Assembly: GCA_950295325.1 (NCBI GenBank)
Contig: OX485803.1
Span: 61,953,554-62,017,553, forward strand
Length of the DNA: 64,000 bases
Source: Polytrichum commune
Lineage: Eukaryota > Streptophyta > Polytrichopsida > Polytrichales > Polytrichaceae
Reading direction: 5' to 3'
Shown: one piece after another, positions 1 to 64,000 of the stretch
Layout of the letters: the number at the start of each line of letters is the position of its first letter
Numbering within the stretch: the first letter of the stretch is position 1
Translations under genes and position numbers: made by a program
The notes under the pieces: generated by a model
Databases searched by the model: none
The model's input: the letters and a program-made list of their open reading frames with translations, nothing else
Told to the model about the DNA's origin: nothing

Positions 1-240
1 GATGAGGAGGAATGACATTATAATGTGAGTTGTATATGCCTCAATGCAATTGATGTCATTATCGTTCTCCTAGATGCTATGAATGACATTAATAGATAAG
101 GCCTAAAACCCATTAATTTAAAATTCTTTTTGATAATTTTTTTTTTGTCAAATAGAATCCTATATTTATAAATTTATTTTGTTGAATGACAGATCCACGG
201 AGAATGATCACGTGAAGACCAATTTGGTTCATAAAATCCA

Positions 241-3200
241 TCGTATTCAGAGCTTTGGGTCTTTGAAGCTACAAGACTTTAAATTTTTTTATCCCCTAAG
301 GATTATACTAAGTGCGAGAAAAAACGTCCATTGACTACATGATATCCTCTTACTACAGACATTTTTGCAGCTTTTATCTACAAGGTGAGTCTTTAACATC
401 TCAATATCTACATCAATTTCATATTCTTACATTAAGTTGTATTATTCTTTTGAACTAATTTTTTTCAATGTTGTTTTCAACGTAATGTTGTGGCAACATC
501 ATAAGAGGCATGTCGTGAGTACATGGACAACACTTCATTGGCCCAAAGATCTCTTAGGCTTGAATTGCAGGCTATAGCAAATACGGTTAAGAAAACAATG
601 AGTGCATATAAGTCAAAGGAGTTTGATAAATTCTTTGCAGTTGCGGATCCCGCAAATGACGTTGATTTTGTGAACGATGTAAATCTTTATATTATTCGTT
701 TGATTTTTGTACTATGTTTTGTTACATTGTGTACTTTATATTCAACATTGATTTCATTATTTCCAGATAAAATGTCATTGGAGTTTTAATTCTAAACTAG
801 AAATGACCTTGGAAAAATTGTAAAAAATTACAACAACTCCGATGGATGACAAATATAAAGTGAAATGGTTGAAGTCGTGGAATTCACCTCCGATGATATG
901 TGAGGCTTTGCATTTTTGCAACCTAATTTTATAGATAATGACTTTGATTTGTGGTTGGTGAACATATCATTGTAAGCTCAGATAATATTATGAATTATAA
1001 TTATAAATGCATTTATGCTTATGAAAACAACATAATTTTTATACATCGTTTATATTGATTCAGATAGTTATTTGACATAACACTTTATGTATGAATTCTA
1101 ATTTTTAGTTGGATGAGGGTGCTATTAGTGAGTTTCATGACATTCTACCACAATTGGGTGATGTAGTTTGGGACAACGTCCTCTAAATTGGAGATTATAT
1201 AAAAAAATGGTGTTGTTTTTTTTGGGACAAAGCGTATACTTGAATGTTACACGGTTCAACACCATTTGCAAAATTCACAATGTTGATGAAGAATCATGAA
1301 GGCGAATTGACAGTGAAACGTGTGATATATAAGTAATTTGCTACACTTGACTATTTTAAAGTAATAAAATTTATGTTCATTGGTGATATCGAATTAAATT
1401 TGTTTATTGAATTTGTGTAGGTACCTAACAAGGGAGTTTGAATCTTGGAAAACAATTTCATTGCAAGCATTGCCTTCATTTTTGAACTCATGGGCTGACA
1501 TGTCAAGCGACCAATGCATATTTTTAGACTTACAGTTGATATTGTGAACTGATGATTTATTGGTTCATTGTCCATGTTTATTGAATGTCTAACAAATTTC
1601 TATCCCGCCGAAGAAAAAAGTCTTAGGTTGTCAATGAGGCCATCACAACCAATGGAGAAAGAACCTCATGAAGAGCAACAATATATTGGGAGAGGAGGTA
1701 AATGTAAATGGAAAGCGCATGCTACACGAAATTCTTTTGTATTAGCGAAAATGATTGTACTGTCGCTACCACCGCCACCATCTACACTAATGCCACAAAA
1801 CAATAAACGCAATGTTGATTTGCACCTTGATGATATTGCATTAATTTTTAGTCCACCCTAATTTGTTATTGCTTCAACACTTTCAAATTCTATTTTTCAA
1901 TATCAACATGTGGTTGTTGAAGCTTTTGATAGATCTAATATATAGAAGGTTTCTACGTTGGTGAAGAACTAGTCAATCTCCAATATGTTAGAGAATGATG
2001 TAATCAACAACCCAATGTTGATGTCTGCGTTTAAATTTGTCAAAAATGTTAGTGAGCTTGAACAACATTATTTAATTTTTTATGTTTTTATAAATTTTTG
2101 TGTTTGAAAACAATTTTTTTTTGTTTATGAGATTCTAATGTATTTCATTTTGATTTATAAATTGGCTATGTTCGCAAGATTCGTATTTTGTCCGAAATTT
2201 GTAAATTTGGTGGATTTGATCTTATCATTGCGGATTTACCAGAGGGTCTACCTATTCTGAATGTGTCTTCTTCTTTATATTTAATTCCATCTTGAAATGC
2301 ATACAACTCAAAGGGCATAGAGGTTTTATTTGAATTTACAGATGATTTTCTCACAGATGATGTTCCATTGTTATTATTTCTTCCGGAGTTCAAAATTGTT
2401 AGGGATGATGTTAGGGCATGTGCTGCTTCATATGGATTTGCATTGGCAAAAGATTGGTGGACAATAAATGAATTGTCATTGTGTCTGCCAACAAATACAA
2501 AATTTACGGTACACTCCTATCTTAAATTTTTAAGTATTATTTTCAAATATATATGGATTATATTTGTTGTTTGATATCATAACAAATAACTATTTTCTAA
2601 TAATGAAGATACAACATTGTATATAAACTCGACGGTTTCGGCTCATGATATTCTTTCGATTGGTGCCCTGTCCATAATTTGTTTTCAATAAACTGGGTGG
2701 TCTATCTCCAATAAAAATGGGGGCCCTAGATATCTTCTTCAATCGTACTACGTCCAGTATTCAATTGATGCATGAAAATATCCCATAGAGAGGAGCACAT
2801 GAGAAAGACCTTGAGTCTTTGCAATTTCTTATTGAAGCATTAACTAAACCATGAGATGTTGTCCTTGCTACTTATGCAATTATAGGTTAGAAACAAATTC
2901 TTTTTGTTTTTTTGTAAGTTTTAGAATTTAAATCTTTTGTACATGACAAATATGTTATGATGTGCACAATTGTATTTATTGCAGGTGTATCTATTCATGC
3001 TTGCCGTCGTAGTGGTTAACACCTTGTTGCATTCGAAAAAGACTCGGCAATTTTCAACGCGATATTAGCCCCTTTGTGTGATTCATTGCCACCTCCTATT
3101 GTCCATGGCTTGCAATCAATTAACATGGCATGCGAAGATGATGATGAGCTTATTCGGAAAGTTCCAAGAAAATCTCGCTTAAGTACGTAAGTTTGTTGGT

Positions 3201-3490
3201 TTGAATGATTTTAAAATTTTGGTTTTCTTGTGGACTACTTAGTCTTTCACCAATTGTTTGTAACATTTTTGGATATTGTGTGTAGAAAAATGAAGGAAGC
3301 GATGTCGCCTCCTCATCAATTGATTATCCCTGTGTATGCCGAGTCTGAGGCGATACGGTTAGCAACTGTCATTACACCTCCAAGGCAAAGTAAATCTAAA
3401 CATTATGATCTTTGTATCTTAACATTCATGGATATAGAGGCAGAGGAATGTAATGTTCGTGTTTGTAATAATAAGGAGAATAATAAATAA
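241..3490 (+). pseudogene. Decayed intron-bearing gene with a beta-class DNA amino-methyltransferase-like C-terminal half
   Basis: Coding-like blocks separated by GT-AG introns can be followed in one direction. Candidate exons are about 241-384, 515-680, 1109-1332, 1421-1860, 2160-2508, 2609-2885, 2985-3186 and 3286-3490; introns 1333-1420, 2509-2608, 2886-2984 and 3187-3285 are about 90-100 nt. The 2160-2508 exon reads FDLIIADLPEG at 2215-2247, resembling methyltransferase motif IV (the D-P-P-Y/W catalytic loop) with the first proline changed. The 2609-2885/2985 junction reads LIEALTKP, stop, DVVLATYAIIG, then VSIHACRRSG, stop, HLVAFEKD. This matches the layout of motif I, where the family has P-G-D-x-V-L-D-x-x-A-G-x-G followed by an acidic strand. 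Motif IV before motif I is the beta-class order. In-frame stops at 2293, 2852 and 3017, plus others upstream, show that it is dead. The family match is from memory of motifs; a mobile-element origin is inference. No terminal repeats were found. Confidence 0.6.
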
Positions 3491-5498
3491 TAAAACAGAA
3501 TAGACTATAGATTCATGAAGAGGTCTTGCACATGACTTAGTATATATGTGCACATGTTTTTTTTTGTGGCAATTATCTAGTTTTTATAAAATAACCACTA
3601 ATAGTGGACATTGTTTTGTGTGACCATTGATTAAAATCCCTAAACCCTAATGATTTACACAACATTCTTGTTTTATAGCTTCCGTCATTGTTTCAAATGT
3701 TCATATGAATTGGAACAATTAATTGGCAAGTTAGTTTTCAGCATGTAACATGTGTTGATGTTTGAGCTACAAGTATGTGGTAATAGGATACCAAACCCAC
3801 GGCGATGGGTATGTTTCTTGAAATTTTCTCACCCTAATCCGTTCATTAGTTATTGTTCACTGCTCATCGCTCACTGCTCACCGCTCATATGATAGTGCTC
3901 CCTGCACCATCGTCCCAACTTACTTTTAGTTCATCCACATGCCAATATCAACATAAAGTTTGGTATATTTTGCATTTGTAATGAGCTATTGTCATGGATA
4001 ATTGAAGTTTTCTTAACTATTTGTGATGACTGAGGACGATTGGAATATAACGCGAACCCCCTCCTCTATCTATAATCCTAAAGTGAATTATTGACACTAC
4101 ATAAGCTTGTATCAACCCATGGCCTTGCATTTGGAGGGATAGTAATGCAGCCCGCCACTTCATGCCATCCCGGAGTGCTTCCCACTTGGCATGGAGGTTT
4201 TTATACGTTTAGAGAATATATAGGTGCAATAAGTCCTATAAGATTTTGCTTTGCCTTGGAGAAATAGGAATTTGCACCAAATTGTGCTTGTAACATGACA
4301 TGAAGAGTTGAGAAGGCATGCATGTTTCCTTGTCAATGGGTATTGTCCATTGTATGAACTATCTTTTAGCACTTTTAGCAACACCTCAATCATGGAGCTC
4401 AAGTTTAGCATGAAAGATCCTCATCATCAAGTAAATGAACTTTGACCCCATCTAGAATAGGCACGTGAGCTTTCAATTCAAAATTAATATCATCCCATTA
4501 TCAATATATGTACTTTCATTTTGTGCAAAAATATTTCTATTGCAATTTGGAGTCCTTATCCGCTAGTCATAAATATAAAACAAGCGTCTGTAATAAAAAT
4601 TTAAAGTGTATTTAGACTTGTGCATGAATCTTGGACATGAGACTATATGCATGCAGGTTTTATCGGCGGACCATACACTAGAGATGGTAGAAAATAGCTT
4701 GAGGTGTGGATTGCATCTCTTGTTATATACACTTATTTCTTACATGTACATGGGGTTATGTATGAAAGACACACATCTAGAGTGGCGTGTTGGAGCACAT
4801 TTGTTTTCAAACTATGTGAAGTTAGGGTTTCCATCATATTCTTCTAGTTTTACTCCCCTAAATTATAGTTTGTTGTGAAATGTGCATGTATCGTTGGTGC
4901 CCATGATGCTCTCAAGTTTATTAATTTTGCGGACAAGTTTTTTGTCTATATTTACTTAAAATAAAAATTCATAACTGCAAAATATCAACTTTGCAAGGGC
5001 TGAATCTTCTCAAGTTTTGTTGAGGCGAAGACGGTTTTATGACTAGATTCTAAGTATAGAGTTCGTTTCCACATAAAAGATAGCCTAAAGAAGAAAATGT
5101 TGGTGCTAGTTGGCTCAAATGCCCCCTAAATGTCAATGTGGTCCAATGTGAGCCCTTCCATGCCCTTGTCCATGCCAAAAAATGTGTACTTAAACTACAT
5201 GCTTCCAATTTTTAGCTAATCATCTCAAACTTGAGCCTATCTAATTCTTCAAGTGCATTTTTCAAATCACTTGAATGCCTTGATGTTATTGAAGAATTGA
5301 TTTCAAATACATATGATGGTGCTCACGAATGCAAATACATATTGAATAATCAGTCACAGATTTGACTTAATTTACTTTCCTTGACATAAGATAATGACCA
5401 AATTAAGCATCATTAAAAAAATTGCTTTTAAGACTTGGTGAGGCTCGTATAATTGGTGGATAAGATAGATGAGCATTAGATGGATACTTTTCTCTCAA
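3491..5498. other. Intergenic, no gene recognised
   Basis: AT-rich DNA without a convincing coding region. The only structure seen is a short imperfect minisatellite of a CTCACTGCTCA-type unit near 3850-3890. Confidence 0.5.
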
Positions 5499-5821
5499 CA
5501 CCCACTTCTCATAGGACATGAAACACACAATAAGTGCAAGATGATTAGCAAATTCAAGTTGTGCTCATGGTCATGTCCCTCGATATTTCTAGAGCTCATA
5601 TGAATATCTTATTCATAATTGAAGTGAAGATTCTTGTGCTCATTGAATGGTCATATAAGTCTCCCCCCCCCCTTTCCCCCCATCATGTTGATTATTGAAC
5701 CCATGATGTTAGTTAGCATATTTTGAGCACATAATCTAATCAATGATTATACACATGTGTTTTTTTGTTGCCAATTCTTAGATCCACACTTGATCACATA
5801 CCACTCAAATGTAGGTGTCTA
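5499..5821 (+). repeat. Dispersed repeat family A, copy 1
   Basis: About 320 bp related to sequences at 28405-28708 (same strand), 43462-43757 (reverse), 23813-24474 (interrupted) and 34857-35038 (partial). Shared landmarks are CACCCACTTCTC, GATGATTAGCAAA, GAGCTCATATGAATATCT, a GTGAAGATT...GCTC block and the 3' CACATACCACTC...AGGTGTC. A poly(C) run at about 5660-5680 lies inside this copy where the other copies have a short pyrimidine stretch. No terminal inverted repeat, poly(A) tail or coding capacity was seen, so the element class is unknown. Confidence 0.75.
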
Positions 5822-7129
5822 GATTATTGTTGTGATCAATTAAGGAAGTCTACCTTATAGGCCATACATTGGAGCCTTGGTCCTTTAAGGGTTTAGAATA
5901 CTATGAAAGTTCCAAATACCTTGGTCCAATGCACCCCTTGCAAATTGAAGCTTAAATAGCAACATTAGAGAGCCAAGAGCACTTGGAAATTCACCCAATG
6001 CAAAAAAAGAAACCAAATGTGCTTGATAATGGATGCTTGGTTTCAAAGAAACTAATTTGGTTTGCATACATGTGAGGACCAATGTTGGACTGGTATATGT
6101 GTAGGTGAGTGCATGGGTCTTCATAATCTACATCAAGAATGGTGTCAAAGAACTTATTTCCCATGGGTGTCAAAATTGTAATACTAGTCAAATATTGATA
6201 TTTGGTGGATATCTCAAGGTGTGAGAATGTTTTGAATGCCCATGTTATTATTTAAGTTTATATCATTCTGAATCATGTTGTTATTAGGGTGATTTCACCT
6301 AGGTAGAGAGGTTCTAGCATGGCATATAGACTTAAATGGTATCATCAACAAAGAATATTTTCAAATACCCATACCTTACAAGTATTAAAATATATGAAAT
6401 CCACGTTATAATGATATAAAAAGCAAGACTATACCAATGTAACATTGGTAGCAACTTCCTTACATGATAGTAATGCAACTCATGCCTTCTCCAAAGAGAA
6501 TGGAAAAATATGTTGATGATTTTTGATCATTGGCGTGACAGAGGAGCACGTCCAATTTCATGCTTTCAAAAAAGCATAGCTTGTCGCAAGTGTCGTAACT
6601 CAAGCCTCAAAGACACTATGGTCTACAACCTTTGAGTATAAACCTTATGTGTATCCGTTAAACTACATGATGAAGCCACTTTCTTAACTTAGATTCATTA
6701 TGATGAAGAGGTTCATTGCTTGAATGTTGTTTATTTTAATGAACAAAGTTGTAAGAAATGTGTCCATATATTTAGTAGACAAATCTTTGGAATTATAATG
6801 TGCATATGTGTAATACTGTAATGCCTATGGAAGCTTCTACATGGTTGTGAGCCCAATATGGTGCCCACATGTTTACTTAACATTAAAATTTATAAAAGAC
6901 CTTAGTGTTTGTGGTTACTTGGATTGTTAAAGGTGATAACAAGCGTGAGGCATTTAAGACTTAGGTGTTATTTTGATTAATTAGGATGATGTTAAGATTT
7001 GCAATTGGATTGAGTTTAGAAGGCGGAAACTTAGAAGAAGGGGATTAGCTGAATGTGAATGGAATAATGATCAAGCTCAAGGGGCTTAAGGTCAGTTGTG
7101 TTCGTTTTAGGCTTAGACTGTGATATATT
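5822..7129. other. Intergenic, no gene recognised
   Basis: Only short open stretches on either strand; none has a recognisable domain. No repeat structure was noticed. Confidence 0.45.
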
Positions 7130-8281
7130 GTTTACGGGGGGTCTCAATGTATGCGGATGAGCTGTGAATTCAAAGGTTGAGAAGGCGTGGAGGCCCGGAA
7201 TTTTTTGGGCTCGGGAAGGGGGCAGTGAGTAGCTCGAGAATGCGACAAGATTGTGGAAGTACCTCGGCCGAAAGTTGGCGGCATTGTAAAACTCTCAAGG
7301 GCTGAGATCGCACTTAGAATCACAAGGCAGGCAGGGTCGGAAGGAGCAGCTGAAGATGCTCCTCAAATCATCAAAGTCAATGTCGACTCTTCATTGCTGC
7401 CAGCTACCAGTACAGAGGAGCATTGTTGGTGATGAATGCAGATTCGGGACATGCTGAGAATTGTCAATTTGAGTTGAGGTCATTCTTGAGAATCTGCCCA
7501 CCTCTTGTGAGGATCTATGCGGTCGCTTGGCAGAGGACTCGCAACGCCGCGCCGAGCAGTCTGGAGGGCTGTAGTGTGATCTAAGGGTGCAGGTAGTTGC
7601 ATTTGATGTCTACTTCAGGAGCCTCTCCCTCAAATAAGGTGATACAGGAGCGAGGTCGGCAGAGATTGGTGAGAGGGTCGATACAAGAGCGAGGTCATGG
7701 AGAGCTGTGGCTTACTGATCGAAGGAAGGCGTTGAAGGAGGGGCGTTTGGCCACCGCAGCCGTAAGGGAGAAGGTTGGGTGTCGACCGCTATTCTGGCAT
7801 CTACCAAAGAAGGAGTCGCAATTGTTGGGAGTTCCCTGGAAGGACAGACTCGTCTCAACATTGTGAAACAGGGGAGGGTTTAGTGCTTGAGTGAGGTTTA
7901 GGAATTAATTAAGGGTGTTACTAGCGATCATACTAGTAGGCAGTAGGTAGGTAGTGATAGGATTAAAAGTTAGTATAAAACCCAACTTGTTATGCTTGGG
8001 TTGGGCATTGATTAGTTTAGGATTGAAAAACCTAAGGGTTTAAGTGTGAAGGCTAAAACCCAGTGGGAAATCACAGTGGTAGGATGAACACAAGGTGTGG
8101 AGTATTTTCTAAATACTGAGTACCTTGTGCTCTTGAATAAAGAGCGGTGTGTTTGAATTCCACATTATTGGAGTATTGGGAGCTGAGTCACTGGTCAAGG
8201 GGATTGGCGAGTACATGTGAGCCAGAGGCTCCCACCCGGGCTACGACGCATAAGGGTGGGGGTTTATGGCTGACAATGGTT
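7130..8281 (+). mobile_element. GC-richer block resembling the 3' end of a retroelement
   Basis: Base composition is clearly more GC-rich than the flanks. It holds an open stretch at 7597-7866 with a repeated QERG unit (IQERGRQRLVRGS then IQERGHGELW) and no recognised domain. Downstream come a hairpin (8089-8129), an AATAAA signal (8136-8141) and a purine-rich AAGGGTGGGGG near 8260. This combination resembles the U3/R/U5 region of an LTR retrotransposon, but no second LTR or tRNA primer-binding site was found in the window. A single-copy non-coding transcript is the alternative. Confidence 0.3.
8089..8141 (+). promoter_or_regulatory. Stem-loop followed by AATAAA polyadenylation signal
   Basis: CACAAGGT..(G)AGTATTT pairs with AAATACT...ACCTTGTG across a three-base loop (about 15 of 19 positions paired). 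AATAAA lies seven bases after the stem. The arrangement is that of a retroelement R region or other 3' processing site; function is inferred. Confidence 0.4.
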
Positions 8282-9601
8282 CATCCATAGTGAAGTAGAT
8301 GCAACAATAGCCTTCATTGGCCATGTATTGCAATGTGAATGATTACATCCTCAACGTGTTCTTTGATGATGCCTCCCCACGATAGAGTTGGGGAATCACA
8401 AATTTATGGACATTATATTTACATATAAACCCGCAAACTACACTGGTGAGGATGTTATGGCAACCTTGCTTTGCGCATTGGACGGTGATGTTGGCACCAC
8501 CCTTGCACCACCAATGTATAACGTATTTTGTATACCAACAGGGGTTAAACTATATTTTGCAATGTGATATTAAGTCTGCTTCTACTTTGTGATGACAACA
8601 TTGGGCTCTTATGAATCATCATAATCATCGTGGCAACAATAAAATTGAGAAAACACGTCATTCGATATATGGCGCTAGCAATGGCCATATTGGTGGATTT
8701 GACGCATGTAGACTTGCAAGCCACACCCAAGAATCAACTAACTATTTGTGCATCCATTCATTCATTAAATACTAAATGCTTTGATTGAGGTCACTTGATT
8801 AAGCTTGACAACCTCATGGTTGGTTGGCTGGCAAGAACGTTTCTTGTGCAACAATTACCTTCACCCTTTCATTCCAACCTTAAACACAAAGAATTAAAAA
8901 CTGTGCCATTGTGAGCTTCAAACTCTTGATTTCTTTTGCATAACATATGCATTGGCTTCTTATAGTGCAAAATCTTATCCACTTATCAAGTCGGTTAAAA
9001 AAAGTCAAGTATGTAATGAAAGCAAAATCGTACAAAAGCTTCAAGAGTTCAATTGATTTTGGATGATACTAATTAAAAAAAAGCGACTCAAAATGTGAAT
9101 GTGAATGTAATTTGAATATCGCATTCTATGAAGCAAGTATGAACTAAATTTGATGAAAATAAGAGTTGGTTATAGCACTTTGAAACTAGACACTTGAGTT
9201 CCAATGTATAATACTCATGAAAAGACATACATATATCAATTGTGAACATGTGGTTTTAGACGCATTTGTTACAACTTTGTTCATGGAAAAATAAAAAAAT
9301 CCAAGCAATAAACTTCATATTCAATGAATCTAAGTTGGGAAAGTGGCTTGAAGTTTAGCTTAAGGGGTACACACAAGCATTAAACTCAAAGGTTGTGGAC
9401 CATGGCGGCTTGGGCTGCTACACTTACAATAAGTTACGCCTTTTGAATAGCATGAACTAGACATCCTCCCCTAGCCATGCCAAGAAGATGACCCATTTGT
9501 CAACAACTAAGTTAAGACATGTGTGTCCTAAAGGTTAACCTAGTTATATTGGCTACCTTTTGGTAGGTGACCTATACATGGGAGAACATTTATTACGAAT
9601 A
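8282..9601. other. Intergenic, no gene recognised
   Basis: No coding region, tandem repeat or RNA gene could be supported here. Confidence 0.45.
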
Positions 9602-9916
9602 AGGTAGAAATACCATAACCCGTGAAAAATTAGGTGATTCGCATTGAAGATCTGGTATGACAATCATGAGATAATTTTCCAAGATAGACGAGAAGGATTC
9701 ATGAAGAATGCAAGTTGTTTCATATTTTTCTGCCCTATACAAAAAATCCTATAATTTTTCAAAGTGGAAAGTTGTCCAACCCCCTACTCATTCACTCGGT
9801 ACATGCATTGAAGTTGCCGCTGAGCTATGATCCGTTTTAGAAATGGCACTTCACTATTATGACGGCGGTCTAGTGCACGGCTAGAGGGTGGTTAACGAAT
9901 TATGGTATTTCTACCT
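9602..9916. mobile_element. TA-flanked MITE, mariner/Stowaway-like, 315 bp
   Basis: A perfect 17-bp terminal inverted repeat, AGGTAGAAATACCATAA at 9602-9618 and its reverse complement at 9900-9916, encloses non-coding DNA. TA dinucleotides sit immediately outside both ends (9600-9601 and 9917-9918), as expected of Tc1/mariner-type insertion. Internal sequence has no transposase. Its ends share the AGGTA start with the element at 60961-61323. Confidence 0.6.
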
Positions 9917-9918
9917 TA

Positions 9919-11480
9919 AGGGAGACAAGGTATGTAATGGCAATTTCATGGGCACATTTTATGATGGTTTTAATATAATTGGGAGGGAATTGTCGCATAT
10001 GAACGTACCTCTCATCCATCCAACATAAAAATTTCACCTTGTACATATGGTTCACCTTTCATAAGTTTGTCCAAACTAATTTGAGGTCTTAACAAATCTA
10101 CTTTTGGCATCAATTCAAATTAAAAAGGTAACCTTTGAACTGCATACTATGTGAGTGCTTTCATGTTGGATGAATGGGAGTTATGCTCATTTGCAATGAT
10201 CCCTTTGTCCTTGACATGAGATGGTGGTGGCTGAAGGGATCCAAGGTCAATAGTAGGCTTGTGGTTGGTGCCTTCTCCATAATGAAAAGGCTGCAAGATT
10301 TTTTGTTGAGAATATGAAGCGGTTCAGATGAAGAAAATGAACCTTTGATAATGAACATCTATATATTTGCACAAGAATGAATCGATTGCACTGAACTCCA
10401 ACTGTGTGTCAGTTGGATCCGTAGCCCAAATCACCCCTACCTGGAAATAACTTTGTTGCCATGGCATAAAAGTAACACCCGAAGTAAAAGCAAGGAATGC
10501 AAGATTTGAGTCAGAAAACCCAACTCTGGAGTTAATGGACACGGACAAAGTGTCTGAAATGAAGTTTCCATGAAGACTTGACAGAAGACTGAAGGAAATG
10601 ACATTCATACATCAGTCACATGGGCTCACTTCAAACTCAGATGCAGCATTGGCAATTGATCCTTCATATATTACATGACTGTTAGGCCCTCCTGAGACTG
10701 AAATTGCAATTTGGAACAGTGAAATCCTGATGGAACACACATCCAATTCCTTCTACATAACCTCTGCAATCAATGTAGGAGGGGTGCAGTCATATCTTCA
10801 AAATCAAACATTGGAACTGCGACCAACGCCCTTTGATTTGTGTTCCTGTTTACAAAGACTGCCGCTTTGTATCATATCATGGCAGAAAAAATATGGGAGA
10901 CTTGACTGGAGAATCCAATTCAGGTGAGACAGAATGCGACTTCTCTACAACCATGGTACAGAGGACCCTCTGACTTTGAAATGGAACATCATTCGTCCAA
11001 AGAGACATCTGAAGCCCATAGGTCATGATTCGGGGTAACTACACTAAATATGATATTTAGTGTCACTTACTATTTGGAATTACGTAACGCTATAACTGTT
11101 TACTGTTCTTCTTATTTTTTACCAACAAAGTTGAATTGGTTGTTTGGGCATTATAGAACATTAACATTTTTTACTTGGTAAAAATTTACATTAATCGTAA
11201 AAGATATAGCAATGTGTAACTCTGAATAGTAAGTGACAACTAAGCACATCTAAGCACAACTCTACAAACGGTTTCTGCTTCTGATAGATTGTCATGACCT
11301 CCGTCGTCATGGCCTCTGTCATCAAATTTTCCCTGGCAGTGCATGAACACGTGCAGAATTAGAGTCAATATCTATGTTTTGCAATCTTGGGATCACTTAT
11401 TCAACCAAATTGTAACAATAACTCTTGTCTACCGAGGAGAATGGGGCTAGTCAGAAAAAGTAACCAATGAAGACCCATCT
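9919..11480 (-). other. Probable 3' flank or untranslated region of the LRR gene
   Basis: More base-balanced than the intergenic DNA to the left but without leucine-rich-repeat coding or another domain on either strand. Its position after the last recognised LRR exon on the minus strand suggests 3' untranslated or downstream sequence; no transcript end can be assigned. Confidence 0.3.
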
Positions 11481-11483
11481 ACC

Positions 11484-14400
11484 TTAGTTTCTACTTATTG
11501 TAACAGCATTGCTACAATGTAGATCATAACAGAAACTTCTTGAGGAGGAGATTGCCAACCTGCCCAAGTCAACAAACTGAAGAGATGGTGCAGAGAGCAA
11601 GTGCTGGAACACATTGTCCGAGAGCTTCACATAATATTGCAAGCTCAGGTGCCAAAGCTTAGGGCAGTGTTGACAGAGGGCATGTACAGTGGCGTTGGAA
11701 ATCAGTTGATACCCATCAAGACGTACTTTGAGGAAGCGAGGGCACGCAAGAGCCAGTGATATCACTCCAGAATCAGGAATATGACCACAATAACTCAGGG
11801 AGATGTACCACAGCAGAACACACCTGCAAACACTCCCATGTCAGATACTGGCATAGTGATACTCAAACCTTTGGACTTCAAAGAAAAGTTCTTATTACAC
11901 AACAGAGCACAAAGCAACAGTAGAGAGCAAGGGATTTCTGACAAAGTGTTCCAGTGAAGCAATTGAAGATATATAAATCACCACAAATATCAAATATGCT
12001 CCTGTTCCCCATGCATCGATTTCTGTTACTATTGTATGATAGTTCAGGATACCATAGTAACCTAACAGTTTCGGCACAAACTAATTATTGTATTAAGTAA
12101 AGATGTCACATGTCACGCAATGGGCGGTTGGCATGAGTGAAAAAGTTAATGTGCATGAATATGTATTCAAGAAAAGTGCCTAAACTGATTTTCCACAACA
12201 TGCCAGCATCAAGGAAGCAAATAAAAATTGAGGGAAAGTAACTACACTCATACCTAGCAGCTAGCAAACCAAGGCCTCCATTTGAGACGCGGGACCATCC
12301 ATGCAGCGCCAGTTCTTCCATGTGAGTGCACATAGCAAATGGACTTTAGAGAAACATCCGACAGATTTCCATGACTACAAACCCACATTCCACCTCCCCA
12401 TGAGAGTTGTGCAGAATGTGAACTGAAAGTTGCAGATATGTTTCATGACCAATCCAACTGAGCAAGGTGGAACCTGAAATTCGCTTTGCTTTGACATGTC
12501 AACGAGGACAAATTGGTCTCCAACAAAGCATAAGTGATGAGAATGCAGAACTTGCAAAGATAGAGAAGTACTATACCAAAGATTTCAATGACAAGTTCCC
12601 TCACAGAGAGCTGACACAACAACATCAGTAACACCTTGGGTTTGACCAGCATTCACCAACTCTAGCATGCCACACTGTCCCAGTGCCTTCAGTCCAGCCT
12701 AACTTAGCTGCAAAGATTTTACTATCATTTGTGACCCCAACAATTGTCCAAAAATCCAGACAGCAGCCAACCATCTCTGGGTCCTAGTAAAAACATTTTT
12801 CCAAGAGCAGCTGTGCATGCAGAAGACTAGATGTTAATTCATGATGCAATAAAACTAATATTTTGTAGTCATCACTGAAGAGCAATATCAAAGGCATTGC
12901 AGACAGAAGCTCGAAATTGACCTTTTTACAGCCTTTGCTGGAAATGGAGCTCAAATATTTAGAGTGCAGAGCCAAGAGGTCAAGCGTAGCATCTGCAATG
13001 GGAGTGCCATCTAGCTTCAACTCCACTAGCTTTGAACACCTCTTTTCCAATTCTAAATAATTTTTTCGTTGTTTCCCAACCCTGCAATCATATAAGAAAA
13101 CAATGATCCACATGCAGACTAGCAATAGCATCCATTACTTAGAAACAAGTGCTTCTCATTACTCTTGACTGTGCTCGAGCTAATGGTTTACTGTGCATAC
13201 TGATTGAACCATTGACAGAGAAATTTTTGAACTAAAAACATGACCCAAAAAAGAAAACATGAGGAGGCACATCTGGTACAAAAACAGCTAGGACAGATGG
13301 AACATGGTCTATACATTTGTAAATCACCAATATCATTTATGACTGTAAATGCTTATGAGGTTTAACCATGTGTTGACTTATTTAGAGGCTATAGCCTCAA
13401 CCCTTGACTTTGCAAGCCTATGAAAGGGTTGTTTGGAGTGCATTTCATTCAATGTTGGTTGTGGAATTTTCATGGACAAGTTTTAAGGTTAAAATGGAAT
13501 ATATCCATAGGATCTTGCTAACATGGAAAATGAGCTATTTTGAGGGGGAAATGGGGTAGGAATAACCCTTTGAATTTTTGGATTATAGCTATGAAGGAAG
13601 GGATGCAAAAGAAAATGTGTGGAATGCTTGTCTGATCCACTAGATGGGAACAACTCTATAGTTGAGCATCTCCACATATTCTCATGCAAAAATGTGCAAA
13701 CAACAATAGGCTAACCACCGTGCATTTGGAGTATGTAAATTGTTCCATATTTCTAACCATATATATGCAAAGAATTCCCTAAAAATTAGAGAGTATCCAA
13801 ATGTTAAACTGAATGCTTAGTGTGAGCACAAAGGTTGTTTTTTACATGAACATTAAAATATAAAAATAGTAAAAATTTACTTTTACCAAAACAAACATCA
13901 TTAACGTTCATGCAAAGTTTGCATTAGAGTGGCAACCATTGATTGGAGTCAACACCCTCACATGGGCTTCCAACACAACAAAAACATTACCACTTCCCAC
14001 TTTGACATTTTTTTCCTTATTCTAATCATCCCAAAATTGCACAGCTTGTGTCTACTAGTAGATATCCATGGTGGCTTGATGTTTATAGTTATTTGATTGT
14101 GGATGAATGAGTTAGGTAGGGTTAATGTAGGGAAGAAATCATCCATCAACCAAAAAAAGGTTTGCTTAGGAAGTTAGGGGTTAAAGTATGAAGAACTTAA
14201 AATAAATATTACCTGAAATGTTATGCATGGTTTACATATCACAGTTTTGTGTGAAATGTGTTGAAAGAATTAGTACATCTAGTTGGTTTGTGACCTGGTT
14301 CAATTTTGGACCTTCATTGTTGAGGTTGCAAAACATAGAGGACAAAAGCTAGACTGATGTGGTCTTGATTGTACCTGAATGAGCTCATAGATGGGTGGAT

Positions 14401-16640
14401 CACTCAACCTCTTGAAGTTGCTTAGCTCCACATGAGTCAGAAGTTTGCACATGCTTGCCACTATCACACATGGAGTTATGAGAGGCTCATTCAATATCTA
14501 AAGCAGTACATCTACAAATGAGGGTATCTACTCCACCAAAAGGATGGCCTAAGTAACTAAAGTAGAGGCTACCCAAACACCATGTAGGAAATGAAAGCGT
14601 TGCCTCTTAATTATGAATACTGAGAAAAATACAGTTTCCAAGCATTTAGACAACCATAACAAAATCCTGATAGAAATTCAGTTTCTGAAAGCCTGGAGGC
14701 TCCGCAGTGACATGTATCAACCAGAAATAGGAGTTCCGAGAACTTACATTCCATGTCAGCTACTGCTTAACATGATTCAGGAAAACTGAAAGATGCCAGC
14801 TTCAGCTTTAATGTATGGAAGGGTAGAAGGACTCTCAGTGAAAGCTAACAGTCCAACATCTGTTACTTCCTGTGTGCACATCAATTCCCAGGTGATAAGA
14901 TCCGTGAGGTTCAGAAACTAAATACAACAAAAATGGTCCCCACATTAATGTGAAAACCAATGAAAGTATCATACATTGATCATTTTTAGTTGTGCCAGAT
15001 GAAGGATTCAACGCAACTTGATAAATTTCTCAAAGAATTCTCCTCTCTGGCATAATCTGGGAGTGTAACTTGGATAGAAGCTTGGTAAGCATGTAAATGG
15101 AAAAGACAAGGAATTTCTTCTTTTATAGCTATTCGCTAAGGTGTCCAAATTACTGAACATAGTCCTTGCAGAAATAGCAATCTACATTTATTGAAGTCTT
15201 ACCCCTGAACCATCAACATCTGACTTGGCAACCAAATGAAGTTCCTCTAATTCAGGGCACATGTCAATTAACATGAGAGTAATGTCTGTCACTGGCAATG
15301 CCCCTCCATTCCGGCGCTTATTCCATAACTGCTTCAATTTCACTTACACTTTCTGATGTGACCAAATGTGTCCTGCAGTCACTCCAAACAGAAAACTGAA
15401 GATTCTCAAGCCACGAACAAACAACATGCATGAAAAAGAAAGCAGATCCAGTACTTTGTTGCTGAGAAGAGAGAGATTTGAAGGAAGGTACGAGGTTTAT
15501 TATTCCAAAAACATAAAGTATATCAACAAACATAGCATTTGTTTGATATGAATTTTTTTTTAAACCCGGCATCACTTACTTATAGTTAGAGTGTTGAAAA
15601 TTGAGAATGAATTGATAATAGAAAGAAAAAAGAAAAAAACAAAGGAAATGGAGAACTTGCCATGCGGAGATCAAAGGCACTAAGCTCGGACAAGGCAGGG
15701 CAGTTACTACCAGCTGCACAAACCACAGAGTTCACATCCATGCTAGCCCAACTGTCAATCATAAATGAAGTCTACTTCCTGCAATCATCAGCCTCAGGTC
15801 TCAGTGATGTTCTTCAAAAAATTAAAAAATTAAATCTCAGAACTGGCACAACTTAAAGAAAATATGAGACAGGAACTGAAGAGCCTAATAACAGAGTAAT
15901 TGGATCGAGATAGTGGATGATGATGATGCCTGCCTAAATATCTACTCAAGCAGACAAAGCTTTGTATAAAATCATCCTATGGGTTCCAAAAACTTCACAT
16001 CCCCTGTGCAACCAGAGAAATTGTAGAAGTTACACACCTGTTTTGGAAACACACCTGCACTTGAGTGCAATATTCTGAAATCCTGTTGCTGTGACTTTGC
16101 CTCCAAAACCCGACCACACAAAGTGCTGGAGAGCGGTATGAGCACGTTCTGCAACATAAGCAAGAAGTGCATTGCTGTGATGATCACAGCCACACAATAC
16201 AAGTTCTTCAACACAGTCTGAAACATTTTTCAGCACTTTGTCGCTCACATGCTAACAATCCTACACATGCAAACACACTAGAAAGCACAATTCACCTCTG
16301 CAGGGTAAAATCGTGAGTCCTTGTCAAAATCCACTATTGTACAGTCTCACATTCTTGTAGGAATTCCACCGCTGACTGTGTCCATAAAGGTACACATATA
16401 TGATGATGACAACACCATATTAAAAAAAAACAGGGACTAGATTGAACAAAGAAGGGTCGATGAAATGTGAAGCCAACACACCATGCTCAGATCAAAATGA
16501 ATCAGAACAACTGAAAAGAAAGATTCATACCAATTCCACTTGTCGGAGTTTTGTTCCAAGCCTCGTGGCTAATAAAGCATAGCTCTCATCATCCAGTGAT
16601 GCCCCCCGCATTCTCGAGATCAAGAAATGTTACTGTACTG
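11484..16640 (-). pseudogene. F-box/LRR-type (RNI-like) leucine-rich-repeat gene, probably disrupted
   Basis: At least ten minus-strand exons encode leucine-rich repeats of the cysteine-containing type. Approximate exons, 5' to 3': 16610-16531 (LDDESYALLATRLG), 16251-16055 (CVEELVLCGCDHHSNALLAY), 15751-15661, 15461-15203 (PVTDITLMLIDMCPELEELH), 14869-14748, 14497-14375 (CKLLTHVELSNFKRLSD), 13081-12923 (CSKLVELKLDGTPIADATLD), 12698-12474, 12343-12254 (MEELALHGWSRVSNGGLGLL) and 11823-11560 (CPKLWHLSLQYYVKLSDNVF). Most borders are GT-AG; the intron after 15661 appears to be GC-AG. Lesions: a TGA at about 12585-12587 inside an otherwise open exon, a one-base frame change near 15316, and a frame break plus stop in the 14869-14748 exon. 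Plant proteins with such repeats usually carry an N-terminal F-box and serve as SCF ubiquitin-ligase adaptors, but no F-box was identified here. The lesions could also be assembly errors. Confidence 0.6.
13413..13617. repeat. Dispersed repeat, partner of 45123-45328, inside an LRR-gene intron
   Basis: Shares CAAGCCTATGAAA, CATTCAATGTTGGTTG, TTTTCATGGACAAGTTTT and GGATTATA-type blocks in the same order with 45123-45328. It lies in the long gap between LRR exons 14375 and 13081, so it is best read as an insertion that enlarged the intron. Class unknown. Confidence 0.65.
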
Positions 16641-17574
16641 AGCACACTGCACCAATCAAGCATTACAGCATTAGGTCAAATTTGCCAGTCCAGATATAAG
16701 GGTCCAAAAGTGACTTTATATTGACATTCATTGATTGAGACTAATTCTGATTGCTTGTAAGTGACTAATTGTGAATGACTGATTGATGTCACTTGTATAT
16801 CACTCTTGTGTCATTGATTGAGACCAATCTGATGTGGATAAACAATCTGATGCATGCACATCGCAACACAGTACATGCTTGAGCAGCCCGCGCCCAGTCC
16901 TGAGGATGCAAGGGTACAAGCACTCTTACCAAGATCTGAAATAAATAAGAAATACAGTGTGAGTCAATCGATCAACCTAGCTGGAATTCATGAAACTGTC
17001 AGAGCTTGTTTCTGCTTGTGACTTAGCATGCATCTACAGGTGTTGTCAGGTTGCCTGTCATTTACCTGCAGGTACTTGATGTACTCTTGCGCAAGCCATT
17101 TCTTGCTGTGGCTTGAGCAGGGCGAATGCAATTTGCAAATCCCTGGCAGGCTATAACTACATAAAAGCACAACTTCGAAATCAAAAGCCTCTCCTGCTTT
17201 TTGTATCACAAACGTGGGGTGATGACCCCTTCAAGAACCAGGAACTTCAAACTCGCATCCGATTCACCTGTCACCGTGTATCTTTGTTGCTTGTTGCTGC
17301 AGGTGCATAGGTTTTTAATTCCTTGCAACGCCATACTACATGGAGGAATGAACAAATAGGTTATGATATTACCCAAGTAGGAAAATCTGCCAAGAGCTTT
17401 CTTCAATTTTCGTGCCACTCATCTACTATCCACATAACTTATCCCATCAAGTAACCCTCTTATCCCATCATGTCCATGCCCAAATTGCATTTTCCTGCCT
17501 CCAATAAACCTTCAGAAACATATCTGAATTTTTACTCTTTGACCTCAAAATATTCCTCCCAAAACCGAAGCCCC
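16641..17574 (-). other. Region upstream of the recognised LRR exons, possible unrecognised 5' exons
   Basis: An F-box exon would be expected here if the gene were complete. The minus strand has short open stretches, for example ASLKFLVLEGVITPRL near 17206-17270 and a SKKWLAQEY stretch near 17080-17110, that faintly resemble LRR or F-box tails. Neither has enough pattern to call an exon. Confidence 0.25.
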
Positions 17575-17593
17575 AACCCTAAACCCTAACCCT
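17575..17593. promoter_or_regulatory. Tandem telo-box (AAACCCTAA)
   Basis: The plus strand reads AACCCTAAACCCTAACCCT. AAACCCTAA is a known plant promoter element, often close to transcription starts of housekeeping genes. Its position upstream of the minus-strand LRR exons fits a promoter role for that gene; this is inferred. Confidence 0.45.
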
Positions 17594-18107
17594 CTTCTTT
17601 GCATCCAGAGCACATTCCCAAATTGTAATGACCCAGTGCTGCTGCTCATCAAAATCCTTCAGTCCCCAATTTTAGCGATTCTTGCCAACATTCCTGTGGG
17701 AAGCACGATGCCGAATTTTTTGCACATATTTAGACGCATGGATGCAAGATGTCTTTTTTTCGGATGCCCATTTTTTGCTGGAACAATGTATTTGATGTCC
17801 CCAATGTTGCCCAGAAACCCCGCCCAAACCACTTATACCCTCCACAACCCTCCCTAACGTAACCAAATTCAGCTGTGTAAAACAAGACTCCGACAACCGA
17901 ATTTTACCAATTTGATCCGAGCTTTGTGATGAATTTGCAGGGAATAATGGTTTTCAAAATTGGGTAATAAGTAATAAGGCATGGACGATGATGAGTAGGT
18001 GCCTCCAAAGACAAATTGGCAGGGGAGCTGGCGGAGGCGGAATTTGCAGCTGTGTGAATCCTTCCAACCTTCATTGTCTCAATTTCCTCGTCTCTCTCTG
18101 CTTGAAG

Positions 18108-18137
18108 TTCTTCTTCTTCTTCTTCTTCTTCTTCTTC
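18108..18137. repeat. (TTC)n microsatellite
   Basis: Ten uninterrupted TTC units. On the minus strand it yields a poly-glutamate run that should not be taken as a gene. Confidence 0.9.
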
Positions 18138-18330
18138 CTGCTCCTGTCCTTCCAAATTTTTTCCAACTCACTTACCTTACTTATTACTTGTTTCGTTGTG
18201 CGTGTGTTGTTACGAAGAAGTTTGGGATTACGTTGATGAGTCTTGCGGCGCAGATGGAATATTTCAGGTATTTAAGGAAGACGAAACCTCAACGATGCGA
18301 GCAAGCAACGAGAAGAAGACAAGCTACAAG

Positions 18331-19485
18331 TTCTTCATCCATCCCTCCTACTTTCTCATCCTCCTCATTTCATTCATAAGGGGTCCCATTTTGAGCTTCT
18401 AAAAATGGGGCACTAAGTGAGAAGCGAACAAATTGTCCAATCATTTAACTTGTGAAGGTGAATCTTGGGAAGAAAGCACCACTTTTAGTTGAACTTGAAC
18501 CGACATGTGGATAGTTGTCCGTAGTGAGCAAGGAATGACTTTCAATTATGTTATTCAGTTTATGATGGTGATGATGAAGAAAAAGAAGATTTTTTTTTTT
18601 TTTTTTTTTTTCCATCTATCTTTTGTCCTTTCTCATTCTTGTTATTTCATCCATAAGGCGTCCTAGTGTGAGCCTAAAGATGGGGTACTATGTTAGAAGC
18701 AAAGAATTTGGTTGTTGGATAGTTTAACTTGTGAACCACAGGAAGGAAGTGCCACTTGCATGTGAACTTGAACCGACATGTGTGTAGTTGCCTCTAGCAA
18801 GTAGGAAGAATGACTTTCAAGAAGGTCAATCAAAGAATGATGAAGGAGAATGTGTTCTTTATCCATCTCTTTTCCTTTCTAATCCTCTTCATTTCATCCT
18901 ATCGTATCTTTAGCATCTAACATGGGCCTTCACTATCTTACCTTCATGGGAAGAAACTTAGCAAATAAGAAGATAATGATGTTGGTATGAATAATGAATA
19001 GTGCCAGTATGAGTAGTAAGAATGTTATGAATAGTGTCAATATTTTTAGTGATAGTGTTGCTATGGATAGTATTTTTAATGAATAATACTAGGATGAACA
19101 ATGATTCATGTGAATAGTGCTAGGAGTAGAACTCCACCCAAATTTCCAAGTGTTAGCTTGAATATATGAATAATAAATGAATATTTTCACTTTTTTTAGA
19201 GACCCAAAAAATATACAGGGTCATGGAATCGACCCACATGGTTGAATAATGTTAAGAAGAAGAAGAAGAAGAAGAAGAAGTTGTTCATCCATCCTTTGTC
19301 CTTTGCCATCCTCTTTATTTCATCTAATTGGGGTCACAATGTGAGTTTAATATGGGGCACTAGAACATAGAAAAACAATATCTTATTCGTCATCATATCA
19401 TTTAACCGTGTGAAAACACATGAAGGAAGCACCTCGTTAACTTGAACCAACATGTGGATAGTTGCTGTAACGAACAAAGAAAGTA
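18331..19485 (+). repeat. Degenerate tandem array, four units of a 200-bp-class repeat
   Basis: Related units at about 18331-18546, 18612-18824, 18860-18930 (truncated) and 19284-19480. Each begins with an A/G-rich or GAA-rich lead, then TTCATCCATCC...CATTTCAT, then GTGAGC-like and ATGGGGCACTA. The longer units continue to GAACTTGAACC(G/A)ACATGTG and TAGTTG. Poly(T) at about 18590-18611 and (AAG)n at about 19257-19281 mark unit junctions. No protein is encoded. Confidence 0.65.
18990..19130. repeat. Degenerate GAATAGTG-type short tandem repeat
   Basis: About ten diverged copies of an ATGAATAGTGY-like unit of 10-25 bp, lying between units of the larger array. Confidence 0.5.
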
Positions 19486-19650
19486 GGTCTACTATCGCAA
19501 CACTTAGATGCTTGAGAAGGGCTTGAGAAGGGCTTGAAAAATAGAAGGCGTTTGTTGTGCATACATATAGAAGACCAACCTTCTTCAAGAAGACTTCTCC
19601 TTTGCACTACTTTGTTTATGGTATTTAATGTCACTTACCCTATTATGAGG

Positions 19651-19975
19651 CCTATGTGTAGGTTACATAGAGAGAAGAGAGAAGAAACGCTGACCTTTAG
19701 TGGGATCAGAGTGTAGGTTACACTACTAATCAACAACTTGACCAATGTTGTAACCACATGACTCTTGGCATTAGTGTGCCCACTAATATCTTGGCATTAC
19801 TATGCTCAATAAATTGTGGGGTCTATGTCTATGTTACACATTGGTCAACAAGTTGATCATAAGTGTATAAACGTGACACTTGGTATAAGTATCCTCAATA
19901 GTATCTTCCTCTTTCAAAACTAGAATGCAAATACATAACACTTGGCATGAGTGTTCTCAACAATATCTTCCTCAT
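19651..19975. repeat. Partly overlapping direct repeats
   Basis: A GTAGGTTACA-type block occurs three times (about 19657, 19712 and 19835), twice followed by a CAACAAGTTGA-like block. An ACTTGGCAT..GTGTTCTCAA.AATATCTTCCTC block is repeated near 19880 and 19940. Origin unknown. Confidence 0.45.
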
Positions 19976-20146
19976 GCATAGGAAAATGTAAAATTGTTGT
20001 CTCACGTGCTCCAATGTGCAGCGCTAAACGACATGCTATAAAAATCATTCACTCCAAAACACTACATACGCTGCATAGGCAAATAATCAATATTCACACT
20101 CAATGACCTTGAACAATCAAGGCAATCTACCCAAGATTAGCCAAAT

Positions 20147-22935
20147 ATGGAGGATCACAACACCTCCCCAAACTCCACTATCAAGCATGCTCAACATCGC
20201 TCATCACACGCACCATGTTTTTTGTTAGAAGGAGAATATGAAGTATTCATATATATCACCAACAAAGATTTCCAACAAAACAAACCCCATTCAAACTCGC
20301 ATGGAAACATGCACCACAATATGCTTTACTCCCCCAAGACGAGAGAAAACACACCACTAAATACCTCAACAAACTCCACATGTGTAGCATCACCACTATC
20401 ACCCAAATCCAACACCCCACCACACAACACATTCTATCCACACAAGAATTCAAAATAAAATTTAAAGCCATGCCAAAATTAATAAAATAAGCCTTATATC
20501 AAGCTATATTATTATTTTCACCCCTAACCCAACCATTAACCATACCCCGGCCATAAGACCAAACACATGCTCTAAACACCAATAACAAAAACCAAAACGT
20601 CAAAAGATAGATAAATCACATCACCGACTCAAAACCCACATCTTGCAAGAACAAATGGGGAGCCCAAGTCATCAAGAAATACTACCTATGCAAGTGGAAC
20701 ATAACCCCAATCACCACTGAGTGGGTAGGAGAATCCTAACTCCTTCACACAGACAACATCGCTTTAGAACACAACTTATTCCTACTCCACAAATTCACAA
20801 AAGACACATCCAATAAAAACACATTGGTTGCATATGAAACATGCATCAATTTCTCCCAATCCAAAGACCGGAGATTCTTTAGACCCCACTCCCCCTTGCC
20901 TCTCCATTTGAAGCCCCATACTTAACCTTGAACATCAAAGAATGCAACTTGGACAAAGACATCCACGCATCTCAACCCGCTATCCAAATCCAAAGACCCG
21001 ACGCGTACATATATGAACACACAATAACATGCATCGCCTCCATCCCACCCACTAGGCTCCAGTGGTTGGGGGAGAGATTCATGCAAAATAAAAACATGTC
21101 TTATGACCAACTTTCTCCAACCACCCAACAAGACTTTGCTATTGAAGTACTATGGCTAATTTAAAGTTATGTCACAATCTTACCCAAGGAAAAACCAAAA
21201 AATGCAACCCCAAACAACAACCACCAAACATTCCATCCATCCACAATAAATGTACCCATATTATATGCCTACCAGGTCACACAATCATAGTACTTCTCGC
21301 CCCTTACATGTACAATACAACTTGCCACACAACTGTGACATATTAATCTTCAGCTCATTCATGTTAATGAAATCCTCTAAATGGATGGGTGTCGGAATAG
21401 CCACCCACTAGACTAGAAATCCACCACATAAGCCCTTCATTGGGCAAGAATGGTTGCCAAAGAAGGCCCCTTCACCACAAGCATAATCATATGTAACCAC
21501 AACGCTAAAGAAATCTCAGAAACACGCGAAGGTATGCACCCAATCCTCACCCATCCCCCAAACACCTTAGAATACAAACCCACACCCGAGTGGCCCAAAA
21601 TACCTAGACTAACAAAAAAATTTACTACACCTCAATAAAATGTGTTCACAGCCAAAGAACCCCTTCATGAAACCAACAACTAATTCAAACCCTCACAACC
21701 AATATCTTGGAACTTTACAACACATATGTGAAAACTAACTCCATACAACCCACATCCATAAAATAAAAAAAGTTAAATTCACAAAATTATGGCAAACAAC
21801 CCCCAAAACTACCCCATCAACCCCCCATAACACTATAACTCCTCTCCCCAACATGTTCTACCACATAAATACCCCCAAATACAACCCACACCAATGCATA
21901 TACACAAATGGCCCATTCATACCGCCATACGAACACAACGTAGGAAACATTTGTCGCTTGAAGAGGCTATAGCTCAAACAATGACCTCCACACCACAGAA
22001 AGACTCCCCAGACTATCAAACATACAACATGCATAACTATACGCCCTTATTTATTGCCCTCACCGCCAATAAAGACCACCCACAAGACACCTTCATATTT
22101 TCCGACAGCCTCAATAGCATATACCTCATTCATAATCACATCCGTCACCCCTCATCCCAACACAATCACCCCAATAAAATACTTAACTCAACCATAGTCC
22201 ACCAAATTCTATAGACCAAGCACAACATAACACTACCAAATGACGAAGCACACATTGGAATCACAGGCAACAAAATCGTAGATGAACTAGCAATCAAAGG
22301 AACCATCCACAACAGACATGTCCTACACCCATATACATACAACACACACTATACCTTATTGGCTTAACAGAATCCCAATAGGTGAACACCAAGAAGAAAT
22401 TTGCAACCTCCAAACATACATAAATTAATGCCACCGAAAAAAAGAACTTTAAATTGCAAAACTTAAATTCAACTATGTTGACAAATGGGTGTCTAACGAG
22501 CAAATTCATCAAAAGCTCTCAAACCAATGATGGTAAGCCCAAGCATGTATGATGCACAAATTACACAAACCTTAAAATTTGCTACGCCCAATACATAAGA
22601 AATCACCGAAAAAACATCTTTAGGCCACTGACACATCCCAACACCAAGTGCACACTCAGTTCAAACCATGAAATTGACATGTGGTCACACCTACTCTTCA
22701 CATGCACCTACCCACACAGAAAAGGCCTTCGCATAGCTCAACATAACAAAGCCACACACCAAATAGCTCACACACTCCAATCACTAGAAAGTACTCGAAG
22801 GCCTCGAACTATCCCCATGTGAAGTCCTAAAGCTCATGAAACATATACATCAAATAGCCATAAAAGACCTCACATGCTTTGTCCTAAATAAAAGAAAGCA
22901 CGACAACAACCAAGCCTCAGTCAACCTGCCCTCAT
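20147..22935 (+). pseudogene. Decayed LINE-type retrotransposon with RNase H and C-terminal remnants
   Basis: The strand is cytosine-rich and coding-like but broken by many stops and frame changes. A block at about 20640-20900 reads KWGAQVIKKYYLCKW and similar, placed where the reverse transcriptase C-terminal half would be. An RNase H-like block follows at about 22050-22300: DTFIFSDSLNSIYLIHNH (second-strand acidic motif) and AHIGITGNKIVDELA (the H-x-G...N-x-x-A-D signature with its aspartate). At about 22650-22790 comes a cysteine/histidine segment with MWSHLLFTC and HNKATHQIAHTL, a tail seen in RNase H-bearing LINEs. The catalytic polymerase motif was not found. The relic ends before a poly(C) run at 22980. 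It is inactive. Confidence 0.65.
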
Positions 22936-22978
22936 AAACTCAAAACACCATAACCAATCACACCAAAAGCTCACAAGC

Positions 22979-22996
22979 ACCCCCCCCCCCCCCCCA
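22979..22996. repeat. Poly(C) run
   Basis: About 16 consecutive cytosines just downstream of the LINE relic. Confidence 0.95.
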
Positions 22997-23140
22997 CAAA
23001 CACTATTACTTAATGGAGCCTACCTAGCTCCCAAAAGGTAGGAAGTACACATACCTTGACTCCTTAATCTGGTCATAATTTAAGAAACTAGTTTACAAAC
23101 TATGGATAGTATAAGCTAATTAATGAACAAAGTTATCCAT

Positions 23141-23520
23141 AAAGTAAAGCAGATGAAACCATGGGTTTAGTCCCTCACCTTGAGTTTATGAGAATTAACT
23201 CAAAGTCACACAAGTTTTCTTAATGCTTAAATTACCATACACAAAGAATGATGTCGGATTATTCAAAATCAATTTTCTAACTTGTCCTACTAGGATGGGT
23301 GGGCTGAGCTACCCTTGCATAATAAGTTGATCCGGACAGCAAGTCCCATGTTCATACCCTATTTTACATCCTAAAGTTCTTTCAAAGTTTGAGAGGTGGA
23401 AAGAAGATGTCCCAAAAGTTTCACCCAACCTTCAAAACAGGCTCCGATACACAACGAGCTAACAAACTCTCAGTAGAAAGTTTTTTCTCAAAGAAGGATC
23501 AAACTTTGAGGGACCCTCAT
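23141..23520 (+). repeat. Dispersed repeat R2, partner of 59807-60142
   Basis: Shares an ordered series of blocks with 59807-60142: AAAGTAAAG(C/T)AGATGAAACCA, GGGTTTAGTCC, TTGTCCTACTAGGA(T/C)GG, AAAGTTTGAGAGGTG, TTTCACCCAAC and CTCAAAGAAGGATCAAAC. No inverted ends and no coding capacity. Confidence 0.75.
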
Positions 23521-23812
23521 TTCACATAAAAGTTTGGTCTCCAATTTACATTTCACCTCTCTTTTGATTGAGGCCATGTGCAAATGTTCGGCAACCAATA
23601 TGACCCAATGGGGTCACTAAAAAAAAAAAATGCTAGACACCTACCTCATTGATGCTATTCATAGCATTATTGTGCATTGTTCTTCCCTTTCAACCATATT
23701 GATGTAGTTCAACCACTTTAAGTGATTTGTAACAAATTCCTTCTTTAAACATAACATAGATGGGTCTTAAATGGCTGCTTTTTCTAACTATCCATCCTAC
23801 TTCCAGTAAAAT

Positions 23813-24474
23813 ATCAAAGTGAAGATTTTTGTGCTCGTAAATGGTCATATAGAACTCTCTCCCTTTTATCGGCTCTGTCTGTAGGACAGAGACTATGCAT
23901 CAACTTCTTCGTTTCAAGAGCAAATTTCCTAACCACTTTGCGTTCACACTTAGACGTTACTTGTTCTTGTTATTTTTGGTCCACTTTATTTAATGTGGAT
24001 GTTAACTATAATTATATATGTATATGTGTGTGTATATATGTATGTATGAATGTATATGTATATATAGAACTATAATTGCTCCCTAAAATGCATTGAAAGA
24101 AATCTAGTTAACTATAGTTATTTCAGCAGTTCTTGATTATTTATTCTAAAAATTTCGGATGATATCAAAATCCTTGACCTGCATTTGAGAAGAAGGTGCA
24201 CAAAATCCAAGAAAGGTTTGGTATAGTAAATAGCCATGGATTGGCATGAGCAAAGTGGACAACTATAATTGTAGTCTTTCATAGTAAAGAACAGAGCCTC
24301 ACGGTTCTACCGTTTTCTTGTTATGTTAACTATTGAGCCTAGAATCGTTATCACATTTTGAGCACGCAGTCCAATGCTTATTTGTTTTTTTTTTTAACAT
24401 GTCTTCTTGGTGTCCATTCTTGGAGTTACACCAAACCCCACACACTACTCCAATATAGGCGTCCTTATAAGGAA
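23813..24474 (+). repeat. Dispersed repeat family A, copy 2, split by an insertion
   Basis: The 5' piece (about 23813-23860, GTGAAGATTTTTGTGCTCG) and 3' piece (about 24314-24474, ATGTTAACTATTGAGCCTAG and CACACTACTCCAATATAGG) match the middle and end of copies 1 and 3. In those copies the pieces are only about 15-40 bp apart. The intervening 450 bp is therefore an insertion. Confidence 0.65.
23871..24298. mobile_element. Candidate insertion within repeat family A
   Basis: The foreign segment is bounded by GGCTCTGT at 23871-23878 and its inverse ACAGAGCC at 24291-24298, an 8-bp terminal inverted repeat. It includes a TATA/TATG microsatellite at about 24011-24064. No target duplication is clear, so the exact ends are uncertain. 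Confidence 0.4.
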
Positions 24475-25254
24475 TATTTGGTATCCGTCCTTGGAGACAA
24501 TATACACGCGCCAATAAGAAAAAGCAACAATAACAACGTCTGTCATCTAGCTTAAAAACATGAACAATTGTTCAATGAAAGTCTTTCAACATCTTTAAGT
24601 CACCTCAATTTTCAAAAAACACCCTTTGACCTTGAAGGGCTAAGGAGTTTGAAACAGCCTACAGATTGAACATCACCAATGGAAAAGCCGTTACATTTAA
24701 GGGACAAAACATCTCTAGGGCAAGTGACTACGCTGCCTAGGGACTTAGTTTCTCCTCTGGGCAATGACTGGAGTCTAGGCCTGTTGACTGAAAGTGGCTT
24801 CATGATACTATCATTAAAATTAAGTGACTCCGAGATCTACATAGAGGAACTAATTTCAACCTCATCAGAAACAACGCCTTCCACGCCCACAGAAAAATTC
24901 TCCAGCTTGTAATCATCCTCCTCCTCCTCCTCCTCTTGTTAAGTTAGATGACAGTCGAATTCGGATGTCATATCCACACAAAGGTCGCCACAATTTGAAC
25001 ACTATTCTGACGCAGTCAATGCTCTTTTGTTGTCATCGGTTGTCATGAGTTGTCGCCCTCCAGGGTCCAAAATGCAAGGCAAAGTAGGGACGAGCTTCAA
25101 AGAAGCCCAAGCCTCAAAATGGAGCACCCAACTCACAGGTGGCAGGTGCTGCTGCTTCATTATATACTCTAGTCTGAAACAAATTACACCAAGACTGCTG
25201 CAGCAGGCCACGAACAAATCCCCCATGTGAATGGAAATTCGAGGGGCCAGGGGG
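24475..25254. other. Region 3' of the AHL gene
   Basis: Probably contains the AHL 3' untranslated region (minus strand) next to the stop at 25255. A (CCT)n microsatellite lies at about 24914-24936. No other gene is supported. Confidence 0.4.
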
Positions 25255-28251
25255 TTAAGTGATGTTGATGTCAGCACGGCGAGCATCCCTGAGGGCAGGA
25301 TTCACCCAAGTGCCCATTGGTTGAAACGGGCCCATGAGGTTACTTGGTTGCACTCCACCCGAAGTTTGGGCACTAAGAGCTTGATGATGTGCTGAAACTG
25401 CCATCACATGTAGGAAGAAGAGGATGAGAATGGAATCAGATATGCGATTTTGTGCAACCATCGCACATTCTCCAAAACATGTATGTGCCTCACAAAGTTG
25501 TATAGTCTGCTGTGTATATGGTCACCCCAATAGTCCCTTAATAATGCATAGCATTTGCAGTGCCTACATGGAATGCACTTGTAGATAAGTAGCAAAACCT
25601 CATGACAGATTGCAATACCTGGGGATTTCTGTTCAATCTTAGGAGGACGAGGTGCTGAGACAGGGGTGACAGCCCCGGCTTGACTGGCTGGAGACAATCC
25701 AATTGTAGGCTCTTGCATATGAACAACCTTCACTGGAGGCTTGCCTGAATCAGAGATGAAACTTCCAACTACCACCTACAAAGCAAAAAATAGATTTTAG
25801 AAGCACAAAATCGCCCAATACAAGAAAATCGCCACACTTCTTCGAAGCATAAAGTGTGGCATGCTCTTTCTCATGAAACCAAAATGTAGATGAAGGTACA
25901 CAGAAGCAGTATATACCAAAACACTTCAAGAATCATTCCTGGAGTTAACTCTTGTACAGAAGAGAAAGAAAGAAAGAAAGAAAGAAAGAAAAAGATTATT
26001 TATTTTTAAAAATACTTAAATACTTAAATACTTAAAAAGAAGAAGAAGAGTTTGGAAACGCACCTGTATGGGTGAAGCTGCCATAAGTAAACCTGCTACA
26101 CCACCACCTATTACTCGCCCATCTGAGCCTGCTAAAGAAACGCTAAGTCCGCCAGTACGCTGCCAGGAACCACCTCCTGTGTCTGTGGGGAGAAACGAGC
26201 CCATCAATGAAAGAATCTCGTAACGCCCCTGCATCATAGTAACAAGTAGAAAAATGCATTAAGAATAAGGCTTACTCCATTCTAAAAGTTGTAATCAACC
26301 AGATACTCTACATCAAAGTTCTATTATTGACATCTCAAGAGTTGTAGGAGCATACAGAGATAATTTCCTCCTTTGAAACAAAAGGTTGTATTCAATTAAA
26401 GAAGCCACGTAGACATGGTTATATAGAGAGAGAAATGAGAACGCATGCAAAGCATTAGGTTCATAAGAATGAGGGTTTTTATCAATGAAACCATGAATAA
26501 AAAAATCAACAAGTGACTGAACAAATATTAGCAGTCCTGTGCACCCTTGAGCATGGCCCCTTGACAATAGTCAAATTCCAGCTGAGGCATTTTGTGGTTC
26601 ATTCCCTAGTTTTTTTGAGAAATGATTCACTCAGAACTTTTGAACACATATGACCAGCTGCACGAGTTACTGAACACTGTAAACAAAAGGCACACAACGG
26701 GCACACAACAACAAAAATATCTCAATCACCTCATATGTAACATTGCCCCCTGATGAAGATTGTTGGCGTAAGGTCACATTAGAGATTGCACCATTTGCTG
26801 AGATTACACACACTGCCCTTGGACCATGTTGAGCAAATGACATTATTTTATTTGCCACATCCTGCATGCAAAGCAACAAGTTAGTGGATAAACAGTATGT
26901 ATGTCACACAGCTAGATATTGAGAAGGTAGGTTGATGACAGTTAAGTTGCCCACAATATTAGCCATAATACAACTTTGACAACTAGTACAATCATTACGT
27001 CGACAGCACTTACCTGCGGATAAATGACAAGGACTTTTTAGCATGACCCATATGTGTTCTTTCTACAGACTAGTACAAAAGAAGGCCAATTAAATGTGGT
27101 GGTATGGAAACCTCACCTCACCAGCGGCAATTGTGAGGATATGGGGAGTGAAGCCCTGCCCTGCCGATGAGCCTGCCAGCAATGCCCCTGGTAAGAGGGA
27201 TACACCTAGTAGAAACCTCTATTTTAGTAGGGCCTTAGTATGGATATCCCTGCTGTAAAACAACAAAATGCTAAGCATGTTACAAGCAAACGACCATTTC
27301 CAAATAATCTCATTGGACAAAGACAAATCTTCTTCCAGTTGCAGTTAGTTGTTGACAAGTATCAGAAGAAGCAACCTTTGCTGCTCATTCCTTCCAGCAT
27401 TTTATTGTGATATTGGGCTCTTGAGTCTTACAATAAAGGAGGTGATGTACAAACTTTTTATCCCTTCTGCAGCAAGTGTTGTTAGGAGCAGGTATAGGCC
27501 TTCATCGCCAACTATCCCTGCAGATCAAGAGTGGTGATATTGTGTTGACACTAGAGTTTCGCTGTGCCAAATCTCAAGCCACTACATTGAACCGTTCAGG
27601 ATAGAGAGGAAGAATGAGCCATAAACAGGTTCTTTATTCATTCCTTTCACATTGTAATGACTTAACTAAAAACAGTATTCGAGTGAATATTCAATAACAG
27701 TCACATGTGAGTGAGATTTTTGTTATTGATTATTAGAGGTGTGTGACTTGAAGCTCTCCTACAAAATGTGGGCTATCTGTCTGTCGCTATGACAACCGAC
27801 CTAATAGAGGTGAAAAGCCACCTGTACCAAGAGATGCCAACTGCTGCTTCTTGCCGGAGCCAAGCGGTCTTCCTCGTTTCTTCCCTGATCCTGGAGTGTG
27901 TGGGGAACCACCTGACGAACTGTGAGGAGGTTGGAGTCCGAGCTGCATGTTGACAGGTGACCCAGCTGCTCCTCCACCGTCTGGACCAACGTACTTGCGA
28001 GGTCTTCCTCTTTTCCTCTTCAGAGGCTCAGCTGATCCCCCCACACCCATGCTCATCCCCAATTGAGGAGGAGGCATCGCCAACACTACATGTGGGCTGC
28101 TTGTTGAGGATGGGCCATCAGTGGGCGGCGGAGGAGGAGGGGCGGGCACAGGCGCCGCCGCTGCATTCGACATCGCTACTACTAAGAGTGGCGATGGTCG
28201 CAAGGCAGTAGGTCCTGGTGCAGGATGTCCCTCAGCAGGTGCCGTAACCAT
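25255..28251 (-). CDS. AHL: AT-hook motif nuclear-localized (AHL) protein, type II, 372 aa
   Basis: Six exons joined by GT-AG introns: 28251-27801, 27187-27117, 26861-26730, 26228-26064, 25775-25619 and 25397-25255. They sum to 1119 nt, 373 codons including the stop, with matching phases and no lesion. Residues 1-75 are an Ala/Pro-rich low-complexity region. A first AT-hook KRGRPRKY lies at about residues 80-87 and a second KKRGRPLGSGKKQQ at 124-137. The PPC/DUF296 domain runs from about 163 (GFTPHILTIAAGE) through GRYEILSLMGSFLP at 219-232 to GGGVAGLLMAASPIQVVVGSF near 278. One RGRPRKY hook plus one RGRPxGSxKK hook followed by PPC defines type II AHLs. Such proteins bind AT-rich minor grooves in the nucleus, form trimers through PPC and modulate transcription. 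The tail RADINIT resembles the usual plant AHL C-terminus. The start was chosen as the first ATG of the open exon; a leader intron acceptor is likely near 28308. Confidence 0.93.
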
Positions 28252-28404
28252 GCCAAGTCCTTTGACTCTCCAAGGGCTCCACTCAATTGTCAGTCAGTGT
28301 CTAGGTAGCACCTGCATCAAAAATAATCCACTTAGCGACTCTCATTTTCCAACCTTGTACTTTAGACTTGACTGAAAGGTAGACGTGCGTTAATCGATTT
28401 CTCT
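28252..28404 (-). promoter_or_regulatory. AHL 5' leader with probable intron acceptor
   Basis: On the minus strand a TTTTTGATGCAG acceptor-like sequence occurs about 57 bases before the AHL start codon. It suggests a 5' untranslated exon farther upstream, which plant AHL genes often have. A candidate donor (GAACAAG followed by GTGTGA) lies near 29640. This is inferred. Confidence 0.35.
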
Positions 28405-28708
28405 GTGTACCCACTTCTCGTAGGATATCAAACACACAATCAATGCAAGATGATTAGCAAACCCAAATCGCGCTCGTAGCCATTCCTTATAAATTTCGGA
28501 GCTCATATGAATATCTAATTCACTATCAGAGTGAAGACTGTCATGCTCATTAAGTAATCATATAGGTCCCCTCAACCATGTTGACTATCGAGCCTAAAAT
28601 GGTTAGAATATTTTGTGCCGTAGTCCAGTATCTTCTCAACACATATCTTTTTGATGTTTGCTCTTAGATCCACACCTAATCACATACCACTCAGAGATAG
28701 GTGTCCAT
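28405..28708 (+). repeat. Dispersed repeat family A, copy 3
   Basis: Uninterrupted copy with all family A blocks from CCCACTTCTCGTAGGATAT to CATACCACTCAGAGATAGG. It sits immediately upstream of the AHL coding region, possibly within its leader intron. Confidence 0.75.
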
Positions 28709-29352
28709 AGGTTTAGCATTTGATCCGAGAGTGGCACGAGTCATAATCTGGTAATAAGTCAATAGAGACTGGGTTTGAAACGTATAATAACGGATTATAA
28801 GCATTAGTGTAAGTAGTTCTATGGCAGGGAGGAGAGCCAAATGTGGAGAGGGACGGATCTTGAGAGATGCAAGTTAATGACTGCAAGTGTTTTCTTTTAT
28901 TATGCAACAAAGGTAAGTTAGTGGGTCAAAAGAATGAATTCCTTCAGAGATGTACTAGAGAAGGCTGAATTTGCACCAATAGCTGTTCAGAAGGTGCTCA
29001 ACAAGGGATTCAGGCAGATATAGTAGAATGTGGAGAAGAAAAGCTTGGAAAGAGCCCCCAAAGCTGGTCAGAAGGACCACCTTATCATGGAAGGACGTCC
29101 AGCAGTGACAAAAAAATAAAATTGTTTTTCCTCTCTTTCAAAATACATCCAGAATACCCAACCTGGAAGATGTCAAGGCTGAGTCCCTTGAGCAAGAGTC
29201 CACACCTGCCCAGATCTAGAATTCCCAGATCGACTCTTCCTGCGTATGCATTTACTGACTCTGCTATTTTTTCAAAAGTCTGATTTCTCATGACAAGAAG
29301 CGGCTGCTTGATAAATATGAACAGTTGAAAAAAGGAGTTCTAAGGGAGACCC

Positions 29353-29407
29353 AAAAAAAGAAAAAGAAAAAAAAGAAAAAGAAAAAGAAAAAGAAAAAAA
29401 GAAAAAA
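29353..29407. repeat. (AAAAAG)n microsatellite
   Basis: About 55 bp of AAAAAG-type units. The long Lys-rich or Phe-rich reading frames across it are artefacts. Confidence 0.9.
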
Positions 29408-30199
29408 CTTGGGCAGGGCACGAATTTGTGAAGCGACAGTCCCGATTAAAAAAGGTGGATCGATTCTCCGGAACTCATGGCGACCCATACAGCCACAAAT
29501 CACGACCCTAACTGGCGATGATGTCAACCCTAAGCCCAACAACTTTTCACACGAAAGCCAGGCTTGGAAAGCTCATTACAAGGGAACAAGACACAAGCAA
29601 ATGAGAAACAAAGGAAAGAGAAATGAGTGAAATTTCACACCTTGTTCATGATTTGTAGCTTCCAATGTCAAATTCCTTCTCGCTTCCACCGTGGCCCCCT
29701 TGCTTGCATTGTGTACTATACCCCACTGTAAAAATAAAAATAAATTAAAAACACCACCTTCACGAGTTAAGAGCAACGCGTTCACAGGACTCAGCAAGCA
29801 CGAGGGGCAAACAACTCCTCCTCTTCCCTACTTAGGAAGTTTGTTGAGCCTTGTGCTCCAAGCCTTCCAGATAAATTGACCTCTTTAGGACGCTAGTAAG
29901 TGAAAACTCAGTCTCAAAAAACTTCACCTTTATGCGGCAAGGAGCTTTAAATCTTTAACGTTTTACCGTGAGCTAATGATAAGAAGAAGTGGGAAGAAGA
30001 AATGGACGAGTTGGCGGCGCCTCGCTCACCATGTAGCTTTTGCAGACTTGACGTCCCAGCAAAATATTTCAGCCTCGCCTCCACCTGCTCCACAAGCTTA
30101 CAACGATCAGACAAAAGCAAAGGTGAGGAAGAGAACGAGGTCGACAACACAACAATACATATCCCACCAAACTTCTCCTTTAACAGAAAATCGTGACAA

Positions 30200-30252
<53 letters not shown>

Positions 30253-30335
30253 CGCTCTCTCTCTCTCTCTCTCTCGCTCGCTCTCTCTCTCTCTCTCTCT
30301 GTCTCTGTCTATCACTATCTGTCTGTCTCTCTCTC
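30200..30335. repeat. (CT)n/(GA)n compound microsatellite
   Basis: After nine cytosines come about 125 bp of CT dinucleotides with a few CTCG and CTGT variants. On the AHL sense strand this reads (GA)n, a type of tract bound by plant GAGA-binding (BPC) factors and common in promoters and leaders. A regulatory role for AHL is possible but inferred. Confidence 0.85.
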
Positions 30336-31960
30336 TCCCATCTTCCACCAACTACAAGCAAGAACTGAAAGTAGGTTACATCCTTTCGGAATGCAAAAAA
30401 TGTTAATTTTCTGCGAAGGGGGGCCTCTGTGTGGTGAAGAAAAATCTCTGTGCTTCGATCAACAAAAGACAAACTTGACTTGTCCATAAACACACAGAAG
30501 TCTAGAGTGCGTCAGGTCTTCTCACATTGCCAAGTTGCACCCCCGCGCTTGCGCAGCCACTCATTGGCACGTGTAAATCCTGCTCTAAATATGATGGGTA
30601 GAAATGGGAACACATGCAGCCTGGCCACGCTACAGCGAAGGAATAATAATTTTCCCAAGGCAACAACATATCCACCCTCACTCACTCCCTTGGCTCAACA
30701 ACTCCAAACTCAAGTCACAAATCGAGCACGCATGTCTGTGTGTATGCATGTATGGATGTCGGTCCTCCAGAAGGCCTCAAGAAGCTTGCATAAGTTAATT
30801 AGTTTCTCGCCAATCTCCAGGCACTGGCCTGAGGCGAGTTTTAAGTGCACGGGGCTCGCTTGGCTTCGGCTTGGCTTTGGCGAAGGTGATGAGAGGTGAG
30901 AGGTGAGAAGAGGTGAGAGGTAAGAGAGCGAAAGAGGAGGGGAAAAAAAACAAAAGAAAAGAAGAAGAAGAAGAAGAGCTCCTACCTCTCTTTCTTTCGC
31001 TTTAGATAGTGCGCCTAAAGCTCCAGCAGCTCGCTCTCCACTCTTGGAGTCATGGTGTCAAGCTGGAAAAAACCCAGGCAAAACAACAAAGCCACGAAAA
31101 CTGGCAGCTTAGAAACTACGAAAACTCCCTTGAAAACTCCACGAAAACAAAAGGAGCCCAAAATGAGGGGAAAAAAACTGCGGAAAAAAGATGGAAAGTG
31201 GCGATGCTAGCTCGTCCCTCGACCCTCGCCACCGTGACCATCACCCCAACCCCTCTCTTCCTTCCTTCCTCCTTCCTCCTTCCCTTTCCCTGCCCTTCAC
31301 TTCCGCTCTCCACTCAGGCTACTACCAAGTCTAAAAAGTCCTACGAAAACACCTCAAGAATACAGCCAGTAGTCTGCCACAGTAGAGGTCCCGCTACTGT
31401 CAGTAACTAGTCTTGGCTAGTCCTCGATGACCTCCAGAAGTTGCGGCAGTGCCAAGTAGGCTGCCAAACTCCCAGAGCAGCGCCAGGAGAAGGAGACTAA
31501 CCTAAAAAGCTGGAAAAGCCTTGCATGCGTATTATTCAACCAATTTCCTCGCTCCATTTGTGGCAGATCGCAGCGCAGAGATCAGGCGATGCGAATCCTT
31601 TGTCCGCCGGAGAAAAAGGATTTCAGATTTACTACTACTACTGCCAAAAAGGGCTCGGAAACATTTCTTAAGTAGTAGCCTCTCCTCCTCAGTCCTCCCG
31701 CTCCCCTGCAGGCTGGCTTTGGCGCCTCCAGTTTCATCATGTGTCCGTAATTTCCATGGCTATGGCCTATGACCGATGGCCACCTACGGTCTTGTCCGTA
31801 TGGCCATGCCTTAATGGCGGAGCCCAATCCCGATGTCTCTACGTACATTTTGTGGAGATAGGGCGGGCCGTCGATGACGTCTAGCCCATCCCACGGCGGT
31901 GCTCATCCGAGCTGGCGCCCCGGGCGGCTCCACGGAGCGAGGCGGAATCTGTTCACGGGC
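30336..31960. other. GC-richer non-coding region upstream of AHL
   Basis: Base composition is higher in GC than in most of the window. Only short open frames without recognisable domains are present. It likely belongs to the AHL upstream or regulatory region; nothing more can be said. Confidence 0.35.
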
Positions 31961-31985
31961 GTTGTTGTTGTTGTTGTTGTTGTTG
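31961..31985. repeat. (GTT)n microsatellite
   Basis: Eight consecutive GTT units, followed by interrupted GTT and GCC triplets that start the large tandem array. Confidence 0.85.
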
Positions 31986-31994
31986 CTACTGCTG

Positions 31995-33300
31995 TTGTTG
32001 TTGCCGCCGCCGCCGAAGAGATCTGCCGTGGTGGCAACGGCAACTAATACAAGAAGAAGCCGTCCCTCCGGAACTTTCTAGAGAATCAGATGTTGAATGA
32101 GAAGAAGGTAATGAGGACACGAGTTTAAGAAGAGGAAGAGTAGTACACACACACAGACGATCGAAGGGCGTCATCAACACGACGGAATGATTCGTGTTCA
32201 TTTATAGCCTCACAGAGATCGTCTCTGAATTGAAGATGTGAACGTCAGGTAGGCGATTTGAGTAATGATGTCGCAGTGATAAGGGATTTTGTTTTAGGTC
32301 CAGAAGCACCTCTGCATTTATCTCTATGTTCTCTGTTCTCGTGATTCTCCTTGCTTGTTAACGTTGTTGCCGACGAAGGCAGGAGCTGCTGCGGCAGGCA
32401 CCGTGGTAGTAAACAGAAGCTAATACAAGAAGCCATCTCTCCAGAACTTGCTAAGAGAATCTAATATCGAATGAGAAGAAGGTAATGAGGAATTGATTAA
32501 GAACAGGAGAAGCAATACACACATACAGACGATCGAAGGCTGTCATCAACAAGACAGGATGATCCCTGTTCATGTACACCCTCACAGAGATATTCTTTAT
32601 TTGAAGATGTGAAGGTCAGGTAGGCGATTCGAGTAATGATGTCGCAGTGATGAAGAATTCTGTTTAGGTCCAGAAGCACCTCTGCATTTATCTATCTATT
32701 CTCTGTGCTCGAGATTCTTCTTGCTTGTTAACGTTGTTGCCGGAGAAAACATGACCTGCGGGGGCAGGGGCCACGGTGGTAACGGCAACTAATCCAAGAA
32801 GCCGTCTCTCCAGAACTTGCTAAATAAATCAATCGCTGAATGAGAAGAAGGTAATAAGGACACGATTAAGAAGGGGAAGAGTAGTACATACAGACAATCG
32901 AAGACTGTCATTAACATGACAAGATGATCCATGTTTTACAGCCTCTGCAAAGAGATCTCCTGTGATTTGAAAATCTGAAGATCAGGTAGGTGATTTAAGC
33001 AATGATGTCGCACCGAAGAAGAGTTAGTACTTAGGTCCAGAATTATCTCTGCATTCATCTCTAATCTCTGTTCTCTTGATTCCCTCTTGCCGGCGAAGAG
33101 CTCTGCTGCGGCAGGAGCCATGCATACGAAGGTTGTCATCAACGTGACAGCAGTGTTCATTGACAGCCTCTGCAGAGAGATCGTCCTTGATTTGAAAATG
33201 TGAAGATCAGGCAGCTGATTTTCATGAGTGAGCAATATTGGTGTCGCAGTGATTACGAATTAGTGTTTAGGTCCAGAAGTTAATTACCTCTGCGTAATTC
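31995..33300 (+). repeat. Four-unit tandem array, about 370-bp period
   Basis: The landmark GGTCCAGAAG recurs at 32297, 32667, 33034 (GGTCCAGAAT) and 33270, giving spacings of 370, 367 and 236 bp. Each full unit also carries GAATGAGAAGAAGGTAAT, CAGACGATCGAAGG, a GTCATCAAC..GAC block, AGATGTGAA.GTCAGGTAGG, AATGATGTCGCAGTGAT and a GTTGTTGCCG...TGC(C/G)G(T/C)GG junction. The fourth unit lacks about 130 bp. The units are moderately diverged and non-coding. Confidence 0.85.
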
Positions 33301-34856
33301 AGCTTTCTCTTCTTTATTCCTGTGATTTTTGTTCTTGCTCGCTTGATGACCACGGTTGCAGGCGTGTAGCACTTGAACCAGGTCTAGAGCTCCTGCAAGA
33401 TCTGAGTTCTAACAAAAGAGAGATCAATTAACGGCCTTCGTGTGATCATACTTCCCGAAAGCCCTGTCCGGAATTAGTTCTTTGTACAACGCCTTGTTCG
33501 TACCTTGACGATACTTATACAACTGATTGATATTTAGAGTCTCTTTGCTCTACCTGCAGTTTTAGAAGCACAATTCTCCACAACGCCGTAAGTTCTTCAT
33601 GGCACAAATTGTCAACACGTTGCTGCGGAGCATATGCTGAATCTCTCGTGAGAATCGGTCTGACTTCGGGAGGACGTTGCAATCGATGTCTGCAATCTGG
33701 AACCAATCTCGCAGTCGCACTTCCTCGATCGATTGGAAAAGACCTCAACATTCGCAATTTACTTCAATTCTTTCTCATGAATCAGAAACTTGTGTGTGTC
33801 CATTCTAAAGGAAACTGCACATGGATACCGCACATCAAGGCCTGATTGAGGCACTCCTCGCTCTCTCTATTCCGCTTCCACGTCATCTTTCAACGGCTTC
33901 TAACCAATCACATCATGGCATGTGGCACTTCATGGCATACCTAATCAATCTACATCTAGTATGACCCACGCATAAGGTATATCATTCGAGGTAAGAAGCG
34001 GCTAGTTGCAAGAGTGCTTTGCCCTAGTATTATTTTGCACATGTGATAAATTCTGGTTGGTTGACTAACCAAGACCAAACCTCTGCTCATTTTTAAGACT
34101 ACTTTATAATCACTTGTAATTGAACTCCACTTGAAGAGCAAGTTACTGACACCATATGTGGCCAATTATAGTTGACTGCCAAACTTTGGCCTATTGCATA
34201 GACCATTTGGAGGTCTCTATTATAGGGTAGAACCAATAAATGGTCAACACTTGCATGCGTGTTATGTTCCTTCCCCAAGTTCCTTTGCATAAAAACTTTT
34301 GGATTGCTTAAAACTAGGCAAACTTCCATGTGCCGGCTATTCCTGTGGAATTGGCAAAGATCTGGCCAATAATTCCAAGCATCTTGTTGACGAAGTAATT
34401 TTGTATGGAGTGTTTTCTTGCTTTCTCTCTTTTGAGGGGGGGGGGAGGGGGGACACATATGAGAAGATGCATTTGTCTTGTTTTCAAATGTGCAAGTTAA
34501 AATGTTCTTCATTTTAGAAGTTGCATGAGTGAGTTTCTTTGGCTCATGGAGCTTGCTCTTGGGCTCGTGCACAACCAAAACTATTCTAGAGAAAGTTTGT
34601 GGTTTAGAATTCAAGCATTAAATACAACAATTATATGTTAGGTGTTCATTGTGGATTTTCATCCACATAGATGGCACCCACATAAGGTACGTGGATGTTA
34701 TTTTGGTTGGTTTTTTTATATCCGCTAACTTCTACTAATTATATTTTCACAATGAAAATTATGTTGCATTACCAAATTTATGATGAAGCATCAACAACAA
34801 AAATGGGATTGAAAATTGAATGCCCCTTTCTTTTGTCATGGTCACCAAAACCACAT
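33301..34856. other. Intergenic, no gene recognised
   Basis: A promoter-like cluster (CCACGTCATC, AACCAATCACA) lies near 33870-33915, but no coding region follows on the plus strand. A G-run (about ten G, A, seven G) occurs near 34436-34453. Nothing else is supported. Confidence 0.4.
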
Positions 34857-35038
34857 GCTCATTGACTCCTTCATTGAACACACAAGTTCTCCCAATTATG
34901 TTCACTATTGAGTGTGCAATACGTGGTTCATAATAAATTTGAAATTGTAGTCTAGCCTTTGTTAAACATATATCTAAGTTATGGTGTGTATACTTTGATC
35001 CTCACCTAACCACATACCAATCAAATATAGGTATCTGC
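34857..35038 (+). repeat. Dispersed repeat family A, copy 4 (3' part)
   Basis: Matches only the last half of the family: the TGTTCACTATTGAG block, a diverged AGTCTAGCC block and CACATACCAATCAAATATAGG. Confidence 0.55.
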
Positions 35039-35438
35039 TTCAAAAAAAAAAGACCGAATAGCACCCACATACCTAAATTCAGTGGGCCCCCTTTCTCCTA
35101 CACGCACACACACACCCCAACCCAACCAAAAAATAAAAAATAAAAATAAAAATAAAAAACAAAAAAATGAGAGATGCACTAGGCCTTGTGGCTTGGGGAT
35201 TCGTGATGTCTATGTAACTCGTCCATTACGAATGAAAAGGCTCTAGTAAAGCAAGTTCCTCATAAGATTGAGGGTTGATTCATTCAAGCCAGTTTCCACT
35301 ACACTAATTTGAGATCTCCTATGTTATTTTTGAAGTCATATTGTCTAAAAATAATCATGTTATAAGCTACAGTAGAACCCACTGTGTTTACACCTATACA
35401 ATGGATGAGTTCATAGACACCACGAACCCCTAGCCTGA

Positions 35439-36008
35439 GGGGTTGTTTACACCATGGACGGTGAAGTCAACCCAATGCCCTATCAAATCCGTGATTGGAT
35501 GTTGAACTCGTCCCGGGACCACTTCAGTTTACACCAAGGAAAACAATGTCCGAGTGACCATGGAGTTCGAGATCCCCAAAAGACCTATTTTAAGGCCTAC
35601 ATTATCCACTAACATGGTCCAACGGGTCTTGCGGCAGGAGAGGTAAAAGAGGTGCTATGATAGGCAAAAGGCAAGGGTCCATGGCAGAGAAATGTTGTTA
35701 TAATAACTTTTTTAATGATTTTTTGTTGGGGAAGAGAAGATGAAGACAAGAGTAGGCAAAAGAATAAAGGTCAAACTTAAAAAAAAATTATTTTTTTTTA
35801 AAAAAAAAAAAAAAATCACAACTACCCTTTTTGGACATATATTAAAAAAATCAACACACTCACTTTTCAGTGCATGGTCATTCCTCTTGGTCCACGCCCG
35901 GTTGAGGGGCCCCAAAGGCTATGTAAGTTGATTTTTTAGGGAACCTAACCGAGGGAAAAGGCCATCTTCCATGGTCCGACTTCATGGTCCACGGTGTAAA
36001 CTTGGCCC
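35439..36008. mobile_element. Inverted-repeat element, PIF/Harbinger-like
   Basis: The left end begins GGGGTTGTTTACACC and continues ATGGACGGTGAAGTC. The inverse of the right end begins GGGCCAAGTTTACACC and continues GTGGACCATGAAGTC. Arms are about 32 bp; total length about 570 bp. The flanking triplets are TGA on the left and TTA on the right, close to but not an identical 3-bp target duplication. The interior is non-coding, with poly(A)/poly(T). Confidence 0.45.
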
Positions 36009-36150
36009 TTAACTTTAAGCCTTACGCCCCATGTCCTATGGCGAAGTTGGAGTATGTCTAAGGGTAGGCATACGGCCTCCGCATGGACATGCACGGGCAG
36101 CTCGGAAAATAATAAATTCCTAAAGCTTAATCATGCACGCCTAAGGAGTA

Positions 36151-36180
36151 GGGGGTTAGGGTTAGGGTTAGGGGGGGGGG
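36151..36180. repeat. Interstitial telomere-like repeat and G-run
   Basis: GGGGGTTAGGGTTAGGGTTA followed by about ten G. A second cluster, GGGTTTAGGGGTTAGGGTTT, lies at 36422-36445. Confidence 0.8.
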
Positions 36181-37531
36181 GTCTCGGGCTCTTCCTTTTC
36201 CTTAGGGGTGTCAGGTTTTGGGAAGTAATAATCCCCCTCCCTTTTGGCAAGGCCGGCCGGCAGCCTGTGAGCCTCATCATTTATTTGTATGTGCACTTCC
36301 ACCGTCCTCCTAGCACGGCCCACTTGAGCGGTTTTTGCACCTTTCCCGGATCATGCCATGTAAGAAGTATATAGGCTCGCTTGGGAGTTAGCTTAACTTA
36401 GTGGACGGATGGGTGGGTTGTGGGTTTAGGGGTTAGGGTTTAGGGCCGTTTGTATGGTGGCGATGATTGTGTGGAAGAATTGTATATTGATTTTACGTCG
36501 AAACAACGGTAAAAAGTGAAGAATGGGGTTCGTTGTTTAGGAAATACTAGGGTGACACATGCATTTTGTAGTTGTCTTTGGGGGTTGTTAGGCCACATTG
36601 GCGTGTTGGATGCAGTTAGTTGGTTTGGAACGTCGAGGAAGGCTTGTGGGAGTAGAAGTACGTCGAGATGGTGTTAGAAAGGTTGATTCCCTAGACTAGC
36701 ACAGTGCGCTAGCCTCGGTGAGCACGGCATTGTTGAGCGGCCGGATGATGGTCTCTTTCCAAAGGAAGGGGTGGCGACTGAGAAACTCTGTTAGATTAGG
36801 GTTTGGTTGTGGAAAACCCTACAATACGCGATCTGAGTGCTCCCCGTGAACGGAGAGTCTTGGAATTAGAGGAGGAGTATGCTTGTTCGGTATGTGATTC
36901 CATTGAACGCAACCAAGGAGGTGAGTGATTTTATGACATAGAGGCTCATATCAACTTGATGGGGTCCAATTGGAAGAGAGACTTGAGACTAACTAATACT
37001 AAATTTTGGAATAATGAAAGAAACTTATTTGTGATGGAGTTGTGAAAGGGACACTTCAACACAAAAGCATGCCTTGTTTTCAATTATGTCTTCACAACAA
37101 CAACAACAACCAAAAATAACAATAAATTTTATATATTTATATATTTATATCATAATTATATATCCCTGGGCATGCCTTGTCCGTTCATTCATTCATTCAT
37201 TCATTCACTTGTTTATTTGTGTACGACTGTAAGTTGCACCGCCCTTTTTTAAAACAATAAATAAAAACGTATTTTTGATCCACCTTTCATGATAAGTTTA
37301 CCTATTTTGTGCAACTCTTATTTAGTTGGTTACATATTGCCATAATGCTTTGTTTGTGATCAGGCTTATAGGTGTGTAGTTTTTCTGGTTAAATTTTGGA
37401 ATGTTGAATTCAAAAACCTCTTTAAATATAAGACCCATAGCTCCCAACATCTCATAATTCTAGGATTATACCCAAGTTACAAAATGTAAGTATAAAGCTT
37501 ACAAATACATTTCCAAAGGTGCTTCAAGATT
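36181..37531. other. Intergenic, no gene recognised
   Basis: Contains short (AAC)n near 37087, TATATTTA repeats near 37129 and (ATTC)n near 37185-37205. No coding region is supported. Confidence 0.4.
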
Positions 37532-37540
37532 CAGCTATTT

Positions 37541-37883
37541 GGCCCCAAGCTAGATCACATCTTCATTCAGTTGGGCCCCGGCCCTCCCACGCCTCCTTCA
37601 TTGCCCGGTCTTCATGCCCGCACCAGCATCAGAACTCTTTCCTGTTGGGAACCAATGTGACAATACATGATCACTCAAGCCACCGAGCTCCTTTGGCATG
37701 TGAAGGAACTCCATCAATCAACTTGGGAATAATGAAAGTGATGTCAACTTGAATATTTGTAATTTTGGCCGGGTATTGTCACGTTGGTTCCCAACGAGGA
37801 AGAGTTCCCATGCAGGTGCAGGCAGTGAAGGAGGCGTTGGAGGGGCGGGGCCCAGCCGAATGAAGATGTGATCTAGCCCGGGG
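37541..37883. mobile_element. Mutator-like foldback MITE, about 343 bp, with 9-10-bp target duplication
   Basis: Long inverted arms at about 37541-37667 and 37773-37883 pair through GCTAGATCACATCTTCATTC, GGGCCCC, CGCCTCCTTCA and GTTGGGAACCAA(T/C)GTGACAAT, with scattered mismatches. They surround a spacer of about 105 bp. The direct repeat CAGCTATTT (extendable to CAGCTATTTG) flanks both sides at 37532-37540 and 37884-37892. Arms over 100 bp plus 9-10-bp duplications fit Mutator-like elements. No transposase is encoded. Confidence 0.75.
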
Positions 37884-38490
37884 CAGCTATTTGTGTCTAG
37901 AATTTTCTTTTTGAAAATTTGTGTTCCAACAAAGTCTAGTTTTTTCTAATTTCAAGAGATCCCAACACATTTCAATATACGTGATTCATTTTCTATTGCT
38001 AGCCTAACAATGAAATAGTGAGATGTCTAGTAGTATGTCATTTTCGTTTTTCTCTAGCCTGTGAGGTGAGAGGTTCAACACCTTGAATATATTGACACAT
38101 ACATGTAGGTTAGTAATTTAAATTCCGACGATCCGTGTTGTAAATCAAGAAAAAACCAAACCTTGAAGCACCTTATCATATTAAAAGCTCAACCTTTAGA
38201 TCTCGATGGACAATACATTGCACAATTCCTTGGTATCATTATGTGGGACAAAGTATCACATGAGCATAATTATTCTTCAATTATGGAATTCCCCGCTTAT
38301 GAAGAGCACTCAGGTTGTGTATTGTGAACTCTTTGAAAGCACAATCATAAATCAACAAAGCTCCTTAATCACAACCTTTTTCTTTGGAAAGACACTAATG
38401 TGTAGTTGCTTAGTATGCTAAGAACTTCTAAACCCATATAAGAGAACCAAATGTATAAATGAGGTCACCTTCCTTTGAAGTTAGTATTCA

Positions 38491-38859
38491 GATAGATAGA
38501 AACTCCAACCCCTTTCAAGCAAGGGGCCGGCGTGAATAAAGTGTCCGGTCATAATGCCAATGACCCGATGCCCACTGGACAAGGGGACATTGGGACAAAT
38601 ACTACTCTCCCCTTTCGAGGATGGACACTATAGTGACACACTATACTAGTTCCTAGCTAACCACTAGTGCCTTGAAGATACCGGACATGGTATCCCCCCA
38701 AAGGGCTTTGAGGTACCCATACAACAAGGTCCAAGGACCCCCCATCATAGTTGGGTGGACTAAGGTGGTGAGCACCACGCCGGCATGGGGAATAGAACCC
38801 ACAACCTCCTCATTGGGGGCCATGAGCCCTAACCACCAAGCCAAGGCCCGCGGTGCCTC
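38491..38859 (-). mobile_element. tRNA-derived SINE, full length, 13-bp target duplication
   Basis: On the minus strand the element starts TGAGGCACCGCGGGCC and holds an A-box-like TGGCTTGGTGG (38843-38833) and a B-box GGTTCTATTCC (38799-38789). The B-box differs from the consensus GGTTCGANTCC at one position. It ends at a TCTATC/TATC-type tail (38491-38502). The 13-bp direct repeat AAGTTAGTATTCA lies at 38478-38490 and 38860-38872. Internal RNA polymerase III boxes, a tRNA-like head, no coding and a long target duplication together define a SINE mobilised by LINE machinery. Confidence 0.85.
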
Positions 38860-38872
38860 AAGTTAGTATTCA

Positions 38873-39932
38873 CATGGGATCCGAGGGCATTTGACTAGGA
38901 GAGGGCAGGGGAAATTATTTGCCCATGGATTTTGTTATCCCTCCTTATACGTAGGAAAATCAATTACTATTGAAAAATTTAAGGAGTGTTATTCATAGTT
39001 GTAAATACATTCTAAAAGCATGGAACTATATACTATTATTTCTTGGTTTTTTTCATTCACTTCAATCATTCGTTCATTGTCCCCCCCCCCCCCGGCCCCA
39101 ATTGGACAAGTTTGCCATGTGACAAGCATTGAGAGTATAGAAAAAATTAATCAAATTGGCCCCAAATGTCCATGTAATCCAATGTCCGCATTGCAACTTG
39201 CGCCCTAACCCTTGAATCCACCGCCATTATCACATCGGATCTTAGTCTTGAAGAACCTTCACACCCAAACCAAAAAAGAATTTAGCCTTGAGGAACGACA
39301 CCCATGCTATCATTGACCTCATGTAGTTTCTATGTGCACCTTTGTGACGTTCCTCACGTCACAAGTTAATAAGTGGTATGTAGTGTACATGGGTGTTTGT
39401 TTAACGAAGAAGATTCACAACCATTTGGTGAATGAGGCGGCATTCCAAGATTAGGGCAGAGTAGTGCACAATCCTAGGCTCGCATGCAGGACTCCGTGAT
39501 CGGAGGATGTAGGCGTCCAAAGGACTATGTCTGACAAACCCCCTTGAGCCTCATGGCCCTTTGAAGTTACCTAGTTTGTAACTTAGTATAGCCTTCATTT
39601 CTTGATAAATTGTTCAAATTTTAGAACATGACATACTCCATTGTATCAAACCTGAACTTTGCCTTTATTCATCAATAATGTGTATTTTTTCTTTGAAAGT
39701 GTATTGTTGCTCAATTTGTGACAAAGATACTAACAAAGATATAACAAAGATATAGTTTTTTGGTGAATTTTTCCCTAACTATATACCTTATCATGAACAT
39801 ATGAACACTATTATTCTTAAATTTAAATTTTGGGAGAATCATAAAGACACTCAAATTCATATAATAAACATGAAAATATCATTGTAATGTGCCTAATGGA
39901 AGATATCCTAGACAAACATTTGTGTTCATTTG

Positions 39933-39966
<34 letters not shown>

Positions 39967-41619
39967 GGATAAAATATTGTTAGAAAGTTTGAAATTTATG
40001 AGTATATCCTATCCATGGATGTATGATAACATGATCCATCATAGTCGATTCTAACAACTATTTCACAATATAAATGTGATAAAGTTATGAGATCAAATTA
40101 TAGATTATAATTATATGACAATTGAAATTTTTCAATAAATAAAAATAAACAAATCAATCAAATGGTTTATTTGTCAAAATAAGAAATATTGATGATTTGA
40201 CTTCTCCTAATATTATTATGTTCATTTTATTTTCATGCTTTCTTTCCTCATTTCAATATATTTTACACCACCAATATAATAATATATTTATATAGTATGA
40301 ATAGAACTAATCTTAACATACTATTAACATATCAAAATTATTTAACATTAATAATTGTTTATAGTTGTTTATATTTGTGACAATCGTTTTTTAAATTTAA
40401 CATATTATATATTGAAACTCTTAGCCATGCAAAATAAATGATAGATGAATCGAAATAAAAATTGGTTGTAAACACATGTCATAGCAACTTGCCACTTGTT
40501 ACACATGTGGACACATACATTCTTCATGCAAATAAATTCGTAGAATCTCAGGCCACATCAAGGCCTTGGTGACAACTTGTATGAGGTTAGAAAATAGGGT
40601 TAGAGTATCTTCAAGTCACATCATGGTTTTAACCCTTCATGTCTTATGTGACCATAATATGGATGTGAGTAATTCACTCTGACCCGTTTGACACTTGGTT
40701 TGGATGGTCTCTTCATTATTTTAGCTACTCCCCTTGTTCACGTTCAAATATGTTATATTTTGCCACATGATTAATTTTGAATGAACAACGCTAGTTATTT
40801 TTGGATTAATTCAAATATGGAAATGTGCTCGCAACTAGATTACACTAGGATTGGACCACAAACCAAAACTTGGCATTTGTCACCTTTGCAACTTCAGGGC
40901 AACATACCCTAAACATGTATTTTTCTTTTCTTTTCTTTTTTCTTTTTTCTTCTGTAGATTCCTATGTGCAAATGATTCCTGATTGATTTGAACATTTGCA
41001 TGACACACAAATGCAACATATTTTAAACACATACCATTGTAATTTTTTAATTGGTCATGTGTTGGTGGGTGTAAATCTATTTGGAAGGTGCATAGTTGTG
41101 GCACCACCGCCTCAAATTGCGTAGGTATGTTGCCTCTCTTTTAAACGAGGCTAACATTTTGCCATTTGGAGATGTTCTGAGTGGAGGTTTGATCAAAAAA
41201 CCAACCCCTAATTTCATTTCTAAAGCAATGTCCATTGAGAGCACTACTGACATTCCTATTATAATCTCCTACATAACAAATCTTCAACGTTTAAATCTAG
41301 ACTATGAGTAATCACCTCAAACTTGCAAACATCTATACAGTTGGATTTGTCAAAAAAAAAATTGGAGCTTCAGCTACAGGTCGTTCAAATTGCGTCACTT
41401 TTATGGGTAGATTTGAGGGAAATTGGGCATGGGAAATCTCAAAAACCACTTATTTGAGATTTTACAAAATTATAGGGACAAATCTATAATAGCTAGGAGG
41501 GGAGAAGGGGTCTTTTGTGCCAACCTAAAGGTACTTACTTAAACTAAGCTCCATCCGACCCTCTTGGTGAACTCATATAGATTTTTTGACCATACGACTT
41601 TACTTGAGTGCCACGAATC
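38873..41619. other. AT-rich intergenic DNA
   Basis: Contains poly(C) at about 39079-39094 and (AT)n at about 39939-39966. The 39.7-40.8 kb stretch is extremely AT-rich. No gene or further structured repeat was recognised. Confidence 0.45.
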
Positions 41620-41695
41620 CTTAGCCAAAGAATACCCCTTTCTACACTCACGTTAGTTCGTACATGGTATGAAGAATCCACCCCTTGGGCTAACA
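41620..41695 (+). repeat. Dispersed repeat family B, short fragment
   Basis: Matches the 3' end of the copies at 53490-54490 and 58580-59270: ATACCCCTTTCTACACTC...GTTCGTACATGGTATGAAG and CCACCCC. Confidence 0.55.
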
Positions 41696-42541
41696 AAAGA
41701 GTTTCGAATAGAATTCATATATGAAATTTAAACATTCTCAAATTATAAGAAATGCACACCAAAACACAACTAAATAAAACTTGACAACTAGACATTGATC
41801 ATCCGTATGTTTGCCATAGAGGGAAGAAAGAAAATACTCCTAAATTTCTTACACTATTACCAACCTTCATTTAAACTAACTTGTATTCATGTATCATCCA
41901 TAAATAGTCTCTTGTGCATTAATACATCATAACTCTACTTGTGCTTGTAACACATAAAACGTTTCAAACCAAAGCAATGAAATCTTCAATCATGAGAATA
42001 CAATCATTTTAAAACTCAAAATGTCCTACTCGGAGTTCACCAAGTTGTTATAGGCCACCAATTTTGGGGAAGTGAAACTTAGACATATATCAACAAGGTT
42101 AAACTACGTGGCTATGGCTCAATGTATGACATATATACAAAATTTCTACAAGCCTCGTCAAGTCTTAAATTCATGTTTTAGAAAGCCTTGTCGAGCTTGT
42201 AGGGGTGTAATTAAGGTGCGTGTAGAATTCATGTGAGAGCAATGATAGCATGTGTTTTAATTCACGAGGGTTAAATTTACAATTTGCATAGAAATATGGT
42301 ACGATGGGGACAATTTGGAAGCAAATCAAAGAAACTGGAAAATCAATTTATATAAGTACTATATGTACATTGAAATATAACCTAGTATGTGGTTAATAAT
42401 AACCAACATCGGGCAATCCGACATGAATTTGAGCCATTGGTCCTACCCTGCCCACGAATCCTTTTGATGCAAGGTGGGGTTTACTGCCTACCTTGCGGTG
42501 GGTGGGCTCTTGGCTTCCTACCTACCTACCTTGTTTTTTCC

Positions 42542-42625
42542 CTGTCAAGTATAGAGAAGAACTCACAACAGGAATCGAACTGCCTACCACTCCACTAACA
42601 TCCGGTAGTTTAGGGTCATCTCGGA
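42542..42625 (-). mobile_element. tRNA-like SINE family 2, copy 1 (fragment)
   Basis: The minus strand reads GGAGTGGTAGGC, then a B-box-like AGTTCGATTCC (42581-42571), then CTCTATACTTGACA. The same order occurs at 44848-44947. The flanking TACCTACCTACC tract may be part of the 3' tail. Neither end is delimited by a target duplication. Confidence 0.5.
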
Positions 42626-42798
42626 ACAGTATGTGATTATTAGATGCACTTACATGTATGGTTATTTGGTGGGGAGAATTTTATTGATTGGGATTCAATT
42701 TGAAGATCCACGTCTCCATAGCCATTTACATCATAGTTTTGGGAGCCCGTATGAAGATATTGCCAAAGGGCAAGGTCTTCTTAAGACAAGGGTTCAAC

Positions 42799-42810
42799 CC
42801 CCCCCCCCCC
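42799..42810. repeat. Poly(C) run
   Basis: About 12 consecutive cytosines in otherwise AT-rich DNA. Confidence 0.95.
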
Positions 42811-43461
42811 AACAAACACATGATGCATGAATGACTAACTTTAATGAAGAAAACGATTCATATAAAAAGTATAAGGTATATTCATAGTACAAATAATTAT
42901 ATGTATATATGTCAACTTCTCCTTTGATAATGCCTAGAAGTATATTTCCTTCTACTTAAGTTATAGGGAGGGGAAAAAGAACGATACGTAAGAAAACACC
43001 CCCTTCATTAAAGGCCCTAATTTCAAAGCTACGTGACTCCCTCACCCCCTAAACACCGAGAAGGATTTTTGTTTGTGTCCAAGCATCGGCCTTACCCATT
43101 CATACCAATTGTACATATCTATGGTATAATATCCCAAATTGGGACACGTGAATAGCTATATGTAGGTGTGAACAATCTCATAGTCATAAGCATGCCATTT
43201 GTATGGTCAAGTCCATCATTAGAGGTACATGTTCTCTTTTTAAGGCTATTGAATTTGGATGACATTGTTCATAGGGTTATGGGGAGATTTGGGCTTGGGT
43301 TTTGAAGGGTTAAAATTGAATTTCCGTGTCATGTAAAGTACAAATAAACACATGCATGTTTCATACTATTTCAAAGCTTAGAATTTTAAGATGTTTTGTG
43401 ATAGAGAGGCACGCTCGTATTCAGTAAAGATAGACATGCCTGATTCGGTAACTTGCCTTAT

Positions 43462-43757
43462 TGGACACCTATATTTGAGTGGTATATGATGAGGTTTGGC
43501 TCCAAGGACAGACACCAAAAGGACGTATGTCTAAAAGAGATTGGACTACGTGCTCAAACTATAATAACCGTTCTAGGCTCAGTAGTCAACTTGCTTGGGG
43601 GGACGTACATGACCATTGAATGAGCACGAGAATCTTCACTTTGATATTGAATAAGATATTCATACAAGCTCCAAAAGTTACGAGGAAAGTGGCTGCGTCC
43701 TCGATTTGGATTTGCTAACCATCTTGTACTAATCGTGTGTTTTATATCCCAAAAAGT
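43462..43757 (-). repeat. Dispersed repeat family A, copy 5 (reverse orientation)
   Basis: Reverse complement of the family A order: GGACACCTATATTTGAGTGG at the left, ATGACCATTGAATGAGCAC in the middle, and TTTGCTAACCATCTTG...GTGTGTTTTATATCC at the right. Confidence 0.7.
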
Positions 43758-44819
43758 GTTATTTTAAGACACGTCTACATTAATCCCCTCTATTCGGCTT
43801 GAAGCATGCATGAAATGTTCAACCGGTCATTCGCAAGTAATATGTTCAATTCAAGTGTGTTTGTAAGTATGCCCAAACTATGCCCGGTTGGTCAATCCAA
43901 GTCAAATTAATGTTCGGCCAAATGTTCAAGCAAAGCCCATTCTTCTTTGGGGACCCCACTATCGGATTGTACACCCATATGTGCAATTACACTAGTTTCC
44001 CACCATTCCACACTATTTTGAATACTTTCCACCAGTCACAAAATACGGTAACTAAATTTCTATTACATTTTTCATACAAATTATTTGACAAAGTTATTAG
44101 TTTTTGTTCATTGGCTTTGACCCAAGGTAAAATTTGCATAGGTAAAGTAAAGAGGCGTCCTATTCGCAAAAGCAACCTAACTGCACATATTAGTAGACAA
44201 AATTAGCTGAGTGCATCTCTTACACATGTTATCGTGGTCCACTATAATTATGACATACTATGATAATTTTGGTCCATGTAATTTTTTCGACCCATGCCAG
44301 TTTTGAATCCATGATATCATTTGTTCAAACTAGGAATGTGAAATCAATGTTTCATTCTTATGCATTTTAAAAAAAAACTTTTGACTTTAAATTGTGATAT
44401 CAATATTATACCAAAATATGAATATTTTATTTAAAAAAATCATAATTCAATACTAAAAGTTTATTAGTCTATAAGCCACCATAATTTGCAACCCACACAT
44501 GGAATTTTTCACCCACGCTAACATTTAGTCCATAGTGAAAGGTTTGAAAGGTGTAGCTCCCCAACAATCCTAGTCACGATACTCCTTTTGGTCAATACCA
44601 TAGCCTTGACTATCCCTAAAGGCCTAAAGAAGCCAAAAAATGGTTGCAAGAGTTTTTCAAGAAGATATTCCTCAAGAAAACACACATTCAAACCTTATAC
44701 ATACATCTTTTTGCATCAAACATAGAACAATAATTTAAAGGTAGAGAGAGATTAGTAATAACAATGTTACAAAATAGGTGGGAGAGTTGATTTGAGAAAA
44801 GATGCTTTTTCTTTTCTTT

Positions 44820-44947
44820 CTTTTTTGGAACATTTGACTAGTTTTTTTGTCAAGCATAGAGACGATTTCACTCGCGGGAATTGAACCGCCAACCACTCCG
44901 TTTGGTTTGGGTACCTCTCCACCCTCATCTAGTAATTTAGAATAGTT
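44820..44947 (-). mobile_element. tRNA-like SINE family 2, copy 2
   Basis: The minus strand shows GGAGTGGTTGGC, a consensus B-box GGTTCAATTCC (44887-44877) and CTCTATGCTTGACA, followed on that strand by a pyrimidine/purine tail near 44820. Upstream ATTACTAGATG parallels ACTACCGGATG of copy 1. The A-box is weak. Confidence 0.5.
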
Positions 44948-45122
44948 GTCTTGAGATGATAAGAAGTCGTGTTTCAATGGTTGAAGTTATAAAGGTGTTA
45001 GTCTAGGGGATTATGGTTTGCAACATGCTGAAGAGTGGAGTGCAAAGAGATGTTTTAAACCAAAGGGAAGCACTATCTGAAGCATTGTAAGTTCCAAAAC
45101 CCTACTTTAACCCATAACTTTC

Positions 45123-45328
45123 CAAGCCTATGAAATGGTTTGTTTAAAGTGCTTCTCATTCAATGTTGGTTGAGGGATTTTCATGGACAAGTTTTTGAGG
45201 TTGAAATGGGACTTGTCCGTAGGATCTTGAAACATGAGAGATGAGCTACAACGAGGGAAAGAATGGGCACAAATACATTTGGATTTTTTAGATTATAACA
45301 ACGGAAGGGAGGGGATGCACAAGAAAAT
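45123..45328. repeat. Dispersed repeat, partner of 13413-13617
   Basis: Same ordered blocks as the copy in the LRR-gene intron: CAAGCCTATGAAA, CATTCAATGTTGGTTG and TTTTCATGGACAAGTTTT. Overall identity looks roughly 75-80% by eye. Confidence 0.65.
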
Positions 45329-47955
45329 TCCATGTTTTATCCCCCGAGAAAAGACCTTTGACTAATCAAATTAACCTAGAAAATGAGTGGAGTTCTAGTG
45401 TGATTTTTTGTACTCTATATTCCTTTTAAGTAATAAAAGCTACATTTTCATCCATTTTTTGGATAGACGGAAATCCCAATTATCATCCATCCCCGTGAGT
45501 CCTAAACCCATTTATATACCATACTAAACATACCTTCTAGGATCCTATAACATATCTTCAACCCCTATATTAATTTTACAAAAAAATAATGGCCCATGTT
45601 TTATGTCCATCTTACTTACTTATAATGGGATTGTCTACATTTAATGGCCCCTTCATTATTTGGAATTCCTTTATAATTTTTATTTCAAATGATTTTAATC
45701 CTCTCTATATTATGCCGCACGTCGTTTTTAAAATGCACCAAGTGATCTACCCGTGATTCCAATAAATTGTGTATCGTTATTTTCTTCTATGTACACTAAT
45801 TTTATTTAATTTTAGCCATTGATGTCTTTATCATGTTGAATTGGCATGAATGTTGATTCATACAAAGTGCTTACTTCATAAATAAATAAATAAAATTTCC
45901 ATCCCTACAACCTCTTGTAAATATTACTTTACTTAAGATGATTAATGATTAGTAAATTTTATTTTAAGGTTGTATTCATCATTAATTTCTCTTATGTGCA
46001 ATCTTTATTTCAAACATATCTTTAGTGTCAAATTCTTTATCATATTGAAGTTCATGTGATTGTTGGTACATACATAAAATTCATCTTCTAGGAAAACATT
46101 AAACATGTATAATGTTTTAATTTTTGTGATGAGCTCTTTATCATTTTTTATTTTACTTTATATTTAAGGCGAGGAGGACAATGACAACTATGACAATAAA
46201 AATGGCCATCTCACAATACTATAGCAATTCCAAATGGAACTATGTTTCTTTATTCATCAATTTATATATATAACACATTGAAATATCCATCGTATTCCTT
46301 GTAAAAGAAACTCATAACCGATTCCAGACCTTTTCTAGCATTTTAAGTCGTCAATTTGTCACAACCATTGCAACCCATTGTGTAACAACACCAATTTTCA
46401 TACACCGTTGTCACAAACCATCTGCAATTCTAAATTAAAAGTTTGGATGGGCAAAAGCAAAATCAAGACAATCAAAAGTAATTTTTCTGAAAGAAGAAAA
46501 ATTCAAATTTGTGTAGATAAACCTTTAATTTTGGGGATCCACTGATCATGTTGCCATATTTGACAACATAGCCACAACACAAGTTGGCAGTGAACATCAA
46601 ATAGTTTCAACATTGTTTTAGTTTCACTTTGAGAAAGACATTGATGCTTCCCTATACATAGCTATAGGACTCCTCTTAACAATATATGGTAACAATGAGA
46701 CAAAACTTGCCCATTAATTGATCATATCATCACATGGTGTTTGAATGCTATGGATGAATGGTGTAACATCAATAGGTCTTTGTTCCAAAATTTGTTCAAG
46801 GTCACTAATGCACTTTTAGCATCCTTGAATCCTATTCTATGGACCACCGCGTTCCATGCACATTGTCAACTTCTTCCACATGTTCATTGTCAGCTGCATC
46901 ACCACCTCCATCAAGCAAACTTATAATTTCCTCCTCAATAGGTATGTAGGGATTGTTTAAATCAAATTCCAGTTCATAATTTGATGAACTCATGTGCATT
47001 CATAGTGGGTCCACTTTCACTCTCTTTAAATACCGATGCTAATTGTTCCAACTCTTTCTCTTGTATTGCTTCTTGAGCTTCTCTATCTCTCATGATTCCC
47101 TCCTTTGCTTCCATATAGTAAAAAAAGAACCTTGAAAAATACATGTATGTTTCCAACAATTTATGATTGTTAATGCAGTAACTTCAAGCAAAAAATCTAA
47201 CCTACTATACACTCAAAAGTGATTATCTGCATGATGCATGCATGTAACAATAGTTTCAATCCAAGTTACAATTTATCAAGGGTGGATTCTCTTGAAGAGA
47301 GGATCATAATTTATTTTATTTTTTAAAGTAAAAATTCTCCATAATGGTTAATAGTAAGCACTTACTAGTGTATTCTTTTTTTAAGGTTCGTCATAGACCG
47401 CAATTCTCCTTAACTTGTATGCAGTTTTAACACTTATCATGGTGGATTGTATGGACATGGATGGCATTTTATTACTTATAAGGAATATATAGACTATAAT
47501 AAATAACATTGGCATGGGAAATATAAGTAATGATAGGGTGAAAACAAATAGGTTGTTCTAAAGAATTAAGTAATTTTAAGGAACCTTTGATTCATGCCTT
47601 GGAAGTAAATAGCCTTTAAATAAATACCCCTCCGCTGTACATGGTACACAAATATCCTATAGAGTGACCCACTTGTGATGCCCCAACTCGCTACACACAT
47701 CAACTTAATGCCCACATCATGCTAACTAAAATTGTGCATGCTTGAATTAATGTGCTCTATTCTAGATAGAAGGTGCATTGCAATTTCATCTACAAGTGAA
47801 TAACCTCAATTGCAAACTCTCGAGACAAATATTATAAACATGAGATTTCACATAGGTTGAAAATTACATATGCCAAATATGCATATGATCTTTATGTACA
47901 TATATATTATATAATGACACAAATATTCACTACTAGAGTATAATTCTCACTTGTT
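45329..47955. other. Intergenic, no gene recognised
   Basis: AT-rich. A minus-strand stretch at 46974-47159 (AKEGIMRDREAQEAIQEKEL) looks superficially coding but is too short and matches no family known to me. Confidence 0.4.
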
Positions 47956-48447
47956 GGGTGCATCGACGTGGAACAATAGGTTTAACATTTCAAAACTAAA
48001 CTATCACCACGGGGGGATCACTCCATTGTGAAGTTGAACACCAGGTGCGACCAAAAAAAATCTTCTTTTGGTAAGTTGCACCACCAAAATGGGTCAACAT
48101 TTTATCAAATTTTTTTCAAGAGTAGATATACACAGTACCTATGACATAGTTAAAAGTGGTAACTAAATTTGATGATTTGTTTTTTTCATAAAACATACCA
48201 TTTCTAACTAGAATGACACAGAATTGAACTAAAACAATTACTATATATATATATATATATATGACTACAAATTTCAAAAAAATATACAAAAGATACTATC
48301 AATGGTTATGTATATGTAGAAAATATATCATAAATTTTAAAATTATATATGGCATGTAATATAGGGGAAGCAAACTTTGTCCGCACGTGGTGTCAAGTTG
48401 ACAATGAAGTGACCTCCCCGTGACTATCACTTAGGTATCATGCACCC
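47956..48447. mobile_element. Candidate inverted-repeat element, about 490 bp
   Basis: GGGTGCAT at 47956 and ATGCACCC ending at 48447 form the tips. Inside, TATCACCACGGGGGG.TCACT.CATTGT.AA.TTGA and ACCA(G/C)GTGCG on the left match the inverse of the right arm with one indel of about 26 bp. The interior carries (AT)n near 48241-48263. No target duplication is evident. Confidence 0.45.
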
Positions 48448-49315
48448 GGCATCAATATTGAGGGTGTATTGATGAATATGTCCATAAAATTGAGTCAACC
48501 CCAATTTCCAAAATGTAGAGACATGCATAATTTTGCCTACATATGAATTCTACCTAAATTGGCATTACATTTTGTTTGTTTTTTAACAAATGTTATGCCA
48601 TAATGTAGCCCTACATTGAAGGTCAAAGGTATGCCTTCTCTTGCCACTTGGACATTGGTTACGAGGGAGATAAAGAAAGAGGTGACATGGATGTTGTCAT
48701 TTTATGGAGTCCCGGTGTGGCTTTGACTTAAAAACGGGCATTGCGAACATTAGAGGGACCTTGAGGAGTGTTACCTTCTTCAAAACCGAAACACCTTGAA
48801 CAATCGCAATCAACTTCACTCAAACATGTTTCCCCAAGACATGATTGCTTGGATTTCCAAACGATTGGTTGAAAACACTTACTTTACACATATAATACCC
48901 TAGTTATGAGTGGTTGAACCGTAATGGTAGGGTGCACTACAAACCAAATGCAAGGAAAATCACTTATCCCAACATTATTTTGATTTAGAAGACTTGAAAC
49001 GAGTCTTAAGTATTTTTATTATTATTAGACATATTCTCATAAAATCCCTACAATGATCTAAAAAAACTGGATTTGGAGATCAACTTACCAACACCAAAAC
49101 AACGTTAGCGCGAATGTTGTGCTCGTGAACTTATTATGATAGTACTTTGATACAAATAAATAAAATAAAAATAAAAATAACGTCCGTAGCCAAGTACCGG
49201 CGTGACTAAGAGCCCGTTAGCCTATTGTCGATCACGGTCTTCCATGATGAAACTGTAGGTGTGATGCCTCTTGCAAGGTGGGCTCGTTTGTTGGGCCAAA
49301 ATTTATTTCATTCCC
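48448..49315. other. Intergenic, no gene recognised
   Basis: No structure or coding region noticed beyond an AAATAAAAT-rich stretch near 49157-49180. Confidence 0.4.
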
Positions 49316-49640
49316 TTAAGGAGGGGGGACATGTGTTTGTTTGTTTTCCAGTTTCCTTTTGTTTCGGATAAGATATGTGAGGTATTTGATGGCATTTTGG
49401 TGGATGTTTTTCATGAGGATTTTGATGGCTTGTTTTGGGATTTCAAGGTTGGTAAGTTTGCTAATGGAATGTTCGTGTAGGGCACCTCTTACTCCAGCTG
49501 TAATGATAATAAGGGAGTTGGTTTTCCATCCATCATTTGGTATGGTGTTGATTAATGGGTCATATATCAGTGTGTTTATGTGCGAGGGCTTCATCAAGGA
49601 ATTTGTCATGACAGTATGTGAATTCGAAGAATTGGGTTGT
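49316..49640 (-). pseudogene. LINE C-terminal domain fragment (restriction-like-endonuclease-like)
   Basis: An open stretch of 97 residues reads DPLINTIPNDGWKTN, LIIITAGVRGALHEHSI, then NIHQNAIKYLTYL and NKRKLENKQ. The G-W-K-x-N...L-I-I-I-T-A-G-x-R-G pattern resembles the strand-turn-strand near the C-terminus of restriction-like endonuclease domains in some LINEs. That match is pattern memory, not proven. A stop upstream (about 49648) and the lack of the remaining polyprotein show a fragment. Confidence 0.4.
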
Positions 49641-50320
49641 GATTACTTTGATACAACTAGATGGATTGATGTGAAAATTGAATTCTCCTTCTCCAACGAG
49701 CCAATCCCACCATCGATAACATGGGCTCGCCAATTATGGAGAACCTCAACAACACGGCAACACAACAATTATGGATGGGCGCGGCCAAAAAGCATGGCAA
49801 AGTACAAGGAGAATTCGAAAGGCGAAAAAAATGAGCCTAAACCCAAAAGAAAAAAAAGAAACGAAATCACACACTCCTCCTCCTCGTCACTCATGGAGTA
49901 CGAACGATGGTGTGACACCACTTATGATTTAGTTGGCACCCTTTTCACCTCACCCACACACACACACCCTCCTTTCGTCAAAAAACCGACAATATCCCCC
50001 ACCCCCTATAGTTTATTCGACTTTAGGAGTTCAAGTGGCAATTGGTGGATGGACTTTTTGTGTACGTTGGGTCCAAAACAAGTATCGGTACGAATGAACC
50101 CAACCCATGACCACTTTCATTCTTTATATCAATATCGAACCCAACCAATGAGCATTGTCCCCACACGCGCTTCTTAGAACCACATTTTGTTCCACTTTGT
50201 GCATGCATGGAGTAGTAATCGGGCATTTGATTTAGCACGTGTCATTCCCCACCCCAACACGTAATTGCCGCAAAGAAGTAAGTCACAAGTTAGCCGCGGG
50301 GAGTGCGGGGAAATGAAATC

Positions 50321-50355
50321 ATAAGAATAAGAATAAGAATAAGAATAAGAATAAG

Positions 50356-50402
<47 letters not shown>
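50321..50402. repeat. Compound (AATAAG)n(TTG)n microsatellite
   Basis: About six AATAAG units followed directly by about 15 TTG units. Confidence 0.9.
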
Positions 50403-50403
<1 letters not shown>

Positions 50404-53400
50404 GCTGAAGTTGGAGGTTGTTATTGGTTCACGTTTGATCTAATTGGAAAGTTATGACTTCTTTGTTTATCATCTATTACTAGTGAGGTATACGTAAAGA
50501 AATGCTCTTTAAATTTATGGATGCATGTAAGATACATGTATCTGAGGATATTTCCTTTTAAGATGCCAATTGGCCTTTACATCATGCAAGAACTTTCATA
50601 TCTAGGGTAAATTTACTTTACCAACAATTGATGGTTTTCATGATGGTATTGACCCAAACAATGATTAGAATGATATTAAAATATAATCGGACAAACCACT
50701 TGTCCAAAAATAATTGGGGATGCGCACTTGTGAGGACATAAATGTCAAACAACAACAACAAGAGAAACGACAACACGACAACCACCACTGTTCGTTGTAT
50801 TCCATGTTCGCCAACCACCATGTTTGCATAGTTTTCCGATCTTAGTGTGCCATCTTGGCGGCTGAAATTGTCCTGAATTCATGCATCAATCCAAACTTGA
50901 TTAAATCCTAGTTTTGGGTATTTCCATCTTGTGATACCCAACTAATTATTAGTATTATTATTCTTATTATTGATTTTGTGCATTGACACCACGCATGCAC
51001 TTGTATACCAGTCTAACATGTTTTGAATTTTTCATGCCACGTTCAATTTAGAATTTTGTCTTCAATTATGAAAAGTAGTGAGAAAGTTTGATGTTCATCA
51101 TATCATATTAATGTGAGATTGGAAAGGCAAGAAAAAGTTACACAATTTTTGGTTTCACATGTCAAGATTGCAAATGTAACTTTTTCTTTTTCTTTTTTCT
51201 TTTTGTGGTTAGGTGGATATTTTTCTCCATCACCAAATCGACTTCAACCATATTATGAGTTTCACAATCATGTGATGTGCCATTCTCTCCACCATCTTGG
51301 GGGGGGGGGGGGGGCAATAGAGTAACCAAATTTTAAGCTTAAGTTGTAAAATAGAGCATATTATAGTGAACTCTTATTTTCTGTTGGAAATCACCAAACG
51401 AATCCCCCGAAAAAAGACAAGATCGTCAAATTTTGGATGAATATACATGTATATGGATGAAATTGTGTATCTCATCATAATACATATTCATGAGAATGTG
51501 AATGGCTACTTCCTCCAAAAACGAAAGCCATCGAGGTCATATATGAACTAGAAAGTTTGTACTAAACCACATTCGATTGTCATCATCTCTTTCCATATTG
51601 CGTCACGGAGACTTAATTTCATGTCATATACTTACGCTTATAACATGGGTAACATGGGTAACATGGGTAACATGATCAACATCGGGTTAACAGGCTCACA
51701 TTCATGCCGGTACATGGTACGGGCGTTATCTTTTCTTTTCTTTTCTACTTACGCTTATAATTTCAAAGGACTACCATGAGAGTCATATATATCTCCTGGT
51801 ATAAAAAAGAGCATTATAGTTTGAAAATCTCAAACTAATGGCACAATTCGATGGACATCTACAACGCGGTAGCAAGTGGGAGCTAGTGAGGGCAAAGTAG
51901 GACGGTGAGACGGAAACATGGTTAGAGTTGAGACGACAAATCCGGTTTAGGGTTTCTATAGGCATTTTGAAGGGCTAAAAATCACCCAACCATTACTAAG
52001 ATGGGAGGATACTTGCATACCACATTATAGGCTTCGTGTGAAGCTAGACCGCGTTATTTTTAAACCCAATATAGTGTGGCCCACACGAGACCGTGCGTTT
52101 CATGTGGGTTGTAATGGTTGGCTTTCTTAACACAAATTCAAAGATAGGTGGACCGATTTATGGAGTGTGTGTTGAAATTACGTTAATGGCTCAATTACCC
52201 TAACCTATGTGTTTAAGTAGTTGCACTTTTTGCGAGCTCAAACCATCGAGGTGGGTAAGTAAGTAGGTAAACTAACCAAGGAAGACGACAAAGTCGCGCT
52301 TGATGTGGAAAGCCTTTGTTGTTGGAGTCAAGGACAAGGCAATTCCACATTTCAACCTTGGTCGGTGCGTTCTTCATCCCGTGGTGTGGATCTCGGATTC
52401 TAAAAGTTGATGGACTTATGGGGAAAAAGTAAATGTGTTCAAGTTGGGAAAAAAAATAAGAATGATGTAAAACACTCGTGTTAAAATGAACTTGGGTACA
52501 TTTAGCTTTTGAGTTCTAGGTCTTGTACTTAAATTTCAAATAAGAAAGCATCATGTCATTTCACAATCCCAAGTACATGTTCATAAGTGTTCCATAAAAA
52601 AATTTGAAGTTCACTTTTGTTGAGTAATATAGGGTTGATGAACAACGTCGGTATCTAGTGCGATCTAACTTTTAGTTTGGTAGTAGGAATATTAAACACT
52701 CTTGATATATGCATTGAATAGTTTTGTATGATGTAGTTATGATTTGGTGTTTTTCACTGTGGTTAATGTTCCTCAAAATTTCAAAAATTACAAAGCTTTT
52801 TGTTTCAGGCCAAGGTATTATGACATTTGGTTACCAAATCCATGTCAGTGTTGTTATGTTGATTTTGAGTGAATGTTGTTGCTCGTTACCTAATCATTGT
52901 TGTTTGTTTAGTTTTTTAATTGTTTATTCTGTGTTTGAAGTCAAACTTGTTTTCCCTAATATTTACAACTAATATAGCATGATGTTGCATGCCATAAAAT
53001 GAGGACTTTGGAATATATATATATATATGAGTAATAAAAGAACATCAAATTTGCATCAGAATGAAAATATTGATAATTCCAGGGCCTCAAAAACTCCAAC
53101 TTGACAACCCTTATAAGAATATCCAATTAACACACGTATACAAACATAACATGGAAGGTTTTTTTTAATGAGGACATATATTTACCTAGACCAAATTTCT
53201 ATATGTTTATGTTATTTATGTGTCAATTTGCTATTTGACATTACATGTTGTTTTGGCCCTCTACACAAAGTGCATTTGTTTACCAAGTGAAAGTGTGTTT
53301 TTTGGCAATGTTCCACATTGCTTGGTTGCATCTAGCTATAGCATTGCATACCTCCATATATCATTGAATATCATTAAATACCAAAAATGTTGTTGTATGA

Positions 53401-53489
53401 AACTATTAGAAGCCATGATGATTTCAAATGTAAGGAAATTAACGTGGTTTCATGTTGTTCTATTTTTATTGTCTACTTCATCCCTGACC
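50403..53489. other. Intergenic with simple repeats
   Basis: Holds a GGTAACAT minisatellite of four units at 51641-51674, a G-run of about 15 at 51299-51313 and (AT)n near 53013-53029. An AAACCCTAAACC motif occurs on the minus strand near 51946. No gene is supported. Confidence 0.4.
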
Positions 53490-54490
53490 CAAGGGACTCT
53501 TCATTGGAAACTTAAATGACATGCGTGGGTCCCTATGAAATTCAAGAAAACCCCTATATATATGAATTTTATAAAGAAAATCAAATATATGGTACTAACG
53601 GCAAGCTAGAAAATGGACTCATGTATTTATACTAAGTTTTTTAATTTAATGTGAGATATGCCTTTACTGTATATACAAAGTGCAGTTTATTAGTTACATA
53701 GACCTTTTTGAATATCCACTTTCACTTTCCAATGAAGAGTACCTCAAATTCAAGTAAATCTAGACATATTTTCAAACTTTGGACTTTTTGGGTACTTCAA
53801 CTCTATGGGCAGTTCCATCTACACACTTCTCATGTACCTAGACTTCATGGGATGGATATGTGTGTGTGTGTGTGTGTGTGTTATTAATTGATTGTCATGC
53901 TATTAAAACAACTACTTTACTAATATCAAAACCAAATATTCATACAATGGGAGCATCCTAGCATACAATCCCATTAATGGATCATGTTATAGAATTCAAC
54001 ATGGTATGATTTTGGACTAATTATGATTATGTCTTGTACTTGAATAGTCTAATTTTACTTAAATATTAGTTAAGTCAATGAATATTTTTTCATGCATAAC
54101 ATGTAACTCAATGATTTCATCAAACAATCAAAGATATGAGCACAATAATTTAGCCACGATTTGGAGAGCACAACTCAAGCGAGCCGATGAGAACTCCAAG
54201 AGCCTCTAGTTCTGGATAGGGTAGTGATTGAGGATTATTATCATATGACAATAATGTTTGAAAACTTGAATTGAATGAAACCAACACATCATTTGTTAGT
54301 TTTTTCTCTAATCCTTAGGGCTCCCTTTTATACATCTACCTTTACTTCAAAATACTTAATAGCCTTTTTAAATGTGCACACTAGAGAAAATTATACCTTC
54401 CAATATGTTTACCATGTATGATAATGCCTTATATGAGTACCCCTTCTTACACTCTTGCTAGTCTGTACATGGTATGAAGCATCCACCCCA
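53490..54490 (+). repeat. Dispersed repeat family B, long copy
   Basis: Shares ordered blocks with 58580-59270. At the start: CTTCATTGGAAACTTAAAT, GCTAGAAAATGGACTCA and GTATTTATACTAA. In the middle: AATTGAATGAAAC(C/T)A. At the end: CACACTAGAGAAAA, ATACCCCTT.TTACACTC and CATGGTATGAAG. It is about 300 bp longer than the partner and includes (GT)n near 53859-53881. No coding capacity seen. Confidence 0.7.
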
Positions 54491-54878
54491 GGAAACTTGG
54501 AAGGAAAGAACAATGGTGTTGGTTCGGGCAATTGCACTGGGACCAAGCGAATTGACCCATTTTGTCCTCTACGACTAACAACCGTGAGACAATTAGAGTA
54601 ACCATGTCATGTGTAAATCTTTGACTAGTTTATGTCCTTTCTATGATAGGGTAGTCCAATGGTTTCTACTCATAGAGGAAAAAATGTGTCAAAACACTTG
54701 GGTCCCCTGCAATTCTCAAATCATTGGTTATATGTTGTTGTAGACACAATTTACTTCCATTCACATTGTGTTATTTGTGATTGAAACATGCAATCTCAAC
54801 ATGTCCACCCAACGCCCCACACAAATTTAAACGAACCGCCCACATTCTCAACCCTCGCACATACTTTGCACAACCTTG

Positions 54879-54893
54879 CCCCCCCCCCCCCCG
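54879..54893. repeat. Poly(C) run
   Basis: About 14 consecutive cytosines. Confidence 0.95.
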
Positions 54894-57247
54894 GAGCCTC
54901 AAAACCACTACAGTAGTAATCACAATGCCATGTTCCTATCTACATGTAGGTAGTATTTATAGGAGCAAACTTATATGGGATACACCCATTCGAAAAACTC
55001 TAGAAAGAACAAGCCGTTAATCATGACAATAGTGACCTTTAAAATAGTTTTTGATTATTTGGGAGAAATACAAAATTGGGATGTTTATTTAACTGCATTG
55101 CTTTTCAAAGCAAGTTTCCATCATGTTCTTCTAGATTCTTCTCTCATATAATATTATTATGAAATTGGGGTCTCCCAACAACTCAAAAAATCATTTCAAA
55201 ACACTTCATTGTTATTAGACTCGACTTTATGATTTTGTATTTAAAATGAGTGTGATCCTCGATAAAGTATATTCTTAGTTCAAACCTTCACACCAACTTC
55301 AAGCATGCATAAAAAAAATATTGATTATGGAGGGTATTGCATGCACATCAATAACTCCCAACCAAAGGCACGTTGAAACAATATATGAATGGGAGACTTA
55401 TTGAAGTTGGCATACAAGAGAAAGTTGCAAAGGGTGGGTTTTAGATGACATCCACATAATTGGAGCCAAGAGCATTGTCACTAACCTTTTGTTGAATGCT
55501 CTTAACACCATGGTGGGGGGGTGTGACTCCTTGGGGTTGGGGAGGGTTATATATCACGTGTGACCCAAGGGTAGTATTGGTAGGGGGTATTTTGATGGGC
55601 CAAACTTATAAGATGGACCAATTAATCACATGATTATCTAATTCATAGTATTTAAGGGTCCATATGATTACTTACAAACTATGAAGGGGGGTATTCTACA
55701 ACCCCTTAATTTATTAAAAGTAATTGAAGTAAATCAGGAAATCTAAATCCAAAGATAAGAGATAGAGATGTTTCTAACACTTTGAATGCCATAATTGTAT
55801 TTAGTTATCCGAGAATGGCACTTGGAAACATTGATGTTCCAATTGGCAATTGCAATTGTATTGACAACTGTAAATTCTAAGCTTTTAGTAACTTAGGTTT
55901 CATACAAACACACAAATGCTCGATTATCCCACACAAAAATTATTTATTTAAAAATTAAACTGGATGTGTTGTATAGGACCTTGTATTAGTTATAATCCAA
56001 TATGACATATTTTAAACATCATGTATTGCCTCTAGAAAACTCAAAATTTTAGGTATAATAATAAACTACACCATGTATTTGGTTGCACCGTTCCAGCTAA
56101 ATTTTCTAAGTCACCCCCCAAGACTTTTAATTTTTCTTAAAACAAGATAATCGAGATTAGTTGAGCTTTCCTTTGATTGGCTCACAACTTGATGGGAAAT
56201 GTCACTAACCATGGTATTTCCATATATAAAAGTTTGTAACAGGAAAACAATTAAGGGTCTCACTACTTCAAGGTCCGCCGAAATGATAGACATGAAGCTA
56301 AGCACATGTTGGTGTGAATGAGAGAAGTTTTATTCTTGATTGAAACCACAAGCTCAAATGCAAACCCAAGCATAATTGAGGGACAAGGCCTACTGTCTTT
56401 TGTTATACATGGTTCTTTTCTTTTCTTTTCTTTTTTTTTGGGGGGGGGGGGCAGGGGTTGGAGTTGGTATGTGCAAAGGTTTGTTAGATATGAAGACCAG
56501 GTCTAAATATGGGTGGCTATTGGAAAGCTTTTATGTGTGTGAGAGGTTCTTATCCCTAGATTGAGACGATTCTCAGGGCATGTCAAATACGTCACAATTT
56601 TTGGGTTTTACGGTTGTTGTGTTGTTGTGGATGTGGGTGTATGTTTAATGGGGAGGATAAGGGGTTTGGTGACTCTCTAGGTGTCATTTGTTAAGCATTT
56701 GTATATTCATGAGGTATTCGAGGGCAATGAGGAGTATTTGCTTCATGCATACATGAAAATCTTTAAGGGGAATACGAAGTTAGTTGTGGACGATAACTAT
56801 AGAAGTTGGTTGGATGCCCCAAATCAATTGTTCATATCTCATTCCAATTCATTTGTATGAGACAATGTAACATTTTATTATTTTCAAGCGAAAGACAAGA
56901 AGGTGAGACTACGAATTGCAACAAAACATGTGAGGAATACAACAGGCTTAGAGAAAAACTTAGTATTTCGACAATGCCAAACTTTTTGGCCAAGTCCGGG
57001 CTAAATTGATGCTACATGCCCACTTTAATTTCTTCACATTGGTGTCGAAAATTTGTGAACATCATTCCACGGTCTTTTATATATATAACCACCTACATTA
57101 TATATAAATGGCGAGTACAAATAACAACATTGAAGCACAAGAGTTTACATTTCCCAAATTGTTTGTTTATTTCCAAAACTCATTAAAGATATGGAATAAC
57201 CTAACACAAGCTAAATGCATATTACGAATTGTATCAGAGAGAATGTG
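54894..57247. other. Intergenic, no gene recognised
   Basis: Includes a G-run at about 56440-56450 next to a TTTTC repeat. No coding region or inverted repeat was supported. Confidence 0.4.
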
Positions 57248-57250
57248 TAA

Positions 57251-57787
57251 GGGCTTGTTTACACTAGTCACCAATGACCATGGTCAATCTAAATTCTTTC
57301 ATTGGTTGAGAGTGGGTGGCCCCACTTTGTTTTACACAACATCACCTTTAAAAAGAAGTAATCATGTTAGAAAGTGGACGAGAAAGTGACATGGAGTCTT
57401 ACATGTCGTAAAATGGATAATGTCTAGTGCTAACTTGGATGTTGTGGCAACATAACCCAAATAGATCATCTCATCAAAAAAATGAAGGCAACCACGTAAA
57501 GGGAAAATCTATGTATAGTCAAATATATTTAACATATTTTATTTCTGTCACATTTATTACATGTGTGTTCTTATATATATCAAGTACAAATTATAAACTC
57601 TCATTAAAAACACTACGTCCGGGTATGCGTCCACCTTAATTACACTATGTACAATGACCAAGGCTTTTAAATTATGACATGAATTTTTCTTGGTCATGGT
57701 CTTCAAACCGTGACCATTACCAAATGATATCCTTATTCTTTTATTTTTACTTCTCGCAGCCCTTGGTCATGTGTGTGAAAATAGTCC
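57251..57787. mobile_element. Tourist-like (PIF/Harbinger) MITE candidate, about 537 bp
   Basis: The left end GGGCTTGTTTACAC and the inverse of the right end GGACTATTTTCACAC form imperfect terminal repeats, continued by ATGACCA(T/A)GG on both sides. TAA lies immediately outside each end (57248-57250 and 57788-57790), as in PIF/Harbinger target duplications. The left tip resembles that of the element at 35439. Confidence 0.45.
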
Positions 57788-57790
57788 TAA

Positions 57791-58579
57791 GTAATAACCT
57801 ATCATGCCATTGCAAAGTGTCGGTGTCTCCAATTGCAACATAGATAATGTTTTTGGAAATATTTAAAACTTACACATGTTTAGGAATTCATGTTTTCTTA
57901 ATCGTTTGTGGTAATTGGAAAAAAAAACTTGCATAGATAAATAAATAAAACTAGTGCATCTATTCAAGGACTGTTTTCTACTCGGACATGCTTCTATCCA
58001 CGCATGGGCACTATGAATCGTTTTTGCTATTTCCTACCACTATTCAAGTTTTAGTCTCCTTAATAATTGAGTCCATCAAAGTAACTTACACTTCAAGAGC
58101 AGTTTGAAATGCTTGAAAATTTCAAATCCCACGGTTACAAGAGGCTAAGAAACGTAGACGACCATCATTTCATATGTACAATATATAGGCTTGGTTTGAG
58201 ATCCGAAACAACTCCAAATCTCAAGTATTGACACTCCAAATCTCAAATCTCGACACTCCATATCTCACAATCAAGTGCAAATCTTGCACGCCATGGAGAT
58301 GATATCGATAGACCAAGACATTTGGAAAGAAACCCACTTCAAGTTCACGTAGTTGTACTTCGACCGAAACTTAACTATTTTGCATCCATGGATTCTCGTG
58401 ATTTTTCCGAGCTCCAAATTTCCATCCATGGATGACTTCCCACCCGTTGAGAGTTAATTAGCGAGTCTTGAAAATTGTGGGTCCTCATGTTTTGAGCCAC
58501 TTGGAGACTTTTGTTAACACACCCAATGACCGTGTGGCGTGTTATGATCCCCGGGGGCGTCCGGGGGGGGGGGGTGTGA
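57791..58579. other. Intergenic, no gene recognised
   Basis: A short direct repeat of a CTCCAAATCTCAA(G/A)T unit occurs near 58211-58265, and a G-run near 58563-58573. Nothing coding. Confidence 0.4.
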
Positions 58580-59270
58580 CTCTTCATTGGAAACTTAAAT
58601 TGCGTGGGTGGCTATGAAATAAATTTTCCTATAGGTATATGAGAATTTTGTAGAGGAAAAATAAATTTATGCGTACTAAAAACTCGCTAGAAAATGGACT
58701 CAAGTATTTATACTAAACTTTCCGACTTGATGTGATAAAAGCTTTCACTACAGATGAACCGGTTGAGTTTCAGGCTTCAGAAGAGTTACTGATCGTTTTG
58801 GAGGAATCTATAGAATATGCCTCGAATGAATGAAGCAAAACCGGAAGATGTCAACATGTAACCAGTTGGATTTAGAATCACTAGGATCTTGACCGACTCT
58901 ATATGCCCAGAATCTTCCTGGGCACTGTTGCATACATAATTGTATCAAAGCATGAAATAGTTAAGCCTTTATTACATATACAAGTCATTGGGAACTATCA
59001 TCATGTGACACCAATGGATGGGAATGTTAATTGAATGAAACTAGCACATTTATTGTCAATTTCTTTTTCTAAACTTTAGGCCCCTCTTTTGTGAATCTAC
59101 ATCTACTTAAGAATTCTTAATAAATTTTTTTAAATAAACACACTAGAGAAAAAAAAACTTAAACACTACTTCTCCCTTGTATATATTGTGTATGATATTG
59201 CCTTGAATAATACCCCTTGTTACACTCAAATTAGTCCATACGTGGTATGAAGAGTCCCACCTCCTGGGGT
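58580..59270 (+). repeat. Dispersed repeat family B, second copy
   Basis: Same block order as 53490-54490, shorter by internal deletions. It begins directly after the G-run with CTTCATTGGAAACTTAAAT and ends at GTGGTATGAAGAGTCCCACC. Confidence 0.7.
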
Positions 59271-59806
59271 TGGGATGTATTAAACTATGTTTTCAACATA
59301 GGTAAGATCGATGAGGCCCCGTTCAAAGAGCAAGACATATGGACTAGTGTTGGACTCATATCGGTGTTTGATTTTGTACCATTTGGGTATCTATAATGAG
59401 GATTTCACATTACCGAGGACATGTGTGATAGTAATGTTTGATACCAACAGTGTATGCGTATTTCAAATATTGTTTGTTCTCGTGTTTTACATCATTATAG
59501 TCTATGTACCATGCAAGAACCTTCACACCTAGGTAAAATCGTCCTAATATTAATATGGTTCAAAATGGTGTTGGCCCACCTCGCAAGTGCATTGAGTTGA
59601 AGGGGTCAAGGTTACTATTTTGGTCTCTGAGTGAAACCATGTCAATGCTATGCTAGTAAAAACTTAGTCCGCATAAATCTATGGTCAGCTCATCCCAAAT
59701 GGGTTGAAACTGAAATTCCACTAACATAGACTAATGTGGGGTCTCTTATGTCAATTATGTCTCGTTGATGGAAAGTCATTTTCTTTCCTTCAATGAAGTT
59801 CTTTGT

Positions 59807-60142
59807 AAAGTAAAGTAGATGAAACCACGGGTTTAGTCCAAAACCCTGAGTTTATGAGACTCGTTGTAGAATTATCCAAGTTTTCCCAATGTTTGAATTA
59901 TCACAACTTTCTAGCTTGTCCTACTAGGACGGGCGGGCCAAGCTAGGTTTGCATAAGCTGATCTAGGATTCATGATAACATGTCCCATGCAAATGCCTCG
60001 TTAAGATCCTAAAAGCCTCTCAAAGTTTGAGAGGTGAAAAGAGGAGATCCCAAAAATTTCACCCAACTTTTAAAATACACTCCAATACACGACAAACTAA
60101 TGAGCTCTTATTAAAAATCAAATTCTCAAAGAAGGATCAAAC
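59807..60142 (+). repeat. Dispersed repeat R2, second copy
   Basis: Partner of 23141-23520; about 45 bp shorter with the same start and end blocks. Confidence 0.75.
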
Positions 60143-60379
60143 CTATATATAAGTGTTATGTCGGTCAGATTAATGTCTTTGGTAAATTTTTGTATAGCAC
60201 CAAGTAACTTCAAGTTGATACAAAAGATTCAAAATATACTCCAGATGCGACTATTTTTCCTTTCATTAATTTTTCTTTCCTTAAAAATAGAAACTCATAA
60301 TCTTCAATATCTTAAGGAACAACTCATCGAGGTCATGTTTTGTTTGAGTTTATCTTCTGGATATCTTCCACTCAACTCA

Positions 60380-60901
60380 GGCCACTTCACACACGAGCCA
60401 AGGAGCCGTGACCATGACATTGTGAGAGCCCAAAAGAAAGTATCCAAAGGCCGTCCCAACACACCTCCAAACTCATGCTGTGCGGTCACGGACCCTCAAG
60501 TGTAGTGTGAAGCCATACGTGACCAAAGCCTTAACCAAATGCTATTTCGATGAATTTTTATTCACGCGGGTCCTCACACATGATAAAATAAAAATAAATA
60601 AATAAATAAATCAACGGTTGTGAATGTTCGGAGTGCCATGGTCTCCAGGTTTTTGTGTTAATAAGCCTACCTCCAAGAGGTGGTTTTTGAAAATAGTCCA
60701 AGTGACCATGAAACATGGTCCATTCGATGCCACGTAGGAATCCATGTAGACTTTCCATCCATCTTGCATTCACATACTCACTCCGTTGGTCCCCCAAGCT
60801 TAGTGCGAAGCGGCGAACTTGGACCGGCTCCGCCTTTTCCACCAATGAGAGTGCTTGAAGTGTAATGGTCACGGGCTCTCAGTCTCGTGCGTGAAGTGGC
60901 C
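60380..60901. mobile_element. Candidate inverted-repeat element, about 520 bp
   Basis: The left arm GGCCACTTCACACACGAG...CCGTGACCATGACATT pairs with the inverse of the right arm GGCCACTTCACGCACGAG...CCGTGACCATTACACTT (about 45 bp, a few mismatches). A (TAAA)n stretch lies in the interior near 60590-60611. No clear target duplication, so the class is open. Confidence 0.5.
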
Positions 60902-60960
60902 CCGAATTGAATGCACTAGGAAGATCAAAATTTCAAGTTCGATGTGCACCAAAAGTTGTA

Positions 60961-61323
60961 GGGTAAGTGCGCCATTGACCGAACGCGGCCCAAGGACCGC
61001 ACAGCCACCGCACAATTTTCAATCCTGAGAACTCTCGCGGGAACTTCGGAAACGTTGAGGGAATTTCGAAGAGAACGTGAATGTACAGGTACCGCACACT
61101 GTGCGGTGAAGGGCTCACTAAGCTCTTGAGATCCACCTGTGTATGTTTGGATTCAATTTGTGATAGCTTTCACAAATCAAAAAATCTTTTCATTTTTATT
61201 TTTTTGTAAGAGAATCCTCACTTCACAATTAACAATCCTTCAAAATTTGAAACAATTTAAGCTTGTAAATTTGTACTTACAAGGATTTGAAGATTGATCG
61301 TGCGGTCATTGGCGCACTTACCT
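60961..61323. mobile_element. TA-flanked MITE, mariner-like, 363 bp
   Basis: The left end GGGTAAGTGCGCCATTGACC (60961-60980) and the inverse of the right end AGGTAAGTGCGCCAATGACC (61304-61323) differ at two of twenty positions. TA flanks both ends (60959-60960 and 61324-61325). An internal palindrome ACCGCACA.TGTGCGGT lies near 61091-61107. No transposase. Confidence 0.65.
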
Positions 61324-61325
61324 TA

Positions 61326-64000
61326 GTCCATCTTGCGCATGATTATGCGAAGTCAATCACTCATAATTACGGACCGACCCACAAAAGTCCCCACCCCATC
61401 GATTCTTGATAATGCTCATTAGCAAATCGATTTCCAAGATTTGTACGTACAAATACCATCAATTCATAGTGCACACAATCACAATGAGTGAACACACAAC
61501 ATCGACTCATTTATTTTCACACTCGATTTGAAGTTGTGTGTCTACGGTAGGTTTTTGGTATTATGATGATGCGTCAATGATAGCTCCATGTAATCAATGA
61601 TTTCAAGTTGAATAACTAATCCTTTAGAAAAAGACCATCTCATCGACGTCGGTTTTCCAAATTGGCGATCTTATTACCAACCTCAAAGCTGCGTATATAA
61701 ACTACAATATTTATGTGACTTTCGTGTTTTTAATGGATGAAATTGTAAAACCCCCTCCCCCCTCCAAAATAAATAAATCATATAAATTGGATGAAATCGT
61801 CATGGTTTAGATGAATGCATACGATTTTGAATGATGTATTAGTATTAGTATTAGTATTATTTCTTCATATGTGGCTTCAACTATGCAATGGTTGTAGCCA
61901 ACATTGTTCTCTTGAGAATTTAAAAAAAGTGTCCATTGAATCTCATGGATTATCGTAACTTAATATGTAGCACCAAACATCCCACAACTTGTTCTTGGAG
62001 AAAGGGACTTATTGTATACAAGGATGCCTCTCATTCATTGACCACAAAGCCCTAAAATAGCATGCAGTCCAAGGGTTTTTCTTCCTGGTTCCAAGCATGT
62101 GATTGTGTGGGCTCAAAAATGAAGCGGGTTGAGTAAAATTGTATCAACTGAGAGTTATTGTGATATGCCATAATAATAGGTGTGAAAAATGTATCAAATT
62201 CTTTGGAATAGACTATCGATCATGTCTATTGAAGTAATATTTGTGATTCCACTATTCTTATAGAATGGTAGATTTTATTTCTACGAGGTTTAGATTTTGA
62301 ATCAATAACTTTCCATTTCAACATGTGGATTTACAACTACACTAGATTGTCCTATTAGTATGAATGGGAAATTGGTGTGGAAATGATTATCGTGGGCCAC
62401 TCTTAGCGTCTATGGTTAGGCTGGGAACAATGTGGGCCAAGACCCCAGGTCTTCCCCCTAAGTTGCCTTGGAGACTTCTGACCAATACCTCACATCATGT
62501 GCTTGGTTACTGAGCAATAAGTTAAAGGACAAAAGCATTGTAAAGTAAAAAATTAACCACCTACGTCAATTGCCTACAAAAATAACAAATGTGGGCCACA
62601 CCAAATTAGAGATATGATGCGGGGTCGAAAACTAATGTGGGCTCTAGGGAATTATTGTGGCCCACACTAATAGGACAATTTGACGTAGTTGCCGATCTTT
62701 GTGTACATTGTTCCACACGATACTTCGTAAGATCCAAAATGTCGGTTAGAGCTTCATGGTGTCATCGTGGCGTCTACGTAAACTCATCGGTTTGGAAGGT
62801 AGAAATATAGTGAAAATTTTCACATGAAATGAATTTTTTTTTCATTGATTTGGCATCAAAATAATATTTGAAACCCCATAGCAATCTAGTGGAAACTTAC
62901 TTAAAATTATAGGATTCTCCATCTATAGTGGACTCGATTTTCATCTAAAGCATCTTCATCCACATTGGGTGAGTTACTTGGATGCCATGAAGCCCAAGCC
63001 CACCAATGCCTAATGATAAATGGACAATTCTCATCAAGAGATGAATATGCTTTCAACCCTTAAATGACCAATGAACCAAATTTGAGCCAATTTTTGACTA
63101 TGAGGCCATAGAGGGGAGGCTTAGGTTGAATGGGTTAAGAGAAACTTTGGATCGTGTGTGGGCTTAGGAACACTTTCTTGGTCCATTGTAGATTATGTTT
63201 TATGAAAAACTTACAATAGCCATCGTCTATAAATTTTTTGAGTAAATTAAATCACTTCATAACTTTTCTTATTAAAATTGAAAACTTTTGCAATTGCTCC
63301 CACACATGAGTTTTTGTTGTGTTTGTAGTCGTAGCTCGGTTGTAGCATTCTCACACATTCATAGCGCATAATTTTGGGCAACTTTGACAATGTTTGGAGC
63401 CTCGACTATATTACGTCATAATCCTATGAGTTGTTGAAGTCAAAGTCTTGTAAACTAGAAGTCATAAACTTCCAAACATTACAATATCATTGATATGGTC
63501 TTAAAATAGTCATCTACAAACCATAACTTTTGTAGAAAAATGAAATGTCTCTCAAAAACCAACATAACATCACTAAGCCTATCATCTTAGATCACTTTTT
63601 AAATGGGGAGGGGTTTAGGTAGGCTACCTCACTAGCCATAATTAATAAGCCCAAGATTCTCGGCCATACAAACCATGCACTCGTAGTGACATGCCGTCCA
63701 CATGCCCCCCCCCCCCCCCAACGTGGGCCTTGATATCACAACTTACAACATTAGAAAACTACAAGGTACATGCTAAACCCAAAGTCTATAAATCCTCACA
63801 TGTCATTTCATCATGACATAAGGAACAACGTTTAGGCTAAAACATGTTCATTTTGTAAGGAATCAACCCCAACACTAAACGGGCATCATGCCCACAAAAT
63901 TCTCGACCTGGCAGGGATACGGGATACACAGATACTTGACACGAGCTCAAAAAACTAAAGAAGGTTTCAAGAGGGAAATTCATACGAACTTGCATCTCTT
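61326..64000. other. Intergenic, no gene recognised
   Basis: Contains an (ATTAGT)n run near 61838-61859 and poly(C) of about 15 at 63705-63719. No coding region, inverted repeat or RNA gene was supported. Confidence 0.4.

Follow-up and report, generated by a model that had tools for sequence, protein, structure and literature searches.

A decayed methyltransferase-like gene in Polytrichum commune forms part of a large two-gene DNA transposon

This analysis concerned a decayed, methyltransferase-like gene at the start of a 64,000-nucleotide stretch of Polytrichum commune DNA, referred to here as the window. The relic represents the 3' portion, now decayed, of a lineage-A copy of a large DNA transposon with terminal inverted repeats (TIRs). 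That this transposon comprises two genes, one of them a cargo derived from a methyltransferase, is close to certain, and the best explanation of the evidence as a whole, a two-gene transposon with a methyltransferase-derived regulatory cargo, can be held with reasonable confidence. A search of the literature found no earlier description of such a methyltransferase-carrying transposon.

The relic and its transposon

The stretch 2161-3187 of the window, where a preliminary description had placed a gene relic, contains decayed exons with GT-AG boundaries for a protein resembling beta-class amino-methyltransferases. The location was sound, but the relic does not stand alone; it is the 3' portion of a far larger transposon with two genes. 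Translation of the forward strand recovered the three peptides on which that description rested, the motif IV-like FDLIIADLPEG (2215-2247), the motif I-like DVVLATYAIIG (2855-2887) and the acidic-strand HLVAFEKD (3020-3043). The distance given for the motifs, about 800 bp across two introns, applies from motif IV to FEKD and not from motif IV to motif I, which are separated by one intron, with another between motif I and the acidic strand. The introns (approximately 2509-2608, 2886-2984 and 3188-3285) have GT...AG ends, in keeping with the spliceosomal introns proposed, and further exons extend upstream to position 1 and past it. The three stops already reported (2293 TGA, 2852 TGA and 3017 TAA) were joined by two more in the same exons (2675 TAA and 2786 TAG), and the verdict of a dead copy holds.

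Alignment to genomic copies assigned positions 1-3903 (forward strand, as are all features of the element below) to the transposon, as the 3' part of a 5'-truncated or rearranged copy. It shows approximately 82-89% DNA identity to long blocks of lineage-A copies up to their common 3' end, and the likeness begins 1604 bp before the window. The first cargo segment, at 1-99, is the tail of the N-terminal exon, the remainder of which lies upstream; it was located by tblastn with the lineage-D N-terminal exon, which matched window positions -380 to 96 (L028 3620-4096). Most of the following exons were delimited against a less decayed lineage-A copy, E009. The exon at 190-384 is frameshifted, with a putative start and the donor GTGAGT at its end, and corresponds to the open exon 'STENDHV...FAAFIYK' of E009; that at 483-678 corresponds to 'RNVVAASEEACREYRD...' of E009, its ends being inferred and no AG acceptor visible in the window copy. 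The exon at 767-971, read from translation and its E009 counterpart, contains a stop and a frameshift, and the next, at 1109-1332, contains stops and has GT-AG ends and the E009 counterpart 'LEEGAIIEF...VKRVIYR'. The linker region occupies an exon at 1421-2077 with a frameshift at about 1547-1574, stops and an inferred 3' end, and is an unbroken frame in E009. There follow the exon with the motif IV-like IIADLPEG at 2224-2247 (2161-2508, stop at 2293), the exon with EKD...LIEALTKP and the motif I stretch (2609-2885, stops at 2675, 2786 and 2852) and the exon with the acidic strand HLVAFEKD (2985-3187, stop at 3017). The last cargo exon, at 3286-3490, is preceded by a GT-AG intron, ends in a TAA at 3488-3490 and has open counterparts in E009 and a further copy, E010. 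The 3' TIR lies at 3838-3903, with GCTCACTGCTCAT-type units and the terminus ATAGTGCTCCCT, which was the same in 15 of 16 aligned ends. The first bases beyond the element (3904-3913) are the expected place of the 3' target duplication, for which a search found no 5' partner. Neither an Rfam nor a tRNA scan of the window gave a match.

The repeat holding the relic has 42 matches in the 408 Mb genome, the window included, and the other 41, some of them less decayed, share 66-93% DNA identity with it, introns included; an isolated pseudogene was rejected because of this copy number. Two long copies proved to be DNA transposons of 12.7-13.1 kb with imperfect inverted repeats, exact 10-bp target duplications (GTTTTGATCC and CGTCTAGCAG) and two divergent genes, a transposase and the methyltransferase-like cargo. 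A 6.3-kb copy without the transposase is flanked by the duplication GACACGACGC, and a lineage-D element lying within a cargo exon of lineage A by ATCTCCAATG, so that the duplication is exact and 10 bp long in four elements (range for Mutator-like elements, MULEs, 8-11 bp). The TIRs are approximately 27 bp long, differ from the reference 3' end by 6-8 mismatches and are accompanied by GAGC-type subterminal units. The mobile-element origin first guessed at is borne out by these copies, duplications and inverted repeats. They also bear on the alternative that the relic is a host gene for a methyltransferase, bacterial in origin and since decayed, outside any mobile element, like DN4MT1 of Marchantia or N4CMT of bdelloids: such enzymes are known in a liverwort and in rotifers (PMC8566409, PMC8885841, in the text available), but the many dispersed copies, with their terminal repeats and target duplications, make this reading highly improbable.

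The transposase showed no match to the MULE domain PF10551 at E ≤ 10, and the PF10551 loci listed (150 of 271 candidates) were at least 23 kb from any of the 150 transposase loci listed. A possible SWIM-type zinc finger (PF04434) near its C-terminus scored under the cut-off of 19.6 bits (13.0 and 14.0 bits, E 0.077 and 0.039). AlphaFold models of the transposase and of the cargo N-terminal exon were of very low confidence (pLDDT 34-36 across both).

Family and origin of the cargo

In the cargo protein, a linker joins a conserved N-terminal region to a domain of the beta-class amino-methyltransferases at the C-terminus, which makes it a member of the PF01555 sequence family and at most a putative methylating enzyme. 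The window copy itself scored under the thresholds, both for PF01555 (E 0.017, 15.6 bits; cut-off 26.7) and for NCBIfam PRK13699 (E 5.6e-4, 19.7 bits; cut-off 244), and its motif IV exon alone gave zero matches in Pfam, NCBIfam and PHROGs. The PF01555 assignment suggested beforehand was upheld by less altered relatives: the motif I exons of E009 reached 36.2 bits (E 7.9e-9) and a lineage-B copy 32.4 bits (E 1.1e-7), the latter covering positions 1-216 of the 221 in the profile, while the D protein alone gave 22.1 bits, under the cut-off. Chance similarity was rejected because sister copies exceed the PF01555 cut-off. The B copy aligned to the profile in the order motif IV, target recognition, motif I, and the window likewise has motif IV before motif I, the beta-class order originally proposed. 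A profile of lineages A, B and D matched DpnA (E 2.1e-4), CcrM (E 0.06) and MboIIA (E 0.59) among PDB chains, together with two chains named only 'Methyltransferase' (E 0.001); the D protein alone had no match there. The cofactor motif I and the acidic residue were kept in all three lineages, as LDAYASTG/FEKD (A), LDLFVGTG/FEAD (B) and VDLTCSTG/FEGD (D).

No plant transposon-protein Pfam family was matched by the cargo exons scanned. The ParB/Srx domain PF02195 had no match on them either, only a motif-like DGNHR being present, and elsewhere PF02195 occurs in the genome at four loci, which sit on small contigs (C10, C12 and C23); a ParB-like N-terminal domain, as in phage-type ParB-methyltransferase fusions, was rejected beyond this motif resemblance because of the negative PF02195 result.

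A horizontal origin of the methyltransferase domain is likely, with no close prokaryotic or viral relative found: neither the viral contigs nor the prokaryote genomes searched held relatives of the cargo, and phages held none of the B protein. The D protein gave weak methylase matches in phages (35 records at E ≤ 1, best E 5e-3, mostly to motif I) and four records in plasmids (best E 0.02). Methyltransferase genes are frequent in giant viruses, including those integrated in host genomes, and an endogenous DNA virus or Polinton-like element encoding one was considered for this reason. This identity is highly improbable for the element, as no capsid, polymerase or packaging gene was recognised among the frames scanned in the two 13-kb copies, the terminal repeats are short and accompanied by 10-bp duplications, and the viral contigs and phages gave only the results just described.

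Gene pairing, lineages and palindromes

The divergent arrangement of the two genes recurs across the genome. The transposase probe yielded 150 scored loci of 1884 candidates, which makes the pair counts lower bounds. Among 93 merged methyltransferase loci, at least 46 had, no more than 20 kb upstream, a transposase on the opposite strand, compared with 0.3 expected at random, an expectation that rests on a guessed length of contig C6; another five had a transposase in a different arrangement, and 42 had none among the transposase loci listed. Of these 93 loci, 35 (30 A and 5 C) come from the 42 rows of the repeat search and 58 from a second listing of 84 rows; diverged B-like loci among the 93 were labelled 'B2'. 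The remaining rows were set aside as additional fragments from these places or from ones close by. Lineage D was paired with an upstream divergent transposase at no fewer than 29 of its 41 merged loci, 23 of these at 7.36-7.87 kb. For the N-terminal exon of D and related elements, at least 90 of 141 loci had an upstream divergent transposase at a distance of up to 12 kb (median 5.15 kb), against an expectation of 0.3 that again uses the guessed length of C6, and the remaining 51 had none in any other arrangement among the transposase loci listed. The 141 loci are the rows listed of 153 matches (1258 candidates), minus nine second fragments.

Cargo and transposase have diverged to very different degrees. 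The methyltransferase domains of lineages A (that of the window), B and D share 28-30% protein identity, and the transposases of A and B are approximately 88% identical, with comparable identity at D loci. Common to the three cargo lineages are motif I, the N-terminal region and the presence of introns in the gene. Lineage D is the most recently active. Lineage B carries a kinase-like stretch (PF00069, E 0.0096, under the cut-off).

Shared variants in lineage A occurred at similar frequencies at codon positions 1, 2 and 3 (0.160, 0.133 and 0.145) and in introns (0.156), so that no selection on the cargo was visible by this test. A recent pair of B copies differed by 14 non-synonymous and 7 synonymous changes (pN/pS approximately 0.5) and a recent D pair by 14 and 6 (pN/pS 0.62), both weak signals. 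The D N-terminal exon was free of stops in 23 of 62 full-length rows, and 17 of these stop-free rows belong to the 36 with 86-90% protein identity. Elements such as Pack-MULEs do capture genes, and a passive capture, in which a fragment of a host or foreign gene was picked up and the methyltransferase has no role for the element, would suit the even codon positions of lineage A and the kinase-like stretch of B. It is nevertheless unlikely in view of the constant divergent arrangement at 90 or more of the 141 loci, the retention by such distant lineages of the intron-containing gene, motif I and N-terminal region, and the stop-free D exons.

Between the two divergent genes, elements of lineages A, B and D carry differing palindrome arrays: TGGAATAGGGGTTTCGGTACCGAAACCCCTATTCCA with a period of about 136 in A, where it was present in 13 of 18 copies, TGTTTGTGCGC-TG-GCGCACAAACA with a period of about 104 in B, and AGTTTGGGTCG-CT-CGACCCAAACT with a period of 32 in D. 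Beyond lineage A, arrays were read in one element and one fragment each of B and D; there were eight distinct palindromes in D and four in B, and the decayed B fragment contained none whose arms reached 7. Two D copies differed at 7 of 161 palindrome sites compared with 35 of 333 sites elsewhere (Fisher p 0.024).

Proposed role and known systems

Bacterial beta-class enzymes have the canonical motif IV (D/N/S)PP(Y/W/F) and no introns. The DLPEG of the motif IV-like FDLIIADLPEG differs from this canonical catalytic sequence. The double proline was found in none of the 25 copies read and the aromatic residue was missing in 24 of them, being absent from all 20 A/C rows (one of which has a stop there), present in one of three B copies and absent from both D copies, in which Gln also replaces the first acidic residue. 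The exception, a B copy (C1:9662150), reads DIPYG, near a working motif, in an uninterrupted exon of 577 aa. As the catalytic motif is altered in nearly all copies read and the cofactor motif is kept, the cargo is probably a SAM-binding, DNA-binding protein and not a canonical N4/N6 methyltransferase; taken by itself, the claim that it is not a canonical methylating enzyme is slightly favoured. The DLPEG-type change in most copies read of three lineages suggests that even the ancestral protein may have been other than an ordinary methylating enzyme. The opposite case, a working N4-cytosine or N6-adenine methyltransferase that would mark the transposon's own DNA, for example the palindromes, and so alter silencing or transposase recognition, draws on the conserved motif I and acidic strand of A, B and D, on the DIPYG copy, and on palindromes being typical of symmetric recognition sites. 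It is rather unlikely, given the missing aromatic residue, in both D copies as elsewhere, and the Gln of D.

The most likely role, judged by analogy with VANC of the Arabidopsis VANDAL elements, is as a regulator that binds DNA or as an anti-silencing factor, derived from a methyltransferase but probably without catalysis. Most likely as a dimer, the cargo protein would bind its own lineage's palindromes and would control the two promoters or shield the element from host silencing, as VANC does. The array and cargo could have been exchanged between elements as a module, or have diverged rapidly in an arms race. That the cargo binds the palindromes and regulates or de-silences the element seems to us an evenly balanced proposition. 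More tentatively, and with somewhat less than even expectation, the transposons may form a superclade in which a captured bacterial-type amino-methyltransferase was turned into a self-recognition factor reading its own palindromic array, with motif IV rewired to [D/Q]xP[D/E]G and the cofactor pocket kept. Such a factor would lift the repression of its element or protect it; array and protein would be exchangeable together as one cassette while the transposase backbone stays constant, and the waves that followed one another, with A extinct, B fading and D recent, would mirror an arms race with host silencing.

Transposons with DNA-modification genes are rare windows on the conflict between genome parasites and silencing. 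Here, the lineage-specific palindromes are directly testable candidate binding sites, the recent D copies supply natural proteins for testing, and the change of catalytic motif makes one ask how a methyltransferase fold is used if its usual methylation may be lost.

Among characterized relatives, the PF01555 enzymes DpnA, CcrM and MboIIA share the order of motif IV then I, the cofactor motif and similarity in the motif I region, but are without a long N-terminal region of the cargo's type. Plants do have amino-methyltransferases, the 4mC enzymes MpDN4MT1a/b of Marchantia (PMC8566409), and these, with bdelloid N4CMT (PMC8885841), resemble the cargo as bacterial-type genes in eukaryotes; according to the text available they are host genes with reported 4mC activity, not transposon cargo. 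Mobile elements that have acquired DNA methyltransferases include KnitGypsy-Dnmt3, SymbioLINE-Dnmt and DIRS elements with Dam-like enzymes (PMC5890265, in the text available), but these are retroelements with C5 or Dam-like enzymes, in contrast to a DNA transposon with a relative of beta-class amino-methyltransferases. In the fungal TET/JBP DNA transposons, a DNA-modification gene also adjoins the transposase, although it encodes a dioxygenase and not a methyltransferase, and the hosts are fungi; that source, in its accessible part, mentions neither MULE nor Mutator (PMC12730594). With the MULE superfamily, the 10-bp duplications and terminal inverted repeats agree, but PF10551 gave no match here, and the available text of a review of Mutator elements across eukaryotes uses 'methyltransferase' zero times and names no such relative among accessory genes (PMC6446971). 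VANDAL elements, which are Mutator-like, offer a likeness in being DNA transposons with an accessory protein encoded beside the transposase and in their non-coding tandem repeats, which differ among related elements (PMC5735166) as do the lineage-specific arrays here; their target duplication is 9 bp compared with 10 bp (PMC5735166, PMC6446971). They differ in that VANC is not described as a methyltransferase, a word absent from the accessible part of the source (PMC5735166), while the cargo belongs to a beta-class family, and in that the repeats of the Polytrichum elements are long palindromes placed between divergent genes.

Anatomy of a two-gene transposon

The relic belongs to a transposon. 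A mobile-element origin had been suggested in the preliminary description, and it was borne out by element ends, inverted repeats and exact 10-bp duplications. The P. commune assembly (407,808,757 bases in 64 contigs, seven of them large) contained 42 matches to window 2160-3186, the window included, and the others were 66-93% identical in DNA, introns included. Twenty stretches were fetched for alignment: 17 from copies of lineage A (that of the window copy), two from copies that had diverged, and the left flank of the window itself. A sharp common 3' terminus was present in 15 of 16 aligned copy ends, the exception being copy L025, and in copies L020 and L024 similarity ended 210-265 bp before it. 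Two long copies had 12.7-13.1 kb in common, with imperfect inverted repeats at the ends and an exact 10-bp duplication on either side, while a third, of 6.3 kb, kept the cargo gene without the transposase half, again with an exact 10-bp duplication. A fourth element, of a different lineage, was inserted within a lineage-A cargo exon and had a 10-bp duplication. Of 22 sequences examined for the two ends, 19 had a recognisable 3' end, in three cases paired with a 5' repeat; in the rest, truncation had removed the 5' end, another insertion (a B element) covered it, or the fetched stretch stopped short of it. The fourth element, a lineage-D copy at C3:1691700-1703600 (L042/L043), is nested in the exon that encodes motif I of the A cargo, which dates its move relative to that A copy: the D element came later.

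The left half of the element carried, on the minus strand, long transposase frames with a CxC...CxH stretch near the end. These matched the Pfam SWIM profile below cut-off only, PF10551 gave no match, and no superfamily profile hit the transposase. In the way its acidic and C..H residues are arranged, as in its repeats and 10-bp duplication, the element resembles Mutator-like elements; for this reason it is called Mutator-like in structure, without assignment to a superfamily. The transposases of A and B elements were 88% identical over the 189 aa probed; the one encoded by the nested D element was 86% identical to A. At the DNA level, A and B elements were alike only in the half with the transposase and in the final 84 bp.

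Pairing of the two genes was assessed with the best 150 of 1884 candidate transposase loci, so that the pair counts are lower bounds. At least 46 of 93 methyltransferase loci had a listed transposase upstream, on the opposite strand and within 20 kb (0.3 expected); five had one otherwise arranged, and 42 had none among those listed. For the D-type N-terminal exon, at least 90 of 141 loci were paired in this way within 12 kb (median 5.15 kb; 0.3 expected), and the other 51 had none of the best 150 transposase loci in any different arrangement. Conversely, 60 of the 150 had no such partner among the listed N-terminal-exon loci. The methyltransferase-like gene is therefore a regular component of the element rather than something peculiar to a single copy.

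In the window copy, reading and translation placed the three peptide motifs (FDLIIADLPEG, DVVLATYAIIG and HLVAFEKD) and three stops where they had been reported, and the exons at 2161-3187 were flanked, as claimed, by ordinary GT...AG introns of roughly 85-140 bp. The cargo exons extend upstream beyond window position 1 and downstream as far as a TAA at 3488, and the element's 3' terminus is at 3903. No target duplication partner was present in the 10 kb read upstream of the window, so this copy is truncated or rearranged. Elsewhere in the window are a likely AT-hook (AHL) gene (approximately 25,400-28,300, minus strand; RGRPRKY motif at 27790-28293), a tandem duplication at 32026-33090 (units of about 370 bp, 78-80% identity), and three related interspersed repeat copies (5500-5665, 28409-28707 and 43462-43749; about 78% identity). 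The AHL assignment also draws on the PCC domain (PF03479), matched by two of 41 frames scanned across the window (best E 7.2e-10).

Methyltransferase homology of the cargo

On the plus strand of the right half is the intron-containing cargo gene, whose product has KMFxxWxGNH(R/P)xxAW in its N-terminal region, followed by a linker and a methyltransferase domain. For the window copy as a whole the match to the proposed methyltransferase family was weak (PF01555, E 0.017); its motif IV exon alone had no match in Pfam, NCBIfam or PHROGs. The whole copy also matched NCBIfam PRK13699 (E 5.6e-4), five PHROGs methyltransferase families (E 0.0037-0.26) and, in the PDB, CcrM (E 0.74). Against the PF01555 cut-off of 26.7 bits, the motif I exons of copy E009 scored 36.2 bits, a lineage-B copy 32.4 bits (aligned over 1-216 of 221 profile positions) and the D domain 22.1 bits, below cut-off; the last matched PHROG 67 (DNA methyltransferase) at E 2.4e-9. 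A combined A+B+D profile retrieved from the PDB DpnA (E 2.1e-4), two chains labelled just 'Methyltransferase' (E 0.001), CcrM (E 0.06), MboIIA (E 0.59) and a tRNA methyltransferase (E 0.85); DpnA, CcrM and MboIIA are beta-class enzymes. Judged by these profile matches, the cargo is methyltransferase-derived. Searches of the openly available literature, a body that takes in few subscription papers and not Repbase, turned up no earlier account of a plant DNA transposon carrying a beta-class amino-methyltransferase.

PF01555 matched the assembly at five loci: small contigs C10 and C12 account for three, and the other two are lineage-B copies on C1 and C4, 98.7% identical to each other over 2.8 kb and with an open exon of 577 aa. 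Besides additional B loci and others that are B-like but diverged, probing with the B exon brought out a third lineage, D, in which open exons of 153 aa are numerous; two D copies were 99.2% identical over 3.5 kb. Identity to the B methyltransferase domain was 28% for D and 30% for A, and in the N-terminal region A and D were 44% identical. The small contigs C10 (47 kb), C12 (61 kb) and C23 carry intronless methyltransferase or ParB genes, with GC of 0.48-0.64 at the loci read on C10 and C12, and look like bacterial or phage contamination. In a lineage-B element (about C1:9657341-9658760), an open kinase-like stretch (LGRGSYGVVWKC...) lies between array and cargo; it matched PF00069 below cut-off (E 0.0096) and is perhaps a captured gene. 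In a second multi-copy family, a C5-cytosine methylase domain (PF00145; E 7.6e-12 for L046 1-2199, C1:13367000-13369200) adjoins a weak, below cut-off aspartyl protease match, and the frames reach 1386 aa; the best 123 of 352 candidate loci were spread over C1-C7. These look like Gypsy-type retrotransposons carrying a DNMT, a kind described from the alga Klebsormidium (PMC5890265).

Motif IV and the palindromic arrays

Canonical motif IV is (D/N/S)PP(Y/W/F). The copies here read IIADLPEG in A, IIVDIPYG (one copy) or IIVDIPDG (two copies) in B, and VFLQFPDG in D (two copies). None of 20 sequences of groups A and C had an aromatic residue there; seven kept DLPEG, and the remainder were decayed forms carrying E, K, N or a stop. 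Being common to lineages just ~30% identical, the acidic replacement of the aromatic residue looks inherited rather than the product of random decay. Motif I and the acidic residue after it were kept in A, B and D. A working methyltransferase is a rather doubtful reading, ranked below a regulatory one.

Tandem arrays with long palindromes in their units lie between the two divergent genes and differ by lineage, those outside A being drawn from four stretches. The A array has perfect palindromes of up to 36 bp at a period of about 136; the B array has 24-bp palindromes (two with a 2-bp centre, one perfect) at about 104; and the D array has palindromes of 22-26 bp with a 2-bp centre at a period of 32, alongside perfect palindromes of 28 and 30 bp. 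The A core palindrome, with up to three mismatches, was present in 13 of 18 lineage-A copies; L011, L017, L018, L023 and L025, which had no match, align to the window copy solely downstream of the array. Palindromes numbered 10 in D and five in B (eight and four distinct), against a mean of 0.03 and a maximum of two in shuffled D and B regions. Across the 64-kb window there were 19 perfect palindromes of at least 18 bp, each of at most two letters. Between two D copies, palindrome sites differed at 7 of 161 positions (2 gap columns) and other sites at 35 of 333 (40 gap columns; Fisher p 0.024). A second B fragment had the same array in decayed form, no palindrome with an arm of at least 7 remaining.

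A possible regulator of its own element

Divergent genes, a palindromic operator-like array and a lineage-matched cargo make up the layout to be expected where a protein binds its own element. The cargo protein may bind the array, perhaps as a dimer, and might thereby affect silencing of the element; array and cargo could be exchanged between elements as a cassette. A methyltransferase-derived DNA-binding regulator or anti-silencing factor is thus favoured, at about even confidence, on the strength of this layout and the VANC precedent. Several results do nothing to help it: no codon-position signal was seen in lineage-A cargo and the pN/pS signal was only weak in recent copy pairs; structure models, uninformative for the N-terminal exon and the transposase, lent it no aid, nor did the transposase superfamily profiles or the small sample of non-A arrays. 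VANC is described as binding tandem motifs in non-coding VANDAL DNA and lowering DNA methylation there (PMC5735166). For the cargo and array described here, VANC is the nearest tested precedent.
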